A DNA stretch of 38,334 nucleotides, taken from an uncultured Clostridia bacterium. GTDB lineage: Bacteria; Bacillota; Clostridia; TANB77; SIG350. Each line of letters opens with the position of its first letter. Positions within the stretch are counted from its first letter, which is position 1. The notes below the pieces were generated by a model. That model worked only from the letters and a program-made list of their open reading frames with translations, did not search any database and was not told where the DNA came from. The DNA lies in assembly GCA_944393615.1 (NCBI GenBank), contig CALYAQ010000027.1:1-38334 (forward strand), read 5' to 3'. This document shows, piece after piece, positions 1 through 38,334 of this stretch. Position numbers and translations under genes: made by a program.

Positions 1-117
1 CGCTATTGCTTCTTTTCACGCTCCATTACTAGTTTACGCTTTGCAAGTCGCTATCGAGTTCGCGACAAATACGCCTCTTGGGACTTCCACCCTAGATTTA
101 TGACATGCCCGTCATAC
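1..117 (-). mobile_element. Group IIC intron, 5' end (domain I), cut by window edge
   Basis: On the minus strand the sequence starts GTATG at 117, forms a short hairpin GAC-GGGCAT-GTC, then reads CTAGGGTGGAAGTCCC. This has the layout of the 5' end of group IIC introns: GUGYG, a short stem around GGCAU, then AGGGUGAGAGUCCC as in the Oceanobacillus intron. The stem pairs differ from that intron but still pair. It lies two bases beyond the T-run of the leuS terminator, which is where IIC introns prefer to insert. The rest, including any reverse transcriptase, lies outside the window. GTATG rather than GTGYG is slightly off consensus. The family assignment is from memory of the consensus, not from a search. 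Confidence 0.68.
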
Positions 118-121
118 AGAA

Positions 122-153
122 AAAACAACATAGGTTCATCCCTACGTTGTTTT
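122..153 (-). terminator. Terminator of the leuS operon
   Basis: AAAACAAC (122-129) pairs with GTTGTTTT (146-153). After one A-C mismatch, TAGG (131-134) pairs with CCTA (141-144). On the minus strand the hairpin is followed by a T-run, immediately downstream of the leuS stop. It is also the apparent target of the group IIC intron. Confidence 0.8.
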
Positions 154-154
154 C

Positions 155-2581
155 TTATTTTACTACTATATTATATATTTTTCCTTTTACATATATTTCC
201 TTTACAACTGTTTTATCTTGTAATAACTTTTGAATAGCTTCACTATTTTTAACCGCTTCTTTTACATCATTCTCACTAGCTTCTTTTTCAACCTTTATAA
301 CCTCTTTTACCTTCCCATTTATTTGAACTGGTATTTCCATCTCATCTTCTACAACTTTATTTTTGTCAAATTGAGGCCATTTAGAATATGCTATTTGACT
401 TTCTAAACCTAAGTTTTCCCATATTTCTTCGGTTATATGTGGAGCAATAGGATTTAATAGTATTAAAAATGTTTCAAATTCTCTTTTAGTTATTCTATTT
501 ATTTTATAGAATTCATTACTTAAACTCATAAGTGTGGCAATAGCAGTATTAAACTTCATTTTTTCTATGTCATCAGTTACCTTTTGTATTGCCTTGTGCA
601 TATTCTTTTCCATTTCAGGGGAATACACATTTAAATCAGTTACAAATTCTTGCATTTTCCATACTCTTTCTAAAAATTTGTAACAACCTTTTACCCCTTG
701 CATTGACCAAGGTGTAGCTTGGTCAAATGCCCCAATAAACATTTCATACATTCTTAACGTATCTGCTCCATATTCATTAATAATATCATCAGGGTTTATT
801 ACATTACCTCTTGATTTAGACATCTTTTCACTATTTTCTCCTAATATCATTCCTTGTGAAGTACGTTTTTGATATGGTTCTTTTGTATTAACAACTCCAA
901 TGTCATATAGGAATTTGTGCCAAAACCTCGAATATAGTAAATGCAGTGTGGTATGCTCCATACCACCATTATACCAATCAATTGGTAACCAATATTGTAG
1001 TTTTTCTTTTGCTGCCAAAAAGTCATCATTATGTGGATCAATGTATCTTAAGAAATACCATGAAGAACCTGCCCATTGTGGCATTGTGTCTGTTTCTCTT
1101 CTAGCATGGCCACCACATTTTGGGCATGTTGTATTTATCCATTCTTCCATTTTAGATAATGGAGATTCTCCATTGTCTGTTGGTTCATAGTTTTCTACTT
1201 CAGGCAATGTAAGTGGTAAATCTTTCTCGTTTAATGCAACCCAACCACATTTCTCGCAGTGTACTAGTGGTATAGGCTCTCCCCAATATCTCTGTCTTGA
1301 AAATACCCAATCTCTCAATTTGAAGTTTACCTTTTTACTTCCAATACCTTTTTGTTCTACATATTCAATCATTTTTTTAATTGCATCTTTTACTTGCATT
1401 CCTGTTAAGAACCCTGAATTAATCATAACTCCAGAATTAACATCTGTATATGCTGATTTTGTTATATCACACTGTTGATTATTTTCAGGTTTAATAACTT
1501 GTATAATTGGTAAATTAAATTTAGTAGCAAAATCCCAATCTCTATCGTCATGTGCAGGAACAGCCATAATTGCACCAGTTCCATAGCTCATTAAAACATA
1601 ATCTGATATCCATATTGGAATTTCATTATTAGTTATAGGGTTAATGGCAGTTAAACCTTTTAGTTCTACCCCTGTTTTGTCTTTTACTAATTCTGTTCTT
1701 TCAAACTCCGATTTTCTACTTGTTTGAGTTTGGTATTCTTTTACTTGGATTATATTTTCTATTTTATCTTGATATTTCTCTATTAATGGGTGTTCTGGAG
1801 ATAATACCATGTATGTAGCACCAAACAAAGTGTCTGGTCTTGTTGTATATACAATAACATCTTCATTAATCGGCGATATCTTAAACTTAACTTCTGCACC
1901 TTCTGAACGACCTATCCAATTTTTTTGCTGAATTTTTACTTTTTCAATATAGTCCAAATCGTCCAAATCATCTATCAATCTTTGAGCATACTCTGTTATT
2001 TTTAACATCCATTGACTTTTTACTTTTTGTACAACTTCACTTCCACATCTTTCACACACACCATTTACAACCTCTTCATTTGCAAGTCCAACCTTACAAC
2101 TTGTGCAAAAATTAATAGGCATTTCTTTTTTATATGCTAATCCCTTTTCAAAAAGTTTTAAAAATATCCATTGTGTCCATTTATAGTAAGCTGGGTCTGT
2201 TGTGTTTATTTCTCTTGTCCAATCAAAAGAAAAGCCCAACATTTTTAGTTGTCTTTTAAAATTTGCAACATTATCTCTTGTTACATCCTTTGGTGGTATT
2301 TTATTTTTTATAGCATAGTTTTCTGTAGGTAATCCAAAGGCATCCCAGCCCATTGGAAATAGAACATTATATCCTTCTAATCTTTTCTTTCTACACACAA
2401 TATCTAGTGCTGTATAGCTTCTTGGATGTCCCACATGTAACCCCTGTCCTGACGGATAAGGAAATTCTACCAAACCGTAAAATTTCTTTTTGTTAAAGTC
2501 ATCAGTTGCCTTAAATGTATTATCTTTATCCCATTTATCTTGCCATTTCTTTTCTATACTTTTATAATCATATTCTTTCAT
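155..2581 (-). CDS. leuS: Leucyl-tRNA synthetase
   Basis: Class I aminoacyl-tRNA synthetase that charges tRNA-Leu in the cytoplasm. At 808 residues it has normal bacterial LeuRS length. The HIGH signature appears as HVGH at residues 49-52 after PYPSGQGL, and KMSKS lies near residue 585 in [10 protein letters not shown]. Cysteine pairs near residues 158-177 (CTSC/CERC) and in the middle (CEKC, CPKC) look like zinc knuckles. The editing domain lies between, with [12 protein letters not shown] and the [15 protein letters not shown] segment. It is the last gene of a five-gene minus-strand run, 16 bases after rsfS, and is followed by a terminator. No T-box leader is present directly upstream. Confidence 0.98.
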
Positions 2582-2597
2582 AATTCACACCTCTATT

Positions 2598-2924
2598 TTA
2601 TTCTAACATTTTTGATACATTTTCCCACAGCTCTTCGAGGTTATATGTTTCTCTTTCGTGTGGGTGAAATATATGAACTATTATATCAGAATAATCCATT
2701 AAAATCCACCTTCCTTCACCATATCCCTCTATACGCTTTGGATAAATACCTTCTTTTTTTAATTCTTCTTCTACATTATCTGCCAAAGCTTTAACATGTG
2801 TGTTAGATGTTCCACTAACAATTATAAATTTATCTGCTAATATTGTTTTTTCTTTAACATCTATCACTTTTACATCAAACCCTTTTTTATCTTCTAAAAT
2901 CTTAATAATTTTATCTTCTAACAT
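2598..2924 (-). CDS. rsfS: Ribosomal silencing factor RsfS
   Basis: 108-residue RsfS/Iojap-family protein. The family binds large-subunit protein uL14 and blocks subunit joining when nutrients are scarce. Family features are visible: LADKFIIVSGTSNTHVKALAD near residues 28-48, then GYGEGRWILMDYSDIIVHIFHP near 68-89. Length matches the family. The order LCP - rsfS - leuS is common in Firmicutes, where nadD and yqeK often precede it; those two are not present here. The gene is spaced 16-20 bases from its neighbours, so one transcript is likely. Confidence 0.96.
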   Translation of the reverse strand: MLEDKIIKILEDKKGFDVKVIDVKEKTILADKFIIVSGTSNTHVKALADNVEEELKKEGIYPKRIEGYGEGRWILMDYSDIIVHIFHPHERETYNLEELWENVSKMLE

Positions 2925-2944
2925 TTTTTCCTCCTAAATATTTT

Positions 2945-3892
2945 TTATTCTGTTACTTGATTAGTAGCATTATCTTTGAACATTTCCTCTATCATTTGTT
3001 TAGTTTTGTTTTTATCTAAAATATAGAATGATACATTATCTATTGTTCTTCCTTCTCCTGGCAACGTATTCATTGTTACGTTTTCCATTTTAAATGTTGC
3101 AATATCTTCTAAATAATATAGTATTAAATCTAGTGTTATATCTGTTTTTACATCTTTTAATAATATCCCTGCTATACTAGGCAATTTTATTATATTACTT
3201 GGTTTTAAACATTCTGATATAAATGCTTTAATAAATAGCTGTTGTGTTTGTATTCTTTGTATATCTCCTCCAGGATACCCTGAGCCATCATTATTTTTTC
3301 TAAAACGTACAAAACCTTCAGCTTGTTCTCCGTCTAACTTTTGTATACCTTTTTTAATGTGTATATGCAAATCTTGTACAGGGTCATCATAGTTCATGTT
3401 TATAGGGTTATCTACAGTTACTCCGCCAATAGCATCAACAACCTTCCATAAAGCTTTATGGTCAAATACTAAATACTTATCTATTTGTACATCTAATAAT
3501 GTTTCCACCTTATCTATAATTTTATCTATATGTTTCTTTTGATATACCGCATTTATTTTATAATATGATGTATTTGGTGCATTCAACCCATTATATTTTG
3601 TATCTCTAGGTATTGAAAGTAGCGATACTTTTCCTGTACTAGGGTTATATCGTGCTAACATTATAAAGTCTGATAAGTTTTGGTTCATTCCTAATATTAG
3701 TACATTTATACTTTCTTTTGGTTGTATTTCTTCTTCATTAGGATTATTATTAGGTATATTAATATCTGTTCTTCCTGTATGAGCCATATAAGCAAACCCT
3801 AAAGCTGCACTACTTCCCAATGCAAAAATTATTACAGTAATTGTTACTAATATTATTAATAAAAACCTACCTATTCTTTTTAATATCTCCAT
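2945..3892 (-). CDS. LytR-CpsA-Psr (LCP) family protein
   Basis: 315 residues. There is one N-terminal membrane helix (about 9-32), then an extracellular LCP domain with the family blocks NVLILGMN, MLARYNPSTGKVSLLSIPRDT and GGDIQRIQTQQLFIKA. LCP enzymes transfer undecaprenyl-linked glycopolymers such as teichoic acids or capsule to peptidoglycan at the outer membrane face. Conserved arginines of the pyrophosphate-lipid pocket are present (IPRDT, VRFRKN, RIQTQQ). It sits between cvpA-like and rsfS genes with 20-base gaps. The glycopolymer it handles cannot be told from sequence. Confidence 0.92.
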   Translation of the reverse strand: MEILKRIGRFLLIILVTITVIIFALGSSAALGFAYMAHTGRTDINIPNNNPNEEEIQPKESINVLILGMNQNLSDFIMLARYNPSTGKVSLLSIPRDTKYNGLNAPNTSYYKINAVYQKKHIDKIIDKVETLLDVQIDKYLVFDHKALWKVVDAIGGVTVDNPINMNYDDPVQDLHIHIKKGIQKLDGEQAEGFVRFRKNNDGSGYPGGDIQRIQTQQLFIKAFISECLKPSNIIKLPSIAGILLKDVKTDITLDLILYYLEDIATFKMENVTMNTLPGEGRTIDNVSFYILDKNKTKQMIEEMFKDNATNQVTE

Positions 3893-3912
3893 TAATTATT
3901 CCTTCTTTCTCC

Positions 3913-4560
3913 TTATGTTTCACTATCAATTTGTGGTTGCAAATTGCTTTTAAATAGTACTTTTACTATTATATTATTATTATATATTTCTTTTGATAGA
4001 TAAGATTGTTCTATCATACCAGTTAAACCTTTTGCATATCCTCCCATGGCTGCAAAATATATTATAGCAAAAGCTATTAATACCAAACAGCCAGCTTTTA
4101 CTAGTCCTAAAGCTCCACCTAACATTCCATTAGCCACATCTAATATTGGTAATGAGGCTATTTGGTTTAATATATTTTTTATTATAATGATTATAAGTGT
4201 ATAAATTATAAACAACGCACCTAATGTAAGCATATTAGTTATAAAGTTTGTAATTGTTAGAGCTATATCATTTGTTCCTTGACTTACAATTACAGATGCT
4301 CCTGTCATATTATCAAAAATCGTTGTAAATGGCATTTCTTGATTTCCTTCATTACTGTTTATTACACCGTCAACATAGCTATATATAGCTTGGTCAATAC
4401 CTATTACAGGTACTATAACATTTGCAATTGGTTTATATGTTACTAGTGCAAGTACTATTGCTAGTATACCACCAATTAGTCCAAAAATACCATCAATGAA
4501 CCCTCTTTTATATCCTATTATAATTCCTAATACAAGTATTACTAATACAATAATATCCAT
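3913..4560 (-). CDS. CvpA family membrane protein
   Basis: 215 residues. The N-terminus MDIIVLVILVLGIIIGYKRG followed by an FGLIGG segment is the CvpA (colicin V production) family signature. Four or so hydrophobic segments are visible (about 1-18, 24-52, 100-130, 140-172). The family is a multi-spanning inner-membrane protein of unclear role, linked elsewhere to envelope stress and peptidoglycan. A loop of about 45 residues between helices 2 and 3 is probably exposed. It sits between the DUF5711 and LCP genes with 18-20 base gaps, so an envelope role fits, but that is inference. Confidence 0.85.
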   Translation of the reverse strand: MDIIVLVILVLGIIIGYKRGFIDGIFGLIGGILAIVLALVTYKPIANVIVPVIGIDQAIYSYVDGVINSNEGNQEMPFTTIFDNMTGASVIVSQGTNDIALTITNFITNMLTLGALFIIYTLIIIIIKNILNQIASLPILDVANGMLGGALGLVKAGCLVLIAFAIIYFAAMGGYAKGLTGMIEQSYLSKEIYNNNIIVKVLFKSNLQPQIDSET

Positions 4561-4578
4561 TTTTTACCTCCAAACCAT

Positions 4579-5742
4579 TTATATATATATTATTTCAATT
4601 TTATTTCTATACACTAGTGCTGCCATTTTTCCATTATTGTATATTATAATATCTTTTATATCACTATTCGATATATATTTCTTTATCGGTCTTCCACTAA
4701 CTGTTATAAAATAAATCTCTTGTCCTATATTGGCGGCAATTATATTATTTTTTAATGTAATTTGCTTTATTGTTCCATCAACAGTATATCTTCCAACCTC
4801 TTTATTATCTCTATCTACAATAACTACATCTGTACTTGTGCTAAAAATTGTACTCTTCGTTTTTTCTGTTCTTACAATATATTCTCCTAAACTAATATCA
4901 ACATTTATAATATTACTATCCATTAAATCTAATATATCTTTTTTCTCTCCTGCTATATTTACCTGCTTAACCATAGTATCAGTCAAATAAACAACGGTAT
5001 CATTTGTAGCAAATTCTATATCTGAAATAATTCTATTAGTTTCTTTTCCTGTATTTATTGTTTCTGATGTTTCAGTAATTTTATCAATTTGGATAAATTT
5101 TATTCCACTTGATACCTTTATACCTGAAGTATCAACTTCAACAATCGCCATATTTTTATTGTTAGGCGAAATAGCTACATGAGATGCATACGTTGTAGAT
5201 AAAAATGTAGTAAACATATCTTCTCCTGTTGGATAATACACGGTTATAACACTTCTATATCCACTTTTATTCATAGTTACAGCTACATATCCATTTTTAT
5301 TTACTGTCAAACCTGTAATAGTACCACCAACAGATTTTTCATAAACTAAATCTTTACCATTAAATAAATACACTGTACTAGAACCCTTTTGTGCAATTAT
5401 TAAATATTTACCTTCTGTAGCATATATTGGATTAGTTGCATTTACTGTATTTTTGAATTCCTCTTGTTCTGATGTATATCCTGTTAATAGGTTTTGCTTT
5501 AATATTGCAAAATATTCATCATATCCAACAATTGCATTCATACTATTTTGGTCTATATTAATCATAGGAACACTTTGATTTGTATTCGATTTTATTGTTA
5601 TTAAGTTGTTAACAGTTTGCCTAAAGTGGTAATTAAATTGATATAGACAAAATATTATTATTGATAAAACAACTATTGCTATTACTATAATTAATTTTAC
5701 ATTTATTTTTCTTTTATTATTAATCTTTTGTGTATTTCCCAT
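4579..5742 (-). CDS. DUF5711-like membrane-anchored beta-propeller protein
   Basis: 387 residues. The N-terminus is short and basic, then there is a membrane helix at about 17-37. The rest is a long extracytoplasmic region with repeated blade-like segments (NPIYATEGKYLIIAQKGS, HVAISPNNKNMAIVEVD and similar) that resemble a WD/PQQ-type propeller. It resembles the clostridial DUF5711 family, whose function is unknown to me. It is the first gene of the operon leading to leuS. The start follows a good site, GAGGTGGAAAATG, and an extended -10 promoter lies about 25 bases upstream. Confidence 0.75.
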   Translation of the reverse strand: MGNTQKINNKRKINVKLIIVIAIVVLSIIIFCLYQFNYHFRQTVNNLITIKSNTNQSVPMINIDQNSMNAIVGYDEYFAILKQNLLTGYTSEQEEFKNTVNATNPIYATEGKYLIIAQKGSSTVYLFNGKDLVYEKSVGGTITGLTVNKNGYVAVTMNKSGYRSVITVYYPTGEDMFTTFLSTTYASHVAISPNNKNMAIVEVDTSGIKVSSGIKFIQIDKITETSETINTGKETNRIISDIEFATNDTVVYLTDTMVKQVNIAGEKKDILDLMDSNIINVDISLGEYIVRTEKTKSTIFSTSTDVVIVDRDNKEVGRYTVDGTIKQITLKNNIIAANIGQEIYFITVSGRPIKKYISNSDIKDIIIYNNGKMAALVYRNKIEIIYI

Positions 5743-5764
5743 TTTCCACCTCTAAATTGCTTAA

Positions 5765-5773
5765 ATTATATCA
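5765..5773 (-). promoter_or_regulatory. Extended -10 promoter of the DUF5711-cvpA-LCP-rsfS-leuS operon
   Basis: On the minus strand TGATATAAT gives a TG extension plus a perfect -10 box, 23 bases before the DUF5711 start codon. No good -35 box is visible 17 bases upstream, as expected for extended -10 promoters. Confidence 0.5.
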
Positions 5774-5805
5774 TGACATAAGAAAAAAGGGAATAGAAAA
5801 AAGAT

Positions 5806-5837
5806 AAAATCTTAAATTTAGATAAATTTAAGATTTT
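5806..5837 (-). terminator. Terminator of the Ig-repeat surface protein gene
   Basis: Perfect inverted repeat AAAATCTTAAATTT / AAATTTAAGATTTT with a 4-base loop, eight bases downstream of the stop codon at 5845. The stem is almost all A-T, ending in a T-run on the minus strand. Confidence 0.75.
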
Positions 5838-5844
5838 AAAGAAA

Positions 5845-7692
5845 TTAGTTTCCTATTACTATTGTAGAACCATTCATATATGCTGGGCAAGTAGATTTTA
5901 GACACACTACTGGACGAAGACCGCACTTGGCCCAGTTATAGGTGCCATACCCGTTTTGGGTACCGTCATTACCGACGACACACACACCAGTCGCATAATT
6001 CGCAGAATTCACATAACCAGAAGACGGAGAGGCCAACCAGTAAAAGACACCTGTTACGTATAGTGTCCCACTAAAATCTCCTGGGTCATTATATCCTATT
6101 GCATTTGCTGTTATAGTTAAACTAGTTCCTGTCTTCGCTTTATAACTCTCTACTAACATTTCCATCGTTGGTGCTCCTATTACATCTTGTATATATGTTT
6201 CTAATTCATTTCCTGTCTTATATGTTGCATTCCATACTGTTGTATCTAACAATTGTATTGTTGCTTTATAATTATTATTTGTTGTCGTTACTTTATCAAA
6301 TTCTGCTGATAACCCAAACCACTTTTTCGCATTACTTATTATTCCACTTGCATTATCTCCTGAATATAGTGATAATGTTGTCCCACCCGTTTGCGTACTT
6401 GGTACAATGTAATAGTACATTTGCCCATCTACCTCTTGATGATATAACAACTGCCATGTTGTAAAACCATTTGCACTATATCCTGTTACTGTTGTTCCAT
6501 AATTACTTGTCGTTAAATTTAGGTCTGCTAATGTTGTCGCCTCTATTGTGACATCTTTACTAACTGATATATTACTATTATTTACATTATCCATACACGT
6601 TCCGCCTGATATTGCTATTGTTTGCGTACCTACACTTGCATTCGTTACTACTATTGTATATTCTCTGTCATTTACTTTTGTAAATTCTCCTTTTGTTCCA
6701 TTTGTTACTGTTATATCCTCTGCTGTAAACCCTGTTACATTTTCATTAAATTGTATTGTATATATTATCGTACTTAGATTTGTTGGTCTTGTCTTATTAC
6801 TTGTAATTGTTGCACTTGGTGCTACTCTATCTATTGTTATTGATACTGTATTTGATGCACTATTATTATTTCCTGCTTCATCTGTACATGCTCCTGCTAC
6901 TATGTTTACCGTTTGTGTATCATTTTGACTTGCACTTGTTGTAACTGTTAATATATAATTTGATCCACTTCCACTTAATGTTTCTTTAGTTCCATTTATT
7001 ATCGTTATATCTTCTATTGTAAAGTCAATTACTGGTTCACTAAATGTTATCGTATATGTTATTGTACTTGCATTTGTTGGACTTTGAGTGTCACTTGTTA
7101 TTCTTACTGTTGGGCTTTGACTATCCACTACTATATTTCCACCTTGTGTTACTTTTATTGTATTACTTACTACTGTTCCTTCTTCATTTATTAACCTTAC
7201 CATTATTCCACTTTCGTCAGTTACAGTTACAGCTTGGTTATATGTGTTCCATGTTGTTCCATTATCTATTGTATATTGCAATGTATACCCATTACTTGTT
7301 AATTCTGTTTGTACTGTTAACACGCTATTTTCATACGTTATTGTTGCATATTCTTCTAATGGTATTTCCATTATTTCATATAGCCATATCTCTATACCTT
7401 GTGCTGTTGTTAACTTTAATACATTATTATCAAATGTTCCATGTTCTTCGATTATTGGTATTATTTCTTCCATAGTTATTTTATATATTCCTTGATTTAC
7501 ATTACTTAACCTTTGTGTTTGTATTTTTGTTTGGACATCTTCTATTATTACTTTTTTGTTATAGTCATTTACTGTACTATTTGTATTATCAAATATGTTA
7601 TTATTCATTGTTGACAATATTATTGTTCCTGTTAATATTACAAGCACCACTATTGTTATTACTAACGCCACTAAACTAATTCCTTTTTTCAT
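5845..7692 (-). CDS. Pilin-like, Ig-repeat surface protein with C-terminal lectin-like variable domain
   Basis: 615 residues. The N-terminus MKKGISLVALVITIVVLVIL is a short basic leader plus a hydrophobic helix, like type IV pilin or pseudopilin proteins but without the classical G/FTLIE site. Two bacterial Ig-like repeats follow (about 193-290 and 291-385), each starting near ATITS/VRITSDT and ending in TVSITID-type strands. The C-terminal about 220 residues end in FYWLASPSS (from residue 550) and GLRPVVCL (near 591-598). This resembles the DUF6273/C-type-lectin domain of clostridial retroelement-diversified proteins. It is probably surface-exposed. It stands alone between ftsZ and the leuS operon, with its own terminator. 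RBS is AGAGGTAGATACAATG. Confidence 0.7.
   Translation of the reverse strand: MKKGISLVALVITIVVLVILTGTIILSTMNNNIFDNTNSTVNDYNKKVIIEDVQTKIQTQRLSNVNQGIYKITMEEIIPIIEEHGTFDNNVLKLTTAQGIEIWLYEIMEIPLEEYATITYENSVLTVQTELTSNGYTLQYTIDNGTTWNTYNQAVTVTDESGIMVRLINEEGTVVSNTIKVTQGGNIVVDSQSPTVRITSDTQSPTNASTITYTITFSEPVIDFTIEDITIINGTKETLSGSGSNYILTVTTSASQNDTQTVNIVAGACTDEAGNNNSASNTVSITIDRVAPSATITSNKTRPTNLSTIIYTIQFNENVTGFTAEDITVTNGTKGEFTKVNDREYTIVVTNASVGTQTIAISGGTCMDNVNNSNISVSKDVTIEATTLADLNLTTSNYGTTVTGYSANGFTTWQLLYHQEVDGQMYYYIVPSTQTGGTTLSLYSGDNASGIISNAKKWFGLSAEFDKVTTTNNNYKATIQLLDTTVWNATYKTGNELETYIQDVIGAPTMEMLVESYKAKTGTSLTITANAIGYNDPGDFSGTLYVTGVFYWLASPSSGYVNSANYATGVCVVGNDGTQNGYGTYNWAKCGLRPVVCLKSTCPAYMNGSTIVIGN
5905..6045 (-). 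other. Candidate diversity-generating-retroelement variable region
   Basis: This stretch, encoding about residues 550-597 of the surface protein, is clearly richer in G+C and has different codon use from the AT-rich rest of the gene. Its product runs YWLASPSSGYVNSANYAT and on to CGLRPVVCL. YWLAS...RPVVSL-type segments with many Asn/Tyr/Ser/Gly positions are typical of retroelement-mutated C-type-lectin folds. No template repeat or reverse transcriptase is visible in this window, so this is inference from composition and family likeness. Confidence 0.45.
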
Positions 7693-7739
7693 TGTATCTA
7701 CCTCTTTCTTGATTTTTTATTATTTTTTAGACAGCAAAA

Positions 7740-7777
7740 AACCAAGACAACATATTTTTATTTATGTTTTCTTGGTT
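7740..7777 (-). terminator. Hairpin terminator or attenuator before the surface protein gene
   Basis: AACCAAGACAAC (7740-7751) pairs with GTTTTCTTGGTT (7766-7777) with one mismatch. On the minus strand it runs into TTTTTT. It lies only 48 bases upstream of the surface-protein start and downstream of a mini-ORF, while ftsZ already has its own terminator at 7995-8026. An attenuator in the surface-protein leader is therefore as likely as a simple terminator. Confidence 0.6.
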
Positions 7778-7827
7778 ATACTTTTCTATATATATTTTAT
7801 TGCATACAACAATTAGGTTATTTTTTC

Positions 7828-7908
7828 TTAACCCTTCTTGGTAACTATATCCAATTGTGTGTGTGTGTGTGTGTGTAGAGCCTCAAGGCTTACAGCGTTT
7901 TTTTGCAT
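7828..7908 (-). CDS. 26-codon mini-ORF with His-Thr repeats
   Basis: Short reading frame starting MQKNAVSLEAL, then three His-Thr units encoded by the CA/GT repeat, ending DIVTKKG. An AAGGAG site lies about ten bases before the ATG, so translation is plausible. It lies between the ftsZ terminator and the hairpin that precedes the surface-protein gene, so it could be a leader peptide. A change in dinucleotide number would shift its frame. I know no function for it; it may not be a real protein. Confidence 0.35.
   Translation of the reverse strand: MQKNAVSLEALHTHTHTQLDIVTKKG
7857..7876. repeat. (GT)10 microsatellite
   Basis: Ten perfect GT units on the plus strand, inside the mini-ORF. Tracts like this are prone to slippage. 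Nothing similar occurs elsewhere in the window. Confidence 0.95.
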
Positions 7909-7994
7909 TTTTCTTTTCTCCTTTTTCTTTTATATTCTAACGTATTTTATGCAACTTGTATGCATTACATTTGTTATACTTGTTGAATGTTAAA

Positions 7995-8026
7995 AATAGG
8001 CTTTAATATTGCTATTAAAACCTATT
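7995..8026 (-). terminator. ftsZ terminator
   Basis: AATAGG-c-TTTAAT (7995-8007) pairs with ATTAAA-a-CCTATT (8014-8026) with one internal mismatch, followed by a T-run on the minus strand. It lies ten bases after the ftsZ stop codon. Confidence 0.75.
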
Positions 8027-8035
8027 ATATATTAA

Positions 8036-9202
8036 TTATTGTCTTTTTAAGAAAGAAGGTATATCTACTTTTTCCGGATTAGATGAATATGTTGATTGTT
8101 GTTGCATATTATTTGGTCTTCTTTCTGCAAATTTATTTAATATTGTGTTTTGTCTCATTCCTGCATAAGTATCAGTTTCAAATCCTGTTGCAACAATAGT
8201 TATAACCATTTCATCTCCAAGATTTTCATCTATTACAGCACCAAAAATTATATTAGCCTCTTGGTCAACACATTTTTGAATTAATGCTGCTGCTGTATCA
8301 ACTTCGTATAATGTCATATCTGGTCCACCAGTAATATTTAATAACACTCTTCTTGCACCTTGTATTGAAGTATCTAGTAAAGGACTTTCAATTGCTTGTT
8401 TTGCAGCTTCTTCAGCTCTATTTTCTCCATTAGCCCTACCAATACCCATGTGAGCTATTCCTGATTCTGACATTATTGTTTTAACATCCGCAAAATCTAA
8501 GTTTATCAAACCTGTAATTGCTATTAAATCTGAAATACCTTGAACACCTTGTTTTAATACTTCATCAGCTTTAGCAAATGCTTGTGTTATTGATGCATTT
8601 CTATCAACTATATCTAACAATTTACTATTAGGTATAACTACTAAAGTATCAACACTTTGTTTTAAATTTTCCAATCCTCTTTCTGCAGAACGCATTCTTT
8701 GTGGTCCTTCAAAAGCAAATGGTTTTGTTACAACACCTACAGTTAATATTCCCATTTCTTTAGCAATCTGTGCTATTACAGGTGCAGCACCAGTTCCTGT
8801 TCCACCACCCATACCAGCAGTTACAAACACCATATCTGAACCCTTTAACATTTCCGCAATTTCTTCTCTTGATTCTTCTGCAGCTTGTGAACCTATATCA
8901 GGATTTGCACCTGCTCCTAAACCTTTAGTTAATTTTTCACCAATTTGTATTTTTTGAGAAGCTTTTGATAAATTCATAGCTTGTCTATCTGTATTTACAG
9001 TTATAAATTCAACACCTCTTAAATTTTCTAATACCATTCTGTTTATAGCGTTTCCACCACCGCCACCAACACCTATTACTTTTATTTTTGCAACTCCTTC
9101 TCCTATACTTTGTTCTTGATTATAGTTATTGTCTTGGTTGCCTCCGTTATAATTGTTGTTGTCATAGTTATTGTTATTGTAATTGTTAAATCCTTCGTTC
9201 AT
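8036..9202 (-). CDS. ftsZ: Cell division protein FtsZ
   Basis: 388-residue tubulin-like GTPase that forms the cytokinetic ring. The GTP-binding signature GGGTGTG is at 132-138, with [12 protein letters not shown] near 44-54. The T7 loop [11 protein letters not shown] and the C-terminal conserved peptide DIPSFLKRQ, which docks FtsA, are intact. Residues 1-31 are unusual: an Asn-, Tyr- and Gly-rich tail in place of the usual short N-terminus. The next in-frame Met is inside the GTPase fold, and the ATG is preceded by AAAGGGGG, so this start is well supported. It follows ftsA by 48 bases and ends at its own terminator. Confidence 0.98.
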
Positions 9203-9250
9203 TTTAAAATTCCCCCTTTAATTTTTTTGATTATAAATATTGTTATATAT

Positions 9251-10489
9251 CTATGTATATAGAAAATCTTTTACTCTTTCAAAAAGCTTTGAAAACACTG
9301 TTGGTTTTTTAACCGTTTGACTTTCTTCAACAACTGATAACATGTTATTTATATTACTTTTATTATATAACACATATTCTTGCATTGAATATGGTGTAAT
9401 ATGCATTGGTTTTATTAAATGTGTGTGCTTAAAGTTTACTAATTTTATTTCTCTATCCAATTTCTGCTTAGCAATAATTTCAATCTTGCTAAGTTGATTA
9501 AATCCTTGTCCTATAATTACCACTTCATTAACATATTGTTTAGCTTGAGTTTGTTCTAGCTTGCTATTTACTATTTCTAATATTTCTTCGCACCTCGCTT
9601 GTATTATTTCTACAATTCGTGATGTTTTTATTGTTTGTTTTTCTCTCATATTATTTAATACACTAACATCTATATTATTTTCAATATATTGTTTCATGCT
9701 TAATGGATACTGTCTTTTTAATTTTTCAGCCTCTTCTATATTCATATCTAACACAACAGCTAAATCGCTCGTTACATTATACCCACCCAAGTCCAAATAA
9801 TCAATATATATTAATCTATTTTTATAATATATGGATAAGTCAGTCGTACTTCCCCCTACATCAATGAGTAATGTCCCCTTTTCTAGCTGTTCTTGTGTAA
9901 GTGCTATCATAGAATTAGAATATGACTGTAATATTATTCCATCTATTTTTACCTTTGAATATTGCATTATTGCTTCTAATTTTTCAACATACGGCTTTTG
10001 AGCTAAAACAATTTGTGCTTTTAATTTTAATTTTGTTGTATTGGCAAACAATGGCGATTGTAATACTTGTTCTCCGTCGTTATAATATTCTATTGGAAAT
10101 ACATCTATAATTTTTAAATCGCTTTGAACTTGCATATTTTTAATTGTGTTAAACAGCTTATCCATATCACATTGTTGTACTGTCTTAATTTTAGCATCTA
10201 TTTCGACTTCTCCAGTTGTTTCCTCTATTATTACATATTTATTAGGAATATTTATATATGCTGATTTTACTCTGAAGCCATGTTTTTCTTCTATAGCATT
10301 AAACATGGTTTTTAGTATGTCTGCTATTTTATACGGTTCTATAATCTCGCCTTTTACTAATTGCTCAATTGGCTTTGTATCAACATGAATAATTTCTAAT
10401 TTATTAAATTTATTTATTTTTGAAATAATAATTGTAACTGAACTTGTACCTATATCTACGGTTACAATAGTTCCACCTATATTGTCCAT
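9251..10489 (-). CDS. ftsA: Cell division protein FtsA (actin-like)
   Basis: 412-residue actin-fold protein that tethers FtsZ to the membrane. Phosphate-binding loops appear as VDIGTSSVTIII (11-22) and LLIDVGGSTTDLSIYY (about 207-222). The SHS2-type 1C subdomain lies between, around 85-165. The last 15 residues (VFSKLFERVKDFLYT) form an amphipathic helix as expected for the membrane-targeting sequence. The sequence is divergent for FtsA, and a PilM-like assignment would be the alternative, but position directly before ftsZ and the C-terminal helix favour FtsA. It has a separate promoter and is cut off from dtd by a terminator. Confidence 0.9.
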   Translation of the reverse strand: MDNIGGTIVTVDIGTSSVTIIISKINKFNKLEIIHVDTKPIEQLVKGEIIEPYKIADILKTMFNAIEEKHGFRVKSAYINIPNKYVIIEETTGEVEIDAKIKTVQQCDMDKLFNTIKNMQVQSDLKIIDVFPIEYYNDGEQVLQSPLFANTTKLKLKAQIVLAQKPYVEKLEAIMQYSKVKIDGIILQSYSNSMIALTQEQLEKGTLLIDVGGSTTDLSIYYKNRLIYIDYLDLGGYNVTSDLAVVLDMNIEEAEKLKRQYPLSMKQYIENNIDVSVLNNMREKQTIKTSRIVEIIQARCEEILEIVNSKLEQTQAKQYVNEVVIIGQGFNQLSKIEIIAKQKLDREIKLVNFKHTHLIKPMHITPYSMQEYVLYNKSNINNMLSVVEESQTVKKPTVFSKLFERVKDFLYT

Positions 10490-10516
10490 ATTATTCCCCC
10501 TATATTTTATGCAATA

Positions 10517-10545
10517 AGAATATATTATATTTTCTAAAATGTCAA
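10517..10545 (-). promoter_or_regulatory. ftsA-ftsZ promoter
   Basis: On the minus strand TTGACA (10545-10540), 17-base spacer, TATTCT (10522-10517), 28 bases before the ftsA start. It separates ftsAZ transcription from the upstream ftsQ-dtd group. Confidence 0.6.
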
Positions 10546-10625
10546 TAGAATATTACAAGATTGTTACAAAAATATTACATAGTTGTTACGGCTACTTTTT
10601 ACGGAAACTAGATTTATGCAAAAAA

Positions 10626-10642
10626 AGTGCTTTTTATGCACT
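10626..10642 (-). terminator. dtd terminator
   Basis: AGTGC (10626-10630) pairs with GCACT (10638-10642); on the minus strand the hairpin is followed by a run of T. It lies 20 bases after the dtd stop codon and ends the ftsQ-DUF881-sbp-dtd transcript. Confidence 0.65.
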
Positions 10643-10661
10643 CTTTTATAATATAATTCAC

Positions 10662-11102
10662 TTATTTACTTTGTAACAAAATTGTTACAGGTCCATCGTT
10701 TTCAAAATTTATTTTCATATCTGCTCCAAATTTTCCAGTTACTACGGGCACTCCCATTTGTTTTATCACTTTCACAACATCTTCATATATACCTTCAGCA
10801 ATTTGTGGTACTTCTGCATCAATAAAACTTGGCCTATTCCCCGCCGTACAATCAGCGCATAGTGTAAATTGTGATACTATCATTATTTCTCCTTGAATAT
10901 CTTTTACAGACAAATTCATTTTTCCATTCTCATCTTCAAAAATCCTTAAATTAGTAATTTTTCTACATATATATTCAATATCTTTTTTGTCATCTTGTTT
11001 TTGTACCCCTATAAAAACTAATAAGCCTTTACTAATTTTGGAATATTCCATTGCATCTATTCTCAAATTTGAAAAATTCACACGTTGTATTACCGCTTTC
11101 AT
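10662..11102 (-). CDS. dtd: D-aminoacyl-tRNA deacylase
   Basis: 146 residues, the normal DTD length. The enzyme hydrolyses D-amino acids mischarged on tRNA. The catalytic and chiral-proofreading motifs are visible: SQFTL (77-81), NRPSF (89-93) and the Gly-Pro motif GPVT (137-140). The start codon overlaps or touches the end of sbp, so the two are translationally coupled. Its presence inside the division cluster, between sbp and ftsA, is not the standard arrangement; in many Firmicutes dtd is next to relA. Confidence 0.95.
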   Translation of the reverse strand: MKAVIQRVNFSNLRIDAMEYSKISKGLLVFIGVQKQDDKKDIEYICRKITNLRIFEDENGKMNLSVKDIQGEIMIVSQFTLCADCTAGNRPSFIDAEVPQIAEGIYEDVVKVIKQMGVPVVTGKFGADMKINFENDGPVTILLQSK

Positions 11103-11467
11103 TATTGCACCTCTTCAACTTTTGTATTGTTGCTTTTTCTATCTATCAATATTCTACGTGTTATAGAAAAGTTTACAAGCATTCTTTGAACAAATACTAT
11201 CACAGCTGCCAAATAAATATCTACACCTAGTTTTTGTCCTAGTGCAACTAATAGTATTGCAATTATAGCATTACCAAAATATCCAGATATAAATATTTTC
11301 ATATCGAATTTGCCCTTTAGTATGGAGGTAACTCCACCAAAAACAGAATCTAAAGTAGCTAATATCGCAACTGCTGTATAATCATAATATGAATATGGTA
11401 TTTCTGGCACCATAAAGCCTAAAATGCCACCTAGTATAGCAACTATTAATAATATAACATACTTCAT
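11102..11467 (-). CDS. sbp: Small basic protein Sbp (DUF1290), membrane
   Basis: 121 residues with three or four hydrophobic segments (about 3-22, 30-45, 60-80, 84-100) and a basic C-terminal tail. The ILGFMVPEIPYSYYDYTAVAILATLDSVFGG segment is typical of the DUF1290 family found upstream of ftsA in Firmicutes. The role is unknown; membership in the division cluster is the main clue. It lies 19 bases after the DUF881 gene and abuts dtd. Confidence 0.88.
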   Translation of the reverse strand: MKYVILLIVAILGGILGFMVPEIPYSYYDYTAVAILATLDSVFGGVTSILKGKFDMKIFISGYFGNAIIAILLVALGQKLGVDIYLAAVIVFVQRMLVNFSITRRILIDRKSNNTKVEEVQ

Positions 11468-11486
11468 TTTTTACCTCTCTTTCATC

Positions 11487-12194
11487 TTATGTTGATTGTG
11501 ATATTTTTATAGTTCCTTCATACTTTGGAATTATAACATTATCATTTCTTTCAACTTCAATTGAAATACCATATTTTCTCATTATATCAACAACTCCGCC
11601 ACTTAAATTAATACCGCTGTACAAATAATCTACATTTCCAATTGCCTTTATTACAAATGGTGCACCAATTTTTACATCATTTACCAATATAGAAGGTCCT
11701 ACACATCTTATTGCACTTAGTGATGTTAATCTTTGGTTATTTATTGAAATTGCCTCAGCACCCGCTGCTCTTAATTCGTTTACTATTTGTAGCAAATCAT
11801 TATCATGAACGATTTGGTCTTCCGCTAAATATAGGGGATTTAATGTTTCCGCATCTTTCACTGTAATTATTATTCCTTTTCCCTTTACCTCTGTAAGTCC
11901 TGATACAACATTTAGCTGTGCTAACTCTTGTTGTAATAATTCTATAGTTTTATCAGTACTACTTATATTGGCTAAATATTCATTTAATCTCTTTTCTGTT
12001 TGTTCTAACCTTTCACTTACATCTTGATAATTGTTTTGCCACTTTAGTACCTCGTCTCTTAAAGCGTCCTCTCTTTGTAATTGCAACACACTACTATCAC
12101 TATTTTTTATTGTTTTTACTTGCCAACAGATTAAAAAAGAAAGCAAAAATACAGCTATTGACAAAACTATAATTACTCCTGGTTTTTTATTCAT
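11487..12194 (-). CDS. DUF881 family protein (YlxW/YlxX-like)
   Basis: 235 residues. A membrane helix lies at about 5-23, then a coiled coil at roughly 35-95 (ELLQQELAQLN-type heptads). A compact extracytoplasmic DUF881 domain follows from about 100 to the end, with GKGIIITVKDAE, LRAAGAEAISINNQRL and KYGISIEVER blocks. The family sits between ftsQ and sbp in Firmicutes and is linked to cell division by position only. The start at MNKKPG follows a GGAGG-type site 20 bases after ftsQ. Confidence 0.88.
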   Translation of the reverse strand: MNKKPGVIIVLSIAVFLLSFLICWQVKTIKNSDSSVLQLQREDALRDEVLKWQNNYQDVSERLEQTEKRLNEYLANISSTDKTIELLQQELAQLNVVSGLTEVKGKGIIITVKDAETLNPLYLAEDQIVHDNDLLQIVNELRAAGAEAISINNQRLTSLSAIRCVGPSILVNDVKIGAPFVIKAIGNVDYLYSGINLSGGVVDIMRKYGISIEVERNDNVIIPKYEGTIKISQST

Positions 12195-12214
12195 TATTTC
12201 CTCCTTATATCATT

Positions 12215-13135
12215 CTATATTTTCTCAAAAAATCTAGGTTTTAAGTTATCTTCATCAGAATTCATTAAAACTGTTCCTTTTTTATTCCCTACATCATTTA
12301 ATATTTCTGGTAAAAATTGTATCTTTAAATTCATATTGCTCATGTCTCCAAAATTAATAGTAATATCTTTATCTCTTAATTTTACTAAAACCTCATTAAC
12401 ATTAGTTATATCTATGGTTTCAATATCTATTTGCAATTGATTTTTGTCAATTAAATTCAATAAATTAACCACTCTTTGTAACTTTATTGGATCATCTGCA
12501 TTTAACATTTCTCCAACGACAAAGCCTTTTACTAAATCTTTTGGAGTTATCCCAATAATACATGGCTCATTTGTAACTTTTTGAGATTTATTAATTATAT
12601 TAACAACAAATCCTGTATCATCTATGCACACATAAGACCCCACATAGTCCACAAAAGCTCTAAATATTCTTTCTTCTACATTTATTATTAATGCATTAGG
12701 GAACTTTCTTACAATATTTGCACTTTTTACATAAGGTGCCGCTTGTATTTTTTCAACTGCTACATTTAAGTTCTCTTTAAACATATTATTTCCCATAGTA
12801 ATTCCAGACATAGAAATTATATCTTCTATCGAATAATATGCCATACCCTCTTCGGCTAAATATGATGTCACATTATCATTTGGTATAACATCTTCTAAAT
12901 CTTGAATATTATCTAGCCCACTTGAAACATAGGCAACATTTATACCTTGGACTTCAATTTTTTCTATATTAAATATATCAGTAAAAAGACATACACAGCC
13001 TACCGCTATAATTAATAGAACAATTAAAATTAAAGGGATGAAGTTTTTCTTTTTTTTCTTTTTGGTTTTATTTTTTTGATTATATCCTGCATACTGCGAA
13101 AAATTCACAACCTTATTGTTTTTTGTTTTTCCCAT
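12215..13135 (-). CDS. ftsQ: Cell division protein FtsQ/DivIB
   Basis: 306 residues. The cytoplasmic tail is very basic with a Lys cluster at about 24-31, followed by a membrane helix at 32-53 and then a POTRA domain starting at IEKIEVQGI. The beta domain follows, with ANIVRKFPNALIINVEERIFRAFV (about 140-163), which is the FtsQ-type signature. The protein belongs to the FtsQBL divisome subcomplex and acts on the outer membrane face. An insertion of about 30 residues in the POTRA region (NIQDLEDVIPND...) is larger than usual. It is the first gene of the cluster, with a promoter about 25 bases upstream of the start. Confidence 0.9.
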   Translation of the reverse strand: MGKTKNNKVVNFSQYAGYNQKNKTKKKKKKNFIPLILIVLLIIAVGCVCLFTDIFNIEKIEVQGINVAYVSSGLDNIQDLEDVIPNDNVTSYLAEEGMAYYSIEDIISMSGITMGNNMFKENLNVAVEKIQAAPYVKSANIVRKFPNALIINVEERIFRAFVDYVGSYVCIDDTGFVVNIINKSQKVTNEPCIIGITPKDLVKGFVVGEMLNADDPIKLQRVVNLLNLIDKNQLQIDIETIDITNVNEVLVKLRDKDITINFGDMSNMNLKIQFLPEILNDVGNKKGTVLMNSDEDNLKPRFFEKI

Positions 13136-13158
13136 AATCTTCTCCTTTTCATATATAT

Positions 13159-13187
13159 ATTCTACATTATATGTATGTTATTTTCAA
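13159..13187 (-). promoter_or_regulatory. ftsQ operon promoter
   Basis: On the minus strand TTGAAA (13187-13182), 17-base spacer, TAGAAT (13164-13159), ending 24 bases before the ftsQ ATG; AAAGGAGAAG is the ribosome site. Confidence 0.55.
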
Positions 13188-13239
13188 TAGAATATTTCGA
13201 AGAAAAAATATTTAATTATATTTTTAATTTACATAACAC

Positions 13240-13268
13240 TTGTAAAATTGTATAATAAATGGTATAAT
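13240..13268 (+). promoter_or_regulatory. Promoter of the orphan membrane protein gene
   Basis: TTGTAA (13240-13245), 17-base spacer, TATAAT (13263-13268). A leader of about 60 bases follows, containing an imperfect hairpin around 13299-13324 (ATTACATA / TATGTAAGT) just before the ribosome site ATGAGGTAAAAATG. Confidence 0.6.
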
Positions 13269-13335
13269 ACTTGTGTAGTAAAAAAATCTACAACTGACAC
13301 ATTACATATTTTTATGTAAGTGTAATGAGGTAAAA

Positions 13336-15048
13336 ATGTCAAATGAAGCTTTAATTCTGACAATAGCATTCTTCGCTATTTCAGTATTCTACATGAACCT
13401 CAATTACAAGGTATGGGCTAAACATTACAAAGAGTCTTTCTTTTTGCTTTGTCAACTTTCTCGCCTTATAATTGGTTTGATTGTATCGTTTATTGGATAT
13501 TACTTCTTAACGATTGCTATTACACCTTGGGTGGTTTTGGCATATCATGGAATAGTCATTGCAATTATACAGCTTATATCAGTATTCATTACCGATAATG
13601 AGGATACAGCAAGTATAATGCTAAGAGTAATTTTCCTTGTCTTTGGTATAATCTTGGTATTAGTTCTAAGCCTCCAACCCTTAATATTCTGGGGAGCATC
13701 CTATGACTACGTAAAAGAAAAAACCATACAAACAGATGAACTTATCATTGTTTCTACAAATGATATGAACCTTGTTACTCAAGCTACTGCCAAACGAGAT
13801 GCTAAAATTTCTTTAGCTAACTTTGACAATACTAGTCGCTATAAAAACGGCGATTTGTATAAACAAGAAATAAATGGTGAAAAAATATGGGTATCTCCTG
13901 TAGAGTATTCTGATTTCTTTAGAGCTTTGGGTAGTGATAAATATCTGCCTGGGTATATCACAACAGCCGTTTCTACCAACAAGAAAATTACTGTTGTTGA
14001 TGATTTGCAAATGGTTTATGCTCCGACAGCGTTATTTAACAATAAGTTAAATAGGCATGTTCACTTCGAGTATCCTGATGTGTTATTGTATACTCCTGCT
14101 TTTGAATTAGACGATGAGGGAAATGCTTATTGGATTGTTCCATACGGCAATTACAAGTTCTTTAACTATTTACCAATAGTTGAAGGTGTAATTACAGTAG
14201 AACCTACAACTGGAGAATGTGCCCAATACACAATTGAGAATATTCCCACTTGGATAAATACTGTTATTCCTGCTGATATTGCAGAAGATTACTGTAATAT
14301 ATATGGAGAACGTTCCAAATCGCCTATAGATGCAATGTTCTTCCCAGACGAGCAGTTTACTTTGACAACTTGGGTATGGCAAAATGAGTATGAACAGACA
14401 CCTTTAGGAGATGATGCTTGGAGTATTATCTTTGATGAGACAGGTCAAATGTGGTATGTTAGTGACACCACACGAACTAAAGGCTCAGAGCGAACAATGG
14501 TAGGTTATATTATGGTGTCAGCAAAAACTGGAGAAATCAAGTATAATCCTAGTATTAAAGGTGTAAACGGTAATGGCATTTGCCAAAACTTTAAACAACC
14601 TTACAAAGAAAAAACTGGTTGGGTACTCGCAGAACCCACATTGTATTCTATCGATAACATTCCAACTTGGTTTAGTGTAATTGTTGATGAAAATGGAGAA
14701 ATTCAGATGTACTGTTTTGGTACACTTGAAGGAGAAATTGCAACTGATACATCTTTTGGAAAAGCTTTGAGTTTATACAGATCATTAATTAACTCTAACG
14801 GTTCTATTCCTTCAGACTCTGAAACATCTTCAAGTTTAGAAATCAATGGTATAGTATATCGTGTAAATACAATTGGAGATAACACATATATTATTGTTAG
14901 CACTAACAAAGAACTGGTTATTTCAGTTCCTGACTATATTTCCCATCTCGCAAAGATGACATATGTTGGCGACACTGTAAACATTAAGTATAACATCTTT
15001 GAAGGTAAGGAAGCTGTTGCTAACACATTTAATGTGTTAATGAAATAA
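13336..15048 (+). CDS. Unknown membrane protein with large extracytoplasmic region
   Basis: 570 residues, not recognised. Four hydrophobic helices lie in the first 125 residues (about 4-23, 41-62, 65-88, 95-120). The remaining about 440 residues are soluble-looking and probably outside the cell, with repeated Trp/Tyr-rich motifs (GNAYWIVPYGNYKFF, GQMWYVSDT, IPTWFSVIV). Those blocks loosely recall PepSY or propeller-like folds, but I would not assign one. It is the only plus-strand chromosomal protein gene here, divergent from ftsQ, with its own promoter and terminator. It has somewhat less AT-rich codons than its neighbours, which may mean horizontal acquisition. Confidence 0.85.
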   Translation: MSNEALILTIAFFAISVFYMNLNYKVWAKHYKESFFLLCQLSRLIIGLIVSFIGYYFLTIAITPWVVLAYHGIVIAIIQLISVFITDNEDTASIMLRVIFLVFGIILVLVLSLQPLIFWGASYDYVKEKTIQTDELIIVSTNDMNLVTQATAKRDAKISLANFDNTSRYKNGDLYKQEINGEKIWVSPVEYSDFFRALGSDKYLPGYITTAVSTNKKITVVDDLQMVYAPTALFNNKLNRHVHFEYPDVLLYTPAFELDDEGNAYWIVPYGNYKFFNYLPIVEGVITVEPTTGECAQYTIENIPTWINTVIPADIAEDYCNIYGERSKSPIDAMFFPDEQFTLTTWVWQNEYEQTPLGDDAWSIIFDETGQMWYVSDTTRTKGSERTMVGYIMVSAKTGEIKYNPSIKGVNGNGICQNFKQPYKEKTGWVLAEPTLYSIDNIPTWFSVIVDENGEIQMYCFGTLEGEIATDTSFGKALSLYRSLINSNGSIPSDSETSSSLEINGIVYRVNTIGDNTYIIVSTNKELVISVPDYISHLAKMTYVGDTVNIKYNIFEGKEAVANTFNVLMK

Positions 15049-15070
15049 AGGTTTTGCCAAACCTTTATTT
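15043..15070 (+). terminator. Terminator of the orphan membrane protein gene
   Basis: Perfect 12-bp stem AAATAAAGGTTT / AAACCTTTATTT with loop TGCC, followed by T-rich sequence. The stop codon lies inside the stem. Confidence 0.85.
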
Positions 15071-15109
15071 TTCTTCTTGCAGAAAATTTAACATTTTTCA
15101 AAAAACATA

Positions 15110-15138
15110 TTGACATTAGTGTAAAATTGTTTTATACT
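15110..15138 (+). promoter_or_regulatory. tRNA operon promoter
   Basis: TTGACA (15110-15115), 17-base spacer, TATACT (15133-15138), starting transcription about ten bases before tRNA-Met. Confidence 0.75.
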
Positions 15139-15155
15139 ATAAAAGCATTAAGCGT

Positions 15156-15232
15156 GCGCCTTTAGCTCAGTTGGTTAGAGCATCCGGCTCATAACCGGCA
15201 GGTCCGGAGTTCGAGTCTCTGAAGGCGCACCA
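15156..15232 (+). tRNA. tRNA-Met (CAT)
   Basis: 77 bases with encoded CCA. The acceptor stem GCGCCTT pairs with AAGGCGC, the D arm is TAGCTCAGTTGGTTAGAGC, the anticodon arm is CCGG-CTCATAA-CCGG (CAT at 15190-15192), and the T loop is TTCGAGT. The acceptor stem is fully paired and the gene is not flanked by initiator-type GGG pairs in the anticodon stem, so it is an elongator Met, or an Ile tRNA modified at C34. It is five bases upstream of tRNA-Tyr and shares its promoter. Confidence 0.93.
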
Positions 15233-15237
15233 TTTAT

Positions 15238-15323
15238 GGGTAGGTGGCCGAGTGGCTAAAGGCGGCAGACTGTAAATCTGCTCTCTTCGGGGTACGATGG
15301 TTCGAATCCATCCCTGCCCACCA
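15238..15323 (+). tRNA. tRNA-Tyr (GTA), prophage integration target
   Basis: 86 bases, class II with a long variable arm, CCA encoded. The acceptor stem GGGTAGG pairs with CCTGCCC, and the anticodon arm GCAGA-CTGTAAA-TCTGC gives GTA at 15272-15274. The gene is intact because the prophage end supplies an identical 3' half from the anticodon loop on. The displaced original 3' half is at 36752-36806. Confidence 0.97.
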
Positions 15324-15367
15324 GTCTTGTGAATACTGATATATAGGTATTTGCAAGACTTTTTTAT
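15269..15367. repeat. attL (tRNA-Tyr 3' half plus terminator)
   Basis: Direct repeat of 36752-36850. It is perfect over 77 bp (15269-15345) and continues to 15367 with one mismatch at 15346. It starts at the anticodon stem and covers the tRNA 3' end and its terminator, so integration keeps both tRNA and terminator functional. Confidence 0.95.
15323..15365 (+). terminator. tRNA-Met/Tyr operon terminator (within attL)
   Basis: AGTCTTGTGAATAC (15323-15336) pairs with GTATTTGCAAGACT (15347-15360), 14 bp including two G-U pairs, followed by a T-run. The first base of the stem is the A of the encoded CCA. Confidence 0.9.
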
Positions 15368-15420
15368 TGTTTCTATATAGGTTAATATCATTTGCTATTT
15401 TTAGGTTATTTTTGTTATTT

Positions 15421-15449
15421 TTGGCACAAAATTGGCACAAAATTGGCAC
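15421..15449 (+). promoter_or_regulatory. Integrase arm-type sites, left arm
   Basis: Three TTGGCAC copies at 15421, 15432 and 15443, exactly 11 bp apart, so on one face of the helix. Two further copies with the same 11-bp spacing and orientation lie beside the right att site. Tyrosine integrases with an N-terminal arm-binding domain use such sites. Confidence 0.7.
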
Positions 15450-15467
15450 TATTTTTCGGCAAAAAAA

Positions 15468-15487
15468 AAAGGAGCAATCGCTCCCCT
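15468..15487 (-). terminator. Late (structural/lysis) operon terminator
   Basis: GGAGC (15471-15475) pairs with GCTCC (15480-15484), extended by G-U pairs, with loop AATC and a long T-run on the minus strand from the A-run at 15461-15470. The same hairpin with changed but still pairing bases recurs at 36929-36948. Confidence 0.8.
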
Positions 15488-15510
15488 AAAAGTTGTAATG
15501 AGATGTTAGA

Positions 15511-15732
15511 TTATTCAGCTAATACTTTAGCTATAAATTTTTCTAATGCCTCGTTTAAATTATCTGCACCTTCATATACGCTCGCTTTTATCATATCAAC
15601 GCATACACCAGTGTCAGCATTACTGTATTCTTGCATTATTTGTATTAAGTTTGTGTTCCTTAAAGCATCAGCCAACTTATCTTCCTCTAAACCTCTTTTA
15701 CCTGTTTCAACTACAAAATCTTTTCCTTCCAT
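15511..15732 (-). CDS. Small acidic prophage protein, last gene of the late operon
   Basis: 73 residues, MEGKDFVVETG to KFIAKVLAE, no membrane segment, mostly helical and acidic. I do not recognise a family. A strong GGAGG site precedes the ATG. It follows the amidase by 104 bases and ends in front of the late-operon terminator. Its last ten codons, stop and terminator have a close copy outside the right att site (36931-37006), which shows it is a standard left-end gene of this phage group. Confidence 0.75.
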   Translation of the reverse strand: MEGKDFVVETGKRGLEEDKLADALRNTNLIQIMQEYSNADTGVCVDMIKASVYEGADNLNEALEKFIAKVLAE

Positions 15733-15836
15733 AATAAATTCCTCCTTTAAAATTAAAATAAAAATATATAAAAAATAGGTATGTAATTATACTACCTATG
15801 CTTATAAACCGCCTTAAAATTCAATTGTGTGCGTCG

Positions 15837-16520
15837 TTATTTCATTGCTTTTGCTAGTTTTATCAGCAACTCATCTCCATATCTGTACATATCTAAAAAT
15901 TGTATTGTTTGCTCTTCTAAAATAGTTCTTAACTTTTCTTTTGCTTGTTCTTTTGTCATTTCTTCGCATTCCATTCGCTTTTTCACTTCCTTTCTAAAAT
16001 CACGCATACTTAAATTGTATTTAGACAACCAATGTGTAATATCTTTGTGTCCACTTGCTATTCCCATTTTATAACCTTCACTATGGTCTATAATATTGTC
16101 TACTTCTATGTTAAACTTGCCACATAGATATACACATAACTCAATGGCTTTCTCTATAGCTTTCTCGAAATATTCCTTACAAGTAAGATTATCTTCGCAA
16201 ATCTCAAAAGAAATGTGGGTATTGTTTGCGTAGTCCCCACAATGCCACCCTCTCCAATTCCAAGGTAACGTTTGGTATATTTGTACTTCTCCATTTTTAT
16301 CAAGCCCAATAAATGCATGTACACATTTTTTTACACCAGGTCTATTCCAATCATTATTATTGTTATTACTTCCTATTAAACCGTCATCTGGTTGCACGTA
16401 TCTTCTTAAGGTTGGGTTATTAGCTCCTGTGCTATGTACCATTATTCCACGTGGAACAATTTGTTTGTTTGCCTTGTAGCACTCGTTGTTTATTAATATA
16501 CATTGCTTAATATCTAACAT
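15837..16520 (-). CDS. Endolysin: N-acetylmuramoyl-L-alanine amidase (Amidase_2 type)
   Basis: 227 residues from the ATG at 16520, which has GGAGA nine bases upstream; an upstream GTG would touch that site. The zinc-amidase blocks are present: GIMVHSTGANNP (first zinc His about residue 29), GWHCGDYANNTHISFEICED (about 91-110), and IIDHSEGYKMG...GHKDITHW, which holds the further metal and catalytic positions. The last about 50 residues (RKEVKKRMECEEMTKEQAKEKLRTILEEQTIQ) are a helical, charged tail rather than a known wall-binding repeat. It cleaves peptidoglycan for lysis. It follows two small membrane proteins that are likely holins. Confidence 0.93.
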   Translation of the reverse strand: MLDIKQCILINNECYKANKQIVPRGIMVHSTGANNPTLRRYVQPDDGLIGSNNNNNDWNRPGVKKCVHAFIGLDKNGEVQIYQTLPWNWRGWHCGDYANNTHISFEICEDNLTCKEYFEKAIEKAIELCVYLCGKFNIEVDNIIDHSEGYKMGIASGHKDITHWLSKYNLSMRDFRKEVKKRMECEEMTKEQAKEKLRTILEEQTIQFLDMYRYGDELLIKLAKAMK

Positions 16521-16521
16521 T

Positions 16522-16713
16522 TTACTCACTCTCCTTTGATATTTGAGTGTCTACTTTTGATTTTTGAGTGCCAAAATAAAAACCAACTATAATTAAATAA
16601 ACATCCTTTAACTCTGTTGGTATTTCAAAGAAACATAATATACAAAAGCAAACTGTTAATAATAATGTCATTATACTTTTAACATCAATAAGTTTTGCTA
16701 ATTTTTCTTTCAT
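16522..16713 (-). CDS. Small phage holin-like membrane protein
   Basis: 63 residues from MKEKLAKLIDVKSIMTLLL. The upstream in-frame ATG at 16722 would sit on top of the GGAGG site, so the later one is chosen. There are two hydrophobic segments (about 12-30 and 35-51) with an FYFGTQ ending common in small holin-like proteins of clostridial phages. It is one base before the amidase start, consistent with a lysis cassette. Confidence 0.7.
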   Translation of the reverse strand: MKEKLAKLIDVKSIMTLLLTVCFCILCFFEIPTELKDVYLIIVGFYFGTQKSKVDTQISKESE

Positions 16714-16718
16714 AGCAA

Positions 16719-17006
16719 TCATCCTCCTATTATCTTTTTATTTATATTTTCAATATCGTTTTCAATTATCTCACATCGTTTATCGTGTTTTTGTAGAAAT
16801 GCTTTTTGTGTGTCCATACTATCTTTAAGCAAATCCAAAGTAGTCGCTATATTACTGTTGGATTTTTCCATATTCTCCAAGCATTTTTTGTTTTGCTCAA
16901 GCGTTTCTGCAATCTTGTTTTTGTTTTTGTACCAATCATACAAAAAAAGCACTACAATAACAGCGCTTGTCCCATAATTTATTACTAATTTTATTATTTC
17001 TTCCAC
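16719..17006 (-). CDS. BhlA/UviB- or XhlA-like membrane protein, holin candidate
   Basis: 95 residues: one N-terminal hydrophobic helix (about 4-24) followed by a charged, coiled-coil-like tail (KIAETLEQNKKCLENMEKS to NDIENINKKI). This is the layout of BhlA/UviB and XhlA proteins that act with a holin. It overlaps the annotated upstream end of the next holin-like gene by a few bases and belongs to the lysis cassette. Confidence 0.7.
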   Translation of the reverse strand: MEEIIKLVINYGTSAVIVVLFLYDWYKNKNKIAETLEQNKKCLENMEKSNSNIATTLDLLKDSMDTQKAFLQKHDKRCEIIENDIENINKKIIGG

Positions 17007-17009
17007 AAT

Positions 17010-17354
17010 TTACACCTCCGATTCTAGCTGGTTTATTTTATCTCTCCATTCTTGTCGCTGTGCTTTTGTTTCTGCATATTCTTCATCTGATAAAATACCT
17101 TCGGCATACTTAATCGCTTTGTAGTCCGTTTCAGTTAATTTGCTTTTTAATTGCTGTATTTCTTCATATATTATATTTTTTGCATTTTGTTGTTCATGTG
17201 ATAACCATTCACCGTTTTCTTTTATCCAATTTTGCTGAACTTCATCAGGAACTAACTCACAGTTTGCTAAAAATTCATCATTCTTTATCCACTCGTTTGG
17301 ATTAAAGTTAAATATCTCTATTACTTTATTATTTATTATTCTAGCCCATTTCAT
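17010..17354 (-). CDS. Phage tail-fibre-associated hypothetical protein
   Basis: 114 residues. The N-terminus MKWARIINNKVIEIFNFNP and the middle (NCELVPDEVQQNWIKENGEW) resemble small proteins found after phage fibre genes. The C-terminal half is helical (EEIQQLKSKLTETDYKAIKYAEGILSDEEY), as in fibre-assembly chaperone-like proteins. It lies three bases before the putative holin and 14 bases after the glycine-rich fibre gene. Function is inferred from position. Confidence 0.6.
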   Translation of the reverse strand: MKWARIINNKVIEIFNFNPNEWIKNDEFLANCELVPDEVQQNWIKENGEWLSHEQQNAKNIIYEEIQQLKSKLTETDYKAIKYAEGILSDEEYAETKAQRQEWRDKINQLESEV

Positions 17355-17368
17355 TTTAGGTACCTCCT

Positions 17369-18256
17369 CTAAGCATATATTAAAACAACACCATCAGAAC
17401 CATTACCACTAGTTGCTGTTCCTCCAATAGATACTCCACCAGCTCCTCCATTACCATATCCAGTAGCACTTGCTCCGTTCGTTTTTCCTCCCGAACCACT
17501 AGCAGTTTCGTATGTTTTTCCTTCAATAGGAACACCATCTCCACGCGAATATATGCCCACACTACTGCCCGCTGAACCATATAACTCATTTAAACTATTT
17601 GGATTATATGCTATATTAGGTTGATTTGGATTTCCGTATTCACTATCTTCTATAATTGACGTATAATTGTCATAATCAAATTCTGCGGTTCCTGAGCTAG
17701 AACCTCCCATTGTTGCTCCTGTTAAGCTTGGACTTGAAGTACTTGCTGTTTTTCCACTTCCTCCAGCACCACCATAAGCAACATTTCCATCAAAACTAGA
17801 ACTTCCCCCAGTTTGTCCTTCTTTCTTAGAAGTTGTAGAAATCGATTCCCCTCCTGCTCCAATAACTATTTGAATTGTATTTTTACCAGTAATATCATAA
17901 TCTTTTAAACTTCTTATGTAACCAGATGTTCCTCCGGTTGCTAATGCACCACCATTAACTGATGTATTTATATTGCAAGCACCACCACTGCCACCGGCTC
18001 CCATTATAAACACATCTATAACCCCTATGTTCTTAATCTCATTTGGAATTTCCCAATTGTAAATTCCGGCTATATTGAATTCTGCTATTAATTTTTTCTT
18101 TCTTACAACTTCATCAAATAAAGCCTTATTTATTGGCGTTCCTCCTTCCACAGGTTCATCTGCCCTTTCCATAATTACATATTCTACACTACCATCTTCT
18201 CTCGTTAGTTTCATTCTACCTGGTTTGGTAGGGACTCTATCTTTTACATCAATCAT
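17369..18256 (-). CDS. Tail fibre with glycine-rich receptor-binding-type domain
   Basis: 295 residues. The N-terminal about 60 residues (RPGRMKLTREDGSVEYVIMERADEPVEGGTPINKALFDE) are a common fibre attachment segment in clostridial prophages. From about 90 on the protein is a Gly/Ser/Thr-rich sandwich (FIMGAGGSGG, GGAGGSGKTAS, GNGGAGGVSIGG) like glycine-rich phage adhesins, which carry host-recognition loops. It ends VVLIYA, typical of that domain. It is probably the outermost host-binding component. Coding sequence is intact and spaced five bases from the upstream gene. Confidence 0.75.
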   Translation of the reverse strand: MIDVKDRVPTKPGRMKLTREDGSVEYVIMERADEPVEGGTPINKALFDEVVRKKKLIAEFNIAGIYNWEIPNEIKNIGVIDVFIMGAGGSGGACNINTSVNGGALATGGTSGYIRSLKDYDITGKNTIQIVIGAGGESISTTSKKEGQTGGSSSFDGNVAYGGAGGSGKTASTSSPSLTGATMGGSSSGTAEFDYDNYTSIIEDSEYGNPNQPNIAYNPNSLNELYGSAGSSVGIYSRGDGVPIEGKTYETASGSGGKTNGASATGYGNGGAGGVSIGGTATSGNGSDGVVLIYA

Positions 18257-18261
18257 TTATT

Positions 18262-18876
18262 TTATACCTCCCCTGCATAGATTTCTCCACAATAATTAAA
18301 TTGTGAAATCATATTCTCTATTAAGTTATTTAAGTCATATAATACCTTTTCTATATTGTTTGCTTTTTTAATATCTAAATAATTCATACTTTTTGGCAAA
18401 CTTGGACTATCTTCTTTTAAGTAAAAAGAATCTATTAATTTTTGTATATTGCTCAAATACCTATTCATTTCATTTTCTGTAGGAAAGTCTGACATTAGCC
18501 AGTCTTTTTTGTACACCAAATCACTCTTAAAATATGAATATAACTTTAGTAATTTTGCAATATATTCTGTTGCAGTCTCAACTCTATTTAAATCACTGGC
18601 ATTGTAATAAGCTTTATCTGCTTTATCATACAAATCCTTTGTCGTTCTATCATATATTAGGTTTACTCCATAATATAAAGTAGTTGAAACTTCTGATGAT
18701 AAACCATTACTATCATAGGCTTTTATATATACCTCATAGATATTATCACTTGACTTGTCTACTGTTGCATTCCATATATTATTTTCCCTCTTTTGAAAAT
18801 CAGCAATAGAACCATTTACATAGCCTTCCACATATAGAATATCGCTTGCTAATCTTACTGATACTTGTTCTGTCAT
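18262..18876 (-). CDS. Tail appendage protein with Ig-like start and YDRT motif
   Basis: 204 residues. The first about 70 residues form a small beta domain (DILYVEGYVNGSIADFQKRENNIW). Then NLIYDRTTKDLYDKADKAYYNASDLNRVETATEYI (from about 71) matches the segment common in phage structural proteins beginning 'IYDRTQ', followed by a helical region. The ATG overlaps the stop of the Ig-repeat gene by one base. Probably a baseplate or fibre component. Confidence 0.6.
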   Translation of the reverse strand: MTEQVSVRLASDILYVEGYVNGSIADFQKRENNIWNATVDKSSDNIYEVYIKAYDSNGLSSEVSTTLYYGVNLIYDRTTKDLYDKADKAYYNASDLNRVETATEYIAKLLKLYSYFKSDLVYKKDWLMSDFPTENEMNRYLSNIQKLIDSFYLKEDSPSLPKSMNYLDIKKANNIEKVLYDLNNLIENMISQFNYCGEIYAGEV

Positions 18877-19772
18877 TATTCAACCACCACACTTACAATC
18901 ATAGTTGCTCCAGCATCTACTGGATTTGGATTAATTTCTACGTTTGAAATAACTGGTACAGAAGTATCTAATGTTACATTTAAAGTTACAGAAGTTGTTT
19001 TATTTGCTTTATCTGTAGCTATAATTTCAATTATATTTTCTCCTTCTGTTAAACTTACTGACTTACTAAATGTACCATCTGTATTAACTGTTACACTTCC
19101 TGCATCACTGCCATTTACTTTAATATCAATAGTAACTGGACTTGATGTTGCATCATTGGTTGTACCTGTTACAATTATATTAGTATTTGAAGTTATTAGA
19201 TCATCTTGTGGCGATGTTATATTTAATACTGGTGGAATTGTATCTATTGTAAATGAACTACTTATAGTTGTTGCTGAATTTCCATCATTATCTTGTACAT
19301 CAATTTGAATTGTATGAGTTCCATCAGATAGCGCTGATGTCGGTGCATACGAACAGTTATAGCCATTTGTTATAGCCGTTTTTGTTATTCCTGTTACTGC
19401 TACATTATCTATTTTTAACACTATTGAATCAGCTTTTATTCCTGAACCATTATTTTCATCTACAACATTAAATGATATAGGTTGCTGTGCGTTTGCTACA
19501 TAAGCTCCGCTTGTTGGACTTAACAATGCAATTATTGGCTTAACTTTTTCTTTTACAACTAATTTCAATGCATCACTTTGACTCGCATTTAAACTTGCTG
19601 CAGTACCTGCTTCATTCGTTGCCGTTACTGTTAATGGATAATATCCACCATCTAAATTAAAAGATGTAATATTAGGAGCTGTAATAGTTTTCTCCCATTT
19701 TCCACTTGAACTATTATACTCAAGTACATGTTCTGTTCCATTTATATTTATCTTTACAGATTTTATAGCCAT
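18876..19772 (-). CDS. Tail protein with bacterial Ig-like repeats
   Basis: 298 residues with three or more beta-sandwich repeats. Boundaries show as TFSFTIDTIPPVLNITSPQDD- and TLDTSVPVISNVEINPNP-type linkers near 180 and 270, and KPIIALLSPTSGAYVANAQQ near 78. Such Ig-like domains decorate phage tails and fibres and are thought to bind surface sugars. The ATG follows GGGGAGGTATAATT, two bases after the preceding 55-codon gene. No transmembrane segment. Confidence 0.8.
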   Translation of the reverse strand: MAIKSVKININGTEHVLEYNSSSGKWEKTITAPNITSFNLDGGYYPLTVTATNEAGTAASLNASQSDALKLVVKEKVKPIIALLSPTSGAYVANAQQPISFNVVDENNGSGIKADSIVLKIDNVAVTGITKTAITNGYNCSYAPTSALSDGTHTIQIDVQDNDGNSATTISSSFTIDTIPPVLNITSPQDDLITSNTNIIVTGTTNDATSSPVTIDIKVNGSDAGSVTVNTDGTFSKSVSLTEGENIIEIIATDKANKTTSVTLNVTLDTSVPVISNVEINPNPVDAGATMIVSVVVE

Positions 19773-19774
19773 AA

Positions 19775-19942
19775 TTATACCTCCCCTAAATAAAATTCAC
19801 CAGAATATTTAATCTCTGGTGTTAGCTGAACTGTTATTTCACTTACCTCTACTTTTATATCAATACTAGCATTTTGAACTACTGGATTAGGATTTATTAT
19901 TACATCTTCTATATTAGGCATTAAAATTGTATATGTACTCAT
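19775..19942 (-). CDS. Small tail protein, 55 residues
   Basis: Reads MSTYTILMPNIEDVIINP and ends YSGEFYLGEV. A good site (GGAGTGATATAAAATG) supports the start, and the stop is two bases before the Ig-repeat gene. The last residues (IKYSGEFYLGEV) resemble the ends of the neighbouring proteins (CGEIYAGEV in the 204-residue protein, AGYLSGNTEG in the hub protein), which suggests a shared tail-protein motif. Function unknown. Confidence 0.6.
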   Translation of the reverse strand: MSTYTILMPNIEDVIINPNPVVQNASIDIKVEVSEITVQLTPEIKYSGEFYLGEV

Positions 19943-19948
19943 TTTATA

Positions 19949-19990
19949 TCACTCCAAATCTTTTAATTCTGCTTGTGTTCTATCATAAAT
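19949..19990 (-). pseudogene. Start-less relic of a YDRT-type tail gene
   Basis: Open codons without ATG read IYDRTQAELKDLE and stop. This matches the 'IYDRTQ' beginning seen at residue about 74 of the 204-residue tail protein, but there is no further coding sequence. It lies between the hub gene and the 55-residue gene. It may be a remnant, or an ATT-started peptide; a remnant is more likely. Confidence 0.3.
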
Positions 19991-19992
19991 TA

Positions 19993-21531
19993 TTATACAG
20001 CTCTCCCTTCTGTATTTCCTGATAAATAACCAGCATATTTAAACTCTTGTTTTGTAATAATAACGTTGTTATTTTCATTAAAATCATCTTCCACATTAAC
20101 AGTTTGATTTACATCAATCTCCAAATCTTGTCTCCAATTTACTTTATATTTTGTTCTATGCTGATATATATTCAACAAATAATTAGCTACTGCTTGTGCT
20201 TGCTCTACTGTATTTATAAAAATACTACTTACTACCTTTTCTTTTCCCTCAACTTCTCCTGAATTTGCAATATACTCGTTTGATACCCCACCAACAAAAT
20301 AAGTAACTTTTACCCTATTTATAAGTTCATCTAAAACTATATTAGGAACATCATACATATTAGCAAGTGTAATGTTGTTAGATATTGTTAGATTTATTGG
20401 AGTAATATTTATCTTATTATCTTTATCAACAAAAATCACACAATTATTAGCAATCGCTATTTGCTTTAACAATTCTTTTACTGAGTTTTCAGTTATAGAT
20501 GTAGTAGCTGTTATGCTACTCAAAGAATCATCTAATAAATAATCTATTATTCCAGCATAATTCAAAATCTCAATTGCAAACTCTTTAAGTGTTTTTGTTT
20601 GCACAGTGTCATTACTGTATGTAATCTCTTCTAAAAAACTCAATACATCTTTTGCTTTTAAACTCGCTGTTAATTTCTTTGTTTCCCATTCACTTAAATA
20701 GTATTTACCCATATCTATAAATTCACTAACACCATTTCCTAAAACAACACCCATTCTTACAGTTACTAATTGTCTTTTCTGCAAATATGAATATAGTCCA
20801 CTTGGATTTATAAGATTAAACTCCTTAGATAAATTGTCTATTTCAAATGATAATTCATGTGATGGTATATTTTCACTAAATGGATTAAACTCTCTAGTTA
20901 AATTACAATTGACTATTTGCGCATCATCATATATTTGAATAATACCAAATATTATGTCTAAAAACCTTAATCTTCTATTAGGCATTGATGTTTCTAAAAA
21001 TTCAATTTCTACTTTGTTGTAATTTTCTATTTTATTAGTGTAGATACATCGTACTTTATCATTTACAAATATTTCATCACTCAACACTGTTGTATCATTG
21101 TAAAATTTAATTCTCATTTTCTTTGCATAATTATTAGTCGCATTATCAAAAAATAAAGTCAAACCAATACTAGAATGCATCGCAGAAAATTCAAAAGAAA
21201 TAATTGGTGGAGTTTGAAAAACACCATCATCATTTGACATTATTTCAGATATAAAACCTATTTCCTCATTTGATAATTCTTTATAACCTAGATTCATATA
21301 TGTACCATCTAGTTTCCAGAAATTTCTTTCAAGTGTAGCTATCTTTATGCTTTTCTCTATATTACCATTTAGAATTTGACTTGCATTCGAAAAACTTGCT
21401 TGACTTGGAAAAATAGGATTACAATCTTCAATTGCTGTAACATCTATAAAATCAAATTGTATTTCTGCTTTTGTTTCTCTTATCGTATTAGAAATAGCTT
21501 TCTTATATGCTTCACTACTCATAGTTATCAC
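19993..21531 (-). CDS. Tail hub/baseplate protein (Dit-Tal-like)
   Basis: 512 residues. It starts ITMSSEAYKKAISNTIRETKAEIQFDF, a segment common in clostridial phage tail-tip proteins. The middle (NLTREFNPFSENIPSHELSFEIDN, about 209-232) and the C-terminal part (VKVTYFVGGV, IYQHRTKYKVNWRQDLEIDVNQTVNVED) resemble hub proteins of the gp27-like type. It follows the tape measure and a small DUF6711-like gene, the expected order for tail-tip genes. Coding is intact. Confidence 0.75.
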   Translation of the reverse strand: MITMSSEAYKKAISNTIRETKAEIQFDFIDVTAIEDCNPIFPSQASFSNASQILNGNIEKSIKIATLERNFWKLDGTYMNLGYKELSNEEIGFISEIMSNDDGVFQTPPIISFEFSAMHSSIGLTLFFDNATNNYAKKMRIKFYNDTTVLSDEIFVNDKVRCIYTNKIENYNKVEIEFLETSMPNRRLRFLDIIFGIIQIYDDAQIVNCNLTREFNPFSENIPSHELSFEIDNLSKEFNLINPSGLYSYLQKRQLVTVRMGVVLGNGVSEFIDMGKYYLSEWETKKLTASLKAKDVLSFLEEITYSNDTVQTKTLKEFAIEILNYAGIIDYLLDDSLSSITATTSITENSVKELLKQIAIANNCVIFVDKDNKINITPINLTISNNITLANMYDVPNIVLDELINRVKVTYFVGGVSNEYIANSGEVEGKEKVVSSIFINTVEQAQAVANYLLNIYQHRTKYKVNWRQDLEIDVNQTVNVEDDFNENNNVIITKQEFKYAGYLSGNTEGRAV

Positions 21532-21533
21532 CT

Positions 21534-21893
21534 CTAATACTCAATAAAATTAGCAGATATATTTATCCATTCCAAGACTCCGCTTTCGTCAGCTTTTAAG
21601 GGTGTTCCTTTTACTGGTCCACAATAACAAGTTATTGTTTTAGTATGATCTGCTTCCACATCATAATATGTACATTCAAAAGATTTCATTTTTCTTATCT
21701 GTTGTAATACTTGATATTGTTCTCTCGTCATATAATTCCACTTACAATTTAATTTAATTTTATATGCTATTATTTCTCTTAACAAAGTTCCTAAGGCATT
21801 TCTTGTTGAATTCTCTAATATTTCTATGTCTGGTTGATAATCACTTGGAGTAGGTAGATTGTCTACTCCATTAACATTCACTAAATTGCTCAT
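21534..21893 (-). CDS. DUF6711-like small tail protein
   Basis: 119 residues with MSNLVNVNGVDNLPTPSDYQ at the start and KLNCKWNYMTREQYQVLQQIRK in the middle. This pattern belongs to a small family between tape measure and hub in clostridial phages (I recall DUF6711). It is likely a distal-tail connector. The gene lies two bases before the hub start and 13 after the tape measure stop. Confidence 0.65.
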   Translation of the reverse strand: MSNLVNVNGVDNLPTPSDYQPDIEILENSTRNALGTLLREIIAYKIKLNCKWNYMTREQYQVLQQIRKMKSFECTYYDVEADHTKTITCYCGPVKGTPLKADESGVLEWINISANFIEY

Positions 21894-21906
21894 TAACCTA
21901 CCCCTC

Positions 21907-24732
21907 CTATGTATTTAATATTGGCTTGTAGCCTCTACGTATTGCTTCTGCATTAAAATCATCTATTGTAGCACTAGCAAGTTCTCTACCATTTACGATT
22001 AAATTAGATGTAAACGATGTATTCGTATTTAAACCATCTCTCATTTCTGTAACCATGATTGCAAATTTGCTAGCTAATTTATCCAACCAACCTGTGTTAT
22101 TTTCTAACGGTACAATAGCTTCCTTACCAGCTTCACCAATCATTGCCATTGTTGGTTTATTTACAATTCCACCTCTAGCCAATTCCGGCACTTGTACCCT
22201 GTCCATTTTTTCCACTTGTGCATAAGGAAGATATATTCCTGTTTCATCAGATGTTGCATTTATAGAGCTTATAATTCTATTTGCAGATTTAACTATTGAA
22301 TTCATCGCTGTTTGTAGTGAATCTATCAATATGTTAATCATTCTTATAGAAGTTAATAATTCTCCTTTTATCATTGTCGTAATACCTTTAAATATACTAG
22401 TCATATTGTTACCAAAATCCGTAAACACACTTTCTAATGGACTTGTTACATTACTGAAAAACCAACTTGCTATATTTGCCCAAGCATTTTTTATTTTCTC
22501 TACTGAATCTGCACTTAACACATTTAATCCATCGAATGCACCGTTACCATCTCCAATTCCTTGTTCAATACCGGCAGTTATGTTACTACCCATGTCTGCG
22601 AAAACTTTTGATGGAGAATGAATGCCTAGTTTATCTTTAAATCCTTGTATAAATCCATCAACAAATTCTCCAAATTTCTCAGTTAATGTTTTAAATCCTT
22701 GCGTAATACCATCTAATAATCCGTTTATAATATTTTTGCCAAATTCAATAAATTTTGCTGGTAATCCTTTTACATAGTCAATCAATTCATTAAACTTTTC
22801 TGGTATTGTTACTGTAAAAAATGTATGTAGCTTTTCTGGTATTATTTTTGCCCACTCAATAAAACTGTGCCAAGCATTTGGTATATATTCAGTAAAAATC
22901 AACACTACTTCACCTAATACTTGACCTAAAAAATAACCGATTTTTCCTGGTATTTCACCTAACCAAGTTGTAAACTCCGACCATATATTACTTATCCATG
23001 TCGTGAATTCACTCCATTTTTCTGGAATTGTTTTTGTAAAAAATTCGGTCATTGCTGTTTTTACTTCTTCCCAATGCTGATACAACCATATACCAAAATC
23101 AGTTAATAGTCCAACAGCTAAACCTATTAAAGCACCCAACGGTCCTCCAACCGAACCAATTAGAGCACCTATACCAGCTCCGGCAGCTGTAGTTCCTAAA
23201 GCTGTCAATGCTGCGCTCAACCAATTAATACCATTTTTAAACGAGTCATATACACCAGTTATAAAAGCTGGAATACCAGCAAGAATTCCTCCAGTTGCAC
23301 CCCCAATTATTGCACTTCCTAATGCTTTACCTATTAAAGCTCCACCGCCTGTTATTCCAAGTCCTCCAATTATAATCTCACTAAAGTTAAAGCCGTTAAG
23401 TCCGTTTTGTATTGAATCTGCTATTGCTGTTCCTTCTAGTGTTATACCTGTTACAGCAAGTGTTACCCCTAATGTAATGGCACCTGCTTTTGATAACCCT
23501 TTTAATTTATCTTTAAGTGTATCAATAGCACCAAATATACCTTCTGATATTTTCCAACCTAAAAATGTTGTTCCAATACCTGCTACTAGACCAAGCACCG
23601 GAGTTAATTTTTCTTGCATTCTCTCTGTTATTTCTTGAACTTTATCTTCTATATCATCTAGCCCTGCATTATATTCTGACAAATCAAAATCCATACTAGA
23701 ACCATAACTTCCAGTTCCCGAACCTTCAGCATTTGCATTAGTATTTAAATTTGTTATTTCATCAAAACCAGCAAGTGTTTGCTTCATCTTTTTGGCACTA
23801 GTTTCAGCATTACCCATACTATCAGCTAAATTTCCAATATTATCACTTGCATTTGCTGTTTCTGAAGATAAGCCACTCGTCTCAATACCTAAGAAAGATG
23901 CTAATCCATTTAATGCATTTCCAATAACTCTAACAAAGCTTATTATATATGGTACAACACTTTTTATTATAGGCATAAAAATTAAACCAATCATATTTGC
24001 ACAATTTTGAATTTCTGTTGTTAATCTTCTAAACATATTTGCTGGACTGTCAAGAGTTCTTGATAAGTCTCCTTGTGCATTACCTGTCTGTTTTAATATT
24101 GCAACATATCTTGCAAGTACTTTTTGCTGTTGTGTTAATTCGCTTCCTGTTGTTGCTATTCCCTCACTATATGCAACCTGCTTTATAGTATTTTCATCCA
24201 CTAAAATACCAAGTGCTTTTAATGGTTCTGTCTCACCTGTTATACCAGCTCTAATTTTATTAAATGCTTCTTCTGTGTTTAAATTGTAAAACGATGCCAT
24301 ATCGTTAGCCAATAAACTAACACCTTTTGACATTGTTAATGCTTGTTTCTCTGCTAATCCCATCGATGAGGTCATGTTATATATAGTACCTATATTTTTT
24401 CGCATTTCTACTGAATTGAGCCCTAATGCAGTTGATACTTCATTTGACCAGTTATAAACTTCATCAGTATATTTGCCAAGTGATACACTAAATAAGTTAT
24501 CACTTTCAATGGAATCCATTCCCAAAGTTATACTATCTTTTATAGCTTTACCTATACCTAATGCTACAATGCTACTTTTTAATTTACTAAAAGCATTTGC
24601 AATACCATTATTTTGTTTTTCTACATTCTTCTTTAAATCTTTTATTATATTATTAGTCTTATTTATTTCCTTTTTTAACTCATTTGTATTGGCAGTAATT
24701 AAAACTTGTAATTCATCTATCGTTAATTTCAT
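21907..24732 (-). CDS. Tail tape measure protein
   Basis: 941 residues; sets the tail length, roughly 140 nm at the usual 0.15 nm per residue. The N-terminus is a coiled coil (ELKKEINKTNNIIKDLKKNVEKQ). A TMP core follows (LFSVSLGKYTDEVYNWSNEVSTALGL, about 82-107). Hydrophobic Gly/Ala segments lie near 415-440, 455-490 and 500-550. The C-terminus has the frequent ELARGGIVNKPTMAMIGEAGKEAIVPLENN (about 871-900). A Trp/Pro repeat region (IPEKWSEFTTWISNIWSEF...) lies near 570-640. The ATG overlaps the end of the chaperone fusion gene. Confidence 0.95.
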   Translation of the reverse strand: MKLTIDELQVLITANTNELKKEINKTNNIIKDLKKNVEKQNNGIANAFSKLKSSIVALGIGKAIKDSITLGMDSIESDNLFSVSLGKYTDEVYNWSNEVSTALGLNSVEMRKNIGTIYNMTSSMGLAEKQALTMSKGVSLLANDMASFYNLNTEEAFNKIRAGITGETEPLKALGILVDENTIKQVAYSEGIATTGSELTQQQKVLARYVAILKQTGNAQGDLSRTLDSPANMFRRLTTEIQNCANMIGLIFMPIIKSVVPYIISFVRVIGNALNGLASFLGIETSGLSSETANASDNIGNLADSMGNAETSAKKMKQTLAGFDEITNLNTNANAEGSGTGSYGSSMDFDLSEYNAGLDDIEDKVQEITERMQEKLTPVLGLVAGIGTTFLGWKISEGIFGAIDTLKDKLKGLSKAGAITLGVTLAVTGITLEGTAIADSIQNGLNGFNFSEIIIGGLGITGGGALIGKALGSAIIGGATGGILAGIPAFITGVYDSFKNGINWLSAALTALGTTAAGAGIGALIGSVGGPLGALIGLAVGLLTDFGIWLYQHWEEVKTAMTEFFTKTIPEKWSEFTTWISNIWSEFTTWLGEIPGKIGYFLGQVLGEVVLIFTEYIPNAWHSFIEWAKIIPEKLHTFFTVTIPEKFNELIDYVKGLPAKFIEFGKNIINGLLDGITQGFKTLTEKFGEFVDGFIQGFKDKLGIHSPSKVFADMGSNITAGIEQGIGDGNGAFDGLNVLSADSVEKIKNAWANIASWFFSNVTSPLESVFTDFGNNMTSIFKGITTMIKGELLTSIRMINILIDSLQTAMNSIVKSANRIISSINATSDETGIYLPYAQVEKMDRVQVPELARGGIVNKPTMAMIGEAGKEAIVPLENNTGWLDKLASKFAIMVTEMRDGLNTNTSFTSNLIVNGRELASATIDDFNAEAIRRGYKPILNT

Positions 24733-25395
24733 TTATAACACCACCCATCTTTATTGTGTTACGTCTTGCTCTAAGTTCCATCTCCTCATCAGTCATAACA
24801 TCAATCAATTCATTACTTTTATCTAAAAAACTTCTATTAGGATAATTCTTTGGATCATTAAACGCTATTGCTATATATTTACCTAACAGATGATTTAACA
24901 TATCTACTTCTGTAATACGTTTTCTTTCGTTTTCATTAAACATTTGTATATGCTTTTCAAATTGTTTTGGTGTTAAATTCCAAAAATAATAGAGGTCAAG
25001 ACCAACCTTTATAGCCTCAACCTCTAAATTTCTCCACATATCACCAAATGTTACATATTGCTTAGCTGTTCGTTCATTTGAGAGGCTTTCTTTGTTATTA
25101 CTTTCCTCATATTGCTCACGTCCAGCGCTCGTGATAAAAAACCTGCTTCAACTAACGCCTCCATTATATCAATCAACAAACTATCTTTTTCATTATCAAC
25201 AAGATATTCATCAATTTTTGACAAAGCAACAGCTCTACTTGTTCCTACAGCACCATTTTCATCAACTGATGCTTTTTGTATAAATAAAGCCAAGTTATTT
25301 ATTGTATTATCTGCTACACAATTTTCAATAGGTAGCCCTTTTGTTTTTTCTATATCATCAACGATTGATGCTGTAAATTTAAAATTTAATTTCAT
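24713..25395 (-). CDS. Tail assembly chaperone, -1 frameshift fusion (gpG-T type)
   Basis: Two overlapping frames joined by -1 slippage at 25135-25141. The fusion has 87 residues from the first frame (up to EAGFL), then ITSAGREQYEESNNKES, SNERTAKQYVTFGDMW and the region ending EINDR: 227 residues in all. The join removes a problem, because the second frame has no independent ribosome site and is open right up to a TGA just above the slip. The T part (VEAIKVGLDLYYFWNLTPKQFEKH) matches the second chaperone frame of many siphophages. It lies between the tail tube and tape measure genes, as expected. The chaperone coats the tape measure during tail assembly. Confidence 0.85.
25051..25395 (-). CDS. 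Tail assembly chaperone, unshifted product (gpG type)
   Basis: 114 residues in the zero frame: MKLNFKFTASIVDDIEK to MRKVITKKASQMNEQLSNM. It is an acidic-to-neutral helical protein between tail tube and tape measure genes. Most ribosomes should make this form; those that slip make the longer fusion. The shared first 87 residues define the G domain. RBS is GGGAGGAATAAATCATG. Confidence 0.85.
   Translation of the reverse strand: MKLNFKFTASIVDDIEKTKGLPIENCVADNTINNLALFIQKASVDENGAVGTSRAVALSKIDEYLVDNEKDSLLIDIMEALVEAGFLSRALDVSNMRKVITKKASQMNEQLSNM
25135..25141 (-). promoter_or_regulatory. -1 ribosomal frameshift site TTTTTTA
   Basis: The minus strand reads T TTT TTA in the frame of the chaperone gene, a canonical X XXY YYZ heptamer. 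A short stem TCACG / CGTGA around GAGCGCTGGA begins immediately downstream and could act as the stimulator. The -1 frame is open from just above this site to the stop at 24713. Confidence 0.85.
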
Positions 25396-25408
25396 GATTT
25401 ATTCCTCC

Positions 25409-25834
25409 CTATACAGTAGCAGGTGTATATTCTGGTGCACCTGATATTCTTATTGTTGCTGTAAATGTAGCCAAACCATCTGGAGTCTTTTCTCCATCTT
25501 TGAAAGATTTTATAAATCCACTAAAAGCCCATGTAGCTCCACTCGGATATGTAACTTTCCAAGCTTCAACACTTCTCGAGTTTGCTAATGATAACATCTT
25601 TTCAACTATTGTTTCATCGTGAATATTACCCGCAATAGATACTTCTCCTGCATCTTTTGTGCCAGCAATATATTCTTTGAAATCATCAGGACTGTCTAAA
25701 TCAGTTACATCAATTTCTTCTGATTCAATTCCTATTTCACCTATACTTGTTAAATGTGCAATTCTTAAATCCTCTTGCTCATCTCCACTCTTAACTTTTG
25801 TAAGAGTTGTTTTAATTGTTCTTGTTGCTGCCAT
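25409..25834 (-). CDS. Major tail tube protein
   Basis: 141 residues, MAATRTIKTTLTKVKSGDEQ and on to a beta-rich core with EIDVTDLDSPDDFKEYIAGTKDAGEVSIAGN (about 37-68) and WAFSGFIKSFKDGEKTPDGLATFTATIRISG (about 99-130). These are hallmark blocks of siphophage tail tube subunits. It lies between the tail terminator and the chaperone. It assembles as hexamer rings around the tape measure. Confidence 0.9.
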   Translation of the reverse strand: MAATRTIKTTLTKVKSGDEQEDLRIAHLTSIGEIGIESEEIDVTDLDSPDDFKEYIAGTKDAGEVSIAGNIHDETIVEKMLSLANSRSVEAWKVTYPSGATWAFSGFIKSFKDGEKTPDGLATFTATIRISGAPEYTPATV

Positions 25835-25846
25835 ACTAATACCTCC

Positions 25847-26182
25847 TTAAATACTTTTTTCAAATCTTGCATTTATTCTTGAAATCCCATTATTACTTGG
25901 AACTTCATCGCTACTAAAAGTCATACAATACAAATTTTCTCGCATAACCTCTTCTACTTCTTCTAAAACTTTTGTTGATTTACTACTTGTTTTAGCATAA
26001 ATGTCTATAATAATAGTTAAATCCTGACTTAGAATTTCATTATCTAAATCAAGATTCACTGTGTTGTTTGCACAGCTAAAAATTATAGAAGGCAATTCTT
26101 TAAATCTATTAGGCTGTCTTTGACTAACCCAATATGGTAAATTTTTAAGAATATTATATACTTCCTCTTTAGGTTTAAACAT
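25847..26182 (-). CDS. Tail terminator/completion protein, DUF3168-like
   Basis: 111 residues from MFKPKEEVYN. This start follows GGAGGTGGAAATAATG and overlaps the stop of the gp10-like gene (ATGTTTAA). An upstream ATG at 26209 is less well placed. Small alpha/beta protein with PSIIFSCANNTVNLDLDNEIL and TIIIDIYAKTSSKSTKVLEEVEE segments, as in DUF3168-type terminator proteins. It lies between the gp10-like and tail tube genes. Assignment is by position and likeness. Confidence 0.65.
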   Translation of the reverse strand: MFKPKEEVYNILKNLPYWVSQRQPNRFKELPSIIFSCANNTVNLDLDNEILSQDLTIIIDIYAKTSSKSTKVLEEVEEVMRENLYCMTFSSDEVPSNNGISRINARFEKSI

Positions 26183-26660
26183 TATTTCCACCTCCACAAT
26201 TTTTAACAATATGCTCTTTTATAGCATCATTTATTTTTTTCTTAATTTCCTTCTTGTTTTTCTTTAAAGCTGGATACATAAACGGTTGGGCTTTCTGCCC
26301 TCTTGTCCAAATAAAACTTTTTCCACCATCTTTTGTATAGCACCATTTAGTACTTCTATATGATAATGAAAAACCTTTTATTTGGTATTTATAAGTTCCA
26401 TTACCTTTGGGTCCTGTTCCAAATTCAACATAAGATGCATATTCTTTGCTAGTATATACCCTTCCATATACAGTATTATTTTGTTCCTTTACTTCCGGAT
26501 GAATACTACCTCTTAAATCACCAATATTGACTGGACACAACTCTTTCGCTTGTCCTTCAACTAGTAAAGTACAATCTGTTATAACTGGCTTTAAATCAAT
26601 ATTTCCAATTTTATTTAATCTTTCCAATAATCTATCAGTGTTCTTTATCGTTATTCCCAT
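26175..26660 (-). CDS. HK97 gp10-like head-tail completion protein
   Basis: 161 residues. It has the HK97-gp10 pattern: LLVEGQAKELCPVNIGDLRGSIHPEVK (about 31-57) and SKEYASYVEFGTGPKG (about 69-84), then GQKAQPFMYPALKKNKKEI (about 123-141). A Lys-rich tail follows. The family attaches the tail to the head. It overlaps the genes on both sides by a few bases, a sign of translational coupling. Confidence 0.88.
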   Translation of the reverse strand: MGITIKNTDRLLERLNKIGNIDLKPVITDCTLLVEGQAKELCPVNIGDLRGSIHPEVKEQNNTVYGRVYTSKEYASYVEFGTGPKGNGTYKYQIKGFSLSYRSTKWCYTKDGGKSFIWTRGQKAQPFMYPALKKNKKEIKKKINDAIKEHIVKNCGGGNNV

Positions 26661-26998
26661 ACACTACCTATTAACAACAAATGACTATCACTTTCAAATT
26701 TATCTGTAATTTCATATGTTATATCATTGTATGAAATCAATGTAGATAAATTGATTTTATCTTTATTTTCTAACGATGTACTTATAACAACACCAATATT
26801 ATATTCTAGACCATATTCTTCTTTTATTTCTTTGAAATTGGAAAAGGAAACATTACCAATAAATTCATCCATTTTATCGGCACTTTCTACATAATAATCT
26901 CCCTCCGCATCTAGGGTATCTATTTTATTTAAAATAACAATTGACTTATCATAGAAAGTCTTTTCTACTGCCCTTTTAAACGTCTTTGGGATGTACAA
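26651..26998 (-). CDS. Head closure/stopper-like protein
   Basis: 115 residues, beta-rich: FYDKSIVILNKIDTLDAEGDYY, NIGVVISTSLENKD, YNDITYEITDKFESDSHLLLIGSVWE. Its position between connector and gp10-like proteins and its size suit an SPP1 gp16-like head closure knob. The start overlaps the previous gene's end by 23 bases. No decisive motif, so the name rests on position. Confidence 0.6.
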   Translation of the reverse strand: MYIPKTFKRAVEKTFYDKSIVILNKIDTLDAEGDYYVESADKMDEFIGNVSFSNFKEIKEEYGLEYNIGVVISTSLENKDKINLSTLISYNDITYEITDKFESDSHLLLIGSVWE

Positions 26999-27362
26999 CT
27001 TTAATTCTCCTATGACGGCTTAATAAAGATGTAAAACCACTAAATATTTCTTCATCTGATGCGGTTGTAAAATATCTAGTAATTTCATTGGCATATGAAA
27101 CAGATTGACCATTATCTGAAACACTTGATATAGCCTTATCAACTTCTGTGGATAGTTCCATATTATTCAAGCATTTTTTTAAAGAAGTATTAATAATTTG
27201 TGCTAAAATTCGTTCTATTTTTGTTGGTATTTGTTCTGTATTCAAATATAACTGTACTCTATCCAACACCTCATATATTATAAACTCTAGCAAATCATTA
27301 TCCTTAAAATCAGGATTTATTATAGCTAAATATTTCTTTATATTCTCTATGGTTGTATCCAT
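26976..27362 (-). CDS. Head-tail connector protein (gp6/gp15-like)
   Basis: 128 residues, mostly helical: MDTTIENIKKYLAIINPDFKDNDLLEFIIYEVLDRVQLYLN, then a helix with LAQIINTSLKKCL and a loop SYANEITRYFTT. This is the usual size and helical pattern of the HK97 gp6 / SPP1 gp15 connector that adds a ring under the portal. It follows the small post-capsid gene. RBS is GGAGTGATATGAAATG. Confidence 0.7.
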   Translation of the reverse strand: MDTTIENIKKYLAIINPDFKDNDLLEFIIYEVLDRVQLYLNTEQIPTKIERILAQIINTSLKKCLNNMELSTEVDKAISSVSDNGQSVSYANEITRYFTTASDEEIFSGFTSLLSRHRRIKVVHPKDV

Positions 27363-27374
27363 TTCATATCACTC

Positions 27375-27551
27375 CTATTTATTTTCAGAATCTGTATTGT
27401 CTTTAGGAGTATTTTCTTTCGCTCCCTCCCTTTTGGCTTCTTTTACTTTCACTTCTTGCCATATATCTTTTCTTTTTGTGTATTGTTCCACTAATTTTTC
27501 ATTTGTTACATTTTCTATAATACCTGTCTTTACATTTTTAAACTTTCTCAT
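27375..27551 (-). CDS. Small charged protein after the capsid gene
   Basis: 58 residues starting MRKFKNVKTGIIENVTNEK. The ATG at 27551 has AGGAGG nine bases upstream; a longer frame from 27572 lacks a site. The C-terminal half is very polar (KEAKREGAKENTPKDNTDSENK). Short proteins of this kind (MxxFKNxxTG-like) often follow the capsid gene in clostridial phages. Function unknown, perhaps a minor head protein. Confidence 0.65.
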   Translation of the reverse strand: MRKFKNVKTGIIENVTNEKLVEQYTKRKDIWQEVKVKEAKREGAKENTPKDNTDSENK

Positions 27552-27564
27552 AATTAAATACCTC

Positions 27565-28389
27565 CTAAGCAATAAATTTAATTAAATCAGGCATAACTGC
27601 TTTTGTTCCTTTAGAGAAGAACAATTCAATACCAATATCGTTTGATAAAGGAATTTTTTCAACATCATATTCATCTGTTGTTACTAATTGTGCAACAGCA
27701 CCATCTATCATACAAATAGCTGATTTTGTTTGTCTATGATTTGAAAACACTCTTACTTTATGGAACATATCATCTTTTAAGCCAGTTATTGAGTTAGGTA
27801 CACTGTCTATATAGTTTTCTAACTCGCCATATAAAGCTGGAGTTAATGTTAATACTAACATATCTCTATCAACACCATCAACCCAATCATTTACAGTTGT
27901 TTCAACTGCTTGTACTAATGCTTCTATTTTTTGTGCTATTCCTGTAACTGTTTCTGGAAGTGTTATTTCAGTTCCTTCGGCCTCTGCTTTAGCAAAGAAC
28001 TCTCTATCTAAGTAAGCTATCATTTGTTTAGCATGGTTACCTTTTCTCTTTTCAGCCATTCCACTTACACCATGTAACTTGATGTCTTTTTTAGCTACTT
28101 CTTCAACAATTTCCTTGTCTGTATCAACATTAACAACTACTTTACCAGTATTTTTAATTTTTTCTCCTTGTTGATTTGTTCTTGCTGTTCCTAAATCGTT
28201 GATTTGTGCATTTTTAAATCTATCGATTTCTACTGAACCTGTTGCAGGGTCACCACTATAGTTTTTGTTTTTAATTTGCTCTGATATAGCACTTTTTTGA
28301 ACTGTTTCAATTACGCCAGCATATGTTTCTGCTAACTTATCTTTCTCTTCATCACTTATATAAATACTTAATGCATCTTGTCTTGCCAT
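27565..28389 (-). CDS. Major capsid protein (HK97-like fold)
   Basis: 274 residues. No long N-terminal scaffold domain; a separate scaffold gene is upstream. Features include the N-arm with EVAKKDIKLHGVSGMAEKRKG, AYLDREFFAKAEAEG (about 124-138), WVDGVDRDMLVLTLTPALYGELENYID (about 168-194) and the C-terminal beta strand GIELFFSKGTKAVMPDLIKFIA. Together these are typical of small HK97-fold capsids in clostridial siphophages. It lies after the scaffold and before the small head gene, with GGAGAG upstream. Confidence 0.88.
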   Translation of the reverse strand: MARQDALSIYISDEEKDKLAETYAGVIETVQKSAISEQIKNKNYSGDPATGSVEIDRFKNAQINDLGTARTNQQGEKIKNTGKVVVNVDTDKEIVEEVAKKDIKLHGVSGMAEKRKGNHAKQMIAYLDREFFAKAEAEGTEITLPETVTGIAQKIEALVQAVETTVNDWVDGVDRDMLVLTLTPALYGELENYIDSVPNSITGLKDDMFHKVRVFSNHRQTKSAICMIDGAVAQLVTTDEYDVEKIPLSNDIGIELFFSKGTKAVMPDLIKFIA

Positions 28390-28414
28390 TTTACATCTCT
28401 CCTTTTAATAAATT

Positions 28415-28939
28415 TTAAAAAGCTGATGATATTTTTTTCTTTTCATCAGCATTACCATTACCTTGAGAAAAATCCCTTGGTGGATTACCTTTTAATTTTC
28501 CAGCAACTCCATCTTCAACAGATTTATTATATACCTTGACTAGCTTTTCTATATTTTCATTAGTTATTTTTTCATCTAAATCAACTATAAAATCTGCTAA
28601 TTCTGTTGGTACGTTTTTCTCTCTTAAACTTTCTTGTACTGAAATTCTCCTTTCACGTAAAGTAATTTCGTCTTCACGTTTTTTGAGTTCAGTTTCTCTT
28701 TTTGCTTTCGCTTCTTTTTCTCTTTCCTCAGCAGTTAATTTAGCTTGTCGCCTTTCCTCTTCAAGTGCATTAGCAATCGCATCTTTGACTGCTTGGTCAT
28801 GCTTTGCTTTTTCCTCGTTTCTGATTTTACCTGCTAAAGCATCCATATCTGCTTGAGTAAAAGTTTTTTCCCCACCATTTGCCCCATCATTAGTTGGTGT
28901 TGGTGTGCCACCAGCTTGGTTATTTTTGTTATCTTCCAT
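28415..28939 (-). CDS. Capsid scaffold protein (DUF4355-like)
   Basis: 174 residues from MEDNKNNQAGG. This start has AAAGGAGG upstream, whereas the longer frame from 28999 has none. There is a polar N-terminus with EKTFTQADMDALAGKIRNEEK (about 23-43), then a long charged coiled coil (QAKLTAEEREKEAKAKRETELKKREDEITLRERR). The C-terminal basic tail probably contacts the capsid. The length and the TFTQADMDAL motif match phage scaffold proteins. It is 25 bases before the capsid gene. Confidence 0.85.
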   Translation of the reverse strand: MEDNKNNQAGGTPTPTNDGANGGEKTFTQADMDALAGKIRNEEKAKHDQAVKDAIANALEEERRQAKLTAEEREKEAKAKRETELKKREDEITLRERRISVQESLREKNVPTELADFIVDLDEKITNENIEKLVKVYNKSVEDGVAGKLKGNPPRDFSQGNGNADEKKKISSAF

Positions 28940-28988
28940 TTTAGATAACCTCCTTTCGGTTTTACGCCCCTCGGCTAATTTTATGTAT

Positions 28989-29013
28989 AAAAAAAACACT
29001 CTTTTAAAAGTGT
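28989..29013 (-). terminator. Intrinsic terminator inside the structural operon
   Basis: ACACT (28996-29000) pairs with AGTGT (29009-29013) around CTTTTAAA; on the minus strand it ends in seven T. It lies between the 52-residue gene and the scaffold gene, so it would cut or reduce transcription from the portal-MuF side into the capsid genes. Confidence 0.55.
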
Positions 29014-29045
29014 CTTAATTATCAATATTAAATTTAAAAATTAAT

Positions 29046-29204
29046 TTATTTCAGAACCTCTAATACATCTGAACGTTCAATTGTCTCAGTTTCTGGAGCA
29101 GTATCTGTAAATTCAACTTCTAATCCTGTATCATCCAATAATAACATTACTGTTCCCTCTCTACCATCTTTAGTTTTTATTCTATCACATTCTTTAATTT
29201 CCAT
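29046..29204 (-). CDS. Candidate immunity protein for the MuF toxin domain (DUF4926/KOW-like)
   Basis: 52 residues, MEIKECDRIKTKDGREGTVM to SDVLEVLK. The GREGTVMLLLDDTGLEVEF core is a small beta-barrel pattern like DUF4926 or KOW-type domains. The ATG at 29204 overlaps the last 11 bases of the MuF gene, so translation is coupled, and a terminator follows. I recall DUF4926 genes next to DUF6883 genes in bacterial genomes; the MuF C-terminus here looks DUF6883-like. Immunity is an inference from this arrangement; a minor structural protein is the alternative. Confidence 0.55.
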   Translation of the reverse strand: MEIKECDRIKTKDGREGTVMLLLDDTGLEVEFTDTAPETETIERSDVLEVLK

Positions 29205-30753
29205 ATTTCAATTCACTCTCCTTTAACTCGTTAATATATACACTCGATAATTTATATTCATTATTCATAAATCTGCTACCAATGGTTACTTTAGCTTGTC
29301 TACCTTTTAAACCTTTTATAACCATGTTTACTTCATATTTTTGTCCATACTTATCTTCACCTTTAAATCGCTTTGGATATTTACTTATATTTTCTTTTAA
29401 TAAAGCATCAAATTGCTTATAATTATCCTTATTATATCCTAAAATTTTATCAATTAATTCTCCTTTGATTAATCCATCTTTATTTTCACCATCAAAAAGA
29501 TATTTAGTATATTTTTCTTCAGCAATATTAATATTTTTAACAACATTTTGAGGATTTTGTATTACTTCATTTCTTAACTTATAGTTATATTTAGTTAATT
29601 TATACTCATTAGTATTATTATACTTTATTTCTTGCCATTCTTCAATGGTTTCAGGCATATTATCTTTATCCAATACTTTTAAATATTTTTCGTATTGCTC
29701 TATGTCTTTCTTTAAATTAGCTTGTTTTTTACTCTCTACTGCTAAAGTTCCTTGTCCATATTTATTATCAACATATACTCTCCATTGCTCATAATTCATA
29801 TTATCAATATATTCAATTTCACCAGTAACAGGATTCTTTGCCCTACGTTTTAGCATTTTTTCTTCTTCTGCACCAAGATATCCTCTGGTTGTGCTTCTAC
29901 AATTAGGATGTAATGGTGGATAGTTAACACCAGTTTTCTTATCTTTAAAATCGTATATCTTTCCATCATGGCTTTGACATTTTTCACTTGTGCGATTATC
30001 TAATGTAGCAACGAAAACGTATTTTTCAACACCTAACTCTTTATAAGCTAAAGCTTCTGCTTCTGCATTAAAATGGTTTGTTTCTGTTCTTATAAGTCTT
30101 TCAGCAAAGTATTCACTAACATTAAATGCTTTTTGAATCTCTGATATTGTTTTACTCATACTTTGTCCACTTATTAAAGCACCTCCTAAAATCTCACTAG
30201 TTTTATCTGCAAGTATATCTGTATTATTCCATATCCTTTCAGAATAATTACCACCGTGCCATTTTTCTTTTAACAAAACCTCAACTGTTTTTAAATCTAA
30301 AACATTAAAAGCAAAATCATAACCCAATCCTATTTGCGTATCATATATTGTTTTATTATAACTTTGATTTATAACACCTGCATAATGCCCATAAACAGTT
30401 CCTAACTCTTCTTTATATACTTCTTTAGCTATAGCATACAATTGTCCTTGCAATTGTTCTAATCTATTTATTCTAGCCTTATAATTGTCTTGTACATATT
30501 TTTTCAAACCTTTTCCTTCTAACGTTTTCCAAAATTTATCTGTTTCTTTTTTGGAAAGCAATGTTTTTAATGTATGTATATCTAATCCTGTTTCCTTGCT
30601 ATAATTCTTATAAATATTTGCTATTTGCTTCTTTATGTTTCTATTAGCTCGAGCATATATCTTTTTAATTCTTTTAATATATTCTTCTGTTTCTTTTTCT
30701 GCATCGTTCAAGCGTCTTAATGCTCTTTCATCCCAGTATTTTTCAGTTGCCAT
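29194..30753 (-). CDS. MuF minor head protein with C-terminal toxin-like domain
   Basis: 519 residues. The helical N-terminal portion (1-200) is followed by the MuF core at about 215-295 (RLIRTETNHFNAEAEALAYK, LDNRTSEKCQSHDGK, PPLHPNCRSTTRGYLG). The core is a conserved head component near the portal. A second domain at about 408-505 (EEKYTKYLFDGENKDG, ILGYNKDNYKQFDALLKENISKYP, YGQKYEVNMVIKGLKGR) resembles DUF6883-like toxin domains found at the C-terminus of MuF polymorphic toxins. Such fusions can be delivered with phage DNA. The gene is three bases from portal and overlaps a 52-codon gene. The MuF assignment is firm; toxin activity is inferred. Confidence 0.82.
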   Translation of the reverse strand: MATEKYWDERALRRLNDAEKETEEYIKRIKKIYARANRNIKKQIANIYKNYSKETGLDIHTLKTLLSKKETDKFWKTLEGKGLKKYVQDNYKARINRLEQLQGQLYAIAKEVYKEELGTVYGHYAGVINQSYNKTIYDTQIGLGYDFAFNVLDLKTVEVLLKEKWHGGNYSERIWNNTDILADKTSEILGGALISGQSMSKTISEIQKAFNVSEYFAERLIRTETNHFNAEAEALAYKELGVEKYVFVATLDNRTSEKCQSHDGKIYDFKDKKTGVNYPPLHPNCRSTTRGYLGAEEEKMLKRRAKNPVTGEIEYIDNMNYEQWRVYVDNKYGQGTLAVESKKQANLKKDIEQYEKYLKVLDKDNMPETIEEWQEIKYNNTNEYKLTKYNYKLRNEVIQNPQNVVKNINIAEEKYTKYLFDGENKDGLIKGELIDKILGYNKDNYKQFDALLKENISKYPKRFKGEDKYGQKYEVNMVIKGLKGRQAKVTIGSRFMNNEYKLSSVYINELKESELKYGN

Positions 30754-30756
30754 ACA

Positions 30757-31965
30757 CTACACCTCTATTTCCACATCCTCCTCATCATTTGTATCTGGTA
30801 TTTGACTTTGAATAAAATTATTTACGTATGGAAGTGTAGGTTTATTCTCATCTTCTTTTTGTTTTGCTTCCACAGTTTCTTTTGCATTTTTTATAAATGA
30901 TAATTGCGCAATTAAAGTTTCTGTATCAACATAGTCAGCCAAATTATTTATCATTTGAGATATTTCAAAATCATTGCTTGGTAGATTACGTTTAAATATT
31001 GCATCAACTTCTTCTACTGGTACTTTTTGCATTTGAGATTTTGAAACTAAAAAAGAGTTGTAAAGTTTAAACCTTTCCATCAACCCTTTTTCTAAATATC
31101 TTTCTTTGTTTTTTATATTTTGTTCAAATGCTAATAATTTGTATCTAATAGCTACACCACTTGAATTTCCCACAAAGTTTTCATCTGACATATTAGGTGT
31201 CATGCTAATTTTATGTATGTCTTTTTCAAGATTTTGCCTTAATATATCAACATCATTTTCTTGCAACGTCTTTACTAAGTATTCTACTTTGCCATCTCCT
31301 GGTATATTAGCAAGCATTCTGCTGTCACTTAACATTTCTGCTTGTTCTTCATCAAAATCCATTCCATACAAACAAAGAATAGCATCAACCAATTGCTCCT
31401 TGTCATTGATTCTATCACTTTGTAGCAAGTTATATGCATCGATTAAACTTATTACTGTCTCGAAATCTCCTAATATTTCAGGATTATTTCGATATTCAAT
31501 AATAGGAACATCACCAAAAGTATGTGGTTTACTTTCTCCTTCTTGTTTCAAGCTCTTACTATAACTTTTATATTGCCTTATTTCTTTCTTATCACAATAA
31601 ATAATCTCATAATACTTAAATGTTTCTCCTTCATAAATCGGTCTATATATCAATCCAAACAATTTGTTATGTTCAACCGTATCATCATATACTACAATTG
31701 CATTTCTATTATCTATTTCGCAACTTCTTGGCTCAGCATCTTCATTTGCAAACACATATTCATAACTTCTTCCAAATATACTTAAATCTTTTGCAATTTC
31801 ATTATCAAGATCATTTATTGTTTGTTTCTTATATTCATTTAGCAACGCCATTATATCATGTTTTTTGTCAGTTTGATATTCAACTGGATTACCTAATAAG
31901 TAACCCACATTTGTATCTGTTATATATTTAGCATGATTTATTATAACTTTGTTGTTTTTTAACAT
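30757..31965 (-). CDS. Portal protein (SPP1 gp6-like), short N-terminus
   Basis: 402 residues. The family segment NNKVIINHAKYITDTNVGYLLGNPVEY occurs at residues 3-29. In complete homologues it is preceded by about 40-60 residues (helical start with a GxHxIxxR-type motif), which are absent here; an in-frame TGA lies four codons upstream of the ATG. The core (IGTPRSYEYVFAN-like, LIDAYNLLQSDRINDKEQLVDAILCLYG, GNSSGVAIRYKLLAFEQ) is complete. Portals form the dodecameric ring for DNA entry. The ATG overlaps the stop of a 30-codon ORF (ATGTTAA). Truncation by deletion is the likely cause. Confidence 0.88.
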   Translation of the reverse strand: MLKNNKVIINHAKYITDTNVGYLLGNPVEYQTDKKHDIMALLNEYKKQTINDLDNEIAKDLSIFGRSYEYVFANEDAEPRSCEIDNRNAIVVYDDTVEHNKLFGLIYRPIYEGETFKYYEIIYCDKKEIRQYKSYSKSLKQEGESKPHTFGDVPIIEYRNNPEILGDFETVISLIDAYNLLQSDRINDKEQLVDAILCLYGMDFDEEQAEMLSDSRMLANIPGDGKVEYLVKTLQENDVDILRQNLEKDIHKISMTPNMSDENFVGNSSGVAIRYKLLAFEQNIKNKERYLEKGLMERFKLYNSFLVSKSQMQKVPVEEVDAIFKRNLPSNDFEISQMINNLADYVDTETLIAQLSFIKNAKETVEAKQKEDENKPTLPYVNNFIQSQIPDTNDEEDVEIEV

Positions 31966-32051
31966 TCTTGATATGGCTCAATCAAAATATGTTGTACCCC
32001 GTTTCTTTCTATTAATTCTTTTAACAATTCTCTTGTTTTAGTTTCTTCCAT
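31959..32051 (-). CDS. 30-codon ORF at the apparent deletion junction
   Basis: MEETKTRELLKELIERNGVQ then HILIEPYQEC, stop overlapping the portal start. AGGAGGAAGAGGG lies upstream, a very strong ribosome site. It could be the N-terminus of an early gene whose remainder was lost, now coupled to the portal, or a genuine small regulator. No family recognised. Confidence 0.5.
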   Translation of the reverse strand: MEETKTRELLKELIERNGVQHILIEPYQEC

Positions 32052-32082
32052 CCCTCTTCCTCCTTTCTATCGTTTTGTTGTG

Positions 32083-32097
32083 TTTGCGTTTCGCAAA
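32083..32097. promoter_or_regulatory. Repressor operator, copy 1
   Basis: TTTGCG-TTT-CGCAAA, perfect arms. Identical to the copy at 32343-32357. It lies between the cro-like stop and the 30-codon ORF, so it could also repress the structural operon. Confidence 0.65.
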
Positions 32098-32104
32098 TGA
32101 CAGT

Positions 32105-32323
32105 TTAAAAAAAATATATTCCAACATTTTCTTTACTTATCCCTACAAATTTACATATTTTATTAGCTTCTAATATATCAAATACTGTCTTTCCGTTTAT
32201 CTTGTTTGATACTGCACTAATTGATATTTTCAGGTGTTTAGCCAATATTTCATAATTTATTTTTCTTTCTCTCAAAATACCTTTCAACTCTACCAATTCT
32301 CTATATTTTTGAACTTTTGCCAT
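32105..32323 (-). CDS. Cro-like XRE-family regulator
   Basis: 72 residues starting MAKVQKYRELVELKGILRER. This ATG has GAGGTG upstream; the longer frame from 32356 begins inside the operator. A helix-turn-helix is visible at about 23-45 (YEILAKHLKISISAVSNKINGK). Small size, opposite orientation to the S24 repressor and an operator at its promoter make it the Cro counterpart of the switch. In a complete phage it would be followed by early genes; here the 30-codon ORF and the portal follow. Confidence 0.8.
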   Translation of the reverse strand: MAKVQKYRELVELKGILRERKINYEILAKHLKISISAVSNKINGKTVFDILEANKICKFVGISKENVGIYFF

Positions 32324-32342
32324 AAAATTCACCTCTTTTCTT

Positions 32343-32389
32343 TTTGCGTTTCGCAAATATAATATATAACAACTATTTTATTTTGTCAA
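32343..32389 (-). promoter_or_regulatory. Early (P_R-like) promoter with operator copy 2
   Basis: On the minus strand TTGACA (32389-32384), 17-base spacer, TATATT (32366-32361). The operator TTTGCGAAACGCAAA covers 32357-32343, from just after the -10 into the leader of the cro-like gene. Repressor bound here should stop transcription into cro and everything behind it. Confidence 0.75.
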
Positions 32390-32419
32390 TAGCTTTTTGC
32401 AAAAAAAATAAAAAAATTA

Positions 32420-32449
32420 GTTGCAAAACGAAAAAAGTTATTGTATAAT
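32420..32449 (+). promoter_or_regulatory. Repressor promoter with degenerate operator copy 3
   Basis: TTGCAA (32421-32426), 17-base spacer, TATAAT (32444-32449). A degenerate form of the operator (GTTGCAAAACGAAAA, 32420-32434) overlaps the -35 box. This arrangement predicts that the repressor represses itself at high level. Confidence 0.6.
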
Positions 32450-32474
32450 ATAGTTTGAAAGGAGAAATGATAAA

Positions 32475-33131
32475 TTGAATGAAGAAATTATTTTAAAAAA
32501 ATTTGCTGAAAGATTTTATAATCTTATAAAAGAAGAAGACACAGATATTGCAAAATTAGCTGAAAAAATAGGTATAAAAAGCAAATCAACTATTTATAGA
32601 TATATGAATGGAGAAATGTCGCCTAAAATATCAACAGTTAAATACATAGCTGAATACTTTAATATTAACCCTACTTGGCTTATGGGATACGATGTCCCAA
32701 TGAAAGACAATATTAATACCAACTTAGATGTGATTTCTGCAATAGAAATACCTATTTTAGGCAAAATATCTGCTGGACTTCCCTTATTTGCAGAAGAACA
32801 TTTAGAAGGTAAAGCTTATGCACCAGCAAATCTAATTAAACCAGGATATGAATATTTTTATTTAAAAGTAAAAGGCGATAGTATGAATTTAAAATTCAAC
32901 GAAGGAGATATCGTTCTTGTGCAAAAACAAGAAACATTAGAAAATGGGCAAATAGGTGTAATTAGAGTAAACGGTTATGATGCAACAATAAAAAAATATA
33001 GGCTTGAAAATGGACTAATTATACTTGAGCCTATGTCAACTAACACTGAACATAGAACACAAATATATAATCCCCAAGAAATAGAAATTGCTATAATTGG
33101 TAAAGCTATTTCTTATCAAGGGAATTTATAA
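32475..33131 (+). CDS. CI-type repressor, XRE domain plus S24 (LexA-like) autoprotease
   Basis: 218 residues. HTH domain at about 20-60 (DIAKLAEKIGIKSKSTIYRYMNGEMSPKISTVKYIAEYF). S24 domain from about 90: cleavage site Ala100-Gly101 (KISAGLP), nucleophile Ser136 (KGDSMN) and Lys173 (ATIKKY). This predicts self-cleavage with RecA on DNA damage. The start is TTG at 32475, ten bases after AAGGAG; the only nearby ATG codons are out of frame. First gene of the lysogeny operon, and divergent from the cro-like gene. Confidence 0.92.
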   Translation: MNEEIILKKFAERFYNLIKEEDTDIAKLAEKIGIKSKSTIYRYMNGEMSPKISTVKYIAEYFNINPTWLMGYDVPMKDNINTNLDVISAIEIPILGKISAGLPLFAEEHLEGKAYAPANLIKPGYEYFYLKVKGDSMNLKFNEGDIVLVQKQETLENGQIGVIRVNGYDATIKKYRLENGLIILEPMSTNTEHRTQIYNPQEIEIAIIGKAISYQGNL

Positions 33132-33158
33132 ATATAAAAAAGAGAGGATGATTTTAAA

Positions 33159-34211
33159 ATGGAATTTGAAGAAAAATTAAAAGAATATATTAAAAGAATT
33201 GAAAATTTAAAAAAAGTTATATCTACTGAAGAGGCGACTAAAACATCGTTAATTATGCCATTTTTTCAGTTATTAGGATATGACATTTTTAATCCGCACG
33301 AATTTACACCTGAATACACTGCCGATGTAGGTATTAAAAAAGGCGAAAAAGTTGATTATGCAATTAATTTAGATGGTCAAGTTGCAATTTTAATAGAGGC
33401 AAAATCAATAAATGAAAAATTAGAAAAACACGATTCTCAATTATTTAGATATTTTGGTACAACAACAGCAAAATTAGCAATACTAACAAATGGTATTATT
33501 TATAAATTTTATACTGATTTAGAAGAAACAAATAAAATGGATGCTATACCATTTCTTGAAATAAATCTTGAAACAGCCAAGGATAATGATATTATGGAGC
33601 TAAAGAAATTTTGCAAAGAACAGTTTGATATAACTTCAATAATTAGTTCAGCCTCTAATTTAAAATACGCTAATCAAATAGAGAAAATATTATTAGAGGA
33701 ATTTACAAATCCATCTGATGAATTTATAAAATTAATCTTAAATAAAGGGATTTATGATGGCGTAAAAACTCAAAATGTAATAGATAAATATAAACCTATA
33801 CTAAAAAAATCAATAACACATTATATAAATGAATTGGTTAATAAACGATTACAATCTGCATTAAACAATTCTAATAGTGAAAATTCTGAAGAATTAGCTA
33901 CTACTGTAGATACAGAAGAAAGTATAATAACTACAACTGAAGAACTTGAAAGTTATTATATTGTAAAATCCATCTTAGCTGAATTTGTTAAACCAGATAC
34001 AATATATTACAAAGATACTTATAGTTATTTTGGCATTTTATACGAAAATAAAGTTACTAAATGGTTATGTAGAGTATATTTAAAAGAAAGTGTTAAGTAT
34101 ATAATAGTTCCTGATGCTGACAAAAAGGAAGTTAGATATGAAATAGATAATATTGCTGATATATATAAATATAAAGATAAAATAACAGAGAGATTATTAA
34201 CTTTTATGTAG
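33159..34211 (+). CDS. Stand-alone HsdR_N-like PD-(D/E)XK nuclease
   Basis: 350 residues. The N-terminal about 170 residues match the type I restriction R-subunit N-terminal domain: VDYAINLDGQVAILIEAKS with Asp66 and Glu80-x-Lys82 as the nuclease triad. No helicase motor is present, so it is not an R subunit. The C-terminal half is helical, with an acidic linker near 240-265 and a final alpha/beta segment. It lies 27 bases after the repressor and is probably co-transcribed, hence made in the lysogen. A defence or superinfection-exclusion role is inferred. Confidence 0.72.
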   Translation: MEFEEKLKEYIKRIENLKKVISTEEATKTSLIMPFFQLLGYDIFNPHEFTPEYTADVGIKKGEKVDYAINLDGQVAILIEAKSINEKLEKHDSQLFRYFGTTTAKLAILTNGIIYKFYTDLEETNKMDAIPFLEINLETAKDNDIMELKKFCKEQFDITSIISSASNLKYANQIEKILLEEFTNPSDEFIKLILNKGIYDGVKTQNVIDKYKPILKKSITHYINELVNKRLQSALNNSNSENSEELATTVDTEESIITTTEELESYYIVKSILAEFVKPDTIYYKDTYSYFGILYENKVTKWLCRVYLKESVKYIIVPDADKKEVRYEIDNIADIYKYKDKITERLLTFM

Positions 34212-34215
34212 CCCA

Positions 34216-34256
34216 CCCGTTACCACGGCGATGCAAGAGAGGATGTGATTGTATGG
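34216..34256 (+). repeat. 41-bp leader repeat, copy 1 (before dinD remnant)
   Basis: CCCGTTACCACGGC...ATGCAAGA...AGGATGTGAT and ATGG match 34483-34523 at 36 of 41 positions, with identical spacing to the start codon. It contains a CCGT-TACC-ACGG mini-hairpin and the ribosome site. Confidence 0.8.
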
Positions 34257-34318
34257 GGAATAATGATTTAATTAAACAAACCGAAAAAACTTTTGAGGAA
34301 ATAAATTATCGTTTTTAA
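34253..34318 (+). pseudogene. DinD-like N-terminal fragment
   Basis: Twenty-one codons, MGNNDLIKQTEKTFEEI and four more residues, then stop. The 'LIKQTEKTFEEI' start is typical of DinD/BRO-type antirepressor-like proteins, which run to about 280 residues. The rest of the gene is missing. A strong AGAGGATGTGAT leader still precedes it. Likely a truncated remnant; a real 21-residue peptide cannot be excluded. Confidence 0.5.
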
Positions 34319-34349
34319 TAATTTTTTTATAAAAAAACGTATATTTTTA

Positions 34350-34378
34350 TTGACAATGATCATATTATATTATATAAT
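34350..34378 (+). promoter_or_regulatory. Promoter of the RhuM-Fic gene
   Basis: TTGACA (34350-34355), 17-base spacer, TATAAT (34373-34378): consensus in both boxes. Predicted start near 34385, leaving a leader of about 135 bases. Confidence 0.8.
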
Positions 34379-34395
34379 CTTATTAAGACTTAACT

Positions 34396-34468
34396 ACACA
34401 TTATGTAAATAATGTGTCAGTCACAAGAAGATTTAGGATGGTCATTTCGACCATCCGATTTTTATTTT
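34396..34468 (+). promoter_or_regulatory. Structured leader with terminator-like hairpin
   Basis: Hairpin 1: ACACATTAT / ATAATGTGT, loop GTAA (34396-34417). Hairpin 2: GGATGGTC / GACCATCC, loop ATTTC (34436-34456), followed by GATTTTTATTTT, which looks like an intrinsic terminator. It is upstream of the gene in the same transcript, so it is an attenuator or marks a short leader RNA. The frame that begins at ATG 34412 has no ribosome site. Confidence 0.6.
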
Positions 34469-34482
34469 AATAAAAAAGATGC

Positions 34483-34523
34483 CCCGTTACCACGGCAATG
34501 CAAGAAAGGATGTGATACAATGG
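34483..34523 (+). repeat. 41-bp leader repeat, copy 2 (before RhuM-Fic)
   Basis: Second copy of the repeat at 34216-34256, ending at the ATG of the RhuM-Fic gene. Five differences in 41 positions, three of them just before the ATG. Confidence 0.8.
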
Positions 34524-35476
34524 AAAAAAATAATGAAATAATCATTTTTGAAAATCAAAATGTAAAATTAGAAGTAAATATGAAAGATGAAACAGTTTGG
34601 TTGAATTTAGAACAATTATCTAAACTATTTGATAGAGATAAATCTGTTATTTCTAGACACATAAAAAATATTTTTTATGAAGAAGAATTGGAAACAAATT
34701 CAACCGTTGCAAAATTTGCAACAGTTCAAAATGAAGGTGGCAGAAGTGTTACAAGAGATATTGAATATTATAACCTAGATGTTATAATTTCCGTCGGTTA
34801 TCGTGTTAAATCTCAAAATGGTGTTATCTTTAGAAAATGGGCTACTTCTATTTTAAAAGATTATATGTTAAAAGGTTATGCTGTTAATCAAAAAAGACTA
34901 GATTATTTAGAAAAAACAATTAAGTTAATAGATATCGCTAATAGAATTGATGAAAGACTTGAAACAAATGACGCAAAAGAAATTCTAAAAGTAATAGGTA
35001 ATTATTCTAAAGCTTTAAATCTCCTAGATGATTACGACCATAAAACTTTAGAAAAGCCAAATGGCAATATTGACGAAAGAAAAATTAATTACAAAGAATG
35101 CTTAAACATTATAAGTAAATTGAAATTTAATGAAGAAAGTTCTTTATTTGCAATAGAAAGAGAACAAGGATTAGAAGCAATAATAGGAAATATATATCAA
35201 AGTTTTGCTGGAGAAGATGTTTACAAAAGCATTGAAGAAAAATCAGCTAATTTCCTATACCTAATCGTTAAAAATCATGTTTTTACAGATGGTAACAAAA
35301 GAATTGCAGCCACTCTATTTATATACTTCTTAAATTTTTATGGCATATTATATAAAAACCAAACACAAGTAATTGATAATAACACTTTAACTGCATTAAC
35401 CTTACTAATTGCCGAATCTAATCCAAAAGAAAAAGAGGTTATGATTGATTTAATAATGAACTTTTTAAAGGAATAA
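34520..35476 (+). CDS. RhuM-type protein with C-terminal Fic domain
   Basis: 318 residues from MEKNNEIIIF. The start has AAAGGATGTG upstream and is preferred to an in-frame ATG at 34412 inside a hairpin. N-terminal RhuM domain: VWLNLEQLSKLFDRDKSVISRHIKNIF (about 26-52) and NLDVIISVGYRVKSQNGVIFRKWATSILKDYMLKGY (about 85-120), a DNA-binding-like antirepressor relative. C-terminal Fic motif HVFTDGNKR at 253-261 with all key residues. Fic enzymes transfer AMP or other groups to proteins. No separate antitoxin gene is obvious. It lies between the nuclease and the integrase, so it is cargo of the lysogeny arm. Confidence 0.82.
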   Translation: MEKNNEIIIFENQNVKLEVNMKDETVWLNLEQLSKLFDRDKSVISRHIKNIFYEEELETNSTVAKFATVQNEGGRSVTRDIEYYNLDVIISVGYRVKSQNGVIFRKWATSILKDYMLKGYAVNQKRLDYLEKTIKLIDIANRIDERLETNDAKEILKVIGNYSKALNLLDDYDHKTLEKPNGNIDERKINYKECLNIISKLKFNEESSLFAIEREQGLEAIIGNIYQSFAGEDVYKSIEEKSANFLYLIVKNHVFTDGNKRIAATLFIYFLNFYGILYKNQTQVIDNNTLTALTLLIAESNPKEKEVMIDLIMNFLKE

Positions 35477-35548
35477 AATTACAAATACAAAAAAGACAAC
35501 GGAACATTCTTGGCGGAAGACCGTTATCTACATACAAAAGAGAAAATT

Positions 35549-35598
35549 CTCTTGTTTGGTATAAATATTTTATATTAAATATACCAACTTTACAAGAG
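35549..35598. promoter_or_regulatory. Inverted repeat upstream of the integrase
   Basis: CTCTTGT-TTGGTATA (35549-35563) pairs with TATACCAA-cttt-ACAAGAG (35580-35598), 15 matches and one 4-base bulge, centre AT-rich. It lies 35 bases before the integrase start. It could bind a regulator (for example a missing excisionase) or fold in RNA. Confidence 0.5.
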
Positions 35599-35633
35599 AA
35601 CAAATGTTTAAAATTTAAGGAGGTATTTTTATT

Positions 35634-36692
35634 ATGGCTGGAACTATAATTGACAAAGGAAATAACAAATATCTATTAAGATATATGTATAATAAAAAAA
35701 GATATAATAAAACTGTTACTGCTACAACACCAAAAAAAGCAGAAAAAATGTTGGATGAATGGATATATGAAATTGAACACAATCAAGAACAAGATAAATC
35801 TACAATGTACTTTAATGACTTTACTAAAATGTGGCTTAACGATTATGTCTACAATAACCTCGAATTAAGAACACAAGAGTACTATGAAAATTTATTAAAA
35901 CAAAATATATATGATTATTTTAATGGTTATAAATTAGATGAAATAAAAAGAAATCACATAATTGAATTTATTAACAGTTTACAAACGAAGTATACAAAAA
36001 CTTCATTACGCCAATATAGAAACTGTCTTGTAACAATATTTAATTATGCTATAAAATTAGATATATTAAATTCTAATCCTGCAACATTAGTAGATTTGCC
36101 AAAAGGCAAAATAGTAGAAAAAAAAGAAAATGTAATCTCTGAAGAAAATTTAAAAAACGTTATTAAATTAATAGATAACGATAATATACCTTTAGATAGA
36201 AAATTAATTCTAAAAATAGCTTTATTTGGTGGGCTAAGAAGACAAGAGATATTAGCTTTAACTATAGATGATATAAATGCAAAAGAAAATTATATATCAA
36301 TCAATAAAGCCATATCTAAATCTAGAAGATGTGGTATATATGTTAAAGAAACTAAAACAAAAAATTCTAATAGAATAGTTTACTTGCCTTCTAATATAAT
36401 AAAACAAATTCTATCTTTAGAAGTAAAAAAAGACAATAGATTATTTGAATATGATCCTGATTATATTTCTAAATGGGTATACAAATGGGTAAAAAAACAT
36501 AATCTAGAACATTTTAGTTTGCACGGATTAAGACATACAACAGCTACAACACTAATAGCAAACGGCATTGATTATAAAACTGTTTCTGCTGTTTTAGGAC
36601 ATTCTAACACTTCTACAACTTTAAATATATACACACATAAAGTAAATAGCAATATCAAAAAAGCTAGTGAGATTTTTAATAACTTAACGTAA
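35634..36692 (+). CDS. int: Tyrosine site-specific integrase
   Basis: 352 residues. N-terminal arm-binding-type domain (1-50, NNKYLLRYMYNKKRYNKTVTA), then a SAM-like core-binding domain (about 55-155) and the catalytic domain. Catalytic residues: Arg202 (GGLRR), His297 and Arg300 (HGLRHT), His323 (LGHS) and Tyr333 (NIYTH). Complete length and start after AAGGAGG. It is adjacent to attR, as usual, and TTGGCAC arm-type sites flank both att cores. No excisionase gene follows or precedes it in this window. Confidence 0.96.
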   Translation: MAGTIIDKGNNKYLLRYMYNKKRYNKTVTATTPKKAEKMLDEWIYEIEHNQEQDKSTMYFNDFTKMWLNDYVYNNLELRTQEYYENLLKQNIYDYFNGYKLDEIKRNHIIEFINSLQTKYTKTSLRQYRNCLVTIFNYAIKLDILNSNPATLVDLPKGKIVEKKENVISEENLKNVIKLIDNDNIPLDRKLILKIALFGGLRRQEILALTIDDINAKENYISINKAISKSRRCGIYVKETKTKNSNRIVYLPSNIIKQILSLEVKKDNRLFEYDPDYISKWVYKWVKKHNLEHFSLHGLRHTTATTLIANGIDYKTVSAVLGHSNTSTTLNIYTHKVNSNIKKASEIFNNLT

Positions 36693-36693
36693 A

Positions 36694-36711
36694 TTGGCAC
36701 AAAATTGGCAT
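36694..36711 (+). promoter_or_regulatory. Integrase arm-type sites, right arm
   Basis: TTGGCAC at 36694 and TTGGCAT at 36705, 11 bp apart, in the same orientation as the three left-arm copies. About 40 bp from the attR core. Confidence 0.65.
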
Positions 36712-36751
36712 AAAAAAACAAGTTGTCCGCATATATCAACACATATATATA

Positions 36752-36850
36752 ACTGTAAATCTGCTCTCTTCGGGGTACGATGGTTCGAATCCATCCCTGC
36801 CCACCAGTCTTGTGAATACTGATATATATGTATTTGCAAGACTTTTTTAT
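36752..36850. repeat. attR (displaced tRNA-Tyr 3' half plus terminator)
   Basis: Perfect copy of 15269-15345 up to 36828, then one mismatch and a further 21 matching bases. The 3' half of tRNA-Tyr ends at 36806. It has no 5' half, so it is not a functional tRNA. Confidence 0.95.
36806..36848 (+). terminator. Terminator in attR, likely ends integrase transcript
   Basis: Same hairpin as at 15323-15365 (36806-36819 with 36830-36843, then T-run); the single difference between copies is in the loop. Confidence 0.8.
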
Positions 36851-36923
36851 ATTCTCATTTTCTCCGTTTTTATACCCCTTTTTCCATAAAAATCTACCCT
36901 ATATTTTTCCTGTTTTTTAAGCA

Positions 36924-37006
36924 AAAAAAGAGGAACAACCGCTCCTCTAAAAGTTGTAATGACATGTTAGATTATTCAGCTAACACTTTAGCTATAAATT
37001 TTTTTA
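36924..37006 (-). pseudogene. Left-end remnant of a second related prophage
   Basis: Closely matches 15464-15546: it has the terminator hairpin (36929-36948) and the last codons of the 73-residue gene, IKKFIAKVLAE-stop. Differences are a few substitutions, including a silent GTA to GTG and pairing-preserving changes in the hairpin. The rest of the gene is absent. The 70 bases between attR and this fragment do not match the left arm of the intact prophage and lack TTGGCAC sites. Confidence 0.8.
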
Positions 37007-37034
37007 TCAAATAAAAAATAGGCTTGTACACATA

Positions 37035-37064
37035 TTGACAAATCACTACTTAATATTGTATAAT
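37035..37064 (+). promoter_or_regulatory. Promoter of a small RNA
   Basis: TTGACA (37035-37040), 18-base spacer, TATAAT (37059-37064). It faces rightwards into a short region that ends in a terminator, with no ORF between. Confidence 0.7.
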
Positions 37065-37070
37065 AAAAAT

Positions 37071-37153
37071 AGATAAAGGTACCGCAAAACGGTTAGCCAA
37101 ATATTTTGAGATAATCGTCTCTTCATCTGCTAAAACAGGGCGATTATTTTTTT
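37071..37153 (+). ncRNA. Antitoxin-like small RNA (RatA type)
   Basis: Predicted about 83-base transcript. It begins near AGATAAAGGTACCG, contains an ACCG-CAAAA-CGGT stem, and ends in an intrinsic terminator: ATAATCGTC (37111-37119) with GGCGATTAT (37139-37147) and seven T. Its 3' end overlaps the end of a hydrophobic mini-ORF on the opposite strand, the layout of TxpA-RatA-type loci. No full-length Lys/Ile-rich toxin start is visible, so the locus may be decayed. Confidence 0.5.
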
Positions 37154-37203
37154 ATATTATCATTTCTGATAACACTTATAACTAATATTCCAAATGCTAT
37201 CAT
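37144..37203 (-). CDS. Type I toxin-like hydrophobic mini-ORF, possibly degenerate
   Basis: Reads MIAFGILVISVIRNDNIKK, 19 residues. The hydrophobic MIAFGILVISVI core with a charged tail resembles the small holin-like type I toxins of Firmicutes, which usually have about ten more N-terminal residues. A TTG three codons upstream extends it slightly; an ATG at 37212-37214 region is followed at once by a stop in another frame, suggesting a damaged start. The 3' end overlaps the small RNA terminator. Confidence 0.4.
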   Translation of the reverse strand: MIAFGILVISVIRNDNIKK

Positions 37204-37262
37204 CTCACGCAAACATTATATCTTTTGCCTTACCCAGTATTATTTTCCATATTTTGTATATA

Positions 37263-38334
37263 TTATATATTGACATTAGTATTATTTTTTGGTATACTAG
37301 TGTTATTAATAGAATTCATATCACTAGATTTACTTGCTGAAATATGCAATTTTGACGTGGTATGAATTTTATTAATTTCATAAAAATGTTTATTTCCTTT
37401 TTTATCAACGCCTATGTTTACTAGCCCCTCAAAAAGTACACCTCTTATCTCAAAGAAAATTGTATAATATACCCAATTAGGAAATTTACTTGTATCTTTA
37501 TTTGGAAGAGCATTATCAATTTTTCGTGCAATTTTTAATACATTTTTTAACTCTATAGAAAGTTTCATTTTTTCTTTTATATACTTTGTTCTTTGACTTG
37601 GAGCCGTATATTTATTTATCCCCTTACTTCCAATTCTTGCCTCTTCGTTCTTATCCAATACAGTAGTTCCTTTTAAATAGTCCTGCATATACATTTTGGC
37701 CACCTTGCTATAATCTTTTTCTTCTATTCCTTCAAATATATTTTGGTCTGTATCCACTTTGACAAATTCAATTCCCTGTTCATCTTGCTGTATACTATAT
37801 TTATTATATCTTCCTTGTCTAATATACTCACTATTATATGCATTTTCAAACTTCTTTTTTAATGCCTGCACAAATCTTTTTTCCTCTGTTCCTAATATAT
37901 TAGTCTTCAGTTCTTTTATCCATTTAATAATCTTTTGGAATACATTTAACTTTTTGTTTATTAATTCATTTAAATATAGTTGATTTCCTAATACTGTTGC
38001 TACTATATCATTTGTTGCCTCTATTTTTATATTTAAACCTCTTTTACTCAACTTGTGTTTTTTATAATATTTAAGATATGTATTTTTTAGTTCTTCATAC
38101 GCTTCTTTATATCCTGTTTTATCTTTTGCGTATTCATGTACTAGCATATGTATTTCTCTATATTCTTTACTTCCTTGCATATCATGTAACATTTCATGCA
38201 CTATAACAAATTCTAACGGTTGCCTTGCTTTTGTGTTTATTTTACATGTTCTCATATTTGAAATATACATACCATTTATATTTTCTTCTAACATATTATT
38301 AATTTCAACTTTTACATCTCTGTTTTTAGTAAAC
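37263..38334 (-). CDS. Phage polymorphic-toxin-type protein: metallopeptidase-like HExxH plus C-terminal nuclease-like domain (5' end outside window)
   Basis: The frame is open to the window edge; at least 356 residues, and the ATG at 38294 is internal since upstream codons (FTKNRDVKVEINN) continue the family pattern. VIVHEMLHDMQG (residues 31-42 from that ATG) has a zincin HExxH motif. The C-terminal about 130 residues (LPNKDTSKFPNWVYYTIFFEIRG... GNKHFYEINKI) look like a BECR (barnase/EndoU/RelE-like) toxin domain found at the end of MuF and large polyvalent phage proteins. It lies beyond attR, next to the second-prophage remnant. A head-protein N-terminal part is expected upstream. No immunity gene follows. 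Confidence 0.6.
   Translation of the reverse strand, partial: FTKNRDVKVEINNMLEENINGMYISNMRTCKINTKARQPLEFVIVHEMLHDMQGSKEYREIHMLVHEYAKDKTGYKEAYEELKNTYLKYYKKHKLSKRGLNIKIEATNDIVATVLGNQLYLNELINKKLNVFQKIIKWIKELKTNILGTEEKRFVQALKKKFENAYNSEYIRQGRYNKYSIQQDEQGIEFVKVDTDQNIFEGIEEKDYSKVAKMYMQDYLKGTTVLDKNEEARIGSKGINKYTAPSQRTKYIKEKMKLSIELKNVLKIARKIDNALPNKDTSKFPNWVYYTIFFEIRGVLFEGLVNIGVDKKGNKHFYEINKIHTTSKLHISASKSSDMNSINNTSIPKNNTNVNI

Follow-up and report, generated by a model that had tools for sequence, protein, structure and literature searches.

A GC-rich segment in a gene of an uncultured gut Clostridia bacterium most probably represents a variable region (VR) of the type written by diversity-generating retroelements (DGRs), carried by a prepilin-like adhesin whose retroelement machinery is absent from the assembly, having either been lost (leaving an orphan) or serving the gene in trans. 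An orphaned target left after loss of the DGR core is considered the most likely case, somewhat above a target served in trans. The whole stretch of DNA analyzed, termed the window, comprises 38,334 nucleotides, and the features of the gene are listed in Table 1.

The gene and its GC-rich segment

The segment first reported (positions 5905-6045) corresponds to codons 550-596 of a 615-aa minus-strand gene, and its reading as YWLAS...LRPVVCL (YWLASPSSGYVNSANYATGVCVVGNDGTQNGYGTYNWAKCGLRPVVCLK) was correct. The preliminary description had called it GC-rich and codon-atypical, and both properties were borne out. Its GC content is 0.504, compared to 0.297 for the whole window, making it the richest protein-coding stretch and the second among non-overlapping 141-nt windows; the sole richer one (15184-15324) is a tRNA-Met/tRNA-Tyr pair. 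Only one of the 44 VR codons ends in A, where 19.4 would be expected for the same amino acids from the usage of the gene itself and 15.2 from that of 11 host genes, while 22 of the 44 end in G or C against 7.4 and 8.2 expected, respectively. For both counts the p value was at most 5e-5, which is the floor of the simulation. Since the expectations use the same amino acids, the atypical codons are not due to amino-acid content. The 22 codons 3' of the VR show normal usage, and a depletion of A-ending codons equal to that of the VR was found in none of the others among 884 sliding 44-codon windows. The tRNA pair (15156-15323) lies beside a prophage-like block (15837-36692) which, judged from reading frames, encodes amidase, tail, tape-measure, capsid and portal-like proteins, a repressor and an integrase.

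The 615-aa protein begins with a prepilin-like hydrophobic N-terminus, recognised from the sequence itself (KKGISLVALVITIVVLVILTG, MKKGISLVALVITIVVLVILTG). A profile search placed two stretches of bacterial Ig-like repeats behind it (Big_12, E 9.5e-25), and these lead to a C-terminal DUF6273-like domain which contains the variable segment; the DUF6273 match itself was weak (E 0.0022) and below the cut-off. The VR thus sits at the C-terminal end of a multi-domain protein, with 22 codons left to the stop. The protein probably serves as a surface adhesin held by its prepilin-like N-terminus, and we infer both its surface display and a binding role for its variable C-terminal face. Directly past the stop codon is an inverted repeat which is read as an ordinary terminator; a DGR cruciform found no support, as the repeat is AT-rich and unrelated sequence follows the stop codon in two paralogs (C24 and C94).

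Table 1. Location of the target gene, its parts and the adjoining repeat in the window.
Feature	Position	Strand	Basis or remark
Target gene, 615 aa	5845..7692	-	ORF
Best Big_12 Ig-like stretch, residues 190-287	6832..7125	-	Profile search
C-terminal domain, about residues 388-615	5848..6531	-	Eleven places in own genome and in relatives
Variable region (VR), codons 550-593	5914..6045	-	GC-rich; third-position A avoided, 1/44 codons
5' constant boundary TACTGGTTGGCCTCTCCGTC (YWLASPS)	6023..6042	-	Exact or with 2 mismatches in four paralogs
3' constant boundary GGTCTTCGTCCAGTA (GLRPV)	5908..5922	-	Same place as the VR end (GLRP/GVRP) in DGRs of the order
3' tail, 78 nt to stop	5845..5922	-	Mosaic joint; 95% identity to C24, 92% to C94
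Inverted repeat, perfect, 16 bp, AT-rich	5805..5838	.	Directly past the stop codon

The C-terminal domain had been described as a C-type lectin. The structural model of the window's own domain was poor (pLDDT 44), and that of a close homologue (L068) reached a pLDDT of 95. Most of the top PDB matches of the latter were C-type-lectin-like but none was significant (best E 0.55; Legionella Lcl TMt 0.44), so that the fold is plausible for the window protein, based on the modelled homologue, and not established. The homologue model matched models of phage DUF6273/DUF1566 proteins with E about 2e-3, and no match was obtained when the domain sequence was searched against solved structures. In the DGR catalogue, VR domains as a rule have C-type-lectin folds (PMC8144416).

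DGRs in the family and order

A complete DGR is present in G002, which represents the one further genus sampled from the family; target, MutS_I-domain protein, Avd (NF033474, E 1.8e-10), template and reverse transcriptase (RT; motif GNMTSQ) lie in a row there (G002:C1, L057 9275-12763). The template is rich in Asn codons, and the cis VR differs from it at 27 of 46 adenines; among the 110 other bases only 2 differ, and these lie at the 3' edge. A second contig carries two further VR-like copies (28-30 differences at adenines and 17-18 elsewhere), which means that remote targets exist in this family. The likeness to the window gene includes the same kind of prepilin-like N-terminus, a variable C-terminal domain ending GLRPVV, a template and a VR that are GC-rich against an AT-rich genome, and the extra VR-like copies on another contig. 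In contrast, the cassette of G002 is complete (RT, Avd, template and MutS-domain-I protein), whereas the window's assembly contains none of these, and the two target sequences are similar only remotely. The MutS domain I protein of G002 (PF01624, E 6e-9; L057 10960-11400) is a stand-alone protein, encoded between the target gene and Avd.

An RT of the G002 type was matched in 144 of 290 genomes of the order (E<=1e-10). In ten template/VR pairs mismatches occurred at 155 of 331 adenines and at 4 of 659 other bases, i.e. 155 of the 159 mismatches were at adenines. GC contents were 0.39-0.52 for the templates, 0.53-0.60 for the VRs and 0.24-0.31 for the loci, and A-ending codons made up 0-9% in templates and VRs. 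A GC-rich sequence poor in A-ending codons is therefore how DGR VRs of this order look.

In the preferred reading, a reverse transcriptase would in the past have copied an AAC/AAT-rich template RNA while misreading its adenines, and the mutated copy would have replaced the stretch of the window gene between the borders YWLASPS and GLRPVV. Codon positions 1 and 2 would have been randomised and the non-adenine third positions (T, C, G) of the template kept, which would explain the GC-rich, A-ending-poor codons between constant borders. The C-terminus would then display a variable ligand-binding face. Subsequently the DGR core would have been lost, or it may sit in a cassette missing from the draft.

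Paralogs, codon positions and recombination

The draft genome (1.60 Mb in 160 contigs, 97% complete) encodes the C-terminal domain at eleven places. Four paralogs (the window gene, C24, C86 and C94) have the 5' border TAYTGGTTGGCYTCTCCGTC and the 3' border (GGK)CTTCGTCC in common, and between these borders the sequence is GC-rich and differs in content and length. A-ending codons numbered 2 of 31 in the VR of C24, 1 of 31 in C94 and none of 31 in C86. At the corresponding place codon usage is normal or close to normal in C14, C76 and C151 and intermediate in C91 and C21, as might be expected if rewritten stretches drift back over time. The differing VR lengths among the four paralogs count against the DGR reading, as a single template cannot produce them. 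A zinc-ribbon-like insert (CPRC...CPNC) occupies the VR place in C151 (L026 3-599) and C21 (L046), and is moderately GC-rich in C21, not in C151.

Several templates from other genera read WLASPS...LMNVNYNGNV...GVRP, which is the framework of C24, C86 and C94. When alignments to a template of a different genus left adenines free, template third positions were kept at 17/23 in C24 and 19/22 in C86, compared to 6/26 in C14 and 7/24 in C91. The window VR aligned best with L110 among the sampled templates, with many codon gaps and a score of 18.2 (codon-shuffle null 4.0 +/- 3.2), a null that homologues without the codon signature also exceed.

Between C24 and C86, differences at codon positions 1, 2 and 3 numbered 10, 9 and 3 in 26 VR codons and 16, 13 and 21 in 169 flanking codons. 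The third-position rate was therefore alike inside and outside the VR (3/26 and 21/169), and positions 1 and 2 together differed at 19/52 inside and 29/338 outside. A comparable pattern was found in a relative (G291, L065 versus L068), with rates in the VR of 0.56 at positions 1 and 2 and 0.12 at position 3, as against 0.12 and 0.19, respectively, in the flanks; a Fisher p of 1.2e-3 was obtained in these codon-position comparisons. When the window VR was compared to C24, C86 and C94, mismatches were saturated at all three positions. Of the marks expected of adenine-derived variability, the window VR itself shows the codon composition, and close paralogs and a relative show the positional pattern.

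Positive selection also raises differences at positions 1 and 2, not at position 3. The positional pattern alone would consequently fit such selection. In this rival explanation a ligand-binding loop underwent ordinary diversification by selection and its GC-rich stretch came from a donor of higher GC, and the lack of a demonstrable template for the window VR speaks in its favour. The explanation is nevertheless quite improbable: several differing VRs, here and in relatives, have the borders of true templates from AT-rich relatives and avoid A-ending codons as these do, and a donor would need to supply each of them separately. Taken together with the loss of A-ending codons, the positional pattern points to a DGR. 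For the window copy, which has no close partner or cognate template, the case for a DGR is made by composition, borders and family membership, and it is on these that we infer that its VR was itself written by one.

Exchange between paralogs probably acts in addition. Over its final 78 nt the window gene is nearly the same as C24 and C94 (Table 1), and the upstream domain is far more diverged; in the VR flanks overall, 63-69 of 160 codons differ from C24 per codon position. C86 is 90% identical to C24 up to the VR and then carries a different tail. Such mosaics, together with the varying VR lengths and a truncated copy of the domain on C34 that lacks a full gene, would be expected if cassettes with constant borders were exchanged between paralogs and the diversity arose by recombination rather than by reverse transcription. 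As the sole source of diversity recombination is unlikely, because it moves existing variants, and neither creates differences at positions 1 and 2 while leaving third positions conserved nor removes A-ending codons from a sharply bounded stretch. For DGR targets in general, recombination within the gene has been put forward (PMC8144416).

The truncated copy on C34 (L043 1583-1768) was considered as a silent template and rejected, since its codons are ordinary and not Asn-rich. The same contig carries the start of a prepilin-like gene (3437-3787) which runs off the contig end.

Search for the machinery

Neither a template nor a reverse transcriptase was found in a search of the window, in agreement with the preliminary description. 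The machinery which that description supposed to act in trans was not located in the assembly either: of the three parts of a complete DGR (DGR RT, template and Avd) the draft contains none. No template repeat was detected by DNA and pattern searches of the 160 contigs, no DGR RT by profile search or by match to the G002 RT, and no bAvd match was obtained in the draft genome. Of the two RTs identified, one belongs to a group II intron and the other is of AbiP2 type; a weak RVT_1 match on C56 (E 0.04) was rejected, as no RT reading frame exists there. The proposal that the segment is a DGR substrate stands with respect to position, boundaries and composition, which match the VRs of relatives, and to the homologous prepilin-like proteins of the same family and order, which are DGR targets; action in trans gained no support. 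The absence of template, DGR RT and Avd from the assembly also counts against a DGR origin, and A-specificity of the window VR is putative.

Outside the assembly, a protein search with the window VR through 388 genomes of the order yielded VR-like homologues and no cognate template. Two DNA patterns and a protein-profile scan applied to viral contigs gave chance matches or none, and phage and plasmid records yielded no protein with the domain. Matching DGR RTs were lacking in the congener (G001) and in the relatives G290 and G291; the two nearest named relatives, draft genomes from sheep rectum, likewise lacked one.

The absence of the machinery is weak evidence, because at least five of the eleven paralogs (C24, C94, C14, C151 and C141) are cut by a contig end, and a core cassette next to a paralog could be missing where the draft breaks at this gene family. 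One sub-case of the preferred explanation is therefore that the machinery is present rather than lost, and that the VR is still rewritten by a core (template, RT and Avd) on an unassembled contig or mobile element. In its favour, DGR cores adjoin this gene family, an RT of this kind occurs in about half of the order, and there is almost no drift back to A-ending codons, implying a VR recently written or still maintained. A 97% complete assembly without a trace of RT, Avd or template argues against it, as do the RT-less relatives and the absence of the domain from phage and plasmid records, and continued rewriting is regarded as possible, with the balance tilting away from it. A further variant, in which the VR family is kept and reshuffled without a DGR core of its own, being rewritten only when a mobile element brings one in and recombined in between, to which the mosaic tails would be due, is rather doubtful. 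If true, the codon signature alone would find template-less VRs in any AT-rich genome.

Detached targets, whether orphaned or remotely served, are an already known kind. Isolates of Treponema denticola without RT and template retain 2-6 target genes, so that VR-bearing targets (TvpA family) likewise occur in RT-less, template-less isolates, and remote targets are found also in isolates with the core; their VRs lie in C-terminal FGE/C-type-lectin domains (PMC4891356). The T. denticola targets are mostly lipoproteins, whereas the window target is prepilin-like with Ig-like repeats, and cognate templates in sister isolates show A-restricted differences there, while the window VR has no known cognate template. 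The DGR of Bordetella phage BPP-1 (Mtd) resembles the window gene in having a C-terminal VR in a multi-domain surface protein. Unlike it, the window gene has no adjoining RT or template and is host-encoded, outside the window's prophage-like block.

With this gene, a family of prepilin-like adhesins from uncultured gut Clostridia would join the proteins that owe their binding face to reverse transcription; about half of the genomes sampled in the order have such machinery. The VR was recognisable without a template because A-ending codons disappear within sharp bounds from an AT-rich gene, and orphaned or trans-served targets, which RT-first DGR surveys would miss, thereby become searchable in draft genomes.

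Several minor observations were made in the same genome. The draft breaks repeatedly inside this gene family, and DGR cores adjoining such genes may drop from draft genomes. The AbiP2-type RT on C134 (L020 1177-2646; PADLOC, E 2e-177) is a candidate anti-phage defence gene. On C91 an intergenic element of similar sequence (L025 15407-15600 and 13893-14000), with a GTGTGT run close by, seems recurrent near genes of this family, and its recurrence is also suggested on C56 (L021).
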